Source: Streptacidiphilus anmyonensis
GTDB lineage: Bacteria > Actinomycetota > Actinomycetes > Streptomycetales > Streptomycetaceae
Reading direction: 5' to 3'
Assembly (NCBI RefSeq): GCF_000787855.1
Contig: NZ_BBPQ01000013.1
Coordinates: forward strand, 1 to 64,000
Length of the DNA stretch: 64,000 bases
Part shown: one piece after another, positions 1-64,000 of the stretch
Layout of the letters: every line of letters starts with the position of its first letter
Position numbering within the stretch: the stretch's first letter is position 1
Notes under the pieces: generated by a model
Seen by the model: the letters and a program-made list of their open reading frames with translations, nothing else
The model's database searches: none
Told to the model about the DNA's origin: nothing
Position numbers and translations under genes: made by a program

Positions 1-424
1 TGGCTTTTTCACGGGTCAGGGTGCTTCGGCCCAGCCGATCCCATGCCGGGCCCTGGACTCGCAGCCGGGGGACTTGCCGCGTCCGCTCGCTCCCCATTCC
101 CGCCCGGAGTGTCCACGGACAGGCATTGCACGATGAGTGGGCCATCCGCATCGCCCCGGCGAGTCGCCGTCGGGGGGCCGCACCCGCGCACTCACGGGCG
201 TCTCGTCTGCCAGGTCGCCCTGGGCGCCACGGTGCAGGTCTTCGGTGCTGTGACCCCCAAGCAGGCCGCGTACGCAGGCCGGGGACACGGTGCAACGTGA
301 CAGCGCCGTCGGGCCAGGCGGGAGCCTGCGAGGTCAGCACCGCCCACAGCGGTCGCGCCGTGGGCGGTGCCGGGGTTCATCCGCGGGATGAACGCTCCGG
401 CAGTCCTCGGTTGCTGCGGCGTGC
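1..424. other. Gene-free left edge of the window
   Basis: I see no convincing gene here. Open frames exist on both strands but lack ribosome binding sites and recognisable protein sequence. The last 90 bases hold two inverted repeats downstream of the small membrane protein gene that ends at 425: a strong hairpin at 338-369 and a shorter one at 375-393 (arms GTTCATCC and GGATGAAC around GCG). The attachment site that should close the integrative element on this side was not found, so it probably lies before base 1. Confidence 0.5.
338..369 (-). terminator. Hairpin downstream of the small membrane protein gene
   Basis: A perfect 10-bp stem (CACCGCCCAC and GTGGGCGGTG) closes a 12-base loop, 56 bases after the stop codon of the minus-strand gene at 425-592. 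There is no T tract, as is common for GC-rich actinobacterial terminators. Confidence 0.5.
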
Positions 425-592
425 CTAGCGTTGTGCGGTGCGCCCCGACCGACGCCAGCGCCATCCGGCGTACGCCAGGTCGAGGACGAGAATCACGGCG
501 CCGATGACGAGGAGCCAGAGCAACCCGTGCGCGACGGCGCCGATGATGCCGAGCACGACGGCGACGATGATCACGAGCAGGAACAGGACCAT
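425..592 (-). CDS. Small hydrophobic membrane protein (55 aa)
   Basis: A 55-residue protein beginning MVLFLLVIIVAVVLG. It has two hydrophobic stretches (about residues 2-22 and 24-42) separated by a short AHG turn, then a basic tail with the sequence RWRRSGR. This suggests two membrane-spanning helices with the arginine-rich end in the cytoplasm. A GGAGG ribosome binding site lies just upstream of the ATG, which makes the start secure. Small hydrophobic proteins of this kind are common next to PRC-barrel genes in streptomycetes, and a PRC-barrel gene lies 30 bases upstream on the same strand, so the two are probably cotranscribed. Function unknown. Confidence 0.7.
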   Translation of the reverse strand: MVLFLLVIIVAVVLGIIGAVAHGLLWLLVIGAVILVLDLAYAGWRWRRSGRTAQR

Positions 593-622
593 GCCGGGTG
601 CCTCCTTTGCGTGGGCGGGGGG

Positions 623-979
623 TCAGCGGCGTGCGAGTTGCCGCTCACCACCGGTGCCGGTCTGGTAGTCCATGCCGTAGTGCCGGAAGATCGCTTCCTC
701 GTCTGCAGCGGGGAGCACGTCGTCGGTGCCGATCGCGGGACAGTCCTTGACCAAGGACTTGTCGTAGCGGACCTTGATGTAGTCGGGTCCGACGATCGCA
801 CCGTCCAGGGGGACGAAGACCAGGCGGTGTCGGGTGGGCAGGCCGACCTGAACGCTCGCCATGGCCGGTTCGTCGGTACTGGTGTCCACGTAGACGGCCT
901 CCAGAGCGCCGATCTTGTGGCCGCCCGCGTCGACGACGTCATGCGTGCGCCACTCGCGAATGTCCGCGGACTCGATCAC
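623..979 (-). CDS. PRC-barrel domain protein
   Basis: A 118-residue protein. Residues about 5-75 match the PRC-barrel pattern, a small beta-barrel found in RimM, photosynthetic reaction centre H subunits and many stress-type bacterial proteins: HDVVDAGGHKIGALEAVYVD near the start, then a beta strand series ending LVFVPLDGAIVGPDYIKV. I chose the GTG at 979 because AAGGGAG lies 8 bases before it and the domain begins directly after. Longer upstream extensions read into low-complexity sequence. It is likely the first gene of a two-gene unit with the small membrane protein downstream. The partner bound by the barrel is unknown. It may be element cargo or chromosomal, depending on where the left border lies. 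Confidence 0.8.
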   Translation of the reverse strand: MIESADIREWRTHDVVDAGGHKIGALEAVYVDTSTDEPAMASVQVGLPTRHRLVFVPLDGAIVGPDYIKVRYDKSLVKDCPAIGTDDVLPAADEEAIFRHYGMDYQTGTGGERQLARR

Positions 980-1300
980 GGCGCGACTCCCTTCGGCAGG
1001 TTCAGCCACGACGAGCTGTGCTCTTCCAGCCTGCGCCCGTCCACGGATTGACACCAGCCACGCCGTAGCCCGGCATGATCTCCAGTTTGGTCGAGGGCAG
1101 GCCCATCGCCGGCTGATGGCCACCGGGCAGGGCGCCGGAGTACTCGGAGGCCCGTTGTCATGGCGATCCAGCAGCCAGTAAGAACCCGGATCCAGGTGAG
1201 GGCAGGAGTGCAGCCAGGGTAAGGCTCCGGAGGGCCAGGAGACAGGGGGCGCGAGCCCGTGCTCGGGTTCAGCCACTGGCGAGGCCTGCTCACCGGAGGG
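980..1300. other. Intergenic region between PRC-barrel gene and GntR regulator
   Basis: No gene recognised. The region holds the promoter of the PRC-barrel gene (transcribed leftward) and the 3' end of the regulator. It is a candidate for hidden element sequence, but I see no match to the right-hand junction near 7890-7905 and no strong hairpin. Confidence 0.4.
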
Positions 1301-2071
1301 CTACTGCATGGGGCGAAGGTTCCTGCGGCGGGGCGCTGTGGCCGGGGCGGGCGCGGGGGTGAGGGTGTAGGTGTAGCGGGCGGCGTCGGCGGGGGTGGCG
1401 GTGGTCTCGACGGCCAGGGGTAGCCCTGACTCCGTCGCCACCGTGACGCGATTGGTAATCAGCAGGGGAGCGGGTTGGTCGAGTTGGAGTGCGGCGATCT
1501 CGTCGGGGTGAGGCATGCGGGCGGTGACCGACTCGCGCCACTCCACGGGCCCGTGCGCCATGAACAGGGCAGTCAGCGTCTTGGCGGGTGTCTGGGCGGG
1601 CTTCTTCGCGAGCGTCGTGCCGGTGATGCGTTCCATGGGCAGGATCGTGCGGTGCAGTGCGCGGGCACCTGACTGCTCGTGGGTAATGAGGCGTTCGACG
1701 CAAAGGGCGGCTTCGCCTTCGTCGATCTCAAGGGCGACGGCCTGGTCGGCGTTCAGGCGCATGTGCGTGACGGTTGGATCGTCGCTGGTCCAGCCGGTTG
1801 CGGCGGGGTCGGTGTCGCGCGGGTAGGCGGTGCGCCCCGACGCTGGCTGGGTGCGGACGAAGGTACCGCGTCCCTGCTGGGCATCTAGCAGACCCTCGGT
1901 GCGCAGTGAGGCGACTGCTTGGCGGACGGTGGGGCGGGAGACGTCGTAGAGCTGGCACAGCTGGTCTTCGGTGGGGATCTGCTGGCCTGGTGCCCACTCG
2001 CCGGCGGCGATGGTGCGGCGCATCTCGGCTGCGACCTGCTTGTACAGCGCCTGGGCTTTGATGATCGCCAT
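1301..2071 (-). CDS. GntR/UTRA family repressor, KorSA-like
   Basis: A 256-residue regulator. Residues about 8-72 form a GntR winged helix (LYKQVAAEMRRTIAAGEW, then LYDVSRPTVRQAVASL as recognition helix and GRGTFV as wing). Residues about 90-240 resemble the UTRA ligand-binding domain of the HutC subfamily. Its length and place next to a divergent transfer/replication operon match KorSA of pSAM2, which represses its own gene and the activator of transfer and replication. Here it would keep the element silent in the chromosome. A DNA segment with repeated GTTAT(T)CGAAC sites lies just upstream of its start and probably is its operator. The C-terminus is alanine-, proline- and arginine-rich. 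Confidence 0.85.
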   Translation of the reverse strand: MAIIKAQALYKQVAAEMRRTIAAGEWAPGQQIPTEDQLCQLYDVSRPTVRQAVASLRTEGLLDAQQGRGTFVRTQPASGRTAYPRDTDPAATGWTSDDPTVTHMRLNADQAVALEIDEGEAALCVERLITHEQSGARALHRTILPMERITGTTLAKKPAQTPAKTLTALFMAHGPVEWRESVTARMPHPDEIAALQLDQPAPLLITNRVTVATESGLPLAVETTATPADAARYTYTLTPAPAPATAPRRRNLRPMQ

Positions 2072-2120
2072 GGCTGCTGCCCTCCTCGCGCGTGGCCGGT
2101 CGGGTGGCCACGCACCCCCT

Positions 2121-2150
2121 CGTTATCGAACGGTTATTCGAACACGTTCG
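2121..2150. promoter_or_regulatory. Probable operator of the GntR regulator
   Basis: Two near-identical direct repeats (GTTATCGAAC at 2122-2131 and GTTATTCGAAC at 2133-2143) merge into the inverted repeat CGAAC-AC-GTTCG at 2139-2150. The site lies 50-80 bases upstream of the minus-strand repressor start, where autoregulation by a GntR protein would be expected. The assignment is an inference from position and symmetry. Confidence 0.5.
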
Positions 2151-2181
2151 CGCTGATCAGACACCGCGCGACTGCCCTCAA

Positions 2182-2269
2182 TCGTCAGTTGTAAGCATGA
2201 ATCCCCTTGCGCCTGGGGTCAAGGCGGCGCATTCTCGACCTCGCCGATATTCATCATGACAACTGACGA
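2182..2269. promoter_or_regulatory. Paired 21-base inverted sites in the element control region
   Basis: The segments 2182-2202 and 2249-2269 are inverted copies of each other. The outer TCGTCAGTTG matches CAACTGACGA and the inner ATGAAT matches ATTCAT; only the five bases between them differ. They are 46 bases apart and sit directly upstream of the transfer/replication operon that starts at 2302. The right-hand arm overlaps a second inverted repeat, GACAAC-8 bases-GTTGTC (2258-2277). Such symmetry suggests a regulator bound at two sites, or an extruded hairpin, controlling the operon promoter. Confidence 0.55.
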
Positions 2270-2301
2270 ATGTTGTCTGGGGTTCGAGAGGGATCACAGC
2301 T

Positions 2302-2688
2302 GTGTCGATCAAGAATCTGCCGCTGCACGCGGGACGGCTGGGCACCGCCCTGTGCGTGTCCGTGGAGTGCAAGACCGACCCGGAGACCGGGGTGGTGAAG
2401 ACGGACCGGGACGGTGTTCCGGTGTGGACGGTCGGGGTCGCGGTGCGCCCTGACGCCCGGCGCGCGGCGCTGATGGAGGTGGCCGTGTCGGGCGAGCCGG
2501 AGGGGATTCAGCCCGGGATATACGTGGACCTGGTGGAGCCCGAGGCGTTCATGTGGGAGATGAACGGCCGCTCCGGGCTGTCGTTCCGCGCCGCCAAGGT
2601 CCTCCCCGCCGCTTCCCCGATCCTCACCCCGCCCTCCGTCAAGCCTGCCGCGGACGCGGCGGCTGCGCCGAAGGCGGGCGCCAAGTGA
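2302..2688 (+). CDS. Conserved AICE protein, SCO3933-like (unknown function)
   Basis: A 128-residue protein starting with GTG. It carries the pattern VECKTDPETGVVKTDRDG followed by VWTVGVAVR and, further on, IYVDLVEPEAFMWEMNGRSG and FRAAKVL. This resembles the family annotated as SCO3933-type regulatory proteins, usually the first gene of transfer/replication operons in integrated streptomycete elements. The last 25 residues are alanine- and lysine-rich and probably disordered. It is the first gene of an operon in which each next gene overlaps the previous stop (GTGA), so it probably controls or is co-expressed with transfer. The regulatory role is by family resemblance from memory; no DNA-binding motif is obvious. 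Confidence 0.65.
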   Translation: MSIKNLPLHAGRLGTALCVSVECKTDPETGVVKTDRDGVPVWTVGVAVRPDARRAALMEVAVSGEPEGIQPGIYVDLVEPEAFMWEMNGRSGLSFRAAKVLPAASPILTPPSVKPAADAAAAPKAGAK

Positions 2689-2924
2689 GCGGGAGGACCT
2701 GGACGCACCTGCAAGAGCGGTTAGCGGATCTCGCGTCGCTGGGCGCGGAGTTGCACGCGGCCCTGGAGCAGGGGCAGTACCGGTTCCTGCTCGCGGTCAT
2801 CGCGCCGATGGCGACCGACGCCGCGCGCCTGGCCTCCGACCTGGAGACGGAGCTGCGCAACGAGATGGCGGAGAACGGCGTGGAGCTGCCCCCGCTCGAC
2901 CTGGGCGCAGGTGGTGCGCCGTGA
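2685..2924 (+). CDS. Small helical element protein with a TTA codon
   Basis: A 79-residue protein that I do not recognise. It is predicted to be largely helical: TWTHLQERLADLASLGAELH is followed by a second helix and an acidic third one. Start is the GTG at 2685, which overlaps the stop of the previous gene in a GTGA; the next gene overlaps its own stop in the same way, so translation is probably coupled through the whole operon. The leucine in QERLADL is encoded by TTA (2721-2723), a rare codon in these genomes read only by the bldA tRNA. That could delay expression of the operon until development. Confidence 0.6.
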   Translation: MSGRTWTHLQERLADLASLGAELHAALEQGQYRFLLAVIAPMATDAARLASDLETELRNEMAENGVELPPLDLGAGGAP

Positions 2925-4333
2925 CCTGGGCAGATGGGGCCGCCGGCTGCGGTGGCCTGGTCGGGGCGGCGTGCGAGATGCAGCGCCAGCAACTCTCCGA
3001 CGACAGCGGGGTCGGGGTGCGGATCTTCTGGACGATCGTGATCCTGGGGACTGCGGCAGCGCTCAGCCTGCGCATCCTCGCGCCGACGCTGCGGGCCAAG
3101 TATCCGCAACTCTGGTGGAGGCTGATCGGCTTCCCGCTCGCCTGGGTGCGGGTGCTGTGGACCTGGCGCAAGCTGGCGGCCCTGCGGGACCTGTCGGTGG
3201 CCAAGCGTCCGCCGCTCGCGCTGATCGGCGGCGATGTGTTGATCCGCGGCCGGTCGCTGCGCCCCGCCGCTCCACGGCTCGGGATGCCGAGGGTGGAGCA
3301 CGGTGGCCTGGTGGTGCGCGTGAAGATGCACCCCGGGCAGGTCCCGGAGCAGTACGCGCAGGCCGCAGAGGCGATGGCGCACGCCTTCAAGGTGTTCCGG
3401 GTGCTGGTGCACTCCGAGCAATACGGGTACGTGCACCTGCGCCTGATCGCCTGGGACCCGCTCGCGAACCCGACCGTTCCCGCGCACCACCGGGGTCAGT
3501 TCATGCGCGCGTCGGTCGGGCAGTGGGAAGACGGCTTCACCTGGCACATCGACCTGCGCGAGATACCGCACTGGCTGATCGTCGGCGCCACCCGCTCCGG
3601 CAAGTCCACGCTCCTCGCCGCGCTGGTGACGGAGTGGGCCCGGCAACCGCTCGCCCTGGTCGGCATCGACCTCAAGGGCGGCATGGAACTTGGCCTGTTC
3701 GAACCACGCCTCTCTGCCCTGGCGACGACTCGGGCGGAGGCGACTGACCTGCTGGAGTACCTGGTCGACCTCGCGTTGGACCGGATGCGCACCTGCCGCG
3801 CGCACGCTGCGCGTTCCATCTGGGACCTGCCCGAGAACCTGCGCCCGGTGCCGGTCGTGGTCCTGGTCGACGAGGTCGCCGAGCTGTACCTGATGGCGTC
3901 CAACGCCGAAAAGGCGGAGGTTGCGCGCGTCTCCACGGCGTTGCTGCGCATCGGCCAGCTCGGTGCTGCGCTCGGGGTGCACCTGCTCATCGCGGGTCAG
4001 CGCGTGGGATCGGACTTGGGCACCGGGGTGACGGCGCTGCGCGCGCAGCTGGGCGGCCGGGTCTGCCACCGCGTCAACGACCCCGCCACTGCCGAGATGG
4101 TCCTGGGCGACGTCAGCCCCGACGCCGTGGTGGCGGCGCAGCAGATCAGCCCCACCCAACAGGGCGTTGTCATCGGGTACGCCGACGGGCGCGTCATGCG
4201 CGGACGGTCCCTGCTGGTCACCCCCGACGAGGCACGCCGGACATCCGCCCGGTATGCGCACATGACTCCGCCGCTGCCCGTGCTGCAGCAGGTCGAGGAC
4301 GCGGTGCCGGCCGGGGCGGTGGTGGACCAGTGA
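2921..4333 (+). CDS. FtsK/SpoIIIE-type DNA translocase, TraSA-like conjugation protein
   Basis: A 470-residue ATPase. A membrane segment lies near residues 32-50. The FtsK-like motor domain follows, with Walker A GATRSGKS (about residue 223) and Walker B VVVLVDEVAEL (about residue 322), then GQRVGS and RVCHRVNDPATAEMVLG, the usual FtsK-family C-terminal segment. In actinomycete elements a single protein of this type (TraB/TraSA) forms a hexameric pore at the hyphal tip and pumps double-stranded DNA into the recipient. No relaxase is needed, and none is seen here. Start GTG overlaps the previous stop; the stop overlaps the next start. Confidence 0.9.
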   Translation: MTWADGAAGCGGLVGAACEMQRQQLSDDSGVGVRIFWTIVILGTAAALSLRILAPTLRAKYPQLWWRLIGFPLAWVRVLWTWRKLAALRDLSVAKRPPLALIGGDVLIRGRSLRPAAPRLGMPRVEHGGLVVRVKMHPGQVPEQYAQAAEAMAHAFKVFRVLVHSEQYGYVHLRLIAWDPLANPTVPAHHRGQFMRASVGQWEDGFTWHIDLREIPHWLIVGATRSGKSTLLAALVTEWARQPLALVGIDLKGGMELGLFEPRLSALATTRAEATDLLEYLVDLALDRMRTCRAHAARSIWDLPENLRPVPVVVLVDEVAELYLMASNAEKAEVARVSTALLRIGQLGAALGVHLLIAGQRVGSDLGTGVTALRAQLGGRVCHRVNDPATAEMVLGDVSPDAVVAAQQISPTQQGVVIGYADGRVMRGRSLLVTPDEARRTSARYAHMTPPLPVLQQVEDAVPAGAVVDQ

Positions 4334-4521
4334 CCCTCACCATCCCCCTGGTCTCATTCCTGATCGTGGTGATCTTCCTGATCGTCCGCTCCGGGGAACT
4401 GCGCATCTGGCAAGTCCTCCTGGTCGGCCTGGCGGGCTTCTACCTCGCTCGCAGCCCCATGGGGAACTTCATCGCCTTCACCACCCAATGGCTCGTCTAC
4501 GGCTTCACCCACAACCACTAG
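4330..4521 (+). CDS. Small membrane protein, SpdA-like (plasmid spread)
   Basis: A 63-residue protein with two hydrophobic segments, residues about 3-20 (IPLVSFLIVVIFLIV) and 27-42 (IWQVLLVGLAGFYLA), and a histidine-rich end FTHNH. Start overlaps the stop of the TraSA-like gene. Small membrane proteins at this place in AICEs are the Spd proteins that help transferred DNA spread between hyphal compartments. The match is by size, hydropathy and position, not by a diagnostic motif. Confidence 0.7.
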   Translation: MTLTIPLVSFLIVVIFLIVRSGELRIWQVLLVGLAGFYLARSPMGNFIAFTTQWLVYGFTHNH

Positions 4522-4569
4522 GAGACCCGCGCATGCCACCCCTGCCACCACCCCCACCCCCATCCCGCA

Positions 4570-4619
4570 CCGCAGCCCCCGGCCGATCTGCGCACACATG
4601 CGCACGGTCGGGGCTGCGG
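4570..4619. repeat. 50-base imperfect palindrome upstream of the replication gene
   Basis: Outer arms CCGCAGCCCC and GGGGCTGCGG and inner arms TGCGCA (4589-4594) and TGCGCA (4599-4604) fold into one long hairpin between the SpdA-like gene and the rep start. It could be a replication origin structure (nick site or single-strand initiation site) of the rolling-circle system, or a terminator/attenuator of the transfer operon. Confidence 0.55.
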
Positions 4620-4645
4620 CCCCACCCGCCCTGGAGACACCCGCC

Positions 4646-6055
4646 ATGACCATCCCCAACCCCTATGACAGCCCCACAGCGCGGCGGGCCTTCCTCGCCC
4701 ACCTGGACCGGCTCGCCGCGCTCACCGAAACCGAACAAGACCTCGTCCGCCTGGGCCAGATGCCCGGCCTGGGGCGCTGGTTGGAGCAGATCCACAACAT
4801 CGGCGGCTGCGCCCACCCGATCTACATCACCGGCCACACCACCACCCGCGACACCATCACCGGGGACGTGCTGCGCCACTACACCACGCGCGACGAACCC
4901 GGCGGGCGGCTCGCGATCCGCTGCGGCAACCGGCGCGCCGGACTCTGCCCCTCCTGCTCCCGCCTCTACCAGGGCGACACCTTCCACCTCGTGCGCGCGG
5001 GCCTGATCGGCGGCAAGGGAATCCCCGACGACGTGCGCACCCACCCCCGCGTCTTCGCCACCCTCACCGCCCCATCCTTCGGGCCTGTGCACCGCGCGGG
5101 CACGTGCCATAGCAACCGGCGCGGACGATGCGCACACGGACGCACGCGCCGCTGCCGGACTGTGCACGCCGACGATGACCCGCGCATCGGACAACCCCTG
5201 TGCGCAGACTGCTACGACTACGTCGGGCATGTGCTGTGGAACGCGCACGCGCCCCGACTGTGGAACGCCTTCTGCATCAATCTCTACCACCATCTCGCGG
5301 CGGCGGCCGGGGTCAAGCGCTCCAGGATCCGCAAGCACGTGCGCATCTGCGCGGCGAAGGTCGCCGAGTACCAGGCGCGCGGCGCGATCCATTTCCATGC
5401 CGTGATCCGGATCGACGGACCCGACGGCCCCGGCAGTACGCCCCCTGCCTGGGCCACCACGGGACTGCTGATCGAGACCATTCGCACCGCGGCCGGTGCC
5501 GTGCGCCTCTTCGCCCCGCCCTCATCCGCATACGGCGAACGCCAGCTGCCCTACGGGGACCAGTTCGAAGCACACGCGCTCCGCGCAGACGCCGGCGGCA
5601 CGCTCACAGACGAACAGGTGGCGGCCTACGTCGCCAAGTACACGACCAAGAGCGCCCACGAATCCGGCGCGCTTGACCACCGGATCGGCCACCCCGACCG
5701 CATCTCGCACCTGCCCCTCACCGCGCACCACCGGGCCCTCATCGGGACCTGCTGGCGACTCGGCAACGTGCCCGAACTCGCGCACCTCAACCTCCACGCC
5801 TGGGCACACACCCTCGGCTACCGAGGACACTGCCTCACCAAGAGCCGCACCTACTCCACCACCTACACCGAACTCCGCGCCGAACGCGCCCGCCACCAAG
5901 GCGCGCTCTACACCCACGACACCGAGGACACCGTCACCGCGTCGGCCTGGTCCTACGCGGGCTCGGGCCACACTCCCGGTGAAGCTCTCATCGCACTGGG
6001 CATTGCTGAGAATGTGGCGCGGAGCCGGGAACTGGCTCGCGGTGCGCGCGCATGA
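4646..6055 (+). CDS. Rolling-circle replication initiator, RepSA-like
   Basis: A 469-residue protein like RepSA of pSAM2, which nicks the element origin for rolling-circle replication after excision. Seen in the sequence: cysteine-rich segments (CGNRRAGLCPSC near residue 95; CHSNRRGRCAHG and CADCYDY further on) that may bind zinc; the HUH-type motif IHFHAV (about residue 250); and a tyrosine in the YVAKYTTK context (about residue 330) as the likely nicking residue. I start at the ATG at 4646 because GGAG lies 9 bases before it; an upstream in-frame ATG at 4598 lies inside the palindrome. The stop overlaps the next start (ATGA). Confidence 0.88.
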   Translation: MTIPNPYDSPTARRAFLAHLDRLAALTETEQDLVRLGQMPGLGRWLEQIHNIGGCAHPIYITGHTTTRDTITGDVLRHYTTRDEPGGRLAIRCGNRRAGLCPSCSRLYQGDTFHLVRAGLIGGKGIPDDVRTHPRVFATLTAPSFGPVHRAGTCHSNRRGRCAHGRTRRCRTVHADDDPRIGQPLCADCYDYVGHVLWNAHAPRLWNAFCINLYHHLAAAAGVKRSRIRKHVRICAAKVAEYQARGAIHFHAVIRIDGPDGPGSTPPAWATTGLLIETIRTAAGAVRLFAPPSSAYGERQLPYGDQFEAHALRADAGGTLTDEQVAAYVAKYTTKSAHESGALDHRIGHPDRISHLPLTAHHRALIGTCWRLGNVPELAHLNLHAWAHTLGYRGHCLTKSRTYSTTYTELRAERARHQGALYTHDTEDTVTASAWSYAGSGHTPGEALIALGIAENVARSRELARGARA

Positions 6056-6258
6056 ACGGAGAGTCTTCGGCGACGGACGACGCGGACTGGGCCTGGGCAG
6101 TCGACCACGCAGAGAGCTCCCCGGCGTGGTCAGAGAAGCGCTGGCGGAAGATCAACGCTCTTCTCGGCCTTGAGGTCACGCAAGGGCGGTCGGCCCCTGC
6201 ACGGTCGGGCGCAGGGGCCGCCCCTTCGGTCACTCCTTGTGGCGATACAAGGGGGTGA
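6052..6258 (+). CDS. Small acidic, tryptophan-rich element protein
   Basis: A 68-residue protein starting in an ATGA overlap with the rep stop. The N-terminal 42 residues are distinctive (DWAWAVDHAES, then SEKRWRKINALLGLEV). The remainder is compositionally random and runs through the terminator hairpin into the 3' end of the integrase, so the functional part is probably the first 45 residues. Similar short W-rich proteins often follow rep in streptomycete elements; their role is unknown. Because no excisionase is recognisable, it is one of two candidates for a recombination directionality factor. Confidence 0.55.
   Translation: MNGESSATDDADWAWAVDHAESSPAWSEKRWRKINALLGLEVTQGRSAPARSGAGAAPSVTPCGDTRG
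6184..6224. terminator. Bidirectional terminator between element operon and integrase
   Basis: A perfect 9-bp stem GGCCCCTGC/GCAGGGGCC (6192-6200 and 6211-6219), with extra pairing outside it (GGGCGG with CCGCCCC). It separates the rightward operon from the leftward integrase gene. Confidence 0.7.
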
Positions 6259-7876
6259 GCCGTTCCCGGACCGGCCTTCCCCGCCCGACTGCGGATGCAA
6301 CCACGATCGCCGTGAGTGTGGCTTCGATATAGCCACGCTTCTCTGTGAGTGAAAGATCGTCCCAGATCGCGCGAAGGTCGATCGGCTGCTCAACCGCTCC
6401 CCGTGTCCGGCGCTCATACTTGATGCGGTCGCGAAGCAGGGCACGCTCTTTGGCGTCGGCTTCCGCGATGAACTCGAAGAACGCTTCCTTGCTGACCAGT
6501 CGCGCGGATCGCTGTTCCTTCCAGTCAGCGATGTCTTCTTGGAGGCGCGCCAACTCCTCTTCGTGCGCCCAGCGTTGTGGCTTGAGAATGGCTTTGCGCC
6601 TCTGAGCCTCAAGTTCGTACTTTGCGATCACCAAGTTCTTCACGGCCTTGTCGGTTTCAGGGCCATCGATCGTGATCCCCCCGCACCCCTTCCCTGACGA
6701 CTTGCTTGGGCAAACGTAGTAGAAGAAGCCAGCGGGCTTCTTTGCCCGGTTCGGGGCTTTCGTGGCACGCAAGGGGGCCCCGCAATCGTTTTTGCCGCAC
6801 CTAAGTGTGCCGGTGCTCAGGTACTTCCGCGCATTGTGGCCGGCCCCGGGCTCAGGGTTCTCCCCCAAGATTGCCACGAGGTCTTTCCAGGTCTCGGGCT
6901 CTAGTATCTTGTCCCAGTGCCCGAGGATGGGTTCCCCACCCTCGTCGTAGACAACCTCGACGCGCCGGTTCTCCGCGCCGGTTAGCGGATCAAAGACGGA
7001 GGCGCTTCGATAGGAGTACCCGCATATCCTTGGATTGCGCAGGATGTAGCGAATGGTATAGCCGGTCCACTTATTGCCTTTGGGGGTGGCGAACCCAGTC
7101 CGATTCCACTCGGCGGCAATCGTGAAAGGTGACCCGCCTTCAAGGATTCGCCTTGCGGCAATCCTGATCTTTTCCGCCTCGCTATGATTCAGAGTCTTCT
7201 TGTCGGCATTCCATCCGATAGGACGTGGCCCACCAGTCGTCAGACCAGCTTCCTTCATCGCCCGATGCTTACGCTTCACCCGACGTGCCGTGTCCGCAGA
7301 CTGCTTATTACTAGTGGCAACGAGGATCCGTGCCACCGTGCGACCATTGTCGGTAAGCAGATCCAGCGTCCCGGTTATGTCTATGATGGGCCGCCGGAAG
7401 TTCTCGACCACTTCAATCGCATCCTCAAGGTTGCGATTGTCGCGAGTCAGGCGGTCTATGTCGTAAACGATGAGTCCGTCGATTCGCTGCCCGTCGGGGG
7501 TAATCCCGTGCTTAAGGTCATCGAATGCGGCTTCGAGCACCGGGCGCTGAACGCGGTATGCGATCCTGCCGCCAGGAAGACGGACCCGCCTCCGCTTCCA
7601 GGCCGATGTGTCGGGCTCCTCGTACGTGTAGATGTAGGTTCCACCGCGGGCCTCTACGAACTGACGAACGTCCTTCATCTGTTCTTCGCGACCTTTGATG
7701 TCGCGCCCGTTCATGGGCACGAACCTGCGGCCCTCGGCCTTGCCTGAGTCGACGGGCGTCGATGCCGCGGTGAGGAGCGCGTCGTCAAGTTCAAACGAGA
7801 GTCGGACCAGTCCGGCGATGTTCATCCCGCTCAGGTCGCCCCAGTGTGCACGCTGTACCAGGTCGTCAGCAGCCAT
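6230..7876 (-). CDS. Large serine recombinase (site-specific integrase)
   Basis: A 548-residue large serine integrase. It has an N-terminal resolvase domain with the nucleophile in IAGLVRLSFELD (Ser27 from this start), YEEPDTSAWKRRR, LIVYDIDRLTRDNRNLEDAI and NKQSADTARRVKRKH at the end of the catalytic domain. The recombinase domain follows (GWNADKKTLNHSEAEKI, TIRYILRNPRICGYSYR), then a zinc ribbon (LRCGKNDCG with YYVCPSKSSGKGCGG) and a helical end. Such enzymes integrate DNA without host factors, using short att sites, and need a directionality factor to excise. The start is uncertain: ATGs at 7891, 7876 and 7825 are possible. I prefer 7876 because relatives carry a similar leader before the catalytic strand. 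Confidence 0.92.
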   Translation of the reverse strand: MAADDLVQRAHWGDLSGMNIAGLVRLSFELDDALLTAASTPVDSGKAEGRRFVPMNGRDIKGREEQMKDVRQFVEARGGTYIYTYEEPDTSAWKRRRVRLPGGRIAYRVQRPVLEAAFDDLKHGITPDGQRIDGLIVYDIDRLTRDNRNLEDAIEVVENFRRPIIDITGTLDLLTDNGRTVARILVATSNKQSADTARRVKRKHRAMKEAGLTTGGPRPIGWNADKKTLNHSEAEKIRIAARRILEGGSPFTIAAEWNRTGFATPKGNKWTGYTIRYILRNPRICGYSYRSASVFDPLTGAENRRVEVVYDEGGEPILGHWDKILEPETWKDLVAILGENPEPGAGHNARKYLSTGTLRCGKNDCGAPLRATKAPNRAKKPAGFFYYVCPSKSSGKGCGGITIDGPETDKAVKNLVIAKYELEAQRRKAILKPQRWAHEEELARLQEDIADWKEQRSARLVSKEAFFEFIAEADAKERALLRDRIKYERRTRGAVEQPIDLRAIWDDLSLTEKRGYIEATLTAIVVASAVGRGRPVRERLTPLYRHKE

Positions 7877-7905
7877 GGAGTTAACATACATCTGACGATG
7901 TGTTG
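7877..7905. other. Probable right attachment junction (attR)
   Basis: The integrase start and the first residues of the radical SAM family core (YPHKTAYR, coded from about 7904) are only some 25 bases apart. Serine integrases act at short sites next to their own gene, so the crossover should lie here. The inverted repeat ACATC-TGAC-GATGT at 7888-7901 is a plausible part of the integrase-binding site. The exact two-base core cannot be set without the left junction or an empty site. Confidence 0.55.
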
Positions 7906-9223
7906 GTACCCGCACAAGACGGCGTACCGCCCGCTGTCCCCGCGCCCGCGCCTCGCGGACCTGTGGGCCGCGGAGCCGAAGCACGCCCTGTCGTTCTACG
8001 CGCACATCCCCTTCTGCGAGGTCCGCTGCGGCTTCTGCAACCTGTTCACCCGGATCGGCGCTCCGGACGGTCTGAGCACCGCCTACCTCGACGCGCTGGA
8101 CCGTCAGGCCGCCCGGACCGCCGAGGCCCTGAACGCCGCCCCTGCCGCTCCCGGCGACGAACCGCACTTCGCCCAGGCCGCGTTCGGCGGCGGCACGCCC
8201 ACCTTCCTGACGGCGGACGAACTCGTCCGCCTCTGCGACATCACCGAGCGCCGCCTCGGCGTCGACCTGCGCGCGATCCCGCTCTCCGTCGAGGCCTCGC
8301 CCGCGACGGCGACGGCCGACCGGCTCGCCGTCCTCGCGTCACGCGGCGCCACCCGGCTCAGTCTCGGCGTGCAGAGCTTCGTGGACGCGGAGGCCCGCGC
8401 GGCGGTCCGGCCGCAGCATCGCGCCGACGTCGAGGCGGCGATCGGCCGCGTCCGCGACGCGCGGATACCGGTCCTCAACCTCGATCTCATCTACGGCATC
8501 GACGGCCAGACCGAGGCGAGTTGGCGCCGCTCGCTGGACGCGGCCCTCGCCTTCGAGCCCGAGGAGCTGTACCTCTACCCGCTCTACGTCCGCCCGTTGA
8601 CCGGTCTGGGACGCCGCGCCACGGCCGGTGGGTCCGATCCGGTCTGGGACGCCCAGCGCCTCGCCCTGTACCGCCAGGGCCGCGACCATCTGCTGGCGCA
8701 CGGCTACGAGCAGGTCTCCATGCGGATGTTCCGCCGTGCCGCCTCCCCGCAGGCGGGCGGCACCGAGTACTGCTGCCAGACCGACGGGATGGTGGGGCTG
8801 GGCTGCGGCGCCCGCTCCTACACCAGCCGCCTGCACTACTCGTTCGACTACGCCGTCTCGACCGCCGAGGTGCGCGGCATCATCGACGACTACGTCGCGC
8901 GTCCCGCAGCGGACTTCGCGTACGCCGAGGTGGGCTTCGCGATGACGCAGGACGAGGCCCGACGCCGTCATCTGGTCCAGTCGCTGCTCCAGGCCGAGGG
9001 CTTGGAGGTCGCCGACTACCGGCGCCGCTTCGGCAGCGATCCGTCCGACGACTTCACCGCCGAGCTGATCAGGCTCGACGAGCGCGGCTGGCTCGTCGCC
9101 GCCACCGCCCAGGGCGGCCGGATCCGCCTCTCGCCGGAGGGGTTGGCGCACTCCGACGCGATCGGTCCCGCGTTCTTCTCGACCCAGGTCCGCGCCGCGA
9201 TGGCCGCCTACGAGACGAGGTGA
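7898..9223 (+). CDS. Radical SAM protein, STM4012 family (5' end replaced by element DNA)
   Basis: A 441-residue radical SAM enzyme related to HemW/coproporphyrinogen oxidase-like proteins. It has FYAHIPFCEVRCGFCNLFTR with the CxxxCxxC cluster motif (about residues 44-51), AAFGGGTPTFL and SLGVQSF, plus the HemN-type C-terminal part. The YPHKTAYRPL start segment and the STM4011 partner directly downstream identify the STM4012 family, whose pathway is uncharacterised. Family members normally have about 10-15 more residues before YPHK. Those are missing, and the frame instead runs into element DNA. In-frame starts there are ATG 7898 and GTG 7844, neither with a good ribosome binding site. The gene may therefore be weakly translated or switched off by the insertion. 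Confidence 0.85.
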   Translation: MCWYPHKTAYRPLSPRPRLADLWAAEPKHALSFYAHIPFCEVRCGFCNLFTRIGAPDGLSTAYLDALDRQAARTAEALNAAPAAPGDEPHFAQAAFGGGTPTFLTADELVRLCDITERRLGVDLRAIPLSVEASPATATADRLAVLASRGATRLSLGVQSFVDAEARAAVRPQHRADVEAAIGRVRDARIPVLNLDLIYGIDGQTEASWRRSLDAALAFEPEELYLYPLYVRPLTGLGRRATAGGSDPVWDAQRLALYRQGRDHLLAHGYEQVSMRMFRRAASPQAGGTEYCCQTDGMVGLGCGARSYTSRLHYSFDYAVSTAEVRGIIDDYVARPAADFAYAEVGFAMTQDEARRRHLVQSLLQAEGLEVADYRRRFGSDPSDDFTAELIRLDERGWLVAATAQGGRIRLSPEGLAHSDAIGPAFFSTQVRAAMAAYETR

Positions 9224-9227
9224 CCCC

Positions 9228-10235
9228 GTGGACGACGACGCGAACAACCCGAACAGCCCGAGCGACCTCGACGACCTCAGCCGCGCGCGCGGCGCGCGCG
9301 ACGCGCTGACCATCCTCTACCGGGGCCCGCTCGCCTCCTGCGACTACGACTGCCCGTACTGCCCGTTCGCCAAGCGCCGCGACAGCCGGGCCGAGCTGAC
9401 CGCCGACCGCGAGGCGCTGGAGCGCTTCGCGGCCTGGGTGGGCGAGCAACGGGAGACCCGGCTCTCGCTGCTGTTCACGCCGTGGGGCGAGGGCCTGGTC
9501 CGTTCCTGGTACCGGCGCACTCTGGCCGAGTTGAGCCTGCTTCCACACGTGCGGCGGGTGGCGATCCAGACCAACCTCAGCCACCGCACCGACTGGGTCG
9601 AGCGGGCCTGCCCGGCGACGCTGGCCCTGTGGACGACGTACCACCCGGGCCAGGTCGGCCATGACCGCTTCCTCACCAAGTGCCGCGAGCTGGACGCGCG
9701 CGGCGTCCGATACAGCGTGGGCGTGGTCGGCGACCCGGCGCACCTCGACGCGGCGCGGCGGATGCGCGCCGCGCTGCCCGAGCACGTCTACCTCTGGGTC
9801 AACGCCCAGGAGGGGCGCCGGTACTCCGATGCCGAGGCCGAGCCGTGGACGGCGCTCGACCCGCTCTTCCCGTTCAGCCGCGACCCGCACCCGAGTGCGG
9901 GGCGCGCCTGCCGGACGGGCGAGACGGTGGTCTCGGTCGACGGTGAGGGAACGGTCCGGCGCTGCCACTTCGTGAAGCAGCCGCTCGGCAATCTCTACGA
10001 CGGTTCCTTCCGGGCGGCGCTACGCCCGCGGCCGTGCCCGCTCGCCGTCTGCGACTGCCACATCGGCTACGTGCACCTGGAGTCGTTGCCGCTCTACGAC
10101 GTCTTCGCGGGGGGCGTGCTGGAGCGGATCCCGGCCGCCTGGCCGCGGCCGGCGAGCCCCGAGCGGGCGGCCGTGCCGAGCCGGTCGAGGCCCACGACCA
10201 CGGCCGCGAGCACCACGAACTCGACGGTCAGCTGA
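9228..10235 (+). CDS. Radical SAM protein, STM4011 family
   Basis: A 335-residue radical SAM protein, four bases after the STM4012-type gene and surely cotranscribed. The cluster motif is CDYDCPYC (about residues 38-45), after the opening strand ILYRGPLAS. Conserved downstream elements are LFTPWGEGLVRSWYR and ALWTTYHPGQV. A second cysteine set near the C-terminus (CRTGE, RRCHF, CPLAVCDC) fits an auxiliary cluster or twitch-type domain. The last 30 residues (after ERIPAAW) are serine/threonine-rich and overlap the convergent membrane protein gene. They look like read-through beyond the usual family end. The product of this enzyme pair is not known. Confidence 0.85.
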   Translation: MDDDANNPNSPSDLDDLSRARGARDALTILYRGPLASCDYDCPYCPFAKRRDSRAELTADREALERFAAWVGEQRETRLSLLFTPWGEGLVRSWYRRTLAELSLLPHVRRVAIQTNLSHRTDWVERACPATLALWTTYHPGQVGHDRFLTKCRELDARGVRYSVGVVGDPAHLDAARRMRAALPEHVYLWVNAQEGRRYSDAEAEPWTALDPLFPFSRDPHPSAGRACRTGETVVSVDGEGTVRRCHFVKQPLGNLYDGSFRAALRPRPCPLAVCDCHIGYVHLESLPLYDVFAGGVLERIPAAWPRPASPERAAVPSRSRPTTTAASTTNSTVS

Positions 10236-10825
10236 AGGATCTGCAGCCCGACCCAGCCGTACCCGTGGCCGGTCGGGTCCAGGAAGAAGTACGGGTAGCG
10301 GTTGGGGAAGAAGGGGAAGAGCGCGGCGCGAAGCTCCGTCAGTCCCGCGTAGCCGAGCGGGAAGGCGAGCCAGAGCGGCAGGTCGCGCCAGCGGGAGGCG
10401 TTGCGCGGTCGGCAGCACAGCCAGTCCAGCACCACCATGATCGGCGTGGTGTAGTGCAGAAGCAGCAGCGACCAGCTCTGCAGGCGGTCCGCTGCGCTGC
10501 CGTGCGTCAGGCCGGGCAGCGGGCTCGCGCCGTGGTTGAGCACGATGTGCGCGACCAGGCCGGTGATCAGGATGTAGAGGGTCACAGCGCCGCGCAGGCG
10601 CGGAGCCGGGCCGTCGACGGTGCGCCGGGTGATCATCCGGTACAGGGCGGCCGTGAAGTAGCCGAAGACGAGCACGTTGCTCTCGACGGTGAAGTACACC
10701 AACGAACTGGTGCCGGTGATCAGCCCTGCTCCGGAGGAGAGGACGATGCCGATCCGCCACCAGAGGGCGGCCCGCGTCCACACTGATCTGCCTGCTTCGA
10801 CGTTCTGTTCCACGCTCTGTACCAC
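10094..10825 (-). CDS. Pr6Pr/FAR-17a-like multi-pass membrane protein
   Basis: A 243-residue membrane protein with about six hydrophobic helices. It contains SLVYFTVESNVLVFGYF, HYTTPIMVVLDWL and FPFFPNRYPYFFLDP, typical of the Pr6Pr family related to FAR-17a/AIG1 proteins. Function in bacteria is unknown; eukaryotic relatives are lipid hydrolases that use a threonine and histidine in the membrane. The GTG at 10825 is taken as start; a GTG at 10813 is possible. The 3' end overlaps the convergent radical SAM gene by 142 bases, and its last 35 residues are not hydrophobic. Confidence 0.75.
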   Translation of the reverse strand: MVQSVEQNVEAGRSVWTRAALWWRIGIVLSSGAGLITGTSSLVYFTVESNVLVFGYFTAALYRMITRRTVDGPAPRLRGAVTLYILITGLVAHIVLNHGASPLPGLTHGSAADRLQSWSLLLLHYTTPIMVVLDWLCCRPRNASRWRDLPLWLAFPLGYAGLTELRAALFPFFPNRYPYFFLDPTGHGYGWVGLQILQLTVEFVVLAAVVVGLDRLGTAARSGLAGRGQAAGIRSSTPPAKTS

Positions 10826-11138
10826 TGCCTCGCGACGCTTCGACCGGATCGCCGCACTCTACCGACGGGTAGCCCCTTCGGGAAGCTTTCCGATCGATCG
10901 ACATCACGCCACACCAAACGCATATTTCCAGCCAAGTCGGGCAGATTTCTCCGCATACGATGCACCCTTACCGCACTTGTGTTCGAGCGCCTCGCGGATG
11001 CCGGGCCGACGAGGGGCCGCAGGCGACGAACGGCTCAGACCCTTCTGTCGATCCTCTGTCCCGGCTCGGAGGATGGACGCGCTCGGCGTGCCACCCGGCG
11101 CGACGAGGGGTTAGGTGGACTTGGGAGGAGGAGTAACC
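10826..11138. other. Divergent promoter region of the membrane protein and egtA
   Basis: No gene seen. It must hold the promoters of the leftward Pr6Pr-like gene and the rightward ergothioneine operon. A small inverted repeat CTACC-GACG-GGTAG lies at 10859-10872, and the stretch 10900-10980 is relatively AT-rich. No known operator is recognised. Confidence 0.4.
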
Positions 11139-12449
11139 GTGGACCATGAACTCGATGCCGGCAGGCCGCACGAGCTCACACTCGACAGGGCCGCCGGCCA
11201 CATCCACGGCGTGTGCTTCAAGACCGGCCCGCCCGGAACCGCGGGTGTCGAACTGGAATGGCTGGTCCTCGACCACGCACAGCCGCACCGTCCCGTACCG
11301 CCTGAACGCCTCGACGCGGCGCTCGCGCCGCTTCCGACCACCGACGGACGGCTGCCCAGCGGCACACTGCTGACCCGCGAACCCGGCGGGCAGCTCGAAC
11401 TGAGCACATCGTGCGCACCCGGCCCGCTCGCCTGCGTCACCACGGCCGCCGACGACCTCGCACTGGTCCGGCGGGCCCTCGCCGAGCAGGGCCTGGATCT
11501 CTCCGGCTACGGCCTCGACCCGTTCCGCGACTCGCCGCGGGTGCTCGACCATCCGCGCTACGCGGCCATGGAGGCCTACCTCGACCGCATCGGTCCCTGG
11601 GGCCGGATGATGATGCGATCCACCGCCGCCGTCCAGCTCAACCTCGACGCGGGCACCGAGAACGGCGACATCGACGGCTACCGCGCCCGCTGGCAGCTGG
11701 CCCACCGGCTCGGCCCGGTGCTGGTCGCCGCCTTCGCGAACTCCCCGCTGTGGCACGGCAAGCCCACCGGATGGCGGTCCACCCGCCAGGCCGTCTGGGA
11801 ACACCTCGACCCGAGCCGCACCCGTCCCCCGCAGGGCCTGCCCGCGGACGCCGACCCGCGCGACGCGTGGGCGCGTTTCGCCCTCGACGCCGGGCTCCTC
11901 TGCCTGAAACGCACCCCGCCCGCCGACTGGACCGCCCCGCCCGGCCACAGCTTCGCCTCGTGGCTCCAGGGCGGCATCACCGAGCGCCCGGCCACCCAGG
12001 AGGACCTGGACTACCACCTGAGCACGCTCTTCCCGCCCGTCCGCGCCCGTGGCTGGCTGGAACTGCGGATGATCGACGCCCAGCCCGGCGACGGCTGGCT
12101 CGTCCCGGCACTGCTCACCGCGGTGCTGCTGGACGACCGCGACGCCGCCCGGGCGGCGTGGTCGGCGACGGAGCCACTGTGTCGGGCGTCCTCCCCGTTC
12201 CCCCCGCAGTCGGTCTGGTCCCGCGCCGCGCGGCTGGGCGCGTCCGCGCCCGAGTTCGCCAAGGCCGCGCTGGCCTGCTTCGAGGTCGCGGACGCGGCGC
12301 TCACCCGCGCCGGCGTCCCCGCGTCGATGCGCGAGGCCGTCGCGGCCTTCGCCGAGCGTTACCCCGCCCGCGGGCGATGTCCCGCCGACGACCTCCTGGA
12401 CGACCGCGTCGCTGGTCGACCCGCCCATCCGGAAGGACTCCTCCGATGA
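11139..12449 (+). CDS. egtA: Ergothioneine biosynthesis glutamate-cysteine ligase EgtA
   Basis: A 436-residue ligase that joins glutamate and cysteine to gamma-glutamylcysteine, the sulfur donor for the EgtB step. Recognisable parts are GVELEWLVLD (glutamate-binding strand), EPGGQLELSTS, GRMMMRSTAAVQLNLDAG and WLELRMIDAQPGDGW, all of the GCS2/EgtA type. Start is the GTG at 11139 because GGAGGAGG lies 8 bases upstream; an in-frame GTG at 11115 precedes that site. It is the first gene of egtA-egtB-egtC-egtD, and its stop overlaps the egtB start (ATGA). Confidence 0.92.
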   Translation: MDHELDAGRPHELTLDRAAGHIHGVCFKTGPPGTAGVELEWLVLDHAQPHRPVPPERLDAALAPLPTTDGRLPSGTLLTREPGGQLELSTSCAPGPLACVTTAADDLALVRRALAEQGLDLSGYGLDPFRDSPRVLDHPRYAAMEAYLDRIGPWGRMMMRSTAAVQLNLDAGTENGDIDGYRARWQLAHRLGPVLVAAFANSPLWHGKPTGWRSTRQAVWEHLDPSRTRPPQGLPADADPRDAWARFALDAGLLCLKRTPPADWTAPPGHSFASWLQGGITERPATQEDLDYHLSTLFPPVRARGWLELRMIDAQPGDGWLVPALLTAVLLDDRDAARAAWSATEPLCRASSPFPPQSVWSRAARLGASAPEFAKAALACFEVADAALTRAGVPASMREAVAAFAERYPARGRCPADDLLDDRVAGRPAHPEGLLR

Positions 12450-14098
12450 CCGCGACCTCCCGTCCCTTCGACCCCACGAGCACGACCCCCGCCAGGAGCA
12501 CGACCGACCGTGCCGACAGGACGGGTCCGGCGGGCGCGACCGGCCCTTCCGACACCACCGGCCCTTCCCGGACGACCGACCCGGGGCGCACGACCGGACC
12601 GGCAGGCGGGCCCAGCCCGGCCGGCGGGCCCGGCCCGAAGGACAGGCTTGACGCGCGGGACGCCCGCGGCTCGGCCGCGTCGCCCGTCGGCCCCGCGACA
12701 ACGCCCGAGGGCGCCACCGAAGCCGCCCCCGAGTCCTCCGAGGCCCTTCGGGCCAAGGCGCGGGCCGCCCTGGAGCGGGCCCGGCGACGCACCCTCGCGC
12801 TCACCGACTGCCTGGACGAGGAGGAGCTCGGCGCGCAGCACTCGCGGCTGATGTCGCCGCTGGTCTGGGACCTGGCCCACATCGGGAACCAGGAGGAGAT
12901 CTGGCTGGTCCGCGCGGCGGGCGGCCAGGACCCGATCAGGCCGGACCTGGACCCGCTCTACGACGCCTTCCAGCACCCGCGTGCCGACCGGCCCGCGCTG
13001 CCGCTGCTGCCCCCTGGTCCGGCGCGTCGCTACGTCGCCGCCGTGCGCGAGCGCTCCTTCGCGGTGCTCGACGCCGCGCCCTTCGGGCGTGGCGAGGACC
13101 CGCTGCTCGCCGACGGCTTCGTCTTCGGCATGCTCGCCCAGCACGAGCAGCAGCACGACGAGACGATGCTCGCCACCCACCAGCTGCGCCGCGGCCCCGC
13201 CGTACTGCACGCACCGCCGCCCGCCCCGGCGCCCGTCGACGCGGGCGACCTCCCGGCCGAGGTCCACATCCCCGGCGGACCGTTCACCATGGGCACGGAC
13301 GACGAGCCCTGGGCCCTCGACAACGAGCGGCCCGCCCACCAAGTCGACGTGCCCGGGTTCTGGCTGGACACCGTGCCCGTCAGCAACCGCGCCTACCAGG
13401 CGTTCATGGCGGCGGGCGGCTACGAGGACCCGCGCTGGTGGAGCGCCGCCGGCTGGTCCCACCGCGTCCAGGCGGGCCTGCACGCGCCGCTGTTCTGGCG
13501 GCGCGCCGAGGACCCGGACGCGGTCGAGGGCGGCTGGCTGCGCCGCCGCTTCGGCGTGGTCGAGCCGGTGCCGCTCGACGAGCCGGTGCTGCACGTGTGC
13601 TGGTACGAGGCCGACGCCTACGCCCGTTGGGCCGGACGCCGGCTGCCCACGGAGGCGGAGTGGGAGAAGGCGGCCCGGTACGACCCGGCCACCGGCCGCT
13701 CCCGCCGCTACCCGTGGGGCGACGCGGACCCCACTGCCGAGCTGGCCAACCTCGGTCAGCGCCACCTCCAGCCCGCCCCGGTCGGCAGCTTCCCGGCCGG
13801 CGCCTCCCCCCACGGCGTACGGCAACTGATCGGCGACGTCTGGGAGTGGACCGCGAGCGACTTCGAGCCGCACCCGGGCTTCACGGCCTTCCCGTACAAG
13901 GAGTACTCGGAGGTCTTCTTCGGCCCGGACTACAAGGTCCTGCGCGGCGGCGCCTTCGGCGTCGACCCGGTGGCCTGTCGCGGCACCTTCCGCAACTGGG
14001 ACTACCCGATCCGCCGGCAGATCTTCGCCGGCTTCCGGACCGCGCGTGACGCGGCCCCCGGCGGGACCGCCGACGACCCGGCGGAGGCGCGCCACTGA
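12446..14098 (+). CDS. egtB: Ergothioneine sulfoxide synthase EgtB with long N-terminal extension
   Basis: A 550-residue non-haem iron enzyme that couples gamma-glutamylcysteine to hercynine with oxygen, forming the sulfoxide. A DinB-like four-helix part carries the iron ligands: His145 in WDLAHIGN, and His233 and His237 in HEQQHDE. A formylglycine-generating-enzyme-type domain follows ([67 protein letters not shown]). The first 100 residues are a low-complexity stretch of threonine, proline, glycine and alanine with [17 protein letters not shown]-like repeats. Characterised EgtB proteins lack it. The ATG overlaps the egtA stop; no better internal start was seen before the conserved region. 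Confidence 0.93.
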
Positions 14099-16140
14099 TG
14101 TGTCGTCACCTCGCCTATCTCGGCCCGGTGGTGCCGCTCACCGAGGTCGTGCTGCGTCCTGCCCGCGGGCTCCACGAGCAGTCCTGGGCGCCCCGCCTCC
14201 AGCGCTACGGCAAGGTCAACGCGGACGGGTTCGGCATCGGCTGGTACCCGGAGCCGCTCCCCTCCGAGCCGGAGGAGGCCGAGGCCGGCACGGGTGCGGC
14301 GCCCGACGCCGAGACCCTCGGAGCGGAGGAGGCTCCCGAGCCCGCGCGCTACCGGCGGGCGGTGCCGATCTGGGCCGATCCGAACCTCCCCGAGCTGGCG
14401 CGCGCGGTACGCAGCGGCGCGATTCTCGCGGCCGTCCGCTCGGCGACCGCCGGCACCACGCAGGACGAGTCGGCCTCGGCGCCGTTCCGCGACGGGCGCC
14501 GCCTGTTCAGCCACAACGGCGCGGTCCGGGACTGGACCCGGCTGCCGGCGGCGATCGCCGCCGCAGGCGGCCCGGGCGCCGACTCTCCACTCGACAGCGC
14601 GGCGCTGCTCGCCCTCGACGCCCGCAGCGACTCCGCGCTGCTGTGGGCGATGCTGACCCGCCGCCTGCGCCGGGGCGAGCCGGCCGGCGGCGCACTCGCC
14701 GCGCTCGTCCGGCAGGTCGCCTCCGTGCGCCCCGACGCGCGGCTCAACCTGCTGCTCACCGACGGCACGACGATCGCCGCCACCCGCTACGGCGACACGC
14801 TCTGGTACAGGCACGCACCGGGCCGGGTGCTCGTCGCCTCCGAACCCGACGACGACCCCGCGTCCGAGGCCGTGGGCGCCTGGCAGGAGGTCCCGGACCA
14901 CTCCCTCCTGCTGGCGACCCGGGCCGGCGTCCGCCTCATCCCCCTGCGCCCGCCGACAGCGCCTCCCCGCCTGTCGGTCGACACCGCGGAGCGCGACCGC
15001 ATCGAGGTCAGCACCGCGGAGCGCGACCGCGCCGGGGACGGCATCACCGCCGCAGACAGCCTTTCCCGTCCTACCCGTCCAACCCGTTCCACCAGCAGGC
15101 CCGACCAGCGCCTGCCCGCCGACGGCGGATCAGAACCGGAGAGACTCACCATGATCACGCAGCGACCCCGCTTCACCCTGGACGACCGGCTTCCCGCCGA
15201 CCACCTGGCCAAGGCCCTGCGCAAGGACGTCGCCTCCGGCCTCACCGCCGAACCGAAGTCCCTGCCACCCAAGTGGTTCTACGACGCCCACGGCAGCGAG
15301 CTGTTCGAGCAGATCACGCGCCTCACCGAGTACTACCCGACCCGCGCCGAGCAGGAGATCCTGACCCGCCGGGCCCCGGAGATCGCCGCGCTCACCCGCG
15401 CCGGCACCCTCTTCGAGCTCGGCTCCGGCTCCTCCCGCAAGACCAGGCTGCTCCTCGACGCCCTCACCGAGGCCGGCACGCTCTCCTGCTACGCCCCGCT
15501 CGACGTCAGCCCGAGCGCCCTGGAGCAGGCGGGCTCGGCGCTCGTCCGCGACTACCCCGGCCTGCGCGTCGCCGCCACCGTCACCGACTTCGAGACCGAC
15601 CTCACCCTCCCGCCGGACGCGCCCGGCCCGCGCCTGGTGGCCTTCCTCGGCAGCACCATCGGCAACCTGGACCCGCGGCAGCGCGCGGAGTTCTACCGCG
15701 CCCTGCGCCGCACCCTCAGCGCCGACGACGTGCTGCTGCTCGGCGCCGACCTGGTCAAGGACCCCGAGGTCCTGGTCCGCGCCTACGACGACGCCGAGGG
15801 CGTGACGGCGGAGTTCAACAAGAACGTGCTCAGCGTCCTCGACCGCGAGCTCGACGCCGACTTCGACGTGGACGCCTTCGCCCACGTCGCCCTCTGGAAC
15901 GAGCAGGAGGAGCGCATCGAGATGCACCTGCGCTCCCTGCGCGCCCAGACGGTCAAGGTCCCGGCACTCGACCTCTCGGTCGACTTCGCGGCCGACGAAC
16001 TGATGCGCACGGAGATCTCCTGCAAGTTCCGGCGCGAGTCCCTCACCGCGGAACTGGCGGCGGGCGGTCTGACCGTCCGCCACTGGTGGACGGACGAAGC
16101 CGCCCGCTTCGCCCTCCTCCTCGCGGTCCCGAGCCGCTGA
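14098..16140 (+). CDS. egtC: EgtC-EgtD fused frame: amidohydrolase plus histidine methyltransferase
   Basis: One uninterrupted 680-residue frame covers two ergothioneine enzymes. Residues 1 to about 285 are EgtC, a class II glutamine amidotransferase-type hydrolase that removes glutamate from the EgtB product: it starts [10 protein letters not shown] with Cys2 as nucleophile, has [10 protein letters not shown], and LFSHNGAV further on. Residues from about 352 are EgtD, which trimethylates histidine. Between them lies a linker of about 65 residues with a repeated STAERDR motif and a proline/serine/threonine-rich segment, without any stop. EgtC and EgtD are normally separate proteins. A ribosome binding site and ATG before the EgtD part mean EgtD may also be made alone. 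The start overlaps the egtB stop (TGATG). Confidence 0.88.
14982..15030 (+). repeat. 30-base-period tandem repeat in the EgtC-EgtD linker
   Basis: The 19-mer CACCGCGGAGCGCGACCGC occurs at 14982-15000 and again at 15012-15030, giving the peptide repeat TAERDR. The period is a multiple of three, so the duplication kept the frame open through the linker. Confidence 0.75.
15151..16140 (+). CDS. egtD: L-histidine N(alpha)-methyltransferase EgtD (internal start within the fused frame)
   Basis: From this ATG the product is a 329-residue EgtD: SAM-dependent trimethylation of L-histidine to hercynine, the first committed step of the pathway. Seen: [25 protein letters not shown], the SAM motif [27 protein letters not shown], and [14 protein letters not shown] with [18 protein letters not shown], all strongly conserved in EgtD. 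GGAGAG (15138-15143) sits 7 bases before the ATG, a good ribosome binding site, and 329 residues is the usual EgtD length. The internal start is therefore probably used, alone or besides the fusion. No EgtE gene follows, which is common in streptomycetes. Confidence 0.9.
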
Positions 16141-16163
16141 CCGCCTCTGGGCGGCTGGTGACT

Positions 16164-16241
16164 GCCGGCCGGGTCCGCGGTTCGAACCGCCGGACTCGGC
16201 CGGCCGCAGAAGGCCCCCGACATCGTCACGATGCCGGGGGC
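16164..16241 (+). terminator. Two consecutive hairpins ending the ergothioneine operon
   Basis: A near-perfect 41-base palindrome (16164-16204) has outer arms GCCGGCCG/CGGCCGGC and centre CGGTTCGAACCG. A second hairpin at 16213-16241 has arms GCCCCCGACATC and GATGCCGGGGGC, followed by TTCCTCGTT. The second has the form of an intrinsic terminator. Confidence 0.7.
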
Positions 16242-16314
16242 TTCCTCGTTCGTTCGAGTGGCGGATGGGCGAACGCGGATGCGATCACCCTCCGGGCATC
16301 GCAGGCTGGTCGGC

Positions 16315-16551
16315 ATGACCGAGCCCGCGCCCGCCGACGCGCATCATCACGCCCACGTCGTCGTCCACCCCGTCCAGACCGACGCAACACCCCCGTACCG
16401 GCGCGTGGACATCCTCGGCGAGTACGTCGGGAAGGCCTACGGCATCGGGGACGTGTCCGAGTTCTGCCGCCGCGCCGGCCTGGAGGAGCTCGACCTCGAC
16501 GCCGAGCGCATGGTCGAGTGGATCGGCGGCGGTTCCGAGGTGTGGGAGTAG
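16315..16551 (+). CDS. Small conserved hypothetical protein
   Basis: A 78-residue protein. The N-terminus is histidine-rich (ADAHHHAHVVVHPVQ). The rest has the pattern YRRVDILGEYVGKAYGIGDVSEFCRRAGLEELDLDAERMVEWIGGGSEVWE. Short proteins of this shape, ending in an IEWxGGGxEVW motif, are widespread in streptomycetes, but no function is known to me. The ATG at 16315 is chosen because upstream sequence is not conserved in style; the ribosome binding site is weak. It stands alone between the egt operon and a tRNA gene. Confidence 0.7.
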   Translation: MTEPAPADAHHHAHVVVHPVQTDATPPYRRVDILGEYVGKAYGIGDVSEFCRRAGLEELDLDAERMVEWIGGGSEVWE

Positions 16552-16776
16552 AGGCGTCGTCGCCGGGAGCGCGGCCGCGACCACGCCGACGACCGCAACG
16601 GGTTCCACCGCGTATTCGTCGCAGCCACCCGCAACGACCCGCAGTCGGCTCGACTCGGCCGGACAACCCCTGTTGCTCGGGGCGGGTGGCTGGTAATGTA
16701 CACGCCATACAACTTCAAGCCACCTGACCTGCGAAAACACCGCAGAAGACCAGCTGGCGCAGGGGTTCTGCAGACG

Positions 16777-16849
16777 CGCCCCCGGCAGGACTCGAACCTG
16801 CGGCCAAGTGCTTAGAAGGCACCTGCTCTATCCACTGAGCTACGGGGGC
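16777..16849 (-). tRNA. tRNA-Arg (anticodon UCU)
   Basis: A 73-base cloverleaf read on the minus strand. The acceptor stem is GCCCCCG/CGGGGGC, the D arm contains AGCTCAGTGGATAGAGC, the anticodon stem GGTGC/GCACT holds the loop CTTCTAA (anticodon TCT at 16816-16814), and the T arm is GCAGG-TTCGAGT-CCTGC. No CCA is encoded. It reads AGA codons, which are rare in such GC-rich genomes. No integrated element is visible at its 3' end. Confidence 0.95.
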
Positions 16850-17250
16850 CTGGCGCGGAGCCTGGCGGGCGGCCTGTTCCTGTCGTGGGACAGGATAAGC
16901 AGCGCCGGGCGTCGCGTCGGGTGCGTGCGGCCGGGTCGTTCGGGCGAATCCTGCCGCGAGGCGGTCTGATAATCGCAGGTGGCGTCGGTCGGGCGCAGCG
17001 GTCGCGGAACAATGGAACCCTGCTGTTGTCCAGTCGTTACTGCGCTGCTCCCTCAGCCGTTATGGAGTCGCACGGCCGGGCGAAAAGTGTGGGGTTCTCG
17101 TGAAAGTGCACCCGTAAGGGTGGCGAAGTTGTCCACACCCCCGGGCTTGTCCACAGTCGCGGCAGCCCCACGCGCGGAGGTGGGAGCAGCGAGGCAGTGT
17201 GGTCCCAGGCGGCCCCGTGGGGCCGGAGAACGACCAGTGGGGGCTGCACG
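16850..17250. other. Upstream region of ssb with two DnaA boxes
   Basis: No gene is seen between the tRNA and ssb. The right half contains the two TTGTCCACA sites listed separately. The left half holds the tRNA promoter, reading leftward. Confidence 0.5.
17129..17155 (+). promoter_or_regulatory. Two consensus DnaA boxes upstream of ssb
   Basis: Exact TTGTCCACA occurs at 17129-17137 and 17147-17155, same orientation, 18 bases apart, about 100 bases before the ssb start. TTGTCCACA is the preferred DnaA box of Streptomyces. Two perfect copies in one promoter are unlikely by chance, so DnaA-linked control of this gene is a fair inference. Confidence 0.75.
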
Positions 17251-17931
17251 ATGATGAACGGCACGATGGTCACCCTCGTCGGGGTCGCGGTGAGTCAGGT
17301 CCGGTACGCGACGACGGTCGGCGGGGTGCCGGTGGCGCATTTCCGCCTGGCGGCCACGGAGCGGCGCTTCGACCGGCCGCGGCAGGTCTGGGTGGAGGGC
17401 GACACCAGCTACTTCACAGTATGGGCGTGGCGGAGCCTGGCCGAGAACGCCCTCACCTCGATCGGTTGCGGGGATCCGCTGCTGGTGACGGGCCGGATGC
17501 GGGTGCGCGAGTGGGAGCGGCCGGACGGCCAGTCCAAGGGTGTCTCCGCGGAGATCGAGGCCACCGCCCTCGGCCACGACCTCGCCCGGGGGACGACGGT
17601 CTTCCGGCGGACGCTGCGCGGTCGGCCGGAGCTGGTCGCCTCCGCGTCGGAGCGGAACCGGATCGCCGAGCAGCGCCGCGCGCCGGCGCGCGGGGAGCGA
17701 CCGCCCGCAGCGGAGGGCACTGCAGTGGGCAAGGCGGAGGGCTCTGGGGTGGGCAGCGGGGTGGGCAAGGTGGTCGGCGAGGCGGGGGGCAAGGTGCTCG
17801 CGCTCGCCGCGGCCCCCAAGGCCCCCTCGGCTGCGTCGGCTGCGTCGGCCGGATCGGCTGGATCGGCCATGGCAGAGGAGGCCAAGGGTCGCAGCGTGGC
17901 AGCGGCGGCGGCGCCGCCCGGCCCGGCGTAG
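17251..17931 (+). CDS. ssb: Single-stranded DNA-binding protein (second SSB paralogue)
   Basis: A 226-residue protein. Residues about 5-110 form an OB fold of the SSB type (MVTLVGVAVSQVRYATTVGG, AHFRLAATERRFDR, YFTVWAWRSLAENALTSIGCGDPLLVTGRM, and EIEATALGHDLARGT). The long C-terminal half is rich in alanine, glycine and serine and ends PPGPA; the acidic DDDxPF tip of replicative SSB is absent. This fits the SsbB-type paralogue of streptomycetes, linked to chromosome segregation and competence-like functions, more than the essential SsbA. The start may be either of two adjacent ATGs (17251 or 17254). The tandem DnaA boxes upstream suggest coupling to replication. Confidence 0.85.
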   Translation: MMNGTMVTLVGVAVSQVRYATTVGGVPVAHFRLAATERRFDRPRQVWVEGDTSYFTVWAWRSLAENALTSIGCGDPLLVTGRMRVREWERPDGQSKGVSAEIEATALGHDLARGTTVFRRTLRGRPELVASASERNRIAEQRRAPARGERPPAAEGTAVGKAEGSGVGSGVGKVVGEAGGKVLALAAAPKAPSAASAASAGSAGSAMAEEAKGRSVAAAAAPPGPA

Positions 17932-18019
17932 GGGCCCACGGGCGGTCGGGGTCCCTCCGCGGGTGCGGCACAATGGAAGGCTGTAGCCACACCCCAACAA
18001 CGACGCCGGACGGTTCATC

Positions 18020-19684
<1,665 letters not shown>

Positions 19685-19779
19685 GCGAGCAGCGTCCCGC
19701 ACACCCGCACGACCAGTGACCGGGGCAGGACGGACGCCGACGTCCCTCCTGCCCCGGCACCGCAACCGACGGAGACTCC

Positions 19780-20223
19780 GTGGCCCGCCACATATACGCC
19801 TGCCCGATGCGCTGGTCCGACATGGATGTCTTCGGGCACATCAACAATGTGAACTTCCTCCGCTATCTGGAGGAGGCCCGGATCGACTTCACCTTCACCA
19901 CCGCGGGTGAGGTCGGCGAGAGGGCGATGGCCGAGGGCTCGGTCGTGGCCCGACACGAGATCGACTACCTGATCCCGCTGGTCTACCGGCCCGAGCCGAT
20001 CACCATCGAGACCTGGATCACCAAGCTCGGTCGCGCGTCCTTCACCGTGATGTACGAGGTCAAGGACGTCGGCGCAGGCCCGGACGGCAAGGACAAGGTC
20101 TACGCCCGCGCCACCACCGTCTGCGTCCCCTACGACCTCACGGCCGCCCGGCCGCGTCGGCTCACCCCGGGCGAGCACGCCTTCCTGGCCGAGTACCTGG
20201 AACCCCGCACGGTCGCCGTATGA
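19780..20223 (+). CDS. Acyl-CoA thioesterase (4HBT hotdog fold)
   Basis: A 147-residue hotdog-fold enzyme of the 4-hydroxybenzoyl-CoA thioesterase type. The motif MRWSDMDVFGHINNVNFLRYLEEAR contains the catalytic aspartate and the conserved HxNN, and YRPEPITIETWI is typical of the YbgC/FadM group. It probably hydrolyses acyl-CoA esters in the cytoplasm. GTG start with GGAG directly upstream. The stop overlaps the ATG of the next gene, so the two form a translationally coupled pair placed behind ettA. Confidence 0.88.
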   Translation: MARHIYACPMRWSDMDVFGHINNVNFLRYLEEARIDFTFTTAGEVGERAMAEGSVVARHEIDYLIPLVYRPEPITIETWITKLGRASFTVMYEVKDVGAGPDGKDKVYARATTVCVPYDLTAARPRRLTPGEHAFLAEYLEPRTVAV

Positions 20224-20873
20224 GCACCGCCGTAGAGCCGCTGCGCCTCGCCGAGCCGCAGGAGGCCGCCCCCCTGGCCGAGTTCCTGGAGCGGCTGCTG
20301 CGTTACGACCGCGCGGCGGCCGTCCGCCTACAGACGGCGGGCACGACGCTGGCGGTCTTCGCCCGCCTGCCACTCGGCCAGACAGGACCGCTGGTGGTCC
20401 GCACGGCGCGGCTCGCGCAGCCCGTCCCCTTGGACGTGACCGTCTCGGCCGGCCAGTGGCTGGACGAGCTGGCGCGTGACGCCGAGGTCACGGACGTCGC
20501 CCTGCCGCCCGCCATCACCGGCCCGTCCTGGGCCGGTCTGCTCCCACCGCGCTCCGGCTGGGAGCACGTCGAGGACCTCGCAACCGCGCCGCTGGGCGCG
20601 GCGGTCGCCGCGGCGATCGGGGAGTTCCGCAAGGCGGCTGACGCCGCGGAGGGCGGCGACGCCCTGGCCGAGGCCATCTGGTCCCGCCGGGTCCACCCCT
20701 CGGGCCTCACCCTGCGGGCCCTGCACGCCGCCCACCTCACCGGCCTCCTGCGCCAGTCCCCGCAGCTGGCCCTGCACCGCCACCCGGCCTGGCTCCGCCT
20801 CACCGCTCCCCGCGGCTCGGTCGCCATCCGCCGCAGCACCCCGGGCCTGGGCCTGAGCCTGACGCCGAGTTGA
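20220..20873 (+). CDS. Conserved hypothetical protein coupled to the thioesterase
   Basis: A 217-residue alanine- and leucine-rich soluble protein. I do not recognise a catalytic motif. It contains LEHVED-like and WSRRVHPSGLTLRALHAAHL segments and a C-terminus ending RRSTPGLGLSLTPS. Proteins of this kind regularly follow the thioesterase gene in streptomycetes, and here the start codon lies inside the thioesterase stop (ATGA), so a shared role is likely. Confidence 0.65.
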   Translation: MSTAVEPLRLAEPQEAAPLAEFLERLLRYDRAAAVRLQTAGTTLAVFARLPLGQTGPLVVRTARLAQPVPLDVTVSAGQWLDELARDAEVTDVALPPAITGPSWAGLLPPRSGWEHVEDLATAPLGAAVAAAIGEFRKAADAAEGGDALAEAIWSRRVHPSGLTLRALHAAHLTGLLRQSPQLALHRHPAWLRLTAPRGSVAIRRSTPGLGLSLTPS

Positions 20874-21001
20874 CGGTCCCTCACCGGCGCGGAGACGGTC
20901 GGGTCGATCCCGGTCCGCTCCGGTCCACCCGGTCCGGTCCGGGCGACCCTGATCCGGGCCACCCCGGTCCGGTCCGCCCCTGCCCCGCGCAGGCCGGTGA
21001 A

Positions 21002-21029
21002 CGGACCCGTGTGACCGGACCCGTGTGAC
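21002..21029. repeat. 14-base tandem duplication
   Basis: CGGACCCGTGTGAC is repeated twice head to tail in the gap before the sliding-clamp paralogue, a gap that also has many scattered CCGGTCCG-like words. It may be an operator pair or a slippage product. Confidence 0.6.
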
Positions 21030-21158
21030 CGATCGCGCGGTCTTGCGCGCCGCCGCCCCGCGGGCCGAACCGAACCGGGTCCACGGGCGTTGTCAGTGCC
21101 GGGGTACAGGATGCGAACGAGCAGAGCATCCATGTCCCCGCACGAAAGCCGGCGCCTG

Positions 21159-22379
21159 GTGAAACTCCGAATCTCCCGCGAAGCCCTGGCCGAGGCCGTC
21201 TCCTGGGCGGCCCACGCGCTCCCGGCCCGCTCCACCGTCCCGGCGCTCACCGGGCTGCTCCTGACGGCGGGCCAGGACGGAGGCGGAGGAACGCTGGCCG
21301 TGTCCGGGTTCGACTTCGAGATGTCGGCCCGGTTCCTGGCCGGGGCGGAGGTCGCCGAGCCCGGTGAGGCACTCGTGCCCGGGCGACTCCTCGCGGATCT
21401 GGCGCGGGCACTGCCCGGCGGCGGCCACGACGTCGAACTCGCCGCCTCGGGTGCGGATCTGTCGCTGCGTTGCGGCCCGGTCCAGTTCGAACTGCCGCTG
21501 GTTCCGGTGGAGGACTACCCGCGGCTGCCCGCTCTGCCGCCGGTGCTGGGCTCGGTGGACGGCGCGCTGTTCGCGGAGGCGGTGGCGCAGGTCGCCGTCG
21601 TCGCGGGGCGGGACGAGACGCTGCCGTTCCTCACCGGGATCCGCCTGGAGTTCACCCGGGACACACTCCGGCTGGTGGCCACCGACCGCTACCGGCTCGC
21701 GGTCCGCGACATCGCCTGGGAGCCGGGGGCGGGGCCGCAGCCGGCCACCGGAGCGGGGAGCGGCCGGGCCGAGGAGCCCGTCGTCGCGCTGCTCCCGGCC
21801 CGCAGCCTGCACGAGATCGCCCGCTCCCTCACCAAGGGCGAGCAGATCACCATCTCGGCCAGCGGCGACGACACCGGCCTCGGGACCGGGACCGGCGCGG
21901 GGGGCACCGGCGGCACGGGCGGCACCGGCGGCGGCCTGGTCGGTTTCGCCGCAGGAGGCCGTGAGGCGACGACGCGCCTGCTCGGCGCGGACTTCATCAG
22001 GTACCAGTCGATCTTCCCGAGCTCCTATGTCGGCAGCGCCGTGATCGAGCGTCAGCCTCTCCTCGACGCCGTCAAGCGGATGGCCCTCGTCACCGACAGG
22101 CACCGCCCGGTGCGGCTGGCGTTCGAGGCCGGGCATGTGTCCGTCGACGCGGGCACCGGCGGCGAGGCACGCGGGCGGCAGGCGCTGACTGCGGGGTTCC
22201 CAGCGGACGTCGAGCCGATCACCCTCGCCGCGAACGCCGGGTACCTCGTCGACGGGCTCTCCGCCCTCGCCTGCGACGAGGTCGAGCTCCACTACACGAC
22301 GCCCACCCGGCCCGCCGTCCTCACCGCTCGGGGCCGGGACGAGTACCGCTACCTCTTCATGCCGCTGCGCACGGGCTGA
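21159..22379 (+). CDS. DNA polymerase III beta (sliding clamp) paralogue
   Basis: A 406-residue protein with the three-domain clamp pattern: VKLRISREALAEAVSWAAHAL, FDFEMSARF, RLEFTRDTLRLVATDRYRLAVRD, then domain three ending EYRYLFMPLRTG, which matches the YLIMPxR clamp C-terminus. It is a divergent second DnaN, as known in streptomycetes besides the essential clamp. A low-complexity glycine/threonine loop (GTGTGAGGTGGTGGTGG) sits in the domain two to three region. Start uncertain: the GTG at 21159 gives the usual clamp N-terminus; ATG 21132 is possible. Right after it lies a PolA-like polymerase gene. Confidence 0.85.
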   Translation: MKLRISREALAEAVSWAAHALPARSTVPALTGLLLTAGQDGGGGTLAVSGFDFEMSARFLAGAEVAEPGEALVPGRLLADLARALPGGGHDVELAASGADLSLRCGPVQFELPLVPVEDYPRLPALPPVLGSVDGALFAEAVAQVAVVAGRDETLPFLTGIRLEFTRDTLRLVATDRYRLAVRDIAWEPGAGPQPATGAGSGRAEEPVVALLPARSLHEIARSLTKGEQITISASGDDTGLGTGTGAGGTGGTGGTGGGLVGFAAGGREATTRLLGADFIRYQSIFPSSYVGSAVIERQPLLDAVKRMALVTDRHRPVRLAFEAGHVSVDAGTGGEARGRQALTAGFPADVEPITLAANAGYLVDGLSALACDEVELHYTTPTRPAVLTARGRDEYRYLFMPLRTG

Positions 22380-22519
22380 GGCCGCCGGGGCGTTTCCTCC
22401 TCGCGATCGGTAGGCGGACGGGGCGAGCCGCGGCTCCTGTCAGAGGGCAGTGCTACGTTCGGCGTCAGGACAGCTGACCAGCTCGACGACACGACGACAG
22501 ACGACAGGGACGACGAACG

Positions 22520-24334
22520 GTGGCGGAGCTGCGGATCGCGGTCGACGCGGACCAGGACGGTCCGGGCGGGCGGCTCCAGCCCCTGGACGGGCGCGGGCAA
22601 CCCTCGGGGCCGGTCGAACGGGCCCGGGATCTGGCGGGCGCCATGGCGGCCCGGGAGCGGGCGGAGCGGCCGCGCTGGGTCTGGGCCGCCACGGACGAGG
22701 TCTACGCCCGCCTGCTGCCGCGGCTGCCCGAGAGCCGGCTCGCCCGCTGCCACGACGTCAAGCTGGTCGAGCCGCTGCTTCTCGCGCACGAGGGGCTGTA
22801 CGGGGCGCCGCGCTCTCTCGGGGCGGTCTGGGCACGGCTGCACGGGCTGCCGGTCCCGGAGGACCTGCCGCTGGGCCTCGCCGGGGCCGAGGCGGACGCC
22901 CACGCGCAGGACGCGCTCTTCGCACCGGACCGCAGCCGGCTCGAACCGGGCGTCGACCCGCTGACCGCCCTGGTGGCCGCCCACGCGGAGCAGTTGCGTC
23001 GGCTGGCCGCCCTGCCCGAGTCGGACCGGCCAGGACTCCGGCTGCTCGTGGCGGCGGAGTCCGCAGGCGGGCTCGCGGCCGCCGAGATGGCCTACGACGG
23101 GCTCCCGTGGAGCACGGCCGTCCACGACGCGCTGCTGGAGGAGTTGCTCGGCTCGCGTCCGACGACGGCTCAGGCGGCGAGCGGGGCGCGCCCGCCCAAG
23201 CTGGCGGCGCTCGGCGTCGAGCTCCAGGAAGCCCTGCACGCACGGCAGCTCAACCCGGACTCCCCCGGCCAGGTGCTTCAGGCCTTCGCCAAGCAGGGCG
23301 TCAGCCTCACCTCGACCAGGAACTGGCTGCTGCGCCAGGTCGACCATCCGGCCGCGCCGCTGCTGCTGCGCTACAAGGAGCTGTCACGCATCTACGCGGC
23401 CCACGGCTGGGCCTGGCGCGACGCCTGGGTGCGCGGCGGGCGGTTCCGGCCCGAGTACGTGGTGGGCGGGGTCGTCTCCGGACGCTGGGCGAGCCGGGGC
23501 GGCGGCGCGCTCCAGATTCCGCGCACCCTGCGCGGGGCGGTCGTCGCCGACCCGGGCTGGCGGCTGGTCGTGGCGGACGCCGGGCAGTTGGAGCCCCGGG
23601 TGCTGGCGGCGCTGTCCGGCGACCCGGGCCTGATCCGCGCGGGCGCCGCGGGCGACCTGTACGCCGGTCTGGCCGCGGACGCCTTCGGCGGGGACCGGGC
23701 GCGGGCCAAGCTCGGGCTGCTCGGCGCGATGTACGGACAGACCAGCGGCGAGGTCGGCCCACTGCTGGCGGTGCTGCGGCGTCGGTTCCCGCAGGCGATG
23801 GGGCTGGTGGAGGCGGCGGCGCGCACGGGTGAGGCGGGCGGCACGGTCCGCTCCCGCCTGGGTCGGGTCTGCCCGCCGCCCTCGGCGGCCTGGCAGGACG
23901 CGACGTCCGCGGCGTTCGGCGGCGATGTGGACGCCCTGGCGGAGGAGGGCGGCGGTCGCGCCGGGTCGGCGGCCCGCTCACGGGGCCGCTTCACCCGCAA
24001 CTTCGTCATCCAGGCCAGCGCCGCGGACTGGGCGCTGGCCCTGATCGCCGCCCTGCGGCGCCGTCTGGCGGAGCTGCCGCCGGGCCCGGGGGGTGAGCGG
24101 GCGCGCCTGGTCTTCTTCCAGCACGACGAGATCGTCGTGCACTGCCCGGCCCCGCTGGCTGAGGCGGTCGCGGCGGCGGTGACCGCCTCCGCGGAGGAGG
24201 CCCGCCGGCTGGTCTTCGGCGACACCCTCGTCCATTTCCCGATGGACACGCATGTCGTCGAGCGCTATGCGGATGCGAAGGGCGGCGAGTCCACGGAGTC
24301 GGAGCTGGACGACGAGGACAACCCCGAGTTCTGA
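22520..24334 (+). CDS. PolA-like family A DNA polymerase (bifunctional 3'-5' exonuclease/polymerase type)
   Basis: A 604-residue polymerase without a 5'-3' exonuclease domain. Polymerase motif A is LVVADAGQLEPRVLA, motif B RAKLGLLGAMYGQTSGE and motif C FFQHDEIVVHCP with the catalytic HDE. The N-terminal 170 residues correspond to the 3'-5' exonuclease fold of the actinobacterial family, but I do not see its acidic catalytic residues clearly, so proofreading is doubtful. Start GTG at 22520. The gene follows the clamp paralogue by 140 bases, which suggests a repair or lesion-bypass pair. The tail is acidic (ESELDDEDNPEF). Confidence 0.87.
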   Translation: MAELRIAVDADQDGPGGRLQPLDGRGQPSGPVERARDLAGAMAARERAERPRWVWAATDEVYARLLPRLPESRLARCHDVKLVEPLLLAHEGLYGAPRSLGAVWARLHGLPVPEDLPLGLAGAEADAHAQDALFAPDRSRLEPGVDPLTALVAAHAEQLRRLAALPESDRPGLRLLVAAESAGGLAAAEMAYDGLPWSTAVHDALLEELLGSRPTTAQAASGARPPKLAALGVELQEALHARQLNPDSPGQVLQAFAKQGVSLTSTRNWLLRQVDHPAAPLLLRYKELSRIYAAHGWAWRDAWVRGGRFRPEYVVGGVVSGRWASRGGGALQIPRTLRGAVVADPGWRLVVADAGQLEPRVLAALSGDPGLIRAGAAGDLYAGLAADAFGGDRARAKLGLLGAMYGQTSGEVGPLLAVLRRRFPQAMGLVEAAARTGEAGGTVRSRLGRVCPPPSAAWQDATSAAFGGDVDALAEEGGGRAGSAARSRGRFTRNFVIQASAADWALALIAALRRRLAELPPGPGGERARLVFFQHDEIVVHCPAPLAEAVAAAVTASAEEARRLVFGDTLVHFPMDTHVVERYADAKGGESTESELDDEDNPEF

Positions 24335-24414
24335 GGCCGCCGAGTCCTGCGGCTCAAGCGTCCTGCGGGTGACGCGTTCCGCGACGGACGAGCTCTGCCG
24401 AGGAAACGCGCCCG

Positions 24415-24478
24415 AGTGTTCGTTGGATGTCGTACACTCAGAGCCACGCCAGTGTTCGGCGATCACCGAACACTCAGA
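24415..24478. promoter_or_regulatory. Two tandem 28-base operators before the quinone oxidoreductase gene
   Basis: Copies at 24415-24442 and 24451-24478 both begin AGTGTTCG, have a 10-base middle and end with ACACTCAGA. The second is an almost perfect palindrome (AGTGTTCGG and CCGAACACT around CGATCA). The copies are 36 bases apart and end 21 bases before the ATG of the oxidoreductase. Two equally spaced copies strongly suggest binding sites for a dimeric repressor such as MarR or TetR type, encoded elsewhere. Confidence 0.75.
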
Positions 24479-24499
24479 CTCCGCTGGGGGAAGTGCGAC

Positions 24500-25474
24500 A
24501 TGCGTGCTGTTGCGTTCGACAAGCTGGGCGGGCCCGAGGTGCTTGAGGTCGTGGATCTCCCCGAACCCGAGCCGGGCGAGGGCGAGGTCGCTATCGAGGT
24601 GACCTGGGCCGGTGTCAACTTCGCCGACGCCAAGGCGCGCTCGGCCGGTTACCGGGTCGACGCCCTTCCGTTCAGGCCCGGCCTCGAGGTCTCCGGCACC
24701 GTCCGCGCCCTCGGCGCCGGCGTCACCGGCCTGGCGGTCGGCCAGCGCGTCTTCGCCATGCTCAACGGACGGGGCTACGCGGAGACCGTCGTCGCCCCGG
24801 CCGCCACCACCTTCGCCGTGCCCGAGGCCCTCGACCTGCGCGACGCGGCGGCGCTCGGCACGGTCCTGGCGACCGGCTACGCCCTCGTGCACGACGTCGC
24901 CCGGCTGCGCGAGGGTGAGACCGTGCTCGTCCAGGGGGCGGCCGGAGGCGTCGGCACGGTCACCGGCCAACTGGCCCGCGCCGCCGGCGCGGGACGCGTC
25001 TTCGGCGTTGTCTCCCGCCCGGAGAAGGCCGCCCACGCGAAGGAATCCGGCTACGACGAGGTCCTCGTGGGAGACGACTTCGACGAGCAGGTGCTGCGCG
25101 CGACCGACGGCCGCGGCGTCGACGTCTCCCTCGACCCCGTCGGCGGCGACAGCTGGCGGCGCAGCGTCGCCGCGCTGGCCCGATTCGGCCGCGCCGTCTC
25201 CTTCGGAAACGCCGGCGACGCGGCACCGTGGACCGTGGGCTCGGCCGAGCTCGCCGCACGCGGCCTCTCGGTCGCGGGCTTCTCCATCCTCGGCCTCGCC
25301 GCCGCGGACCCGGCCCGCCTCCGTGTCCTCACCGAGCAGGCCTTCCGCGAGGCGGAGCGCTCGGGCATCACCATCCCGGTGACAGGCGAGTTCGCCCTCG
25401 ACGACACCGGCGAGGCCCACCGCCTCCTGGAGAGCCGCACCAGCACCGGCAAGCTCCTCCTCCGCATCCGCTGA
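24500..25474 (+). CDS. NADPH:quinone oxidoreductase-type zinc-independent alcohol dehydrogenase family protein
   Basis: A 324-residue medium-chain dehydrogenase/reductase of the quinone oxidoreductase (QOR) branch. The GroES-like N-terminal half has LPFRPGLEVSGTVRALG and VTWAGVNFADAKAR. The nucleotide-binding motif GAAGGVGTVTGQLARAAG is at about residues 150-167. The structural zinc cysteines of alcohol dehydrogenases are absent. It reduces quinones or enones with NADPH. Start ATG 24500; GGGGGAAG lies close upstream. Two tandem operators cover the promoter, so expression is probably induced by a small electrophile. Confidence 0.88.
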   Translation: MRAVAFDKLGGPEVLEVVDLPEPEPGEGEVAIEVTWAGVNFADAKARSAGYRVDALPFRPGLEVSGTVRALGAGVTGLAVGQRVFAMLNGRGYAETVVAPAATTFAVPEALDLRDAAALGTVLATGYALVHDVARLREGETVLVQGAAGGVGTVTGQLARAAGAGRVFGVVSRPEKAAHAKESGYDEVLVGDDFDEQVLRATDGRGVDVSLDPVGGDSWRRSVAALARFGRAVSFGNAGDAAPWTVGSAELAARGLSVAGFSILGLAAADPARLRVLTEQAFREAERSGITIPVTGEFALDDTGEAHRLLESRTSTGKLLLRIR

Positions 25475-25627
25475 GGTTCCACGCCCGGGCCTGCGGGTCG
25501 GCCGCGATCCACAGGCGCGCTTCGAGGGGAAACGGCCGACCCCGCACGGATCGCGGGCTTGGGGCCGCGTGCGATGGGTCGCACGTCCCTGTCCGCAAAA
25601 GCGCCACACGAGTGGCATAGTCGGCAG

Positions 25628-26095
25628 GTGCTCCTCACCACGCCTCGCCTGCGGATCTGTCTCGCGCCTCCACCGTTCGACCCGAGTGGGTTCGAATGGG
25701 TCGTGGAGGCTCCCGGGCCGGGGGTGTGGGAGCTGGCGGGGATCACCGCGCGTGCGGCGGAGGTCGGGTGGTACATGCCGCCGTGGGGGCTCTATGTGAT
25801 CGTGCGCAGCGCGGATGACCGGGCGATCGGTGGGATCGGGTTCCACGGGCCGCCCAGCGCGACCGGCGAGGTCGAGCTCGGGTACGAGCTCGCGCCCGTG
25901 GCGCGCGGCGCAGGGTATGCCACGGAGGCGGTGCGGGCGCTGGCGGCGCTCGGACTGACGCACTCGGAGGTCCGCGCCGTCACCGCGCGGACCGCGCCGG
26001 CGAACACCGCCTCCCAGGCCGTCCTGCTCCGGGCGGGGTTCGCCCAGGTGCCCGTGCCTCCGGCCGACGGCATGGTCCACTTCCGGCTGAGTTGA
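25628..26095 (+). CDS. GNAT family N-acetyltransferase
   Basis: A 155-residue acetyltransferase of the RimJ/RimL-like GNAT type: LLTTPRLRI at the start, IGGIGFHGPP, ELGYELAPVARGAGYATEAVRALAAL (the R/QxxGxA-type acetyl-CoA site, here RGAGYA), and ANTASQAVLLRAGFAQV. Substrate unknown. GTG 25628 is preferred since most relatives begin with this LLTTPRL strand; an ATG at 25574 would add 18 residues with no conserved features. Confidence 0.8.
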   Translation: MLLTTPRLRICLAPPPFDPSGFEWVVEAPGPGVWELAGITARAAEVGWYMPPWGLYVIVRSADDRAIGGIGFHGPPSATGEVELGYELAPVARGAGYATEAVRALAALGLTHSEVRAVTARTAPANTASQAVLLRAGFAQVPVPPADGMVHFRLS

Positions 26096-26129
26096 CCCAG
26101 GCTGAGCCGAGCCAAGAGCCCTCGCCTCC

Positions 26130-26228
26130 GCTGCCCCTCTGCTGCCCCTCTGCCGCCCTCCGCTGTCCCTTCGCGGCGCCTCCGCCGCTCCTCTGCCCCT
26201 CCTCTGCCGCTCCTCTACGGCTCCTTTG
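26130..26228. repeat. Polypyrimidine-rich low-complexity tract before hrpA
   Basis: A C/T-rich run with an 11-base tandem repeat GCTGCCCCTCT (26130-26140 and 26141-26151) and several CCGCTCCTCT words. It fills the gap between the acetyltransferase and hrpA and leaves only about 60 bases for a conventional promoter. Confidence 0.55.
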
Positions 26229-26289
26229 AGGCGCTCACGGATAACGGCTCGACATACGGCGCACCCCCTTGCGTACGCTTGTCCGTGCA

Positions 26290-29200
26290 ATGGGAACCCA
26301 GCAGCAGAACACCGCGTCCCCCCGTCCCCGCCGCCGCCCCGCGCACACCCCTGCGCAGGCCGCGCCGAGCGGCGAGTTCGGCGCACTGGCCGCCCGTCTG
26401 ACGGGCCTCTCGCTCCGTGACGAGTCGCGGCTCGGACGACGGCTCGAGGGCCTGCGGAAGGTGCGCGAGCCCGAGAAACGCGAGCGCGTCCTCGCCTCCA
26501 TCACCGCCGAGGTCGACGCCGCCGAGCTGCGGCTGGAGAACCGCCGGGCATCCGTGCCCACCCCGGCCTATCCGGAGGAGCTGCCGGTCAGCGGCCGCCG
26601 GGAGGACATCCTGGAGGCCGTCCGCGACCACCAGGTCGTGATCATCGCCGGTGAGACCGGGTCCGGTAAGACGACCCAGATCCCCAAGATGTGCCTGGAG
26701 CTCGGCCGCGGTGTACGCGGCCTGATCGGGCACACCCAGCCGCGCCGCATCGCCGCCCGCACGGTCGCCGAGCGCGTGGCGGAGGAGCTGCGCACCGAGA
26801 TCGGCGAGACCGTCGGCTGGAAGGTCCGGTTCACCGACCAGGTCGGCGAGCAGACCGCGATCAAGGTGATGACGGACGGCATCCTGCTCGCCGAGATCCA
26901 GAACGACCGGCAGCTGCGCCAGTACGACACGCTGATCATCGACGAGGCCCACGAGCGCAGCCTCAACATCGACTTCATCCTGGGCTACCTCAAGCAACTG
27001 CTGCCCAAGCGCCCGGACCTCAAGGTGATCATCACCTCGGCCACCATCGACCCGGAGCGCTTCGCCCGCCACTTCGCGGACCCGCGCACCGGCAAGGACG
27101 CCCCGATCATCGAGGTCTCCGGCCGCACCTATCCGGTCGAGGTCCGCTACCGCCCCATCATCGACGACAGCGTCGACGAGGACGACGACGAGAACGAGTC
27201 GGGCGGCGGCGGCATCGACCGGGACCGCGACCAGGTCCAGGCGATCGTCGAGGCCGTCGACGAGCTCGGCCACGAGGGCCAGGGCGACATCCTGGTCTTC
27301 CTCTCCGGCGAGCGGGAGATCCGCGACACCGCCGAGGCCCTGGAGAAGGCCAAGCTTCGGAACACCGAGGTGGTCCCGCTCTACGCCCGGCTCTCCTCCG
27401 CCGAGCAGCACCGGGTCTTCCAGGCGCACACCGGCCGCCGCATCGTGCTGGCCACCAACGTGGCCGAGACCTCGCTCACCGTCCCGGGCATCCGCTACGT
27501 GATCGACCCCGGCACGGCCCGTATCTCCCGCTACAGCCACCGCACGAAGGTGCAGCGGCTGCCGATCGAAGCGGTCTCGCAGGCCAGCGCGAACCAGCGC
27601 AAGGGCCGCTGCGGCCGTACCAGCGACGGCATCTGCATCCGTCTCTACTCCGAGGACGACTTCCTCTCCCGTCCGGAGTTCACCGACCCGGAGATCCTGC
27701 GCACCAACCTGGCCTCCGTCATCCTGCAGATGACGGCGGCCGGCCTCGGCGACATCTCGGCGTTCCCCTTCATCGAGCCGCCGGACCGCCGCAACATCAA
27801 GGACGGCGTCGACCTGCTCCAGGAGCTGCACGCCCTGGAGACGGACACCGCCGCCCAGCAGGGCAAGGCGATGCGGCTCACCCCCATAGGCCGCAAGCTG
27901 GCCCAGCTGCCCGTCGACCCGCGCCTGGCCCGCATGGTGCTGGAGGCGGAGAAGAACGGCGTGATCCGCGAGGTCATGGTGATCGCCGCCGCGCTGTCCA
28001 TCCAGGACCCGCGCGAGCGGCCCGTGGAGAAGCGCACCCACGCGGACCAGCTGCACGCCCGTTTCACCGATCCGACCTCGGACTTCCTCACCTACCTGAA
28101 CCTGTGGCGCTACCTGAAGCAGCAGCAGAAGGCGCTCAGCAGCAGCCAGTTCCGGCGCATGTGCAAGGCCGAGTTCCTGAACTACCTGCGCATCCGCGAG
28201 TGGCAGGACATCGACGCGCAGCTGCGGCAGGTGGCCAAGTCCCTCGACGTGGATCTCGGGGCGGCGCACATGCCCGAGGAGGTCGACGGGGACGCCGTCC
28301 ACCGCTCGCTGCTCGCCGGTCTGCTCTCGCACGTCGGCTCCAAGGACGCCGAGAAGCAGGAGTACTTCGGGGCGCGCGGCGCGAAGTTCGCCGTCTTCCC
28401 CGGCTCCGCCCTGTTCAAGAAGACACCCGCCTGGGTGATGGCGGCCGAGCTGGTGGAGACCTCGCGCCTGTGGGCGCGGATCGCGGCCAAGGTCGAGCCG
28501 CAGTGGATCGAGGAGCTCGCCGAGCACCTCATCAAGCGGAACTACAGCGAGCCGCACTGGGAGAAGGACCGCGGCCAGGTCGTCGCCTTCGAGCGGGTCA
28601 CCCTCTACGGGCTGACGCTCGTGGCGGGCCGCAAGGTCGGCTACGGGAGGATCGACCCGGAGCTGTCGCGCGAGCTGTTCATCCGCCGCGCGCTCGTCGA
28701 GGGCGACTGGCGCACCCACCACCGGTTCTTCCACGACAACCGCAAGCTGCTCGACGAGGTCGAGGAGCTGGAGAACCGGGCCCGCCGCCGCGACATCCTG
28801 GTCGACGAGGAGACCCTCTTCGACTTCTACGACCAGCGCGTGGGCCAGGAGGTCGTCTCCGCGGCCCACTTCGACAGCTGGTGGAAGAAGGCGCACCGGG
28901 CCAGGCCCGAGCTGCTGACCTTCACCCCCGAGCTGCTGGTCAACGACAGCGCGGAGGCGGTCACCGAGCGGGACTACCCGTCCGTGTGGCACCAGGGCGA
29001 CCTGGAGCTGCCGCTCACCTACCAGTTCGAGCCGGGGGCGGAGCAGGACGGCGTCACCGTCCACATCCCGCTGACCCTGCTCAACCAGGTCAAGCCGACC
29101 GGATTCGACTGGCAGATCCCGGGCCTGCGCGAGGAACTGGTCACCGCGCTGATCCGCTCGCTGCCCAAGGCGCTGCGCCGCAACTTCGTCCCCGCGCCCG

Positions 29201-30357
29201 ACTACGCCAAGCGGCTGATGCAGACGCTGGCCACGCACGCAGAGGAGGCCGAGGCCGAGGGGAAGCAGCTCGTCGAGATCCTCGAGTGGGAGCTGCACCG
29301 CCTGCGCGGCATCCCGGTCCCCCGGGACAGCTGGAACCTGGGCGCGGTGCCCGACCACCTGCGGATCACCTTCCGGGTCGAGGACGAGCGCGGCCGCAAG
29401 CTGGCCGAGGCCAAGGACCTGGACCGGCTCAAGCTGGAGCTGAAGTCCCGCACCCAGCAGGCCATCGCCAAGGCGGCGGGCGGGCTGGAGAAGCGCGGCC
29501 TCACCAAGTGGACGATCGGCGAGCTGCCGCACACCTTCGAGACCAAGCGCGGCAACCAGACCGTCAAGGGCTACCCCGCGCTGGTCGACGACGGCGACTC
29601 GGTCTCCGTGCAGCTCCTCGACACCCCGTACGAGCAGCGGCGCGCGATGGCGGCGGGCACCCAGCGGCTGATCCTGCTGGGTGCGAACTCGCCGGTCAAC
29701 GCGATCCAGTCGCGCCTCGGCAACGGCGCGAAGCTGGCGCTGGCCGCCAACCCGCACGGCAGCACCGAGGCGCTCTTCGCCGACTGCCTGACGGCGGCCG
29801 CGGACAAGCTGATCGCTGACGCGGGCGGCCCGGCCTGGGACGGCGAGGACTTCGCCAAGCTCCGCGACCACGTCCGCGGCGAGCTGTACGAGGCGACGGC
29901 GGACGCGGTGGTGAAGACCGCCAACATCCTGGCCGTCCACCACCGGGTCCAGGAGCGCCTCAAGGGCATCGGGAACAGCCTCGCGCTGCTGACGGGCCTG
30001 ACGGACGTCCGGACGCAGCTCAAGGACCTGATCCACCCGGGTTTCGTCGCCGAGACCGGCCTGCGCCGGCTGCCGGACCTGCTGCGCTACCTCAAGGCCG
30101 TCGAGCGCCGCCTGGTGAAGCTCCCGGACGACCCGATCCGCGACCGCGACCGCACCAGCGCCGTGATCCGCATGCAGGACGCCTACGCGGAGCTGCTGGC
30201 GGAGCTGCCGCCGGAGCGCCGCGACGAGGAGGGCGTGCTGCAGGTCCGCTGGATGATCGAGGAGCTGCGCGTCAGCCTGTGGGCGCAGCCCCTGGGCACC
30301 CCGTACTCGATCTCCGAGCAGCGGATCCTGAAGGCCTGCGACGCCCTGCTGGCCTGA
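26290..30357 (+). CDS. hrpA: ATP-dependent RNA helicase HrpA
   Basis: A 1355-residue DEAH-box helicase. Walker A GETGSGKTTQIPK is near residue 121 and the DEAH box IIDEAHERSLN near residue 218, with SAT (ITSATIDPERFA), then QRKGRCGR in the second RecA domain. HA2 and OB-fold regions follow, and the long C-terminal DUF3418-type part ends LWAQPLGTPYSISEQRI. Length is normal for actinobacterial HrpA, which acts in mRNA processing and rescue of stalled ribosomes. A short acidic insert, DDSVDEDDDENESGGGG, interrupts the helicase core. ATG 26290 is chosen; a TTG at 26269 is also in frame, and no strong ribosome binding site precedes either. Confidence 0.95.
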   Translation: MGTQQQNTASPRPRRRPAHTPAQAAPSGEFGALAARLTGLSLRDESRLGRRLEGLRKVREPEKRERVLASITAEVDAAELRLENRRASVPTPAYPEELPVSGRREDILEAVRDHQVVIIAGETGSGKTTQIPKMCLELGRGVRGLIGHTQPRRIAARTVAERVAEELRTEIGETVGWKVRFTDQVGEQTAIKVMTDGILLAEIQNDRQLRQYDTLIIDEAHERSLNIDFILGYLKQLLPKRPDLKVIITSATIDPERFARHFADPRTGKDAPIIEVSGRTYPVEVRYRPIIDDSVDEDDDENESGGGGIDRDRDQVQAIVEAVDELGHEGQGDILVFLSGEREIRDTAEALEKAKLRNTEVVPLYARLSSAEQHRVFQAHTGRRIVLATNVAETSLTVPGIRYVIDPGTARISRYSHRTKVQRLPIEAVSQASANQRKGRCGRTSDGICIRLYSEDDFLSRPEFTDPEILRTNLASVILQMTAAGLGDISAFPFIEPPDRRNIKDGVDLLQELHALETDTAAQQGKAMRLTPIGRKLAQLPVDPRLARMVLEAEKNGVIREVMVIAAALSIQDPRERPVEKRTHADQLHARFTDPTSDFLTYLNLWRYLKQQQKALSSSQFRRMCKAEFLNYLRIREWQDIDAQLRQVAKSLDVDLGAAHMPEEVDGDAVHRSLLAGLLSHVGSKDAEKQEYFGARGAKFAVFPGSALFKKTPAWVMAAELVETSRLWARIAAKVEPQWIEELAEHLIKRNYSEPHWEKDRGQVVAFERVTLYGLTLVAGRKVGYGRIDPELSRELFIRRALVEGDWRTHHRFFHDNRKLLDEVEELENRARRRDILVDEETLFDFYDQRVGQEVVSAAHFDSWWKKAHRARPELLTFTPELLVNDSAEAVTERDYPSVWHQGDLELPLTYQFEPGAEQDGVTVHIPLTLLNQVKPTGFDWQIPGLREELVTALIRSLPKALRRNFVPAPDYAKRLMQTLATHAEEAEAEGKQLVEILEWELHRLRGIPVPRDSWNLGAVPDHLRITFRVEDERGRKLAEAKDLDRLKLELKSRTQQAIAKAAGGLEKRGLTKWTIGELPHTFETKRGNQTVKGYPALVDDGDSVSVQLLDTPYEQRRAMAAGTQRLILLGANSPVNAIQSRLGNGAKLALAANPHGSTEALFADCLTAAADKLIADAGGPAWDGEDFAKLRDHVRGELYEATADAVVKTANILAVHHRVQERLKGIGNSLALLTGLTDVRTQLKDLIHPGFVAETGLRRLPDLLRYLKAVERRLVKLPDDPIRDRDRTSAVIRMQDAYAELLAELPPERRDEEGVLQVRWMIEELRVSLWAQPLGTPYSISEQRILKACDALLA

Positions 30358-30684
30358 CGCGGGCCGTCTCGGGCCAGGAGCGCACACCTCCGGCCCGAGA
30401 CGGCGCGGCTGCCTCGAACACGGCTCGACGAACGCGTGCCCCGGCCACGAACGACCCTGACGGCGCAAGGCCTCGACAGCGTGCGGCCGTCCCGTCGCGA
30501 GCCCGGAGAGGTGCCCCGAGCAGGGCCGACGTGGCGGCGGGGGCCCGGTGCGGGCGGGCTGTCACAGGGGCGGTCACGGGGGTCGTCACGGGCGCCCCAG
30601 AGGTGGTCACGCGTCACACATGCCCGGTTTGCCGGTTCCGATTCGGTAAACTCGACTCTCTTGTCACCAAGGGACGAGGGCCTG
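30358..30684. promoter_or_regulatory. Promoter region of the Pls-like synthetase with GTCAC repeats
   Basis: No gene seen. The word GTCAC starts at 30561, 30573 and 30585 (exact 12-base spacing, unit GTCAC followed by a G-rich heptamer), then at 30606, 30613 and 30663. The regular spacing of roughly one helical turn suggests a cooperative binding array for a regulator of the synthetase gene. Confidence 0.5.
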
Positions 30685-33600
30685 ATGACCACCGCCACCA
30701 CTGCCCAGCCCGCACCTGCCGCACCGACCGCGCTGTTCAGCGCGGGCGCGGGTGCTCCGACGCGTACCCTCGTGGACGTCCTGGACGCCACCGTCCGGGC
30801 CCACCCGGGCGAGCCCGCGTTGGACGACGGGCAGACCCAGCTGAGCTACCGCGCGCTCGCAGCCGCGGTCGAGGCCCAGCGGAGGCGACTGGTCGCGGCG
30901 GGCGTCCGCCCCGGCGACCGGATCGGTGTGCGGATCCCCTCGGGGACCAACGACCTCTACGTCGGCATCCTCGCCGTCCTCGCCGCCGGTGCGGCCTACG
31001 TGCCGGTCGACTTCGAGGACCCGGACGAGCGCGCCGCGCTCGTCTTCGGTGAGGCGGAGGTCCGCGCGGTCATGGGCGCGGGGTACGAGTTGACGCTGCA
31101 CCAGAAGGCCGAGGACGCCCAGCCGCAGAACACCCAAGCGCAGAACGCCCTGCCCCAGGACGCCGGGCCGCACGACGCCAGGCCCCGGGAAGGGCGACCG
31201 GAGGACGCACGGCCTCAGCCCGACCAGCCTCAGGCCGCCGGCCGTCCCACGCCCGAGCACGACGCCTGGATCATCTTCACCTCCGGTTCGACCGGCAAGC
31301 CGAAGGGCGTCGCGGTCACCCACCGCAGCGCCGCCGCGTTCGTCGACGCCGAGGCCGCCCTGTTCCTCCAGGAGGAGCCGATCGGGCCCGGCGACCGGGT
31401 CATGGCCGGGCTCTCGGTCGCGTTCGACGCCTCCTGCGAGGAGATGTGGCTGGCCTGGCGCCACGGCGCCTGCCTGGTCCCGGTGCCGCGCGCGCAGGTG
31501 CGCAGCGGCGCGGACCTGGGTCCGTGGCTGGTGGACCAGGAGATCACCGTCGTCTCCACCGTGCCGACCCTCGCCTCGCTGTGGCCCGCCGAGGCGCTGA
31601 TCGAGGTCCGGCTGCTGATCTTCGGCGGCGAGGCGTGCCCGCCCGAACTGGTGGCGCGCCTGGTCACCGAGGGCCGCGAGGTGTGGAACACCTACGGCCC
31701 GACCGAGGCGACCGTCGTGGCCTGCGCCGCGCTCATGGAGGGCGACCAGCCCGTCCGCATCGGCCTGCCGCTGAACGGCTGGGAGCTGGCCGTCGTCGAC
31801 GAGCAGGAGCAGCCGGTGCCGATCGGCGGCTCCGGCCAGCTCGTCATCGGCGGTCTGGGCCTGGCCCGCTACCTCGACCCGGCCAAGGACGCCGAGAAGT
31901 ACGCGCCGCTGGCCTCGCTCGGCTGGAAGCGGGCGTACCGCAGCGGCGACCTGGTCCGTGCCGACGCCGAGGGGCTGGTCTTCCTCGGGCGCGCCGACGA
32001 GCAGGTCAAGCTCGGCGGCCGGCGCATCGAGCTGGGCGAGGTCGACGCCGCACTGCAGGCCCTGCCCGGCGTGGCCGGTGCGGCCGCCGCGGTCCGCACC
32101 GCGCGCGGCGGCAACCAGCTGCTGGTCGGCTACGTCGTCGTCACCGAGGAGTGGAACCGCACCGAGGCCATCGAGCGGCTCCGCAAGGAGCTGCCCGCCG
32201 CCCTCGTCCCCGTGCTCGCCGTCGTGGACGACCTGCCGACGCGCACCTCCGGCAAGGTCGACCGCAACGCGCTGCCCTGGCCGCTGCCCGACGCCGGGCA
32301 GGACGAGGCCGCCGAGCGGTTCGAGGGCACCGAGGCCTGGCTGGCCGAGCGGTGGACCGAGATCCTCGGCGTCTCCGTGACCAGCCACCAGGACGACTTC
32401 TTCGCCATCGGCGGCGGCAGCCTGGCCGCCGCCCGCCTGGCCACGCTGCTGCGCGAGCGCTACCCCTCCGTGGCCGTCCTCGACGTCTACGCCTACCCGA
32501 CGCTGCGCAAGCAGGCCAAGCTGCTGGACCGCTCGGCGCGCACCGGCGGCGAGCAGCGCGTCATCCCTCCGACACCGCGCCGCGCTCAGGCGATCCAACT
32601 GGCGCTGCTGGTGCCGCTCCTCACCCTCGTCGGACTGCGGTGGGCGACGGCTCTGCTCGCCCTCGGCAATGTCCTGCACTGGTTCGGAACATACTCCTGG
32701 GCACCGACAGCGTCGTGGTGGCTGGTCGGCTCCGCAGCGCTGCTGTTCTTCTCCCCGCCGGGACGCATCGCGATCGCGGCCGGGGGCGCGCGTCTGCTGC
32801 TCCGCGGGCTTGCCCCCGGCACGTACCCGCGCGGCGGCCGGGTGCACCTGCGGCTGTGGACCGCCGAGCGCCTCGCGGAGTTCAGCGGCGCGAGCGAGCT
32901 CTCCGGCTCGTGGCTGATCCGCTACGGGCGCGCCCTGGGCGCACGCATCGCCGAGGACGTGGACCTGCACTCGCTGCCGCCGATCACCGGCATGCTGAAG
33001 CTCGGCCGCGGCTGCGCGGTGGAGTCCGAGGTGGACCTGGCCGGCTGGTGGCTGGACGGGGACCGGCTCGAGGTCGGCCCGATCAAGATCGGCTCGCAGG
33101 CCGTGGTCGGCACCCGGACCGTGCTCTTCCCCGGCGCCCGCGTCGGCAAGCGCGCCGAGGTGGTGCCCGGTTCCGGCGTCACCGGCCAGATCCCGACCGG
33201 CCAGCGCTGGGGCGGCGTCCCGGCCGTCAAGCTCGGCAAGGCCGACCACGCCTGGCCCAAGCGCCGCCCGGCGCGCCACCTGCGCTGGTCCGCCGCCTAC
33301 GGCGCCAGCGGCGCGTTCCTCACGCTGCTGCCGTTCCTCGCGGCGGCCCCGGCGGCGGTGATCGCCGCCCAGTTCGTCACCCCGGCCGACGGCGGCGCCG
33401 CCGCGCTGCAGGGCGCGCTGCTCGCTGTCGTGCCCGCCGCGCTCGCCTACGGCGCGACTTACGCGCTGCTGGTGCTGGTCGGCGTCCGACTGCTCAGCAT
33501 CGGGCTGCGCACCGGCCACCACCCCGTGCACAGCCGCGTCGGCTGGCAGGCGTGGACGGTCAGCCAGCTGATGGACGCCGCCCGCGACACCCTCTTCCCG

Positions 33601-34653
33601 CTCTACGCGGGCCTGGTCACCCCCGTGTGGCTGCGACTGCTCGGCATGAAGGTGGGCCGCGGCGCGGAGGTCTCCACCGTCCTGGCGCTGCCAAGCCTCA
33701 CCAAGGTGGGCGACGGGGCCTTCCTCGCCGACGACACCCTGACCGCCCCGTACGAGCTGGGCGGCGGCTGGATGCGGATCGGCAAGGCCGAGATCGGCCG
33801 CCGCGCCTTCCTCGGCAACTCCGGCATGACCGGCCCCGGCCGGTCCGTCCCGGACGGCGGCCTGGTCGGCGTGCTGTCGGCGACGCCGAAGAAGGCCAAG
33901 AAGGGCTCCTCCTACCTCGGCCTCCCCCCGGTCCGCCTGCCGCGCGCCGCCGCGCAGTCCGACGAGGGCCTCACCTACGACCCGCCCGCGCGGCTGCTGT
34001 GGGCGCGCGGCCTGGTCGAGCTGTGCCGTCTGGTCCCCGTCTTCTTCTCCGCCGCGCTGGCGGTGCTCACCGGAGCGGCGCTGTGCGTGCTGTGGCAGAG
34101 CGGGTGGACCGTCCTGGCGGGCCTCGTCCTGCTCGGCGCGGGCGTGCTGGCCGCGGTCGTCACGGTCGCGGCGAAGTGGCTGCTGGTGGGCCGCTTCAAG
34201 GCGGTGGACCACCCGCTGTGGAGCGGCTTCGTGTGGCGCAACGAGCTCGCCGACACCTTCGTCGAGGTGCTGGCGGTGCCGTGGCTGGTCGGCCGGACCA
34301 CCGGAACGCCGGTGATGAACGCCTGGCTGCGCTCGCTGGGCGTGGGCGTCGGGCGCGGCGTGTGGTGCGAGAGCTACTGGCTGCCCGAGTCCGATCTGGT
34401 CACGCTCGGGGACGGCGTCAGCGTCAACCGCGGTTGTGTGTTGCAGACCCATCTCTTCCACGACCGGATCATGCGCATGGATACTGTGGTCCTCGATCAA
34501 GGGGCCACCCTGGGTCCGGGTGGCATCGTCCTCCCGGGCAGCCGGGTCGGGGCCAGGACCACGCTCGGACCGGCCTCGCTCGTCATGGGCGGCGAGTCGG
34601 TGCCCGCGGACACCCGCTGGCTCGGCAACCCGATCGAGGCGTGGCAGGACTGA
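30685..34653 (+). CDS. Pls/PosA-family membrane non-ribosomal peptide synthetase
   Basis: A 1322-residue synthetase of the type that makes epsilon-poly-L-lysine. An adenylation domain comes first: [68 protein letters not shown], and the lysine in [14 protein letters not shown]. A carrier domain follows with the phosphopantetheine serine ([11 protein letters not shown], Ser579). The C-terminal half has about six membrane helices alternating with acyltransferase/hexapeptide-like segments that replace condensation domains. No thioesterase is present. In Pls these C-terminal parts link free amino acid monomers into an isopeptide chain. A glutamine/proline/aspartate-rich insert lies at residues 140-190, before the A3 core. 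The monomer cannot be predicted safely. ATG 30685 has GAGGG upstream. Confidence 0.9.
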   Translation: [1322 protein letters not shown]

Positions 34654-34712
34654 CACCTGCCCCGCGCGGGAAGATGACGCACGGAAGCACAGCGGCAGGG
34701 AGCGGAACACCG

Positions 34713-36080
34713 GTGAGTCCCCGACAGGCCCGGCAGCAGCAGCACGCGACGGGCAGACCGGGCGTGCCCGACGTCGACCCGTACTTCCCGACCAACGGCG
34801 ACCCGCGCTACCACGTGCACCGCTACGAGATCGCACTCGACTACCGCCCCGAGCCGAACCGGCTGGCCGGCACCGCGCGGCTGAGCGCCATAGCGGCGGA
34901 GGGCGGCGGCCCGCTCGCCGAGTTCGCCCTGGACCTGGCCGCGGGCTTCCGCATCGGCCGGGTCCTGGTCAACGGCAAGGCCCCGCACTACGCGCACCGC
35001 GCGGGCAAGCTGCGCCTGCGTCCGGTCAAGCCGTTGCTCCCCGGCGCGGCGTTCACCGTCGAGGTGCACTGGACCGGCAACCCGAAGCCTGTCCGGAGCC
35101 CCTGGGGCGGTATCGGCTGGGAGGAGCTGAACGAGGGCGCGCTGGTGGCCAGCCAGCCGACCGGCGCGCCGTCCTGGTACCCCTGCAACGACCGCCCCGC
35201 CGACAAGGCCTCGTACCAGATCTCGGTGACGACGCCGTCGTCCTACGCGGTCGCCCTGGGCGGGACGCTGCTGACACGGACCGTCAAGTCGTCCAGCACC
35301 ACCTGGGTGTACGAGCAGCCCGCGCCGACCGCGGGCTACCTGGTCGGCATCGCCATCAGTCCGCTGCACCAGATCCGCCTGGACGACCCGGACGCCGAGG
35401 GCGTGCCGCAGTTCGGCTGGGCGCCGCACCCCAAGGTGCCGGCCTTCGCCGCGGCGTTCTCGCGGCAGCCGGAGATGATGCGGCTGTTCCAGGACCTCTT
35501 CGGCCCCTACCCCTTCGACCGCTACACCGCCGTCGTCGTCGACGAGGAGCTGGACGTCCCGGTCGAGTCCCAGGCGATGGCCACCTTCGGCACCAACCAC
35601 CTCGAAGCCGGCTGGCACTCCGAGCGGATGGTCGCCCACGAGCTGGCGCACCAGTGGTTCGGCAACAGCCTCACCGTCGCGGACTGGAGCCACATCTGGC
35701 TCAACGAGGGCTTCGCCAAGTACGCGGAGTGGCTGTGGTCCGAGGCCACCGGCGGCATGTGCGCGGCCGAACGCGCGCTGAAGGCGTACCAACTGCTGGT
35801 CTCGCTCCCCCAGGACCTGCGCCTGGCGGACCCGGGCCGCCGTCTGATGTTCGACGACCGCCTCTACCAGCGCGGCGGCGTCACCGTCCACGCGCTGCGC
35901 GTGGCCCTGGGCGACGAGGCGTTCTTCCGCATGCTGCGGGACTGGACCCGCCTGCACCGGCACGGCGTGGTGAGTACGGGTGCGTTCCTGGCCCACGTCC
36001 GCCGCTACAGCGCCCAGCCGATCGACGGCCTGCTGGAGGAGTGGCTCTTCGAGACGGCGCTGCCGGTCTTTCCCCAGTAG
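34713..36080 (+). CDS. M1 family metallopeptidase
   Basis: A 455-residue zinc peptidase. The catalytic motif is HELAHQWFGN followed by NEGFAKYAEW (HExxH-18-E, starting near residue 309). The N-terminal beta-sandwich (HRYEIALDYRPEPNRLAGTARL) and the segment before the active site (ELDVPVESQAMATFG) fit M1; the GxMEN exopeptidase motif is replaced, so the cleavage mode is uncertain. The enzyme lacks the usual C-terminal helical domain and has no clear signal peptide. It starts 59 bases after the Pls-like synthetase, so it may trim or degrade its product. GTG 34713 (AGGGAG 10 bases upstream) is preferred to the in-frame ATG at 34674. Confidence 0.85.
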   Translation: MSPRQARQQQHATGRPGVPDVDPYFPTNGDPRYHVHRYEIALDYRPEPNRLAGTARLSAIAAEGGGPLAEFALDLAAGFRIGRVLVNGKAPHYAHRAGKLRLRPVKPLLPGAAFTVEVHWTGNPKPVRSPWGGIGWEELNEGALVASQPTGAPSWYPCNDRPADKASYQISVTTPSSYAVALGGTLLTRTVKSSSTTWVYEQPAPTAGYLVGIAISPLHQIRLDDPDAEGVPQFGWAPHPKVPAFAAAFSRQPEMMRLFQDLFGPYPFDRYTAVVVDEELDVPVESQAMATFGTNHLEAGWHSERMVAHELAHQWFGNSLTVADWSHIWLNEGFAKYAEWLWSEATGGMCAAERALKAYQLLVSLPQDLRLADPGRRLMFDDRLYQRGGVTVHALRVALGDEAFFRMLRDWTRLHRHGVVSTGAFLAHVRRYSAQPIDGLLEEWLFETALPVFPQ

Positions 36081-36175
36081 GGGCCCGAGACGTAGGGGCC
36101 GGGCCCGAGTGGCATGCCGCAGCGGCGCCACCGGACTTCACCGGGCCGACCGAGGTGTCCGCGGAAAGCGCCTGC

Positions 36176-36598
36176 CTAGCGGGCCACGAGTTCCGGCAGC
36201 AGCTTCCGCAGGATGTCGTGCAGGGAGTCCCGCTCGGCCTCGTCGAGGCGGTCGAGCGCGTCGTGGACCGACTTCATGTCCTCGCGGACGGCGAGGATCG
36301 CCGCGCGGCCCTCGTCCGTCGCGGTGACGATCTTGACGCGGCGGTCCTGCGGGCCCGCCTCCCGGCGCACGAGACCACGGGACTCGAGCCGGTCGACGAT
36401 GCCGGTCACGTTGGACGCGTCGCAGACCAGCGCCTCGGCCAGGGCCCGCATGGGCAGCGGCGCGCGGACCGCCGCGCCCAGGACCTTGGCCTGGACGGGG
36501 GTCAGGCCGTGGCGGGCCGCGACGGCGGCGAAGTCCTGGTAGTAGGCGCCGCCGACGGCCGCGATCACGTCCATCAGATCGGCCTTGCTCGTGCTCAT
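36176..36598 (-). CDS. MarR family transcriptional regulator
   Basis: A 140-residue winged-helix regulator: LTPVQAKVLGAAVRAPLPMRALAEAL, recognition helix DASNVTGIVDRLESRGLVRRE and wing GPQDRRVKIVTATDEG are standard MarR features. It is divergent from an aldo/keto reductase gene with only 93 bases between starts, and the gap carries overlapping palindromes. It probably represses both itself and the reductase until a ligand or oxidant releases it. No cysteine suited for redox sensing is obvious apart from the one in ALVCDAS. Confidence 0.85.
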   Translation of the reverse strand: MSTSKADLMDVIAAVGGAYYQDFAAVAARHGLTPVQAKVLGAAVRAPLPMRALAEALVCDASNVTGIVDRLESRGLVRREAGPQDRRVKIVTATDEGRAAILAVREDMKSVHDALDRLDEAERDSLHDILRKLLPELVAR

Positions 36599-36621
36599 GG
36601 AGCGAGTCTACGTCCGCGAAA

Positions 36622-36643
36622 TTGATGACCTCAACTATCGTTG
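36622..36643. promoter_or_regulatory. Operator between marR-type gene and aldo/keto reductase
   Basis: Two overlapping inverted repeats, TTGA-TGACC-TCAA (36622-36634) and CAAC-TATC-GTTG (36632-36643), lie in the divergent promoter. The TTGA/TCAA half-sites are typical for MarR proteins. The role is inferred from position. Confidence 0.6.
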
Positions 36644-36691
36644 ATCACGAACCATCCGCCGGACCATCCGGACAGGCAAGGAATGACGCAG

Positions 36692-37678
36692 ATGAGCGGC
36701 AGCACCGTTCGCACCACCACCCTCGGCGCCGACGGACCCGAGGTCGGGGTCGTCGGCCTCGGCTGCATGGGCATGTCGCACGCCTACGACCCGGGCGGCC
36801 GGGACGACGAGACGTCCGTCTCGGTCATCCGGCGGGCGCTGGACCTCGGCGTGACGCTGATCGACACCGCCGACGCGTACGGGCCCTTCACCAACGAGGA
36901 GCTGGTCGGGCGCGCGCTGGGCGGCGGGCACCGCGATCGCGCCGTGCTGGCGACCAAGGTCGGGCTGGTCCTCCCCGAGGGCGGCCTCGGCGGCGGCGCA
37001 GCCGCGCTGGCGCGCAACGGCAGGCCGGAGCACATCCGCGCCGGAATCGACGCCAGCCTGCGACGGCTCGGCACCGACCACGTCGACCTGTACCAGCTGC
37101 ACCGGGTCGACCCCGAGGTGCCGATCGAGGAGTCCTGGGGTGCGATGGCGGAAGCCGTCGGCGCCGGCAAGGCGCGCGCGATCGGCCTGTCCGAGGTGAG
37201 CGTGGAGGACATCGAGCGCGCCCGGACGGTGCACCCGGTGGCCTCGGTCCAGTCCGAGCTCTCCCTGTGGACCCGGGACCCCCTCGCGGAGGTGCTCCCC
37301 TACTGCGAGAGCCACGGCATCGCCTTCCTGCCGTTCTCCCCGCTGGGCCGCGGCTTCCTGGCCGGACGCTTCGCCGGTGCGCAGGACCTGCCCGCCGACG
37401 ACTGGCGTTCCACCCTGCCGCGCTTCCAGGCGGAGGCGCTGGCCGCCAACCAGGCGATCGTCGGGACCGTCAGGAAGGTCGCGGAGCGCCACGGCGCGAC
37501 GCCGGCGCAGGTCGCGCTGGCATGGGTGGTGGCCCAGGGCCGCTACGTGGTGCCGATCCCGGGCACCAAGACCCCGAAGTACCTGGTGGACAACGCGGGC
37601 GCGGCAGCGCTGACGCTCGACGCGGCGGACCTCGCCGAACTGGGCGCCCTCCCGGCCCCCACCGGCTCGCGCTACTGA
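36692..37678 (+). CDS. Aldo/keto reductase
   Basis: A 328-residue TIM-barrel oxidoreductase. Catalytic tetrad elements are Asp in LIDTADAYGP, Tyr in the same strand, Lys in VLATKVG and His in DLYQLHRVD. NADPH is bound by IPGTKTPKYL near the end. GMGMSHAY-like wording at the N-terminus (GLGCMGMSHAY) places it in the YajO/AKR13-like group. It reduces carbonyl compounds, substrate unknown. ATG 36692 is chosen because AAGGA precedes it by 9 bases. Confidence 0.9.
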   Translation: MSGSTVRTTTLGADGPEVGVVGLGCMGMSHAYDPGGRDDETSVSVIRRALDLGVTLIDTADAYGPFTNEELVGRALGGGHRDRAVLATKVGLVLPEGGLGGGAAALARNGRPEHIRAGIDASLRRLGTDHVDLYQLHRVDPEVPIEESWGAMAEAVGAGKARAIGLSEVSVEDIERARTVHPVASVQSELSLWTRDPLAEVLPYCESHGIAFLPFSPLGRGFLAGRFAGAQDLPADDWRSTLPRFQAEALAANQAIVGTVRKVAERHGATPAQVALAWVVAQGRYVVPIPGTKTPKYLVDNAGAAALTLDAADLAELGALPAPTGSRY

Positions 37679-37762
37679 CCTCCCGCCGCTGCTGACCTCC
37701 CGTCATGGGCCCTGCGGCAGCGGGGATGAAACCGATTCAGAGCCGCCCGCGTCCCATGGGGC

Positions 37763-37987
37763 ATGACGACGGACACGAGCTGGACGGACCTCCCGCCGAC
37801 GCCAGGGCCGGAGACAGAGCCGGAGCCGGAGCCGGAGGCGGCGCACGCGCAGGCGGCAGGCCGCGGCAACCGGAAGGCGACGCTCGCGGTGCTGATCTCC
37901 CTGGTCACGCTCGCCGGGCTCGCCGTCGGGTTCGTGGTGCTGCTCGGCGCGAGCGCGAGCGCGGCCGGAGGCTGCGGCGGCGGGTGA
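37763..37987 (+). CDS. Small single-pass membrane protein
   Basis: A 74-residue protein. A proline/glutamate-rich N-terminus (TPGPETEPEPEPE) is followed by a basic RGNRK and one hydrophobic helix (LAVLISLVTLAGLAVGFVVLL), ending in AAGGCGGG. No family is recognised. ATG with a weak GGGG ribosome binding site. The composition argues for a real tail-anchored-like small protein, but support is modest. Confidence 0.45.
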   Translation: MTTDTSWTDLPPTPGPETEPEPEPEAAHAQAAGRGNRKATLAVLISLVTLAGLAVGFVVLLGASASAAGGCGGG

Positions 37988-38161
37988 CCCGACGGACAGG
38001 GCGGCGCTCCCCTCGCCCTGAGGGCTCCCGCCGACGCCTCGTCACTGCGGCACCTCTCGCCGGGCTGTGACTCACCGGCACACCCGCCGAACGCCTCACC
38101 AGCGGTCGCCTGCCCACGGGCTCAGGGGCTCACGGGCTCACGGGCTCACCGCGTCACACGA

Positions 38162-39205
38162 TCACCCGAGCAGGTAGGGCAGCCTCTCCCGCAGGAAGGC
38201 ACGCGGGAACGCGTCGCGGAGCCGCCACAGGCCGGCGTCCATGACGAAGTGCGCCATCACCGCGCCCAGGTAGGCCCCGTAGAGCGCGCGCTCCGCGGGA
38301 CCGCCGCCGTGCAGGTGGGAGGCCAGGTTCAGCAGCAGGCCGAGCAGCAGCGCGATGTTCAGCAGCACGGCCAGCGAGATCAGTCTCGGTATTCGCTCGA
38401 CCGGGCCGCCGCCCGCCACCAGGCCCATCATCACCAGGTACTGGAAACCGTGCGCCATGGTCAGCCCGGCGACGGCCGCGTACGGCGAGTCGAAGAGGAA
38501 GACCGGCAGGAAGAAGCCGAGCGCCGTGCCGAAGAGCGCGGCGACCTGCCAGGGCCGCTCCTCCGGCCGACGGCGCAGCAGTTGCACCGCGCCGTAGCCG
38601 ACCGCGACGGCGAACAGGGCCGCAGCGACGGGGAAGAGGCCGGTCAGCCGGGGCACCGAGCCGGTCAGCTGGAGCAGCGCCGGGTGGCAGAGCAGCCCGA
38701 ACGTGCCGAACACCCCGGTCGCGGTGACGGCCAGGCGCTCCCCGCGGCGCAGCGGCCCGGTGCCGTAGGCGGCGGAGGCGAGCGCGGCCAGACCCAGGTT
38801 CTGCTTCTGGAAGTGGAAGAACTGCCAGGCGAAGAAGGCGAGCAGCAGCAGCGCGAACGGCCCCGGCGGGACCAGGGCGCCCAGCAGCGTCATCCCGGCG
38901 ACGAGGCCCAGCGGGGCCGCCAGGTACCGACCTCGCCGGGCGGCCATGAAACGGCGCACCTCCGGCACCGTGCAGAACCAGGCGCTGCTGGCGACGTGCA
39001 CGGAGGAGCCGAGGAAGAGCAGCCCGCCGAGGGCCGCGCCGGCGTTCACCCCGGCCGGGGGCGCCGCGAGCGCGGCGCCCAGCAGCGAACCCAGCGTCAG
39101 CAGCAGTGTGGCGCACAGCCACGCGTCGCGCGGCACGGCCCGGGACGCGCGCGGGTCGATCGCGCCGGCGAGGGGCCCGGTGCGGGCGGGGTCGACTGCT
39201 GCCAT
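38162..39205 (-). CDS. Multi-pass integral membrane protein of unknown function
   Basis: A 347-residue protein with about eight hydrophobic helices. Conserved-looking polar spots lie at helix ends: FFAWQFFHFQKQNLG, MAHGFQYLVMMG and MAHFVMDAGLWRLRD, with several histidines that might bind a metal or haem. I do not recognise the family. ATG 39205 (MAAVDPARTG) is preferred; the longer frame upstream is glycine- and arginine-rich and unlike the protein. It stands alone, with short GGGCTCAC-type tandem repeats behind its stop (38115-38150). Confidence 0.65.
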   Translation of the reverse strand: MAAVDPARTGPLAGAIDPRASRAVPRDAWLCATLLLTLGSLLGAALAAPPAGVNAGAALGGLLFLGSSVHVASSAWFCTVPEVRRFMAARRGRYLAAPLGLVAGMTLLGALVPPGPFALLLLAFFAWQFFHFQKQNLGLAALASAAYGTGPLRRGERLAVTATGVFGTFGLLCHPALLQLTGSVPRLTGLFPVAAALFAVAVGYGAVQLLRRRPEERPWQVAALFGTALGFFLPVFLFDSPYAAVAGLTMAHGFQYLVMMGLVAGGGPVERIPRLISLAVLLNIALLLGLLLNLASHLHGGGPAERALYGAYLGAVMAHFVMDAGLWRLRDAFPRAFLRERLPYLLG

Positions 39206-39639
39206 CGCGCCAGCATAGGGCGGCCCACCGACAGCCCGGCCACCCCCGACCGGCCATCCCCGACCGGACGCGCCCGCACCGTCCGCCGGCGGGAAGCCGC
39301 CGCTTGCCCGGCCGACGGACAGGAGACGCACAGGAAGCCGGCAAGAGACTCCTCGCGGAACTCAGCCGGAACTTCCCGGTCCCTTGCCTGACGTTAACCA
39401 TTGGCCCGAATCCGTCCGCATATGATCTGAGGGCGCTCGACGGAACCCGATCGGGGTGGAAGGGGCGCTGCCACCGTTCGACGGTAGGGAGCCGGTAAGA
39501 GGACTCCCCGGGTCGTCCGGCGTTCAGCGACCGTCTCCCCCGGGGTCACCCCGGGCCACTACTCATGTCGCGGGCGCTGCGCTGGCCCAGACCACTTGAT
39601 CACTCAAGCCAAACAGCGCGCGACGAGGAGACTCATCCA
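39206..39639 (+). promoter_or_regulatory. Promoter and long structured leader of the phosphatase-family gene
   Basis: A likely -10 element, TATGAT, at 39421-39426 predicts a leader of about 205 bases before the GTG at 39640. The leader can form several hairpins: GCCGG/CCGGC around 39491-39521 and a GC stem CCCGGGG-TCA-CCCCGGG near 39539-39555. The order GAATCC, GGAACCC, GGGGTGGAA, GGTAGGG (39408-39489) recalls the first blocks of the ydaO/c-di-AMP riboswitch, but the later CGAACCCGUCAGCUAACC block is missing. The first block would also lie upstream of the predicted transcription start. The rest, 39206-39400, shows no gene. Confidence 0.35.
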
Positions 39640-41292
39640 GTGACCCGACGTACCCTGCGCCTCGCGGCCGCGCTCGGCTCCGCCGGGATGCTCGGCGGGG
39701 CGTTCTTCGCCCAGGCCGTGGCCTCCCCGCTGAAGAGCGCCCCGACCAGCAAGCCGCGCCACGTCCTGGTCCTTTCCGTCGACGGCATGCACCAGTCCGA
39801 CCTGGAGTGGTACGTCTCGACGCACCCGGGCTCGGCTCTCGCCCAGCTGGTGACGGGCGGGACCCAGTACACGCAGGCCAGCACGACGATCCCGTCGGAC
39901 AGCTTCCCCGGCATGGTCGCCCAGTTCACCGGCGGCGGCCCCGGCACCACCGGCGTCTACTACGACGACGCCTGGAACGCCAAGCTGCTGCCCGCAGGCA
40001 CGACGAACTGCAAGGGCGTCAAGCCCGGGGCCGAGATCGACTTCACCGAGGACCTGGACAAGAACAAGTCCAGCATCGACGCCGGCGAGGGCCTTACGGG
40101 CCTGCCCGGCTCGATCCTGCAGATGACCGGCGCCCCGCAGAAGCTGATCGACCCGAGCAAGCTGCCGGTCGACCCGAAGACCTGCAAGCCCGTGTACCCG
40201 CACTCCTACCTGCTGGCCAACACCGTGTTCGAGGTGGCCCAGAACGCCGGCCTGCGGACGGCCTGGTCGGACAAGCACGCCGCCTACGAGATCCTGGACG
40301 GCCCCACCGGGACCGGCATCGACGACCTGTTCACGCCGGAGATCAACTCGGACGCGAACGGCTACCCGGCGGGCGGCGACTGGACCACCGACAACAAGGC
40401 GACCGAGCAGTACGACAACTACAGGGTGCAGGCCGTCCTCAACGAGATCGACGGCTTCAACCACCAGCACACCGACCGGGTCGGCACGCCGGCCATCTTC
40501 GGCATGAACTTCCAGGCGGTCTCCACCGCACAGAAGCTCCCCTCCTCGGACGGCCTGAAGGGCGGCTACGCCTCGACGAACGTCCCCGGCCCACTGCTGG
40601 CCAAGAACCTGGACTTCGTCAGCGACGAGATCGGCCGCATGGTCTCGGAGCTGCGCAAGCGCCACCTGGACAAGACCACCACGATCATCCTGTCCTCCAA
40701 GCACGGCCAGTCCCCGACCGACCCGAAGACGCTGACCCGCATCGACGACGCGCCACTGCTGGCCGGTCTGAACGCGGCGTGGAAGAAGCTCCACCCGAGC
40801 GCGGGCGACCTCGTGGTCCACTCGGTCGACGACGACGGCATGCTGCTCTGGCTGAGCGACCGCTCCCCGGCGGCGACGGACTTCGCCAAGTCGTACCTGC
40901 TCGCACAGTCCGGCAAGGGCACGGACATCGACAAGGCGCCCAAGTCCTTCACCCACAGCGGCCTCGCCACGGTCTACGCGGGCGCGGCGGCCGCGAAGTA
41001 CTTCGGCGTGAAGCCGGGCGACGCGCGCGTGCCGGACATCTTCGGCATCAGCCAGGAAGGCGTCGTCTACACCGGCGGTACGGGCAAGATCGCCGAGCAT
41101 GGCGGCGCCCACCCCGACGACCTGAACGTCCCGCTGGTGATCAGCGGCGCGTTCACGCCCAACCACGTCGTCGACACCGCCCCCGTCGAGACCAAGCAGA
41201 TCGCCCCGACGATCCTCACCCTCCTCGGCCTCGACCCGGCCGGGCTCGTCGGAGTCGACAAGGAGCACACCAAGGACCTCCCGATCCGCTGA
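39640..41292 (+). CDS. Secreted alkaline phosphatase superfamily enzyme (phosphodiesterase/nucleotide pyrophosphatase type)
   Basis: A 550-residue exported enzyme. Residues 1-28 form a signal peptide (VTRRTLRLAAALGSAGMLGG with FFAQAVA). The alkaline phosphatase-type core has HVLVLSVDGMHQSDLEWY (metal aspartate), STTIPSDSFPGM (nucleophile threonine/serine region), TAWSDKHAAYEI, TTIILSSKHGQSP and IAEHGGAHPDDLNVPLVISG for the metal histidines. It probably cleaves phosphodiesters or phosphoanhydrides outside the cell, perhaps for phosphate supply. GTG start with GAGGAG 9 bases upstream. Confidence 0.85.
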   Translation: MTRRTLRLAAALGSAGMLGGAFFAQAVASPLKSAPTSKPRHVLVLSVDGMHQSDLEWYVSTHPGSALAQLVTGGTQYTQASTTIPSDSFPGMVAQFTGGGPGTTGVYYDDAWNAKLLPAGTTNCKGVKPGAEIDFTEDLDKNKSSIDAGEGLTGLPGSILQMTGAPQKLIDPSKLPVDPKTCKPVYPHSYLLANTVFEVAQNAGLRTAWSDKHAAYEILDGPTGTGIDDLFTPEINSDANGYPAGGDWTTDNKATEQYDNYRVQAVLNEIDGFNHQHTDRVGTPAIFGMNFQAVSTAQKLPSSDGLKGGYASTNVPGPLLAKNLDFVSDEIGRMVSELRKRHLDKTTTIILSSKHGQSPTDPKTLTRIDDAPLLAGLNAAWKKLHPSAGDLVVHSVDDDGMLLWLSDRSPAATDFAKSYLLAQSGKGTDIDKAPKSFTHSGLATVYAGAAAAKYFGVKPGDARVPDIFGISQEGVVYTGGTGKIAEHGGAHPDDLNVPLVISGAFTPNHVVDTAPVETKQIAPTILTLLGLDPAGLVGVDKEHTKDLPIR

Positions 41293-41306
41293 CCCCCGTG
41301 CCTCGC

Positions 41307-41332
41307 CGGCCCGGCCTGCCGAGGCCGGGCCG
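41307..41332 (+). terminator. Terminator of the phosphatase-family gene
   Basis: Perfect 11-bp stem CGGCCCGGCCT/AGGCCGGGCCG with the four-base loop GCCG, 15 bases after the stop. Confidence 0.75.
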
Positions 41333-41551
41333 CGGACCACACGCGTCGGGGTCACACGCGGCAGGCGGGGTCGGGCGCGCAGCCGGCGGTTCCGCCGCCC
41401 CCCGGACCCTCCCCGACGTTCCCGGCCGACGCTGGGCAGGCCGTCCCCGCGCGGGCAGGCTTCGCCCTGGTCGGCCATGGGTCGGCGGGGTCGGCCGGGT
41501 CGGGAGAGGCTCAGGCACGCTGCGCCCGGGGGGCGGGCCCAGGGGTGCGGC

Positions 41552-42709
41552 TCAGCGCTCCGCTGGCGGGTCGGCCCAGGTGAGGAGCATCAGGGCGGCG
41601 TCGTCGCGCAGCGGTCCGCCGGTGGTGCGGGTGACGTCGGTGTGGACGGAGAGCAGGACCGCGTCGAGGTCCGAGGCGGCGGAGCCGATCAGCTCCGGTA
41701 CGCGGGTGGCGAGCGGGTAGAACGCGCCGTCCGCGTCGCGGGCCTCGGCGACCCCGTCGGTGTAGAGCAAGAGCCGGTCGCCCGGGGCGAAGCGTTCGAG
41801 CCAGGGCTGGGGTTTGCCCCCGGCCAGGCCGGCCAGCCCGAGCGGGACCCAGGGGTCCGGCGGCTCCAGCACACTCGCCGAACCGTCCGGCCGGACGCGC
41901 AGCGGCGGGACGTGGCCGCAGTGGACCAACTCGATGGTGTCCGGCGGCTCGAACTGCACCAGCAGCGCCGTCGTGAACTCGCCCGTGGCCGCGTGGCGCG
42001 CCACGCTCCGGTCCAGGCGCGCGGCGACGCCCGCCAGTTCCGGCTCGTCGTAGACGGACTCGCGGAACGCGCCCAGCACCAGGGAGGCCATCCGCACGGC
42101 CGGCAGGCCCTTGCCCCGGACGTCGCCGATCAGGGCGCGCACGCCGTAGGGGGTGTCCAGCACCGCGTACAGGTCGCCGCCGATCTGGGCCAGGTCGGCC
42201 GCCGAGACGTAGCGTGCGGCGACCCGGACCGGTCCGACGCGCGGCTCGGGCGGCGGCAGCAGGGCCAGCTGGGCCGCTTCGGCGACCGTGCGGACGGCCA
42301 CCAGGTGGCGGGTCCTGATGATCCGGAAGTGCGAGATGAACACGGCGGCGACGGTGAGTGCGACGTAGGCCACCAGGGTGCCCTCGAAGAGCTTGCGCGC
42401 CTCCGCGTCCCCGAGGCCGTCGTAGCGGGTGAGCCCCACCATCAGCAGCAGGCCCAGGCTGCTGCTGACGACCACCTCCAGGGGATACAGCAGCAGTGCG
42501 GCCAACGGCGGCACCACGGACATCAGCGAAGCCAGGTAGGTGTCGTGACCGGCCAGCAGGTCGGCGGCGCAGACGACGGCCATCGCAGCGCCGATCGGCA
42601 GCAGCCGCTGCCACATCGGGAGCCCCAGCAGGGTGGCGCCGGTCTCGACGGCCAGGCCGGCCGACGGCGCGGGAAAGCCCGCTCGGTCGCCGGGCCGCGT
42701 GCTTCTCAC
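41552..42709 (-). CDS. Membrane SpoIIE-type PP2C serine/threonine phosphatase
   Basis: A 385-residue protein. Four to five membrane helices fill residues about 30-135; a PP2C/SpoIIE domain follows at about 165-380. Metal-binding motifs are seen as IGGDLYAVLDT, IGDVRGKGLPAVRMASLVLGAFR, LVHCGHVPPLRV, LLLYTDGVAEARD and RDDAALMLLTW. Such enzymes in streptomycetes usually dephosphorylate anti-sigma factor antagonists and so feed stress sigma-factor switches. The sensor part here would be the membrane domain. The start GTG at 42709 faces the prsW gene across 110 bases. Confidence 0.9.
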   Translation of the reverse strand: MRSTRPGDRAGFPAPSAGLAVETGATLLGLPMWQRLLPIGAAMAVVCAADLLAGHDTYLASLMSVVPPLAALLLYPLEVVVSSSLGLLLMVGLTRYDGLGDAEARKLFEGTLVAYVALTVAAVFISHFRIIRTRHLVAVRTVAEAAQLALLPPPEPRVGPVRVAARYVSAADLAQIGGDLYAVLDTPYGVRALIGDVRGKGLPAVRMASLVLGAFRESVYDEPELAGVAARLDRSVARHAATGEFTTALLVQFEPPDTIELVHCGHVPPLRVRPDGSASVLEPPDPWVPLGLAGLAGGKPQPWLERFAPGDRLLLYTDGVAEARDADGAFYPLATRVPELIGSAASDLDAVLLSVHTDVTRTTGGPLRDDAALMLLTWADPPAER

Positions 42710-42819
42710 ACGCCGAATTTATCGGAATGCCCGGTAAGCAACACGTTTGGATCACCGCCCTGCGACGGATGAGGAAATATGACAGAAAGGGAGATATCCA
42801 CTCGCCGGGAGGCCCCGAC

Positions 42820-43830
42820 ATGTCCGCTGCGGCCGCTCCGCCCCCGCGCCCGCCGCAGCGCCCGCCCCTCCCCGACACGCGCACCCACCGCTGGCGCACC
42901 TGCTTCCTCGTAGGCCTCGCGCTGTGGGCGGCCAGCGTGGCCGTCACCTACTGGACCGGCAACCACACCCTCGTGCCGACCGTGGTCCTGCTCGGCAGCT
43001 TCCTCGTGCCGGGCAGCTTCGTGGTCTGGGCGCACGAGCGGTACGGACAGGACCTGGGCACCGACCGCATCGTCGCCTGCTTCGCCGTGGGCGGGGTCAT
43101 CGGTGTGCTGGGCGCGTCGCTGCTCGAGTACTACCTGCTCAGGTCCTCGGTCTGGCTCTACCTGGGGGTCGGCCTGATCGAGGAGGCGGTCAAGGCCTGG
43201 GTGCTGATCCTGCTGACCCGCCGGATCCCCGCGGGCGGCGTCCGGGTCGGCCTGGTGCTCGGCGCGACGGTCGGCTTCGGCTTCGCGGCCTTCGAGAGCG
43301 CCGGGTACGCCTTCAACGCGGTACTGACCGAGCACGGGTACTCGCTCCGGGACCTGGTCTCGACCGAGATCCTGCGCGGCATCCTGACGCCGCTCGGCCA
43401 CGGCCTGTGGACGGCGATCCTGGGCGCGGTGCTGTTCCACGAGCGACGCGGCGACGGGCGCTTCCGGCTGAACCTGCGCGTCCTGCTCACCTTCCTCGGC
43501 GTCTCCGTGCTGCACGCGCTGTGGGACTCCACGCACGGCATCGCGACCTGGATCGTGGGCAGGCTGACCGAGACGCGGTGGCAGCGGGCCGTCTTCGACC
43601 TCGGCTACCTGCCCGACCCGACCCGCGACCAGGTGGCGCTGTTCACCCTCTTCTCCACGCTCGGGCTGGTGCTGGTGTCCTGCCTGGGCCTCGGCTGGCT
43701 CGGGCTGATCGTCCACCGCGCCCGCCGCGAGGGCGACCTGCCGCCGCGCCGCACCCGGCCGCGTCCGCAGCAGCCCCCACTGGAGCCGCACCAGCGCTGG
43801 TACCGGCCGCCGAGCCCGCCCGGGACGTGA
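42820..43830 (+). CDS. PrsW family intramembrane metalloprotease
   Basis: A 336-residue membrane protease with about eight helices. The PrsW signature motifs are present: EE in GLIEEAVKAW, FESAGYAF, LGHGLWTAILG and HALWDS, which together bind the zinc. PrsW of Bacillus cleaves an anti-sigma factor; the substrate here is unknown. Start ATG 42820 with GGGAGG 7 bases upstream, preferred to the in-frame ATG at 42769. The C-terminus is proline/arginine-rich. The neighbouring SpoIIE phosphatase on the other strand suggests a signalling context. Confidence 0.9.
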   Translation: MSAAAAPPPRPPQRPPLPDTRTHRWRTCFLVGLALWAASVAVTYWTGNHTLVPTVVLLGSFLVPGSFVVWAHERYGQDLGTDRIVACFAVGGVIGVLGASLLEYYLLRSSVWLYLGVGLIEEAVKAWVLILLTRRIPAGGVRVGLVLGATVGFGFAAFESAGYAFNAVLTEHGYSLRDLVSTEILRGILTPLGHGLWTAILGAVLFHERRGDGRFRLNLRVLLTFLGVSVLHALWDSTHGIATWIVGRLTETRWQRAVFDLGYLPDPTRDQVALFTLFSTLGLVLVSCLGLGWLGLIVHRARREGDLPPRRTRPRPQQPPLEPHQRWYRPPSPPGT

Positions 43831-43968
43831 CCGACCGCTCCCTGTGAAAAAACCCAGAGCCGGCCAGGAACCGGTTCGATAGCCTCGGCGTCAGCACGTT
43901 CGGACCCGTCCACGCGGGTCCTTCTGCGCCAACGACATACGATCAACTGCAAATTGGGGGGAACCACC

Positions 43969-44394
43969 ATGCGTACCACCATGCGCGCCGCCGCCGTGGC
44001 CGCGGTCGCGACCTGCGCTCTCGTCGGCACCGTGGGCGCCGCGGGGGCCGCGTCCGCCGCGTCGTCGCACTACGTCTCGATCAGCGCGCCGTCCAGCATC
44101 AAGACCGGCCAGGCCTTCCACGTGACCGGCACCGGCTACGACTACCGCACCTCCTACGGCGTGATCTGCCTGCAGCAGCGGGTGCTCGTCCACGGCCGCT
44201 GGAGCGCCTGGAACACCGCGATCTGCGAGAGCAACCGGCGGTCCGGCCACCGCGTCGGCTTCGACGCCGTCGCGAACCACGGCCTCCCGGCCGGCGAGTA
44301 CGACCTGCGTCTCGTCCTGGACTCGAACCCCCGCAAGGGCGTCTGGAAGCAGCTCGACTGGTCCTCGCAGCACATCCTCAACGTGCACCGCTGA
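43969..44394 (+). CDS. Small secreted protein
   Basis: A 141-residue exported protein. The signal peptide MRTTMRAAAVAAVATCALVG ends near AAGAASAAS. The mature part has about 105 residues with two cysteines (VICLQQ and AICESN) that could form a disulfide, and a beta-rich pattern (HYVSISAPSSIKTGQAFHVT, GEYDLRLVLDSN). No enzyme motif is seen. It resembles small immunoglobulin-like secreted proteins of streptomycetes. A very strong GGGGGG ribosome binding site and a strong terminator suggest high expression. Confidence 0.75.
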   Translation: MRTTMRAAAVAAVATCALVGTVGAAGAASAASSHYVSISAPSSIKTGQAFHVTGTGYDYRTSYGVICLQQRVLVHGRWSAWNTAICESNRRSGHRVGFDAVANHGLPAGEYDLRLVLDSNPRKGVWKQLDWSSQHILNVHR

Positions 44395-44409
44395 CCTGAA
44401 CTGAACAGA

Positions 44410-44450
44410 CTCGGCCGGTGCGGCGTCACGACGACGCGGTACCGGCCGAG
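44410..44450 (+). terminator. Terminator of the small secreted protein gene
   Basis: A 10-bp perfect stem CTCGGCCGGT/ACCGGCCGAG with inner pairing CGTC/GACG, 15 bases after the stop. Confidence 0.8.
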
Positions 44451-44509
44451 TCGCGTCGGCGGGCTATTCCCCGCGCCGGACGTGCCTCATCTCACCATCG
44501 TCAAGGCCT

Positions 44510-44527
44510 ACCTACGGTGGCGTAGGT
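44510..44527. promoter_or_regulatory. Perfect inverted repeat ACCTACG-4-CGTAGGT before the SGNH hydrolase
   Basis: ACCTACG and CGTAGGT are separated by GTGG and end 26 bases before the ATG. The size and symmetry are those of a TetR-family operator. No tetR gene is nearby, so a distant regulator is implied. Confidence 0.65.
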
Positions 44528-44553
44528 CACTTCATGAGGTGAAGTATCGTGCC

Positions 44554-45357
44554 ATGCCGACTTCGCGATCACCCCAGGAGACCCCAGAGATCACGTCCTA
44601 CGTGGCCATCGGTGACAGTTTCACCGAGGGGCTGAACGACCCCGGCCCCGACGGCGGGTTCGCCGGGTGGGCCGACCGGCTGGCACGGCTGCTGGCCGAG
44701 CAGCGCCCCCAGACGGAGTCGGGCCGTTACGACCTGCGCTACGCCAACCTCGCCGTGCGCGGGCGCCTGCTCGACCAGATCGCCACCGAGCAGATCCCGC
44801 AGCTGGAGCCGATGCAGCCGGACCTCGTCAGCATCTGCGCCGGCGGCAACGACATCCTCCGCCCGGGCAGCGACCCGGACGGCGTGGCCGAGCGCTTCGA
44901 GCAGGCCGTCACCCGGATCACGCCGCACGCCGGGCGCGTGCTGATCTTCACCGGGTTCGACACCCGGGACACCCCGGTGCTCAAGCACCTGCGCGGCAAG
45001 ATCGCCACCTACAACGCGCACCTGCGCGCGATCGCGGACCGGCACGACCTCGCCGTCGCGGACGTCTGGGCCCTGCGCTCGGTGCGCGACCGCCGCGCCT
45101 GGAGCGAGGACCGGCTGCACCTCTCCCCCGAGGGCCACGAGCGCGTCGCCCAGCTGGCCGCGCGTGCGCTCGGCGTGCCCGCCGGCGACCCGGAGTCGCC
45201 GTGGCCGCCGACCGCCCCGCACACCCCGGCGGACCTGCGGCGGGAGAACATCCAGTGGGCGCGCGAGTTCCTGCTCCCCTGGGTCGGCCGCCGCCTGCGC
45301 GGCGAATCCTCCGGCGACCACGTCGTCGCGAAGCGCCCGGAGCTCGAACTGCTGTAG
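44554..45357 (+). CDS. SGNH/GDSL family hydrolase
   Basis: A 267-residue esterase/lipase-type hydrolase. Block I is YVAIGDSFTEGLNDP with the catalytic serine, block II Gly in LAVRGR, block III CAGGNDIL, and block V SEDRLHLSPEGHERVA with catalytic Asp and His. There is no signal peptide, so it acts in the cytoplasm. The natural ester is unknown. ATG 44554 is chosen over longer in-frame starts because GAGGTGA precedes it and the upstream sequence contains the operator. Confidence 0.88.
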   Translation: MPTSRSPQETPEITSYVAIGDSFTEGLNDPGPDGGFAGWADRLARLLAEQRPQTESGRYDLRYANLAVRGRLLDQIATEQIPQLEPMQPDLVSICAGGNDILRPGSDPDGVAERFEQAVTRITPHAGRVLIFTGFDTRDTPVLKHLRGKIATYNAHLRAIADRHDLAVADVWALRSVRDRRAWSEDRLHLSPEGHERVAQLAARALGVPAGDPESPWPPTAPHTPADLRRENIQWAREFLLPWVGRRLRGESSGDHVVAKRPELELL

Positions 45358-45375
45358 GGCTCGTTCGCCCGGCAT

Positions 45376-45410
45376 GCCCGCCGCCACACCTTCGGGTGTG
45401 GTCGGCGGGC
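45376..45410 (+). terminator. Terminator with TTCG tetraloop
   Basis: Stem GCCCGCCG-CCACACC closed by TTCG and GGTGTGG-TCGGCGGGC, followed by TTTCT, 18 bases behind the hydrolase stop. Confidence 0.85.
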
Positions 45411-45485
45411 TTTCTGCTACCCCCAGCGACGATTCGTTACTCTCGGTACAGATGAGATTTCTCCATCCACCCCCCGTACTGCGGC

Positions 45486-45502
45486 ATACCCTAGGGGGGT
45501 AT
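45486..45502. promoter_or_regulatory. CsoR-type copper operator
   Basis: ATACCC-TAGGG-GGGTAT lies 54 bases before copZ. Pseudo-palindromes of ATACCC and GGGTAT around a G-rich centre are the known binding sites of actinobacterial CsoR, which releases DNA when it binds Cu(I). No csoR gene is in the window. Confidence 0.85.
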
Positions 45503-45556
45503 GGTGTTGTCATCATCGAACGTCCCACCCAGCGAGCAAGCCCCCAGGAGGCAGCC

Positions 45557-45772
45557 ATGACCACCGCCGTCTTCACCGTTTCCGGCATGACCTGCGGCCA
45601 CTGCGAGAAGTCGGTGTCCGAGGAGGTCGGCGCGCTGCCCGGCGTCCTCCAGGTCTCCGCCGACGCCAAAGCCGGCACGGTCACCGTCGAGTCGGAGCAG
45701 CCGATCGACGACACCGCGGTCCGTGCCGCCGTCGACGAGGCCGGCTACGAGCTCACCGGCCGCAGCGCCTGA
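45557..45772 (+). CDS. copZ: Copper chaperone CopZ (heavy-metal-associated domain)
   Basis: A 71-residue single HMA domain with the metal site GMTCGHCEKSV (CxxC near residues 13-16) and the usual ferredoxin-like pattern (TVTVESEQPIDDTAVRAAVDEAGYEL). It carries Cu(I) to the CopA pump encoded 45 bases downstream. AGGAGG ribosome binding site 5 bases before the ATG. A CsoR-type operator controls the pair. Confidence 0.93.
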   Translation: MTTAVFTVSGMTCGHCEKSVSEEVGALPGVLQVSADAKAGTVTVESEQPIDDTAVRAAVDEAGYELTGRSA

Positions 45773-45817
45773 CCGAGTCCGTCGGCGTCCAGTCCGAGTG
45801 CATCAGGAGGGAACGGC

Positions 45818-48085
45818 ATGACCACGGCCACATCCGGCATAGACCCGGCCGCCCAGCGGATCGAGCTCGCCATCGGCGGGATGACCTGCGCCTCCTGCGC
45901 GGCCAGGATCGAGAAGAAGCTGAACCGGATGGAGGGCGTCTCCGCCACGGTCAACTACGCCACCGAGAAGGCCAGCGTCGACTTCGCCCCCGACGTCGCC
46001 GTCGCCGACCTGATCGCCACGGTGGAGAAGGCCGGCTACACCGCGGAGCCGCCCCCGCCGCCGGCCGCCGTCGCGCCCGAGGAGAAGGACGCCGACGCGG
46101 GCTCCCCGCAGGACGAGGAGACGACCCGGCTGCGACAGCGCCTGCTGGTGACCGTGGCACTCAGCCTCCCGGTCGTCCTGCTCGCCATGGTCCCCGCCTG
46201 GCAGTTCCGCAACTGGCAGTGGCTCTCGCTGACGCTCGCCGCCCCCGTCGTGGTCTGGGGCGGCGCGCAGTTCCACCGGGCCGCCTGGACCAACGCGCGG
46301 CACGGCGCGGCCACGATGGACACGCTGGTCTCGGTCGGCACCCTGGCCGCCTTCGGCTGGTCGGTCTGGGCGCTCTTCCTGGGCGACGCCGGCATGCCGG
46401 GCATGCGGCACGGCTTCGACCTCAGCCTCTCCCCGCAGGACGCCTCCCGGACGCTGTACCTGGAGACGGCCGCCGGCGTCACCGCCCTCATCCTGCTGGG
46501 GCGCTATCTGGAGGCCCGCGCCAAGCGCCGTGCGGGGTCGGCCCTGCGCGCCCTGCTGCAGCTCGGCACGAAGGACGTCGCGGTGCTGCGCGGCGGCCGC
46601 GAGGAGCGCGTCCCCGTCGCCCGGCTGGCGATCGGCGACCGCTTCGTGGTCCGGCCGGGCGAGAAGATCGCGACGGACGGCCGGGTCGTCGAGGGCAACT
46701 CGGCGGTCGACGCCTCGATGCTGACCGGCGAGTCCGTGCCCGTCGAGGTCGGTCCCGGCGACGCGGTGACCGGAGCCACCGTCAACTCCGGTGGCCGCCT
46801 GGTCGTCGAGGCCACCCGCGTCGGCGCCGACACCCAACTGGCCCGCATGGCCGCCCTGGTCGAGCAGGCCCAGACCGGCAAGGCTGCCGCGCAGCGGCTC
46901 GCCGACCGGATCTCCGCCGTCTTCGTCCCCGTGGTGCTGCTGATCGCCGTGGGCACGCTGGTCACCTGGCTCGCCACCGGACACGGCGCGACGGAGGGCT
47001 TCACCGCCGCCGTGGCGGTGCTGATCATCGCCTGCCCCTGCGCGCTGGGCCTGGCCACCCCGACCGCCCTCATGGTCGGCACCGGACGCGGCGCCCAGCT
47101 CGGCATCCTGATCCGCGGTCCCGAGGTGCTGGAGAGCACCCGTCGCGTCGACACCGTCGTGCTGGACAAGACCGGCACCGTCACCACCGGCCGGATGTCC
47201 CTGGTCGGCGTGCACGTCGCCGACGGCGTGGACGAGGCCGAGGCGCTGCGGCTGGCCGCAGCAGTCGAGCACGCCTCCGAGCACCCGATCGCGGCGGCCG
47301 TCGCAGCCGCCGTCGAACAGCCCGCCGCGGTGGAGGACTTCCGGAACGTCCCGGGGCTGGGCGTCCAGGGCGTCGTCGACGGCCACGCCGTCGTCGCCGG
47401 CCGGCAGCGGCTGCTGGACGACTGGGCCATGCGCCTGTCCGCGCCACTGGCGCAGGCCAAGGCCGCGGCGGAGGCTGCCGGACGGACGGCCGTCCTGGTC
47501 GGCTGGGACGGCGCGGCCCGTGCCGTCCTGGAGGTCGCCGACCGCCCGAAGCCCACCAGCGCCGACGCCGTCGCCCGCCTGCGCGGGCTGGGACTCACCC
47601 CCGTCCTGCTCACCGGCGACAACGCCACGGTGGCGCGCGCGGTGGCGGCGGAGGTGGGCATCGACCCCGACCAGGTCATCGCGGAGGTCCTCCCGGAGGA
47701 CAAGGCGGGGGTCGTCGCCCGGCTCCAGTCGGAGGGCCGCACGGTCGCCATGGTCGGCGACGGCGTCAACGACGCCGCCGCCCTGGCCCAGGCCGATCTC
47801 GGCCTGGCCATGGGCACCGGCACGGACGCGGCCATCGAGGCCGCGGACCTGACGCTGGTCCGGGGCGACCTGCGCTCGGCCGCGGACGCCATCCGCCTGT
47901 CGCGCCGCACCCTCGGCACGATCAAGGGCAACCTGTTCTGGGCCTTCGGCTACAACGTGGCCGCGCTGCCACTGGCCGCGCTGGGGCTGCTGAACCCGAT
48001 GATCGCCGGGGCCGCCATGGCCTTCTCCTCCGTCTTCGTCGTCACCAACAGCCTCCGGCTGCGCCGCTTCCAGGCCGAGACCTGA
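45818..48085 (+). CDS. copA: Copper-exporting P1B-type ATPase CopA
   Basis: A 755-residue Cu(I) pump. It has an N-terminal HMA domain with [15 protein letters not shown] (CxxC near residue 26), eight membrane helices, the CPC site [13 protein letters not shown] (about residue 405), the phosphorylation motif [12 protein letters not shown] (about residue 450), the HP motif in ASEHPIAAA, and the hinge [16 protein letters not shown]. Tail helices end [25 protein letters not shown], carrying the NxxxxAxxMxxSS transmembrane copper ligands. It exports copper from the cytoplasm, fed by CopZ. AGGAGGG precedes the ATG. Length and motifs are complete. Confidence 0.95.
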
Positions 48086-48115
48086 CGCGCTCCGCCACTG
48101 CGGGCGACTACACCA

Positions 48116-48500
48116 CCTCAGCGGCGCGGGGACCGGCGGGCCCCGAGGACCGCGCGGGGGCGGGCGCGGAGACCCGCGCGGGCACTCTGCCCGGGGACCG
48201 CGCGGGGACCCGCCCGAAGCCTGCGCGGGGACCCGCCCAAGAGGCCCGCACGAGACCCGCCCGAAGGACCGGCGCGAGGACCCGCCCGGGGACCCGCCCG
48301 GGGACCCACCCAAGGACCGGCGCGGAGACCCGCCCGAAGCCTGGGCGAGGACCCGCCCCAGAGCCTGCGCGAGGACCAGCACGGAGACCCGCACGGGGGG
48401 CTTCCCGAGAGGCCTGCCCGAGGACCGGCGCGGAGACCCGCGCGAGGACCCGCGCAGGGTCCGGGCCGGCCGAGGACCGGCGCGGCCCCGGCCCCGGCCC
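48116..48500. repeat. GC-rich minisatellite-like tract behind copA
   Basis: A gap of about 515 bases without a credible gene is filled by variations of GAGGACCCGCCC and GACCGGCGCGGA. A 43-base segment near 48202-48244 recurs, with about four changes, near 48320-48362 (both contain GACCCGCCCGAAGCCTG). GACCCGCCCGGG is also repeated in tandem at about 48279-48310. All frames yield only Arg/Pro/Gly/Ala-rich repeats. It separates copA from the convergent SDR gene and may act as a termination or structural region. Confidence 0.7.
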
Positions 48501-48600
48501 CGGGGACTGGGCGCCCAGCCACCCCGGGCGGAACCTCCCCCTCGTCGGAGGGGCGTCCTCCCAGGGTGTCTCGGCTCGCGTCCGCCGCGCCGCCCCGGAC

Positions 48601-49320
48601 TCACCTGCCGAGCAGCTCGCCGCCGTTGCAGTGCAGGATCTCGCCGGTGACGTAACCGGCCTCCGGGGAGGCGAGGAAGTGGACCGCCGCCGCCACGTCC
48701 TCCGGCGCTCCCACACGGCCCACCAGCGTCCGTCCGGCCCGGCGGACGAGCTCCGCCTCGTCGAGGCGGTCGCCGAAGAACTCCGTGCCCGCCACCGTTC
48801 CGGGCGCCACCACGTTCGCGGTGATGCCGATGGGACCCAACTGTCCGGCCAGGGTGTGGTTCCAGGCGTGCAGCGCGGCCTTGGACGCGCCGTACGAGCC
48901 GGCGCCCCGCAGCGCCGCGATCGAGCTGATGGTCACCACGCGGCCCTGACCGGGCGTCAGCCGGTCGCGGACGGACTCCGTCAGCAGCACCGCGGTCAGC
49001 ACGTTGCGCTCGAAGTCCCCGCGCCAGCGGGCCAGCAGCGCGTGCGGGCCGCCGCCGACGCCGGCTTCGCGGCTGCCGGCGTTGTTCACCAACACGTCGA
49101 TGCTTCCCGGCAGTTCCTTGAGCAGCGCCTCGACCGCGTCGGGGTCGGCGAGGTCGCAGGCGAGCGGACGCACCGTCGGACCGAGCTCCGCGGCGGCCCG
49201 TTCGAGGACCTCCTGACGTCGGCCCACGATGGTGACCGCGTCTCCCCCCGCCACGAAACGGCGCGACACCGCGAGTCCGATCCCGGTACCGCCGCCCGTC
49301 ACGACGACACTTCTAGCCAT
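48601..49320 (-). CDS. SDR family oxidoreductase
   Basis: A 239-residue short-chain dehydrogenase/reductase. The NAD(P) motif is TGGGTGIGLAVSRRF, NNAG is in DVLVNNAGSREAG, and the catalytic Ser and YxxxK are in VVTISSIAALRGAGSYGASKAAL. VAPGTVAGTEFFGD and a C-terminal GYVTGEILHCNGGELLG follow, as in FabG-like enzymes. An Arg after the second strand (VGRRQE) suggests NADP. Substrate unknown. ATG 49320. Confidence 0.9.
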   Translation of the reverse strand: MARSVVVTGGGTGIGLAVSRRFVAGGDAVTIVGRRQEVLERAAAELGPTVRPLACDLADPDAVEALLKELPGSIDVLVNNAGSREAGVGGGPHALLARWRGDFERNVLTAVLLTESVRDRLTPGQGRVVTISSIAALRGAGSYGASKAALHAWNHTLAGQLGPIGITANVVAPGTVAGTEFFGDRLDEAELVRRAGRTLVGRVGAPEDVAAAVHFLASPEAGYVTGEILHCNGGELLGR

Positions 49321-49696
49321 CTACGCCCCCAGTCCATACCTCGGCTCACGTGATTCCTACCACGCGTCCTTTCGCCCGCTTCGCACCGGGTCGCCCCGAC
49401 CCGCCCCGTGCCCGTCCGGGACTGCGGGCGCACGGGTGACCACGAACGGCGATGGGACCGCTCCCGATCGGCATATGCAAGGTCGGTGAGTGTGGCGTCA
49501 CATCGCCGGACCGTAACTTCGTCCGGCCAACTTTGTGTTAGAACTCCAGAGCCGGGGTTCCGGCGGATCCCGGTGGACGGCCGCCGTCGCTGGGCGGCCG
49601 ACAGCGCACGGCGCGGGCGTGATCAGGGTGGTTGAGCGGCCTCCCCCGCGCCCCGCCGTGCGCCGCAAGCGGCTCCGTACCAGCCGACAGACATGA
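49321..49696. other. Intergenic region between SDR gene and citrate synthase terminator
   Basis: No gene recognised. It contains the SDR promoter and a small inverted repeat GCCGGAC-9 bases-GTCCGGC near 49514-49536, within a relatively AT-rich stretch (49500-49545). Confidence 0.4.
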
Positions 49697-49740
49697 GAAC
49701 GGGCCCCTGCAGCCGCCACGGCGGCTGCAGGGGCCCGTTC
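49697..49740 (-). terminator. Perfect 44-base palindromic terminator of citrate synthase
   Basis: Arms of 21 bases, beginning GAACGGGCCCCTGCAGCCGC on the left, pair perfectly around the two central bases AC (in practice a small loop). It begins 43 bases after the citrate synthase stop on the minus strand. Confidence 0.85.
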
Positions 49741-49783
49741 TACGTCAGTGCGACGTCCCGACGCGTCTCAGCGCGTCAGCGCG

Positions 49784-51073
49784 TCAGCGCGCCTCGATCG
49801 GGACGTAGTCCCGGATGACCTCGCCGGTGTAGATCTGGCGCGGACGGCCGATCTTGTTGGTCGGGTCGGTGATCATCTCCTGCCAGTGGGCAATCCAGCC
49901 GGGCAGCCGGCCCAGCGCGAACAGCACGGTGAACATGCTGGTCGGGAAGCCCATGGCCCGGTAGATCAGGCCGGTGTAGAAGTCCACGTTGGGGTAGAGC
50001 TTGCGGGAGACGAAGTAGTCATCCGTCAGCGCGTGCTGCTCCAGCTTCAGCGCGATGTCCAGCAGCTCGTCGGCCTTGCCCAGCTGCGAGAGCACGTCGT
50101 GGGCCGCGACCTTGATGATCTGGGCGCGCGGGTCGAAGCTCTTGTAGACGCGGTGCCCGAAGCCCATCAGGCGGACGCCGTCCTCCTTGTTCTTCACCTT
50201 GCGGATGAAGGCGTCCACGTCGCCGCCGTCGGCCTTGATGCCCTGGAGCATCTCCAGCACGGCCTGGTTGGCGCCACCGTGCAGGGGGCCCCACAGGGCG
50301 TTGATGCCGGCCGAGATCGAGGCGAACAGGTTGGCGTGCGAGGAGCCGACCAGACGCACCGTGGAGGTGGAGCAGTTCTGCTCGTGGTCCGCGTGCAGGA
50401 TCAGCAGCTTCTCCAGCGCGTTGACCACGACCGGGTTGAGCTCGTACTCCTCGGCCGGGACGGCGAAGGTCATCCGCAGGAAGTTCTCGACGTAGCCGAG
50501 GTCGTTCTTCGGGTAGACGAACGGGTGGCCCTGGGCCTTCTTGAAGGCGTAGGCCGCGATCGTCGGCAGCTTGGCGATCAGCCGGACGGCCGAGAGGTAG
50601 CGCTGCTCGGCGTCGAAGGGGTTGTGGCTGTCCTGGTAGAAGGTCGACAGCGCGCTGACGACCGAGGAGAGCATCGCCATCGGGTGCGCGTCGCGCGGGA
50701 AGCCCTGGAAGAAGCGCTTGACGTCCTCGTGCAGCAGCGTGTGCTGGGAGATGTCGTGCTGGAAGATGCGCAGCTGCTCCGCGTTGGGCAGCTCGCCGTT
50801 GATCAGGAGGTAGGCGGTCTCCAGGAAGGTGCCCTGGTCGGCCAGCTGCTCGATCGGGTATCCGCGGTAGCGGAGGATTCCGGCGTCACCGTCGATGTAG
50901 GTGATCGCGGACTTGCAGGCGGCGGTGTTGCCGAAGCCGTTGTCCAGGGTGGTCAGGCCGGTCTGGCCAAGAAGCTTCGAGATGTCGAAGCCGCCGTTGC
51001 CGACGGTGGCCTCGGTCACCGGGTACTCGTACTCGCCGCCCTGGTAGCGGAGTACTACAGAGTTGTCGCTCAC
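49784..51073 (-). CDS. gltA: Citrate synthase
   Basis: A 429-residue hexameric-type (type II) citrate synthase that condenses oxaloacetate and acetyl-CoA at the entry of the TCA cycle. Key parts are GILRYRGYPIEQLA, LLILHADHEQNCSTSTVR and ALWGPLHGGANQAVLEML for the active-site histidines, VRLMGFGHRVYKSFDPRA for citrate and CoA, and a catalytic Asp in YPNVDFYTG. GTG 51073 gives VSDNSVVLRYQGGEYEYP, which matches streptomycete citrate synthases; GAGGGAAG lies just before it. Confidence 0.95.
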   Translation of the reverse strand: MSDNSVVLRYQGGEYEYPVTEATVGNGGFDISKLLGQTGLTTLDNGFGNTAACKSAITYIDGDAGILRYRGYPIEQLADQGTFLETAYLLINGELPNAEQLRIFQHDISQHTLLHEDVKRFFQGFPRDAHPMAMLSSVVSALSTFYQDSHNPFDAEQRYLSAVRLIAKLPTIAAYAFKKAQGHPFVYPKNDLGYVENFLRMTFAVPAEEYELNPVVVNALEKLLILHADHEQNCSTSTVRLVGSSHANLFASISAGINALWGPLHGGANQAVLEMLQGIKADGGDVDAFIRKVKNKEDGVRLMGFGHRVYKSFDPRAQIIKVAAHDVLSQLGKADELLDIALKLEQHALTDDYFVSRKLYPNVDFYTGLIYRAMGFPTSMFTVLFALGRLPGWIAHWQEMITDPTNKIGRPRQIYTGEVIRDYVPIEAR

Positions 51074-51240
51074 GTCTTCCCTCATCACCAGCGGAATGAC
51101 CCTGTTCAAGGGTTCAAGGGGTGCCCTGACTCCCTCCTACCTTCCCCCAGGCGGGTTACACCTGTGCAGGCGGGGTGGCTCGAAAGAGCCGAAGGTCACA
51201 AAGAATCGGGTCATTCGCTTTCAAGTTCTGACAGCGGAAC

Positions 51241-53460
51241 CTACCCCCGAGAAAGCCTATGGTCCAAAGCCGTGTGTCGGCGACCTGCGGAGACCGCTCG
51301 GACGGCCTGCCCGAGCGCCCGGCGGGAGCCGACCAGTACCACCAGCTTTCTGGCGCGCGTCACCGCCGTGTAGAGCAGGTTGCGCTGGAGCATCATCCAG
51401 GCGCTCGTGGTGAGCGGGATCACAACGCACGGATACTCGCTGCCCTGCGAACGGTGGATCGTCACCGCGTAGGCGTGGGCCAGCTCGTCCAGCTCGTCGA
51501 AGTCGTAGTCGACGTCCTCGTCCTCGTCGGTCCGGACGGTGAGCCGCTGCTCCTCCGGGTTGAGCGCGGTGACGACCCCCACGGTGCCGTTGAAGACGCC
51601 GTTGCGTCCTTTGTCGTAGTTGTTGCGGATCTGGGTGACCTTGTCGCCGACCCGGAAGGTCCGCCCGCCGAAGCGGCGCTCGGGCCGGTCCGGGCGAGCG
51701 GGCGTGATCGCCGCCTGGAGCAGCGTGTTCAGATTTCCCGCGCCGGCCGGGCCGCGGTGCATCGGCGCCAGCACCTGCACGTCGCGGCCGGGATCGAGAC
51801 CGAAGCGCTTCGGGATGCGGCGCGCGACGACGTCGACGGTCAGATCGGCCGTGCGCTCGGTGTCCTCCTCGGCGAAGAGGAAGAAGTCGGCCAGGCCCTC
51901 GGTGATCGGCGGGACGCCCTCGTTGATCCGGTGGGCGTTGGTGACCACGCCGGACTGCTGTGCCTGCCGGAAGATCCGGGTCAGCCGGACGGCCGGGATC
52001 GGGCTGCCCGGGGCGAGCAGGTCCCGCAGGACTTCGCCCGCGCCGACGGAGGGGAGCTGGTCCACGTCGCCCACCAGCAGCAGGTGCGCGCCGGGCGGGA
52101 CGGCCTTGGCGAGCTTGTTGGCCAGCAGCAGATCCAGCATGGAGGCCTCGTCGACCACGACCAGGTCGGCGTCGAGGGGCCGGTCGCGGTCGTAGGCGGC
52201 GTCCCCGCCCGGTTTGAGCTCCAGCAGCCGGTGCACCGTGGCGGCCTCACCCCCGGTCAGCTCCGCGAGCCGCTTGGCGGCCCGGCCCGTCGGCGCGGCC
52301 AGCACCACCTTGGCCTTGCGGGCGAGCGCCAGGGTGACGATCGACCGGACGGTGAAGGACTTGCCGCAACCGGGGCCGCCGGTCAGCACGGCGACCTTGC
52401 TGGTCAGCGCGAGCCTGACGGCTGCCTCCTGCTCGGGCGCGAGATCGGCCCCCGTCTGGGCGCGCAGCCACGTCAGCGCCCGGGTCCAGTCGACGTCGGC
52501 GAAGCCGCCCAGGCGGTCCTCGGGCGTGCGCAGCAGCCGGCCGAGCTGGGCGGCCAGGGAGACCTCCGCCCGGTGGAAGGGAACCAGGTAGATCGCACTG
52601 ACCGGCACCGCGTGCCCGGCCTCGTCCTGCTCCTCCCCGGGGACCTGCTCGCGGACCAGGCCCTCCTCGGCGACGAGCTCGGCCAGGCACTCGATGACCA
52701 GGCCCGTGTCGACGGCGAGCAGCTTGACCGCGTCGGAGATCAGCCGCTCCTCGGGCAGGTAGCAGTGGCCCTGGTCGGAGGACTGCGACAGGGCGTACTG
52801 CAGCCCCGCCTTGACCCGCTGCGGGCTGTCCTTCGGGATGCCGACGGCCTGGGCGATCCGGTCGGCGGTCAGGAAGCCGATGCCCCAGACGTCGGCGGCC
52901 AGGCGGTAGGGCTCGTTCTTCACCACGGAGATGGAGGCGTCCCCGTAGTTCTTGTAGATGCGGACAGCGAGCGAGGTGGAGACCCCGACGCCCTGGAGGA
53001 AGACCATCACCTCCTTGATCGCCTTCTGCTCCTCCCAGGCGGCGGCGATCAGCTTGGTGCGCTTGGGCCCGAGCTTGGGCACCTCGATCAGGCGGGCCGG
53101 CTCGGTCTCGATGACGTCCAGGGTCCGCTCGCCGAAGTGGTCGACGATCCGCTCGGCCAGGCGCGGCCCGATGCCCTTGATCAGCCCGGAGCCGAGATAG
53201 CGGCGGATGCCCTGGACCGTGGCGGGCAGCACGGTGGTGTAGTTCTCGACGGTGAACTGCTTGCCGTACTGGGGATGGCTGCCCCAGCGGCCGTGCATGC
53301 GCAGGCTCTCCCCCGGCTGGGCGCCGAGCAGCGCGCCGACGACGGTGAGGAGCTCGCCCCCGCCGCGACCGGTGTCGACGCGGGCGACCGTCCAGCCCGT
53401 CTCCTCGCTCGCGAAGGTGATGCGTTCCAGCACCCCCTCGACGACCGCCAGTTGGTTCAT
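51241..53460 (-). CDS. recD2: RecD2-like ATP-dependent DNA helicase (SF1)
   Basis: A 739-residue helicase. The N-terminal OB-like and helix-hairpin-helix region (GLIKGIGPRLAERIVDHFGE, VPKLGPKRTKLI) is followed by SF1 motifs: Walker A GGPGCGKSFT (about residue 358), VVDEASMLD, GDVDQLPSVG, LTRIFRQAQ, and the UvrD-like end VTIHRSQGSEYPCV and LLYTAVTRARK. RecD2 proteins act without RecBC in replication fork repair and DNA damage tolerance. ATG 53460. A perfect DnaA box lies 53 bases upstream, in the same relative orientation as the two before ssb. Confidence 0.92.
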   Translation of the reverse strand: MNQLAVVEGVLERITFASEETGWTVARVDTGRGGGELLTVVGALLGAQPGESLRMHGRWGSHPQYGKQFTVENYTTVLPATVQGIRRYLGSGLIKGIGPRLAERIVDHFGERTLDVIETEPARLIEVPKLGPKRTKLIAAAWEEQKAIKEVMVFLQGVGVSTSLAVRIYKNYGDASISVVKNEPYRLAADVWGIGFLTADRIAQAVGIPKDSPQRVKAGLQYALSQSSDQGHCYLPEERLISDAVKLLAVDTGLVIECLAELVAEEGLVREQVPGEEQDEAGHAVPVSAIYLVPFHRAEVSLAAQLGRLLRTPEDRLGGFADVDWTRALTWLRAQTGADLAPEQEAAVRLALTSKVAVLTGGPGCGKSFTVRSIVTLALARKAKVVLAAPTGRAAKRLAELTGGEAATVHRLLELKPGGDAAYDRDRPLDADLVVVDEASMLDLLLANKLAKAVPPGAHLLLVGDVDQLPSVGAGEVLRDLLAPGSPIPAVRLTRIFRQAQQSGVVTNAHRINEGVPPITEGLADFFLFAEEDTERTADLTVDVVARRIPKRFGLDPGRDVQVLAPMHRGPAGAGNLNTLLQAAITPARPDRPERRFGGRTFRVGDKVTQIRNNYDKGRNGVFNGTVGVVTALNPEEQRLTVRTDEDEDVDYDFDELDELAHAYAVTIHRSQGSEYPCVVIPLTTSAWMMLQRNLLYTAVTRARKLVVLVGSRRALGQAVRAVSAGRRHTALDHRLSRG

Positions 53461-53512
53461 GGGCAGCACGGTAGCGGGTGGGGCCGACAGCGGCGGGCGG
53501 GACCGTACGCCC

Positions 53513-53549
53513 TGTGGACAACCGACCCTCCCGTTCGAGTCTGCTCGAA
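53513..53549. promoter_or_regulatory. DnaA box and inverted repeat in the recD2 promoter
   Basis: TGTGGACAA at 53513-53521 is TTGTCCACA on the minus strand, reading toward recD2. Next to it, TTCGAG-TCTG-CTCGAA (53534-53549) is a perfect 6-4-6 inverted repeat. That spacing resembles the actinobacterial SOS box, but the half-sites differ from TCGAAC/GTTCGA. Confidence 0.65.
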
Positions 53550-53673
53550 AATGACCGATACAGATTCTTCGCGACCATGCCGTCCCGGGGGCCCCGAATT
53601 GTCAGTGGGGCGCGGAAGACTGTGAAGCGGCTCACGGTCCACACCCACCAGGACACCATCCACAGGAGCACTC

Positions 53674-54447
53674 ATGCTGAGCACCGAGTACACCCCGGGC
53701 ACCCCGCGCTGGATCGACCTCGGCAGCCCGGACGTCGAGACCACCGACGCCTTCTACACCGCCCTCTTCGGCTGGGAGAAGGAGGACGCCGGGCCGGAGG
53801 CCGGCGGCTACGGCTTCTACCTGAGCGGCGGCAAGCGCATCGGCGGGGTCGGCCCGCTGATGGACCCGAGCGCCGCCCCGGCCTGGACGATCTACTTCGG
53901 CACCGACGACGCCGAGGCCACCGTCAGGGCGGTCGAGCAGGCCGGCGGCAAGGTCCGCATCCCCGCCTCGGACGTCATGGGCTTCGGCCGGATGGCCCAG
54001 TTCACCGACCCGCAGGGCGGCGAGTTCGCCGTCTGGCAGCCGCAGCTGACCAAGGGCTTCGACATCGCTGCCGTCCCGGTCTCCCTCTCCTGGACGGAGC
54101 TGCACACCGCCGACGCCGAGGCCGCCCGCGGCTTCTACACCTCCGTCTTCGGCTGGTCGCTGACCGACAACGACATGGGCGAGTTCACCTACACGGTCAC
54201 CTCCATGGGCAGCGACGAGACCTCCTTCGGCGGTCTGATGGGCCACTTCCCCGGTGAGACGGTCACGATGTGGCTGCCCTACTTCGAGGTCGCGGACTGC
54301 GACGCGACGGCCGAGAAGGTCTCCGAGCTCGGCGGCACCGTGCTCATGGGCCCGGCGTCGCTCGAGGGCGTCGGCCGGATGGCCTCCGTGCGCGACCCGC
54401 ACGGCTCCCTGTTCTCGGTGATCGCCAGCGCCCCTCAGGCCGGCTGA
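53674..54447 (+). CDS. VOC family protein with two glyoxalase-like domains
   Basis: A 257-residue protein of two tandem vicinal-oxygen-chelate domains (residues about 10-125 and 138-252). Each has the pattern FYxxxFGW (FYTALFGWEKED and FYTSVFGWSLTD) and a closing GxxFxxxQ/DPxGxxF strand (FTDPQGGEFAVWQP, VRDPHGSLFSVI). Relatives in streptomycetes include the CFP30-type hydroxylase-like proteins. The ligand is unknown. ATG with AGGAG in the sequence just upstream. Confidence 0.85.
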   Translation: MLSTEYTPGTPRWIDLGSPDVETTDAFYTALFGWEKEDAGPEAGGYGFYLSGGKRIGGVGPLMDPSAAPAWTIYFGTDDAEATVRAVEQAGGKVRIPASDVMGFGRMAQFTDPQGGEFAVWQPQLTKGFDIAAVPVSLSWTELHTADAEAARGFYTSVFGWSLTDNDMGEFTYTVTSMGSDETSFGGLMGHFPGETVTMWLPYFEVADCDATAEKVSELGGTVLMGPASLEGVGRMASVRDPHGSLFSVIASAPQAG

Positions 54448-54621
54448 CCCGGGCGCCGGGCGTCCGTTCCGGGTCCTTCGGGAACAAGCACGGGACCCTT
54501 CGGGAAGAAGCGGGCCAGCGGCGCGGTTGTGGCCGATGGTCGAGGGCTACCCTCGACGTCGGCCGACCGCGCCCTGACGAGCCGACCGTGCCCTGACGAG
54601 CAGAGCCCCGGAGGATCCACC

Positions 54622-55110
54622 ATGAGCCTGACCGACATTCCGCTGAAGACCCTGGGCGGCGAGCCCACCAGCCTCGCCGACTACGCGGGCCAGGCGGTGC
54701 TGCTGGTCAACGTCGCGTCCAAGTGCGGCCTGACCCCGCAGTACGCAGGCCTGGAGCGGCTCCAGCAGACCTACGCCGGGCGCGGCTTCACCGTGCTGGG
54801 CGTGCCGTGCAACCAGTTCGCCGGTCAGGAGCCCGGCTCGGCGGAGGAGATCCAGACCTTCTGCTCGACCACCTACGGCGTCAGCTTCCCGCTGCTGGAG
54901 AAGACGGACGTGAACGGCCCGGAGCGGCACCCGCTCTACACCGAGCTGACCGCGGCCGAGGACGCCGCCGGCGAGGCGGGTGACATCACCTGGAACTTCG
55001 AGAAGTTCCTGCTGTCGCCGAAGGGCGAGGTCGTGGGCCGGTTCCGCCCGCGGACCGAGCCGGAGGCACCGGAACTGGTCGCCGCGATCGAGGCCCAGCT
55101 CTCGGCCTGA
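54622..55110 (+). CDS. Glutathione peroxidase family protein (thioredoxin-dependent peroxidase)
   Basis: A 162-residue peroxidase. The peroxidatic cysteine is in NVASKCGLTPQY (about residue 35), followed by GVPCNQFAGQEPG (conserved Gln and second cysteine) and ITWNFEKFLLSPKGEVVGRF (conserved Trp-Asn). Cysteine replaces selenocysteine. Actinobacteria lack glutathione, so thioredoxin or another thiol is the likely reductant. GGAGG 7 bases before the ATG. Confidence 0.93.
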   Translation: MSLTDIPLKTLGGEPTSLADYAGQAVLLVNVASKCGLTPQYAGLERLQQTYAGRGFTVLGVPCNQFAGQEPGSAEEIQTFCSTTYGVSFPLLEKTDVNGPERHPLYTELTAAEDAAGEAGDITWNFEKFLLSPKGEVVGRFRPRTEPEAPELVAAIEAQLSA

Positions 55111-55148
55111 GCGACGCCTCCAACGGCCCGCCGCGTAGGGTGACGATC

Positions 55149-55604
55149 ATGACCGATGTCATCTTCCGGCGGGCCACCGCCGCCGATCTGCCCGCCATCG
55201 TCGCCATGCTCGCCGCCGACTCGCTGGGCGTCGGACGGGAGTCGCCGGACGACCTGGCCCCCTACGAGGAGGCGTTCGTCCGAGTCGACGCCGACCCGAA
55301 CCAGCACCAGATCGTGGCGGAGCGGTCGGGTGAGGTGGTCGGCACGCTGCAGTTGTCGGTGATCCCGGGCCTCTCGCGGCGCGGGGCCACCCGCACGGTC
55401 ATCGAGGCCGTCCGGGTCCGCGCCGACCAGCGGGGCAGCGGGCTGGGCACGGAGCTGATGGAGCACGCGGTCGCGGAGTCGCGCCGTCTCGGCGCGTCGC
55501 TGGTGCAGCTGACCAGTGACAACTCCCGCACGGACGCGCACCGCTTCTACGAGCGGCTGGGCTTCACCGGCTCACACGTCGGCTTCAAGCTGCCGCTGGG
55601 TTGA
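55149..55604 (+). CDS. GNAT family N-acetyltransferase
   Basis: A 151-residue acetyltransferase: IFRRATAADLPAIVAML at the start, VGTLQLSVIPGLSRRG, IEAVRVRADQRGSGLGTELMEHAV (acetyl-CoA loop RGSGLG), and SDNSRTDAHRFYERLGF. The last part is typical for the PA4866/RimI-like amino-group acetylases. Substrate unknown. AGGGTGA precedes the ATG at 55149. Confidence 0.88.
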   Translation: MTDVIFRRATAADLPAIVAMLAADSLGVGRESPDDLAPYEEAFVRVDADPNQHQIVAERSGEVVGTLQLSVIPGLSRRGATRTVIEAVRVRADQRGSGLGTELMEHAVAESRRLGASLVQLTSDNSRTDAHRFYERLGFTGSHVGFKLPLG

Positions 55605-55614
55605 TCCCGGCCGG

Positions 55615-55959
55615 TCAGGCCTGTTCGGCGGCAGCCTCCTCCTCGTTGCGCTGGACGGTGCCGGGGGTGCCGTCGGCGCGGTGCCACTCGGCGACCAGCT
55701 CGTCCTTGGTCCCGAAGCGGACGAGGTGGCGGCCGACGACATCCTCCAGTCGGCCGAGGTCGTCGTCGGCGCCCTCGACGACGAGCAGCAGCGCGTCCGG
55801 CGTCGCGGTCATGGCGGCCGTGCCGAAACTGAAGCTGAGTGAGCCCTGCCCCGTCTCCTCGTCCCAGTTGGTCTCGATCTTGCGACCGAAGTGCGAGGCG
55901 AGCTGCTTGGCATAGCGGTTCGGACGGTCGGTGGCGACGCGGGCATGGGAGCGGGCCAT
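55615..55959 (-). CDS. DUF2218 protein, iron-box controlled
   Basis: A 114-residue protein with the DUF2218 pattern ARVATDRPNRYAKQLASHFGRKIE, then GSLSFSFGTAAMTATPDALLLVVEG and the helix LEDVVGRHLVRFG. DUF2218 genes often lie beside iron uptake genes. Here a DtxR/IdeR-type iron box lies 56 bases before the start, so the gene should be turned on in iron limitation by loss of DmdR-type repression. Biochemical role unknown. GGAGG precedes the ATG. Confidence 0.85.
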   Translation of the reverse strand: MARSHARVATDRPNRYAKQLASHFGRKIETNWDEETGQGSLSFSFGTAAMTATPDALLLVVEGADDDLGRLEDVVGRHLVRFGTKDELVAEWHRADGTPGTVQRNEEEAAAEQA

Positions 55960-56014
55960 GGAAACCTCCAGAGGTACGGCAGCAGGTCAGCGGCCACGGT
56001 GAAACCCTGGCCGC

Positions 56015-56028
56015 TTAGGCGAGCCTAA
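56015..56028. promoter_or_regulatory. Iron box (DmdR/IdeR/DtxR-type operator)
   Basis: TTAGGC-GA-GCCTAA is a perfect palindrome and matches most of the half of the DtxR consensus TTAGGTTAGGCTAACCTAA that ends in CCTAA. It sits between the divergent DUF2218 and marR-type genes and may control both. Confidence 0.8.
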
Positions 56029-56120
56029 GGCATAATGAGCTTGGCTCTCTAATTATTTCCCATGCCTGCCCAGACCGGCTCTGTCGATATCCTGACTTCC
56101 CCCGACGCAGGAGCCCTTCC

Positions 56121-56669
56121 GTGACCGCCGCCCCGTCCGCCACCGCGCCCGAGCCGATCCCCACCGAGGTCGAGCTCGCCGACGCGCTGATGCGCGCGAG
56201 CAAGCGCATGCGGAAGGCCACCTTCCATCGCCTGGCCCCCCACGGCCTGACTCCCTCGCAGGGCCGCGCGCTGGACACCCTGGCCTGGAGCGGCGGATGC
56301 GGCATCCGCCTCAACCAGCTGGCGGAGCGGCTGCGCATCGCGCCACGCTCGGCCACCACGGTCGTTGACGCCCTGGAGGCGGCAGGACTGGTCACCCGCT
56401 CCCCCGACCCGGACGACCGCCGCGCCACCCTGCTCCACCTGACCGGGCAGGGCGAGGCGGCGGTGGCCCAGATCGCGGCGGTGCGCCGCGAGGTCGCCGC
56501 CGAGTATTTCGGCCCGGTCAGCTCGGCTGAACGGGTGACGCTGCTGCGTCTGCTGCACGTGGCGGAAGAGGCGTACGAGCAGGCCCATCCGCACCACGGC
56601 CCGCACGGTCATGCTCACGCACACACCCACGAGCCTGCTCGGGGTGGTCAGCCCTCGGCGCAGGACTGA
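56121..56669 (+). CDS. MarR family regulator with histidine-rich tail
   Basis: A 182-residue winged-helix protein: HGLTPSQGRALDTLAWSGG, LNQLAERLRIAPRSATTVVD and SPDPDDRRATLLHLTGQG are MarR features. Residues about 157-172 read HPHHGPHGHAHAHTHE, a cluster of eight histidines able to bind Zn, Ni, Cu or Fe. It starts with GTG and is divergent from the DUF2218 gene across an iron box. The final residues are overlapped by the convergent EamA transporter gene. A metal-responsive regulator is a reasonable inference, not proven. Confidence 0.82.
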   Translation: MTAAPSATAPEPIPTEVELADALMRASKRMRKATFHRLAPHGLTPSQGRALDTLAWSGGCGIRLNQLAERLRIAPRSATTVVDALEAAGLVTRSPDPDDRRATLLHLTGQGEAAVAQIAAVRREVAAEYFGPVSSAERVTLLRLLHVAEEAYEQAHPHHGPHGHAHAHTHEPARGGQPSAQD

Positions 56670-57594
56670 GCGCCGACCGCCCGAACTGCGGACGGGTGAG
56701 CCAGGAACGGGTGAGCCGCGGACGGGTGAGCCGCGGAGGGGTGATGGACGCGATCGCGATCCCGGAGATCACCAACGCGGCTGCCGCGCCGGACAGCCGG
56801 GTCAGCGGCTCCCCGCGGAGCAGCCAGGCCGACGACATCCCGAAGACCGGCACCAGCAGCGAGAACGGCGCCACCACGGAGGCGTCGTGACGCTGCAACA
56901 GGTACCCCCAGAGCCCGAAGCCGACCAACGTCGCGCCCCACGCGACGTAGAGCAGCGAGCCCACGGCGCTCGGGCTGAAGGTGGTCAGCGCCCGGACGTC
57001 CGCCCGGGGCCCCTCGGTGAGCAGCGACAGCGCCGCCAGCGGCAGCGGCGGCACCACGCTCACCCAGACCATCCAGCGCAGTGCGTCCGGCGGTGCGGCC
57101 CTCCGGGTGATGATGTTGGAGAGCCCGAACGCCGCCGCCGCTCCCACGACCAGGGCGAACGCGCCCAACGGCGCGGCCCCGCCGCGCGAGGCCTGGTCCA
57201 GCGCCGCGACCGCCATGCCCGCGACGGCGACCGCGAGCCCCAGCAGGCGACGCGCGCCGATCCGCTCCCGTAGCAGCGCCGCCGCGAAGGCCGCCGTGAA
57301 GACCGCCTGACCCTGCTGGACCAGCGAGCTCAGCCCCGCCGGCATGCCCGCCTTCATCCCCTCGAAGAGCAGCCCGAACTGCAGCGCGCCGAGCACCAGC
57401 CCGCCGGCCAGCACGTGGCGCCAGGGCACCCCCGGCCGCCCGACCAGGAAGACCGCCGGCACCGCCGCGACCAGAAAGCGCAGCGCAGTGAAGAGCAGGG
57501 GCGGATAGTGACTGAGCCCGGCATCGATGGCGACGAAGTTGACGCCCCAGATGGCGGCGACGAGGACGGCGAGTCCGAGGTGGCGACCTGTCAT
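56518..57594 (-). CDS. EamA family (DMT) transporter with run-on C-terminus
   Basis: A 358-residue transporter with about ten helices in two EamA repeats (AIWGVNFVAIDAGLSHYPPL, FTALRFLVAAVPAVFLV; second repeat from AFALVVGAAAAFGLSN). Relatives are about 295-300 residues and end after a helix like AAALVISGIAIAS. Here the frame continues about 65 residues: first RLTRPRLTRSWLTRPQF, encoded by a 15-base tandem repeat, then an Ala/Arg/Pro-rich stretch antisense to the marR-type gene, overlapping it by 152 bases. The natural stop seems to have been lost. The substrate may be an amino acid or other small metabolite. Confidence 0.85.
   Translation of the reverse strand: MTGRHLGLAVLVAAIWGVNFVAIDAGLSHYPPLLFTALRFLVAAVPAVFLVGRPGVPWRHVLAGGLVLGALQFGLLFEGMKAGMPAGLSSLVQQGQAVFTAAFAAALLRERIGARRLLGLAVAVAGMAVAALDQASRGGAAPLGAFALVVGAAAAFGLSNIITRRAAPPDALRWMVWVSVVPPLPLAALSLLTEGPRADVRALTTFSPSAVGSLLYVAWGATLVGFGLWGYLLQRHDASVVAPFSLLVPVFGMSSAWLLRGEPLTRLSGAAAALVISGIAIASITPPRLTRPRLTRSWLTRPQFGRSALSPAPRADHPEQARGCVREHDRAGRGADGPARTPLPPRAADAAASPVQPS
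56688..56747. repeat. Four 15-base tandem repeats at the 3' end of the transporter gene
   Basis: Units at 56688, 56703, 56718 and 56733, consensus GCGGACGGGTGAGCC; the first and third are identical, the second has two changes and the fourth is more diverged. The period keeps the reading frame and produces the repeated LTRPR peptide of the transporter. Confidence 0.85.
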
Positions 57595-57641
57595 GAACCG
57601 AGGATCGCCTGCGCCATCCGTTCAGCACCAGCAAACAGTTC

Positions 57642-57668
57642 TTCAGTGATCTGTTGAGTGATACTGAA
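57642..57668. promoter_or_regulatory. Inverted repeat between transporter and protease genes
   Basis: TTCAGT (57642-57647) and ACTGAA (57663-57668) flank a segment holding GTGATCTGTTGAGTGAT, in an AT-rich gap 48 bases before the transporter start. It is a candidate LysR-type or other operator; a LysR gene lies 1.1 kb to the right. Confidence 0.5.
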
Positions 57669-57759
57669 CAATCGGATGCGACATCCGCTTGGGATCCGAC
57701 ACACCGTCACTTCACTCGCTTGCCTGCAATGGTGGCAACCGTTCCATTCCTGGCAAAAG

Positions 57760-58530
57760 ATGCGATACATGACGCTTCGTTCGTTGACGGCCGCCGGTGC
57801 GCTGCTCGCCGTCCTGCTGACCGCGCCCCAGACCCAGGTGGCCGCCGCCGGAGCGACCGACTCCACGACGTTCCGCGGCGCCTCCCGCGTCGGCGCGATC
57901 TTCGGTTCCTCCGCCACGCGCCCGGACCACCACTTCTGCAGCGGCGCCGTGGTCGACAGCCCGACCCGCGACATCGTGGTGACAGCGGCCCACTGCGTCA
58001 TCTCCCCCGGCACCGGACACGCCCGCAGCGGCCTCACCTTCGTCCCGGGCTACCACGACGGACGGCGCCCCTTCGGCACCTGGTCGGTGGCCACCGTCGT
58101 CGCGGACAGCGGCTGGACCGTCCACGGCAGCCAGAACTCCGACGTGGCGTTCCTGATCCTGCGTCCGGACGCGTCCGGACGCAGGATCCAGGACGCGGCA
58201 GGCGCGGAAGACCTTGCCTTCAACCCGCGCCCCGGCACCCGCGCCGTCGCCATCGGCTACCCCAGCCGCACCGAGCGCCCGGTCCACTGCACGTCGCGCC
58301 TGCGGCGCTTCAACGCCCACCAGATCGAGTTCGACTGCCCCGGCCTCCCCGGCGGAACCAGCGGCGGCCCCTTCCTCGTCGGCACCACCTCCGACGCCCA
58401 CACCCGCGGCGCGGTCGCGGGCGTCATCGGCGGATACCAGGAGGGCGGCAACACGGCCGACGTCTCCTACTCGGCGTACTTCGGCCCCTCCATCGCCGCG
58501 GTCTACCGCGCAGCGGTCGCACGCGGCTGA
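57760..58530 (+). CDS. Secreted trypsin-like serine protease
   Basis: A 256-residue exported protease. The signal peptide is MRYMTLRSLTAAGALLAVLL with APQTQVAAAG. The catalytic triad is visible as His in VVTAAHCV, Asp in SQNSDVAFLIL and Ser in CPGLPGGTSGGPFLVG. Cysteines in FCSGAVV/AAHC and CTSRL/DCPG can form the usual disulfides. A perfect 34-bp palindrome encodes RPDASGRRIQ just after the Asp. ATG 57760 or 57769 gives a normal signal peptide; the longer frame upstream runs through the operator. It stands between an EamA and a LysR gene, which are often neighbours of each other. Confidence 0.88.
   Translation: MRYMTLRSLTAAGALLAVLLTAPQTQVAAAGATDSTTFRGASRVGAIFGSSATRPDHHFCSGAVVDSPTRDIVVTAAHCVISPGTGHARSGLTFVPGYHDGRRPFGTWSVATVVADSGWTVHGSQNSDVAFLILRPDASGRRIQDAAGAEDLAFNPRPGTRAVAIGYPSRTERPVHCTSRLRRFNAHQIEFDCPGLPGGTSGGPFLVGTTSDAHTRGAVAGVIGGYQEGGNTADVSYSAYFGPSIAAVYRAAVARG
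58155..58188. repeat. Perfect 34-bp palindrome inside the protease gene
   Basis: The sequence starting GATCCTGCGTCCGGACG at 58155 is identical to its own reverse complement over 34 bases, centred at 58171/58172. It contains two TCCGGA cores. It lies in codons after the catalytic Asp strand, so it is both coding and a potential strong hairpin or dimeric binding site. Confidence 0.9.
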
Positions 58531-58582
58531 CCCCAAGACCCCCGGGGCCGGCACGGCCGCCCCGCCCGCCGTACCTGCTCAC

Positions 58583-58612
58583 GCTGTGCCCTGCCCTGCT
58601 GTGCCCTGCCCT
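58583..58612. repeat. 15-base tandem duplication between protease and lysR-type gene
   Basis: GCTGTGCCCTGCCCT occurs twice head to tail in the 238-base gap. No gene is seen in the gap. Confidence 0.7.
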
Positions 58613-58768
58613 GCCGGGCCGGCCTGCCCGTTGCGCCGACCGCAGTGCCGGAACCGCCCACGCCGCGACCGTCCCGCGACGAGCCGAGCGCGGCGGCCCG
58701 ATGCGGCGGGAGGAGACCGCCGCTGGCCGGCCCCTGGACGGCGCGGTCACAGGTCATAGGCTGCCTGC

Positions 58769-59707
58769 ATGATGGATCTGGGACGACTCCGGGCGCTTCA
58801 TGCCGTCGCCGTGCACGGCTCGGTGGGTCGCGCGGCCGCGGCCTTGGGTTACACCCCGTCGGCCGTCTCCCAGCAGATCAGCAAGCTGGAGCGGGAGACG
58901 CGGACCCCGCTGCTGGAGAAGCGCGGCCGTGGCGTCGTGCTGACCGACGCCGCGCAACAACTCGTGCAGACCGCGGGCACCGTGCTCGCGCTCGTGGAGC
59001 AGGCCGAGGTGGAATTGGAGGCACGCCGGGGGCAGGTGACCGGGCGGCTCTTCCTCGCAGCCTTCGCCACCGCGGCCCGCGGCCTGCTGCCGGCGGTGCT
59101 GGCCGATCTGACCGCCCGTTACCCGGAGCTGGATCTGCGGATCCTGGAGAGCGACCCCTACCTCATGGCGGATCTGGTCGCCCGAGGCGAGATCGACCTC
59201 GCGGTGGTCCAGGACTGGCCCAACACACCCCTCGCCACGCCCGAGGGCGTGGCCCGTCGGCACCTCGGCCTGGACGTCGTCGACGCCGTCCTGCCCACCG
59301 GCCATCCGCTCGCCGCGCGGGAGGTGCTGAGCGTGGGCGACCTCCTCGGGCAGACCTGGGTGAACACCCCGGCCGGAACGATCTGCCACGACTGGCTCAT
59401 CCGCACCCTGCGGGAGGCCGGAGAGGAACCGGACACACGTTTCCAGGCCACCGAGTTCGACACGCAGATCGCGCTGATCGCGGCCGGGCTCTGTCTCGGC
59501 CTGGTGCCGCGCCTGGGCCGCGCGCCCCTGCCTGAGGGGGTCGTCGCCAGGCCGATCGTGCCGGAGCCGACCCGTCGCGTCTCCGTGCTGTGGCGGGAGC
59601 ACGCCTCACGCCGTCCGGCGATCATCGCGGCGCTGGAGGCGCTGCGCCGTCACTGGCCGCAGCGCACGGCGGCTCCGGAGCCGACGCTGATCGCACAGCG
59701 CGGTTGA
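58769..59707 (+). CDS. LysR family transcriptional regulator
   Basis: A 312-residue regulator: HTH MDLGRLRALHAVAVHGSVGR, AAALGYTPSAVSQQISKLE and GVVLTDAAQQL, then the periplasmic-binding-like effector domain (GRLFLAAFATAARGLLPAVL, ARGEIDLAVVQDWP, ALIAAGLCLGLVPRL). LysR genes of this type usually control a divergent transporter. Here the nearest candidate is the EamA transporter, but a protease gene lies between. ATG 58769 or 58772. Confidence 0.92.
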   Translation: MMDLGRLRALHAVAVHGSVGRAAAALGYTPSAVSQQISKLERETRTPLLEKRGRGVVLTDAAQQLVQTAGTVLALVEQAEVELEARRGQVTGRLFLAAFATAARGLLPAVLADLTARYPELDLRILESDPYLMADLVARGEIDLAVVQDWPNTPLATPEGVARRHLGLDVVDAVLPTGHPLAAREVLSVGDLLGQTWVNTPAGTICHDWLIRTLREAGEEPDTRFQATEFDTQIALIAAGLCLGLVPRLGRAPLPEGVVARPIVPEPTRRVSVLWREHASRRPAIIAALEALRRHWPQRTAAPEPTLIAQRG

Positions 59708-59738
59708 CCGCAGCGTGCGGCCGTCCGGCCGCAGGCGG

Positions 59739-60647
59739 TCAACTGTTGGCGAGGCCGATGACCAGCCACATGAAGCCCGCGCCCGCCACCGTGCACAGCA
59801 GTGTCGAACGCGACGGGTGCGGGCTGTGCGCCTCCGGGAGGATGTCCGAGGTCGCCAGGTACATCAGAAAGCCCCCGAAGAAGCCCAGGTAGAGTCCGAC
59901 GACATGCTCGGGGATGGTGAAGGCGAGGGTGATCGCCGCGCCGGCGACCGGGGCGATCGCGTCCAGGGCCAGCAGGGTGACCGCCCGGCGCAGATCGTTG
60001 CCGTAGAGGCGGGTGATCGTGAAGGTGTTGTAGCCGTCCGCGAAGTCGTGGGCCAGCACCGCGACGGCCACCACCGCGCCGAAGCTGTTCCCGACCTGGA
60101 ACGCCGCGCCGATCGCGAAGCCGTCCATCAGGCTGTGCACGCAGAGCCCGGCCGCGGCCGCGAGGCCGAGCTTCTCGCTCCTGCCGTTGGGACCGCCCGC
60201 AGCTGCCATCACTCCGTGCGCGTGAGCGGGCGCCCGACCGCCTCCCTGGCCGCTGTTCGGATCCTGGCTCTGCTCTTGGCCGACCCCTGGGCCGGACGGG
60301 GAGCGGCTGTCCGAGGAAGGGTCGTGCGAGGAGGCGTGGACATGCGGCAGGCCGGCGTGCTCGTGGGCCGCGTACTCCTCCTCGTGCGCCCGGTGGATCG
60401 CCACCGAGCGCTCGGCTATGTGCAGCACCAGGAAGCCGAGGACGAACATCAGCAGCGCTTCCGGCACGCCCCACAGGTGCTGGCCCGCGGCCTCGACCGC
60501 CTCGGGCAGCAGGTCGAAGGAGACGACTCCGAGCATCAGACCAGCGGCCAGTCCGAGGAGCAGATGCCTGCGGTCGCCGACCCTGCCGGCGACGAGCCCG
60601 CCGAGGAGGGTCATCACGAAGGCCCCTGCGGCCACCAGTACCGGCAT
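59739..60647 (-). CDS. ZIP family metal transporter
   Basis: A 302-residue membrane protein with eight helices. Helix IV has CVHSLMDGFAIGAAF and helix V AVLAHDFADGYNTFTI, the metal-binding HxxxDG / HxxxDG pair of ZIP transporters. Between helices III and IV is a long loop with HEHAGLPHVHASSHD and AHAHG, a histidine-rich metal sensor or store. It probably imports zinc or another divalent ion. ATG 60647 with GGGAGGG upstream. Confidence 0.9.
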   Translation of the reverse strand: MPVLVAAGAFVMTLLGGLVAGRVGDRRHLLLGLAAGLMLGVVSFDLLPEAVEAAGQHLWGVPEALLMFVLGFLVLHIAERSVAIHRAHEEEYAAHEHAGLPHVHASSHDPSSDSRSPSGPGVGQEQSQDPNSGQGGGRAPAHAHGVMAAAGGPNGRSEKLGLAAAAGLCVHSLMDGFAIGAAFQVGNSFGAVVAVAVLAHDFADGYNTFTITRLYGNDLRRAVTLLALDAIAPVAGAAITLAFTIPEHVVGLYLGFFGGFLMYLATSDILPEAHSPHPSRSTLLCTVAGAGFMWLVIGLANS

Positions 60648-60897
60648 CGGCCCTCCCGAGTCCGGGGACGGGACGGGGACGGGACGACGTGCGAGGGCGG
60701 CGGCGCCCTGCCCAGTCGCCGCCGCCCTCCATGCGGGCCCACCCTCGGCGCCCTCGGCACCATCCTCACTGACGGCCCGTCCACCCGCGCGCCGACTGCT
60801 CCGCACGGGCGACCGGCGGCAACGCCGCCGAGCCGTGGGTCACATCTCTCGTGCCCCGGCCCCCGTCCCTCAGCCGCCGTCCCTCAGCCCTCGTCCC

Positions 60898-61341
60898 TCA
60901 GCCCTCGTCGGCCTCGGAGTACACCTGCCACAGCGAGGGCGCGCCCTGCGTGGCCCAGTCGCGGCCGACCGCCGCCACGTCGAGCTCACGTCCGCTCGCC
61001 AGCCGGACGAACGGACGGCCGTCGCGCAGCAGCTGCCAGCTCGCCCCGGCGACGGACGCGACGATCACCGACCCGAGGTAGAGCCCGGCGTCGTGCCCCA
61101 GCTCTGCCGCCTCCTGCGGATCGTCACGCCAGCGCGGCGGCAGTTGGTCCAACGCGGAGAGCGAGTCGGGGGCGTCGTCCAACTCCAACCCCATGTCGGC
61201 GGCGCGGCCGCGCAACAACGCGCACTCGCCGAGCAGCTCCGCGAGGGTCTCGGGGTCCCCCACTCCCCCGGGATAGCGCTCGGCCCGCGCCTCCGCGTCA
61301 TCCCTGCGCGACCGCCAGCGATCCATGAAGGGGAAGCTCAT
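60898..61341 (-). CDS. DUF6278-like conserved hypothetical protein
   Basis: A 147-residue soluble protein: ETLAELLGECALLRGRAADMGLELDD, LDQLPPRWRDDPQEAAELGHDAGLYLGSVIV, FVRLASGRELDVAAVGRDWA. This closely follows a streptomycete family named DUF6278 by memory; function unknown. ATG 61341 with GGAGG almost adjacent; the next Met (residue 6) is a possible alternative. Confidence 0.75.
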   Translation of the reverse strand: MSFPFMDRWRSRRDDAEARAERYPGGVGDPETLAELLGECALLRGRAADMGLELDDAPDSLSALDQLPPRWRDDPQEAAELGHDAGLYLGSVIVASVAGASWQLLRDGRPFVRLASGRELDVAAVGRDWATQGAPSLWQVYSEADEG

Positions 61342-61505
61342 GCCTCCAGGGTGACACCGCCGACCCGCCGGGCCCTTGAAGGGCACGGGCAAGTTGCCGC
61401 ACGAGACTCGTGGCGACGGGTGCTGCGTCCCTGCCGCCGCGAGGCGGAACGCGGCGGGGCGGGACGCGGCGGGGGGAAACGGCGAGCCAAAGGAGGCGGG
61501 AACGC

Positions 61506-62945
61506 TCAGCCGCCGAGTTCCGCGCCGAGGTGCTCGCGGATCAACGCCCGGAGCTCGCCGCCGTCGATGAGCCGCAGGCCCGCGTGTTCCGCCGCGGCCA
61601 GGACCGCCTGCGGGTGGAAGCTGCCGGTCGTGGCCCAGATGCCCGCCTCCGCCTGCTCCTCCTCCATCACCTCGGCGACATTGCGGACCGCCTCCTCGCC
61701 GACCACCGCCGGGCGGCGGGCCAGGCAGACGATGTGCGGGTGGTCGGCGAAGCCCGCGCCGTCGCCGTGGGCTATCGCGAGCAGGCCGTCGCGGCCGACG
61801 AGGCGGGCATCCCAGTCGGGCAGGCCCATCGCGGCGAACAGCTCCGACGCGAGGCCCGCGAACTCGCCTGGGGAAAGCTCCTCCGGCAGGGGCGCGGTCC
61901 GGCTGCTGACACCGAAGGGCACGACGGGCGCGGGGGCGTAGGGGTCGGCGGTGATCCGGCAGGGCAGTTCCCGCAGCCGGGCCGTCGCGTCGGCGTGCTC
62001 CGTGGGCAGCAGCGTCCGCGCGTACAGATCCGTGCGGCGTGCGTCCACGCTGAGCAGGGTCGTCTCACCGGCCTCGGCGGTGACGACCCGTCCGTTCAGC
62101 ACGACGCCGTCCAGATGCGACTCGGTGTCGGCCGCGACCACCGCGTCCAGCGCGCGCAGGGCCAGGCGCGCGACCAGAAGCAGGTACCGCTCCACGCATT
62201 CCTCTCGCGGACGCGGCACCGGCTCGATGCCACCCTCGGCGTCGTCCGGCGACAGGCGGAAGGCCAGCGCGGGCGGAACGACGCCGACACCGGGCAGGAC
62301 CAGGTCGATCACCGCGGTCCGGGTCAGCGGGCGGTAGCCGACGCGGGCGGGGACCTCCAGGCCGGGGAGGCGTCCTGCGGCGGCCAGGGCACGCTCCATC
62401 ACGGACTCGACGGCGACCGGTTCGCCGTCCTCGTAGGCGTGCCGGTACTCGACCAGCCGCTCGTTGTAGGCGCGCACCGCGTCGGCCCGCTCGCGCTCCT
62501 CGCGCTCGTAGGCGAGCCGGACCTCCTCCGCGCGGTCGCGCAGCGTCCGCTCCTGCTCACGGTACTCACGCAGCGCGCGCTGGTGGGCCAACCGGGCGGA
62601 GGCGAGCTTCTGCTGGTAGGAGGCGTCGAGCAGCGGCTGCCCGGCGCGGCCGGCCGGGAGCTGGCCCTGGTCGGGCTCGAAGTCGGCCCAGCGCGGCGGC
62701 TCGGAGACGGCGGTCGGCGGCAGCGGCCGCGGCGTGTACTCGCGGCGCAGCGCCTCGAAGTCGACCGCGGGCGAGGGATCGGCCGCCAGATCCAGCAGTT
62801 CGTCGAGACGCTGCTCGGCGGCCTGCGCCACCTCGGTGTACTGCTGGGCCAGCACCGCCCGCCGACGCCCCGTCACTTCGCCGTCCCCTCCACCGCGCCG
62901 CCCACGCCACAAGGGACCAAGCATCTCATCGGCAAGTCTGTCCAT
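61506..62945 (-). CDS. Coiled-coil protein with Mrr-like nuclease domain
   Basis: A 479-residue protein. Residues about 100-175 form a charged coiled coil (RALREYREQERTLRDRAEEV, EREERERADAVRAYNERLVE). The C-terminal 120 residues follow the Mrr restriction-nuclease fold (MGLPDWDARLVGRDGLLAIA, HIVCLARRPAVVGEEAVRNV, GIWATTGSFHPQAVLAAAEH, LIDGGELRALIREHL). The catalytic D-(Q/E)xK set is not intact: the strand expected to read QxK reads CLARR. It may therefore be an inactive or altered nuclease. The chosen ATG 62945 has GGGGA just upstream. No methyltransferase is nearby. Confidence 0.75.
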   Translation of the reverse strand: MDRLADEMLGPLWRGRRGGGDGEVTGRRRAVLAQQYTEVAQAAEQRLDELLDLAADPSPAVDFEALRREYTPRPLPPTAVSEPPRWADFEPDQGQLPAGRAGQPLLDASYQQKLASARLAHQRALREYREQERTLRDRAEEVRLAYEREERERADAVRAYNERLVEYRHAYEDGEPVAVESVMERALAAAGRLPGLEVPARVGYRPLTRTAVIDLVLPGVGVVPPALAFRLSPDDAEGGIEPVPRPREECVERYLLLVARLALRALDAVVAADTESHLDGVVLNGRVVTAEAGETTLLSVDARRTDLYARTLLPTEHADATARLRELPCRITADPYAPAPVVPFGVSSRTAPLPEELSPGEFAGLASELFAAMGLPDWDARLVGRDGLLAIAHGDGAGFADHPHIVCLARRPAVVGEEAVRNVAEVMEEEQAEAGIWATTGSFHPQAVLAAAEHAGLRLIDGGELRALIREHLGAELGG

Positions 62946-63003
62946 GTCCCCGATATGCCACACCGCGCGGGCCCACGGGCCGTCAGCGGTGATCCTCCCA
63001 CGG

Positions 63004-63603
63004 TCACTCGTCGGGGCTGTACATCGCCAGCATCAGGTGCACGGGCACTCCGTCCGGGTCCTCGGGCTCGGCGTTGAGCTCGTCGATGAGCTGCCGCAAG
63101 CGCATCCGGTAGGCCTCCGCGCGGTCGGCCGCCAGCCGGAAGTCGGCGATCATCACCATGGGCCGACGCCGCTCGTCCGCGTCGTCCAGGCGGACGCGCC
63201 CGGAGCGCAGCGCATCCGCCAACTCCCGCTCGAAAGAGGTCAGCGCCGAGTTGACGAGCCCGAGCGCCGCATCACGCTCCTCGCTCTCACCGGCCGCCGA
63301 GGAGGCGAGGAACCCCCGACTCAGCTCGATCCGGCGCTGCGCGGCGGCGTAGCGCTGTTCCACGATCCCGGAGACCAGTCGCGTCTCGGCGACGAGGATC
63401 AGCCCGGTCTCCTCCAGGTGCTTGAGGTGGCGGTACAGCTTGGTCTGCGGCTCCCCCAGCTCACGGGCGAGCTCCTTGGCCGTCCAGGAGCGGTCGGCGG
63501 GGGCCCCGCTCATCGCCTGGAGGATGCTGAGCCGGAGTGGGTCGGAGAGCGCCTTCAGCGTCTCCACGTCCTCCACGATGCGCACGTCCCGAACGTCGTC
63601 CAT
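63004..63603 (-). CDS. ArsR/HTH-type winged-helix regulator
   Basis: A 199-residue regulator with an N-terminal winged helix: LKALSDPLRLSILQAMSG, WTAKELARELGEPQTKLYRHLKHLEETGLI and the wing LVSGIVEQRYAAA. The C-terminal half is helical, about 100 residues, probably for dimerisation and ligand binding. Such regulators are typically divergent from an MFS exporter, which is exactly the case here. ATG 63603 with GGAGG next to it. A strong inverted repeat in the 107-base gap is the likely operator. Confidence 0.88.
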   Translation of the reverse strand: MDDVRDVRIVEDVETLKALSDPLRLSILQAMSGAPADRSWTAKELARELGEPQTKLYRHLKHLEETGLILVAETRLVSGIVEQRYAAAQRRIELSRGFLASSAAGESEERDAALGLVNSALTSFERELADALRSGRVRLDDADERRRPMVMIADFRLAADRAEAYRMRLRQLIDELNAEPEDPDGVPVHLMLAMYSPDE

Positions 63604-63651
63604 GCCTCCATCTTGCCAGGCGCTCACCCATGCGCCATCATTCACGTCATA

Positions 63652-63681
63652 GTGAACGTCAACGAGTTGGCGAACGTTCAC
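63652..63681. promoter_or_regulatory. Operator between ArsR-type regulator and MFS gene
   Basis: GTGAACG (63652-63658) and CGTTCAC (63675-63681) are perfect inverted arms 16 bases apart, and another TTCACG lies just left at 63641-63646. The repeated TTCACG/CGTGAA half-sites fit cooperative binding of the divergent regulator. Confidence 0.65.
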
Positions 63682-63710
63682 GGCAGTCGACGGATCGGGG
63701 AGGGCCTGTC

Positions 63711-64000
63711 ATGACCGCAAGCACCATGGACAGCAACAACGGGCGGGAGGCCGGAGGGTCGGCGCCCCAGCCGGCGTCCCAACCGACATCCCAGCGGACC
63801 ACCCGGACGACGACGGCTCCGCCGCCTCCGCTGCGCCGCAACTGGCGATTCCAGCTGCTGTGGATCGGTTCCGCCTCCGCACTCACCGGGGTCACCGCCG
63901 CGGACGTCGCCTACCCCCTGGTCATCCTGGCGCTCACCGGTTCTCCCGCCTGGGCCGGACTCTTCGGCGTGATCCAGGCCGCCGCCACGGTGCTGTGCGG
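63711..64000 (+). CDS. MFS transporter, 5' part (cut by window end)
   Basis: The first 96 residues are in the window. A disordered Ser/Thr/Pro-rich N-terminus of about 42 residues is followed by LRRNWRFQLLWIGSASALTG and DVAYPLVILALTGSPAWAGL, the first two helices of an MFS exporter of the enterobactin/macrolide exporter-like group. GGGGAGGG precedes the ATG. Its divergent ArsR-type regulator probably represses it until a drug-like ligand appears. Confidence 0.8.
   Translation, partial: MTASTMDSNNGREAGGSAPQPASQPTSQRTTRTTTAPPPPLRRNWRFQLLWIGSASALTGVTAADVAYPLVILALTGSPAWAGLFGVIQAAATVLC

Follow-up and report, generated by a model that had tools for sequence, protein, structure and literature searches.

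Tn4451 and Tn4453 are clostridial mobilisable transposons in which the joined ends of the serine-recombinase element reportedly form the promoter of the recombinase, TnpX, a result attributed to Lyras and Rood in 2000. The integrases of ICEKp1 and ICEclc are tyrosine integrases. In integrated ICEKp1, int uses the promoter of the host tRNA gene, and in the circular forms of ICEKp1 and ICEclc the int promoter comes from the far end of the element (PMC13023037, in the sections covered here). The corresponding sections of PMC3218068 place serine recombinases in 19 of 144 AICEs, among them Frankia Faln2929, which disrupts a putative endonuclease gene. Large serine integrases with an attB in a radical SAM gene are described, in the portion of PMC5311408 covered, for phiJoe and for the SCO2603 element of Streptomyces; attP lies there 18 bp upstream of int, and the radical SAM gene with the attB is SCO2606-like.

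Here we describe a locus in a 64,000-nucleotide stretch of Streptacidiphilus anmyonensis DNA (the window) which, as read from its sequence, is an AICE (actinomycete ICE) that encodes a large serine integrase and has integrated, through a crossover at TA, in codon 25 of an STM4012-family gene. Elements of this kind move between Streptomyces-like bacteria. As in Tn4451 and Tn4453, end joining would form the recombinase promoter, here a prediction from sequence; the present element differs in being an AICE, in its probably leaderless int and in having the crossover dinucleotide within the −35 box. The int promoter would depend on the state of the element, as in ICEKp1 and ICEclc, whereas those elements integrate at tRNA genes and take a whole promoter from one end (PMC13023037, same sections), and that of the present element would be assembled at the crossover. 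Like the serine-recombinase AICEs Faln2929, Mmar2129, Mav3790 and Srot1958, to which it is likened by description rather than by integrase sequence, the element has the Int, Rep and FtsK-type Tra modules, its Int being a serine integrase; several AICEs of that class are likewise found in protein genes, with targets unlike STM4012 codon 25, and the sections of PMC3218068 covered here contain no mention of a split promoter or of codon phase. For phiJoe and the SCO2603 element, the target is a different, B12-binding radical SAM gene with attB 74 bp from its end (PMC5311408, same portion), so that the function of this gene may be spared, whereas here the 5′ end is severed.

Results

From its first base the window lies within a pSAM2-like AICE, whose end is at 7906/7907. 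Homology to STM4012 begins at 7906 or 7907 (BLAST of four relative stretches), and the gene is present from codon 25 onward (7907..9223, + strand), its product scoring 615.9 bits against NCBIfam NF006067 (STM4012 family; cut-off 380) although N-terminally truncated, with a match that begins at model position 9. The Y of YPHKTAYR is codon 7907–7909. Codons 1–24 are found on C50, another contig of the same genome, where the − strand carries, in this order, the STM4014-position gene, the STM4013-position gene and the start of STM4012; the gene breaks off at C50 3486/3485, exactly where the half in the window begins, and C50 also bears the other end of the element. The two upstream genes were identified through homology to same-position genes in relatives G006 and G009, and we take the names STM4013 and STM4014 to apply to them. 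An intact STM4011-family radical SAM gene, assigned by model (NF038073, 409.4 bits; cut-off 200), follows downstream (9228..10235, + strand), completing the operon context expected of STM4012.

In all 30 homologous loci examined (29 loci plus G006; G014, G016, G024, G031 and G069 were left out at this site), the sequence PYxxYVYAYPHKTAYR or a near-identical one is uninterrupted. A long open reading frame from GTG 7844 was considered as the native STM4012 start and rejected, as none of the 30 homologues resembles the stretch 7844–7903, a resemblance that would have spoken against an insertion. The sequence-only reading had placed a serine-integrase AICE inside an STM4012 gene lacking its 5′ part, with about 25 bases between the integrase start codon and the first conserved residues; the adjacency stands and the 5′ part is indeed absent from the window, with the distance corrected to 30 bp. 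Its further proposals, that the att site lies in codons near the start of a protein gene and that integration removes the native promoter and first residues, agree with a site at codon 25 and with the separation of STM4012–STM4011 from the upstream operon; the missing codons and partner genes that it had suggested seeking on the left flank are those recovered on C50, and the comparison with uninterrupted relatives that it had proposed likewise supports it.

The integrase gene (6230..7876, − strand; 548 aa; ATG 7876–7874) encodes Resolvase, Recombinase and Zn-ribbon domains, each above its Pfam cut-off, the domain set of large serine integrases. It is accompanied by genes for a pSAM2-type RepSA replication initiator (4598..6055, + strand; Pfam RepSA 518.9 bits, with 487.8 bits against the NCBIfam equivalog NF041486 falling below the cut-off of 700) and an FtsK/SpoIIIE-type transfer protein, Tra (2921..4333, + strand; Pfam FtsK_SpoIIIE 75.2 bits), which is 51–64% identical to Tra in four of six related elements. 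A SCO3933-family regulatory protein (2302..2688, + strand; NF051478 70.8 bits, below the cut-off of 80) and a GntR/UTRA regulator in a KorSA-like position (1301..2071, − strand; profile matches) were each matched in four of these six. A PRC-barrel protein (623..1276, − strand; Pfam PRC 31.9 bits), perhaps cargo, and the helix-turn-helix and HATPase proteins encoded on C50 had no match in the six elements compared. The presence together of int, rep and FtsK-type tra with an att site adjoining int, as AICEs are defined in the part of PMC3218068 covered, and the chromosomal integration with attL and attR identify the element as an AICE, with predicted mobility functions; the three AICE modules Int, RepSA and FtsK-type Tra are all there.

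attL (C50:3486–3485) and attR have GTA alone in common. The arms of the reconstructed attP form an inverted repeat (21/27 identical) centred on TA, and this palindromic TA would be the crossover dinucleotide; in attR it occupies 7907..7908, as judged from the attL/attR comparison and the attP dyad, and corresponds to codon positions 1–2 of STM4012 Tyr25. Sites of large serine integrases have, as the reconstruction does here, a short inverted repeat in attP and the same 2-bp crossover in attL as in attR. The attP-derived arm of attR extends 30 bp from the integrase ATG to the crossover (7877..7906, − strand), a spacing equalled in relatives (30–31 bp). As the TA core is palindromic, the element could in principle insert in either orientation.

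Both ends were located in 12 of the 21 related elements retrieved, and their targets are eight further protein genes; with the flanks joined, an open reading frame spans the junction in each of the 12, the restored frames having been picked by eye through protein motifs. Automatic choice of the longest open reading frame over the joined flanks had given wrong frames in this GC-rich DNA and was abandoned. G653a shows an apparent frameshift about 30 codons upstream of its junction. Far ends were not chosen blind. The first seven, each with TTG, served to train a matrix that then ranked six others, of which four came top, G578 second and G341 third; in an earlier ranking, three of six chosen ends (G248, G237 and G227) were not the top match. 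When the TTG region was excluded from the score and sites sharing the core dinucleotide were compared, the selected far end remained the best match in 10/12 (one tied); G542 and G341, which have a common target, rank 2 and 35, and their ends depend on the matrix and gene restoration. The inverted-repeat search for far ends returned nothing usable for G327, G653b, G560, G388, G358 and G732; the far-end search for G073, whose insertion lies outside a coding frame, gave no usable end; and the contigs of G064 and G063 end too soon. Weaker integrase matches (two in G011, one each in G001, G172 and G008) were left out, and integrases from phage and plasmid records were omitted from the att comparison because they are only distant (26–31% identity among the matches listed covering at least 76% of the query).

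TA is invariant in the 30 STM4012 homologues, whereas the wobble positions −1 and +2 have their majority base in only 73% and 60%. Across 11 independent target genes, the crossover falls on codon positions 1–2 in every one (expected 5.3/11; composition-adjusted joint P 9.4e-5), a regularity noticed after the fact. A crossover on these positions is spared from wobble variation; positions 1–2 would be the only phase that keeps the matched bases off the wobble, with the wobble positions mirror-symmetric about the dyad. The integrase lineage would set its 2-bp crossover on positions 1–2 of conserved codons, so that attB would stay usable in different hosts even as synonymous positions drift. The regularity might instead be a by-product of GC-rich codon composition: AT-rich cores are expected in phase 0 anyway (P 0.76–0.87 for AA and TA), and integrases may merely prefer G/C flanks. 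We consider this possible but unlikely, as the probability quoted above already includes the composition correction and the cores in phase 0 include GG, CC, GC and AG, for which composition does not favour it. The attB sites of phiC31, TG1 and phiBT1 have the same codon phase in four loci read for each, which by themselves are a weak test (composition-adjusted 0.19).

Upstream of int, a −10-like TATGTT (7883..7888, − strand) ends 6 nt before the ATG, and the pattern TAnnnT lies 6–7 nt ahead of the integrase ATG in all 17 tabulated elements. The −35 slot (7907..7912, − strand) reads CGGGTA in the integrated state and TTGATA in the circle reconstructed from attL, attR and attP. TTG[AC] abuts the core, 17–18 bp from TAnnnT, in 13/13 attP sites, and TTG occurs in the attR slot in 0/17. 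Once the element is excised as a circle, TTGA would come from its left end, and TA, 18 bp and TATGTT from its right, so that attP itself may be the integrase promoter (TTGATA-N18-TATGTT), 6 nt ahead of an apparently leaderless ATG. As integration removes TTG, this promoter would exist in the circle only: replacement of TTGA by the gene sequence CGGG would switch the element's own integration gene off after landing and stabilise the insert. −35 and −10 elements from opposite ends are present at the sequence level only, and the match to the E. coli promoter consensus is poor in relatives (6–8/12) and reaches 9 in the window's element; scanning the integrated junction for sigma70 promoters gave nothing, which fits a split promoter, but weakly.

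The TTG could also partly be an integrase-binding feature. That it is nothing else, with int driven from elsewhere, such as by a target-gene promoter or by antisense transcription, we regard as rather unlikely. The two arms of attP are binding sites arranged symmetrically, and a related motif occupies the mirror position of the other arm (CTG in 8/13), yet TTG itself is found there in only 2/13; int and target gene are co-directional in five relatives, so that a target promoter could drive int, whereas int opposes its target in the window's element; and in 3/13 elements (G039, G542 and G341) the match at the integrated junction scores as high as that of the circle. Against a role in binding alone stand the constant position of TAnnnT and its fixed spacing from TTG.

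For the host, integration has likely silenced STM4012 and STM4011, judging from the arrangement of the locus: severed from the start of the operon, this half would be silent or very low until excision, and expression of the STM4013- and STM4014-position genes would continue. The earlier reading had likewise proposed a pathway turned off, or placed under the control of the element, until excision, which remains a plausible last step. Continued expression of STM4012–STM4011, by rep/tra read-through or an internal promoter, is improbable. An in-frame ATG at 7898, 9 bp before the gene remnant (M-C-W-YPHK), is a possible restart codon, rep/tra transcription is directed toward the remnant, and the radical SAM domain of the truncated product is still covered nearly end to end. 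The closest GGAG, however, is 17 nt before this ATG, by eye too distant to make a good ribosome site, and 1.6 kb of antisense int intervenes, as does a strong GC hairpin without a T-run between the convergent repSA and int (6188..6222; MFE −37.3 kcal/mol for 6165–6235, z −1.83, 5/200 shuffles equally stable), which was not scored as a terminator. No sigma70-like promoter was found in 5900–8200 of the window, weak evidence since shuffled sequence averaged only 0.5.

The element is spread over two contigs of a 153-contig assembly, and the contig ends C50:1 and C141:1 show no overlap of 12–199 bases, so a gap between contigs remains. That the gene halves lie on different contigs through misassembly or an old rearrangement, with no site-specific integration, is scarcely credible, as both breakpoints are at the same base pair of STM4012, the two element ends combine into one long inverted repeat centred on it, and 12 related elements have an equal architecture in other genes.

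Discussion

We consider it probable that the account as a whole holds, namely integration at codon 25, a split int promoter, silenced STM4012–STM4011 and a crossover on codon positions 1–2. More tentatively, at somewhat short of an even chance, large serine integrases in protein genes may follow a codon-phase rule, and in this AICE lineage attP may also serve as a promoter that is cut by the crossover, such that one event would disable the host gene and silence the integrase, and the TA core of this element could in principle permit either orientation. Among the papers listed by literature searches with little coverage of subscription journals, no title or abstract opening describes codon phase at serine-integrase AICE sites or a state-dependent or circle-junction int promoter in such elements; a literature search on STM4012 found no paper.

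Serine integrases are major genome-engineering tools, and the reasons for their choice of site are poorly understood. If a codon-phase rule holds, it would be of help in forecasting host range and attB sites from genome sequences. If the integrase promoter is indeed cut by the crossover, this would explain how an AICE limits its integrase after landing and would provide an integration module that limits itself. The host is left with a gene-disrupting, possibly reversible insertion in a radical SAM operon that is uncharacterised and lies beside ergothioneine genes.

Architecture of the element and the split STM4012 gene

The window (G000:C141:1–64000) starts at a contig end, and its first 7.9 kb hold the gene set of an actinomycete integrative conjugative element (AICE): genes for a PRC-barrel protein, a GntR regulator, an SCO3933-family protein, an FtsK-type transfer protein, RepSA and a large serine integrase of 548 amino acids, whose ATG lies at 7876 and whose gene is convergent with that for RepSA. 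From junction 7906/7907 onwards the DNA resembles that of relatives, and the genes read rightwards from 7907 are an STM4012-family radical SAM gene, STM4011, a Pr6Pr-family membrane gene and egtA/egtB. The latter two (ergothioneine synthesis; 11115–14098) also form the same block after the STM4012–STM4011 pair in a relative, G006 (L037).

G006 DNA from upstream of the break point matches the minus strand of C50, a second contig of the genome under study, where genes at the STM4014 and STM4013 positions are followed by codons 1–24 of STM4012, which break off at C50:3486/3485. The 5′ part that the sequence-only reading had called absent is therefore located, together with the upstream partner genes for which it had pointed to the left flank. 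The comparison it had proposed with uninterrupted loci agrees: the insertion site is intact in 30/30 homologues (29 loci of the search plus G006, with five further matching genomes left out).

Past the break point, C50 carries genes for a helix-turn-helix regulator and a HATPase protein, and small genes. Because parts of the element lie on C50 and in the window with an unsequenced gap between them, its length is only a minimum, at least 3484 + 7906 bp plus the gap; six related elements compared measure 8.4–19.9 kb. Rep, Tra, SCO3933-like and GntR-like genes occur in the window's order in four of these six (G235, G237, G227 and G045), and G001 and G248 match, of the window's genes, Rep and Int only (Rep weakly in G248). 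Of the small C50 proteins, one is matched in three of the six and a second in G001. None of the six has a match to the helix-turn-helix regulator, the HATPase protein or the PRC-barrel protein. The PRC-barrel gene (623–1276) may be cargo.

Attachment sites and crossover dinucleotide

The C50 junction (attL) reads ..CTACGCG-TA-TCAATACATCC.. and the window junction (attR) ..GTGTTGG-TA-CCCGCAC.., with GTA common to both. In attP, obtained by joining the element ends, the two arms are the same at 21 of 27 positions and centre exactly on TA, from which we infer that TA is the crossover dinucleotide. It is palindromic, and serine-integrase polarity reportedly depends on the central dinucleotide (Ghosh, 2003). 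In phiBT1, an attL or attR whose core is made palindromic (GC) is able to self-recombine (PMC3836970). The prediction is therefore that the window's element may lack orientation control. The core of two related elements, in G358 and G732 (L065, L084), is apparently GC, also palindromic, as predicted from attR alone; an inverted-repeat search found no far end for either.

Related elements and their target genes

Integrase searches gave matches in 15/394 genomes of the family, 8/392 and 3/70 of two genera, 8/391 of the order and 1/394 of a class sample, namely G000 itself (E-value limits varied between searches, and the genome samples overlapped). For 12 of 21 related elements fetched, the far arm was located as an inverted match to the near arm on the int side, and the two ends carry identical core dinucleotides. 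The choice of far end was not blind: three of the first six were not top-ranked, and the later six were ranked with a matrix built from the first seven arms, which placed four top, G578 second and G341 third. All places were afterwards re-ranked on just the outer 23 positions of the arm, excluding the TTG region; among those sharing the core dinucleotide, the chosen end came first in 10/12 (in G227 level with three others), whereas it came second in G542 and 35th in G341.

Joining the flanks gave an open frame across the junction in 12/12 elements. Named from our reading of the translations, not from model matches, the restored targets are a thioesterase-like gene, a GH18 chitinase, an ABC permease, a phospholipase C, an frdC-like gene, a lactate-oxidase-like gene, a monooxygenase (G542 and G341) and, in four elements, a TrkA/potassium-channel gene, with an apparent frameshift ~30 codons ahead of the junction in G653a. 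This variety indicates that the integrase lineage enters many protein genes, STM4012 being one among them. Genome G653 holds two related serine-integrase elements (L085, L086); one integrase match there spans query residues 47–547 only, with an internal TAA.

Codon phase of the crossover

The crossover falls on codon positions 1–2 in all 12 restored targets and in the window (7907–7908), and attR alone gives the same phase for two further targets, one MFS-like (G358, G732) and one NB-ARC-like (G064). This phase is found in 11/11 independent protein-gene targets from 16 elements (the window's and 15 related), with targets in both orientations relative to int, a count that leaves out G073 (non-coding), G063 (frame unclear) and four distant elements. 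Adjusted for composition by dinucleotide-by-phase frequencies in 4,310 codons of the target genes, the expectation is 5.3/11 and the joint probability 9.4e-5, for a rule noticed while checking the restored genes and so formed on the same data.

As an external check, the attB sequences of phiC31, TG1 and phiBT1 matched 34, 21 and 46 of 81 genomes, respectively. Four loci were read per integrase, and the crossover again lies on positions 1–2 in all of them, in frames with the sequences HRGFETV (pirin-like) and SAGKTFSFTGWKVGW (aminotransferase-like) and, for the third, a sequence at the SCO4848 position; these three integrases alone are weak evidence (composition-corrected probability 0.19). In STM4012, TA is invariant in 30/30 homologues and the adjacent wobble bases vary. 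We propose that the phase arises because a matched core must avoid wobble variation: recombination requires identical central dinucleotides, only positions 1–2 spare the wobble base, and this phase also sets wobble positions symmetrically about the dyad. The literature searched yielded no description of a codon phase for serine-integrase crossover.

A putative split integrase promoter

TAnnnT lies 6–7 nt ahead of the integrase ATG in 17/17 tabulated elements (the window's plus 16; G063 and four distant elements left out), and 15/17 have no Shine–Dalgarno-like sequence there. In 13/13 attP, TTG[AC] forms the end of the far arm and touches the core, giving the layout TTG[AC]nn-N17/18-TAnnnT; in attR this slot is chromosomal and holds TTG in 0/17. 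These features point to a leaderless int promoter that would be split at the crossover and assembled in the circle. The window's attP reads TTGATA-N18-TATGTT, with 9/12 consensus matches, and its attR has no match; the relatives' attP sequences reach only 6–8/12, and the 13 attP are not independent because they represent only nine targets. The near arm has TTG at the mirror position in 2/13 and CTG in 8/13. Also counting against the split promoter, attR matches score as high as attP matches in G039, G542 and G341. That the TTG is only an integrase-binding motif beside the crossover seems unlikely, though slightly less so in view of these attR matches.

Integrase regulation looks different in four distant relatives (G327, G653b, G560 and G388; L072, L086, L087 and L073; 33–39% integrase identity), because their integrases start with GTG, preceded by an SD-like AGGAG in three, and a promoter-like TTGC...TACA[AC]T is still present at the integrated junction (both by eye). 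Tn4451 has a promoter at its circular junction; no description of a split leaderless promoter in an AICE was found in the literature searched.

Consequences for the host operon

Serine-integrase AICEs in protein genes (PMC3218068), a serine-integrase element inside another radical SAM gene (PMC5311408) and promoters formed or supplied at the circular junctions of other elements (PMC13023037) are already known, so the insertion in STM4012 itself is another case of known behaviour. The genes at the STM4014 and STM4013 positions retain their own upstream DNA. STM4012 loses its 5′ end; what remains matches the radical SAM domain almost end to end. An in-frame ATG at 7898 is without a good ribosome site, a weak test found no sigma70-like promoter near the STM4012 junction, and a strong GC hairpin stands between the rep/tra operon and int. 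The likeliest outcome, as predicted from these features, is that STM4012 would be silent until the element excises.
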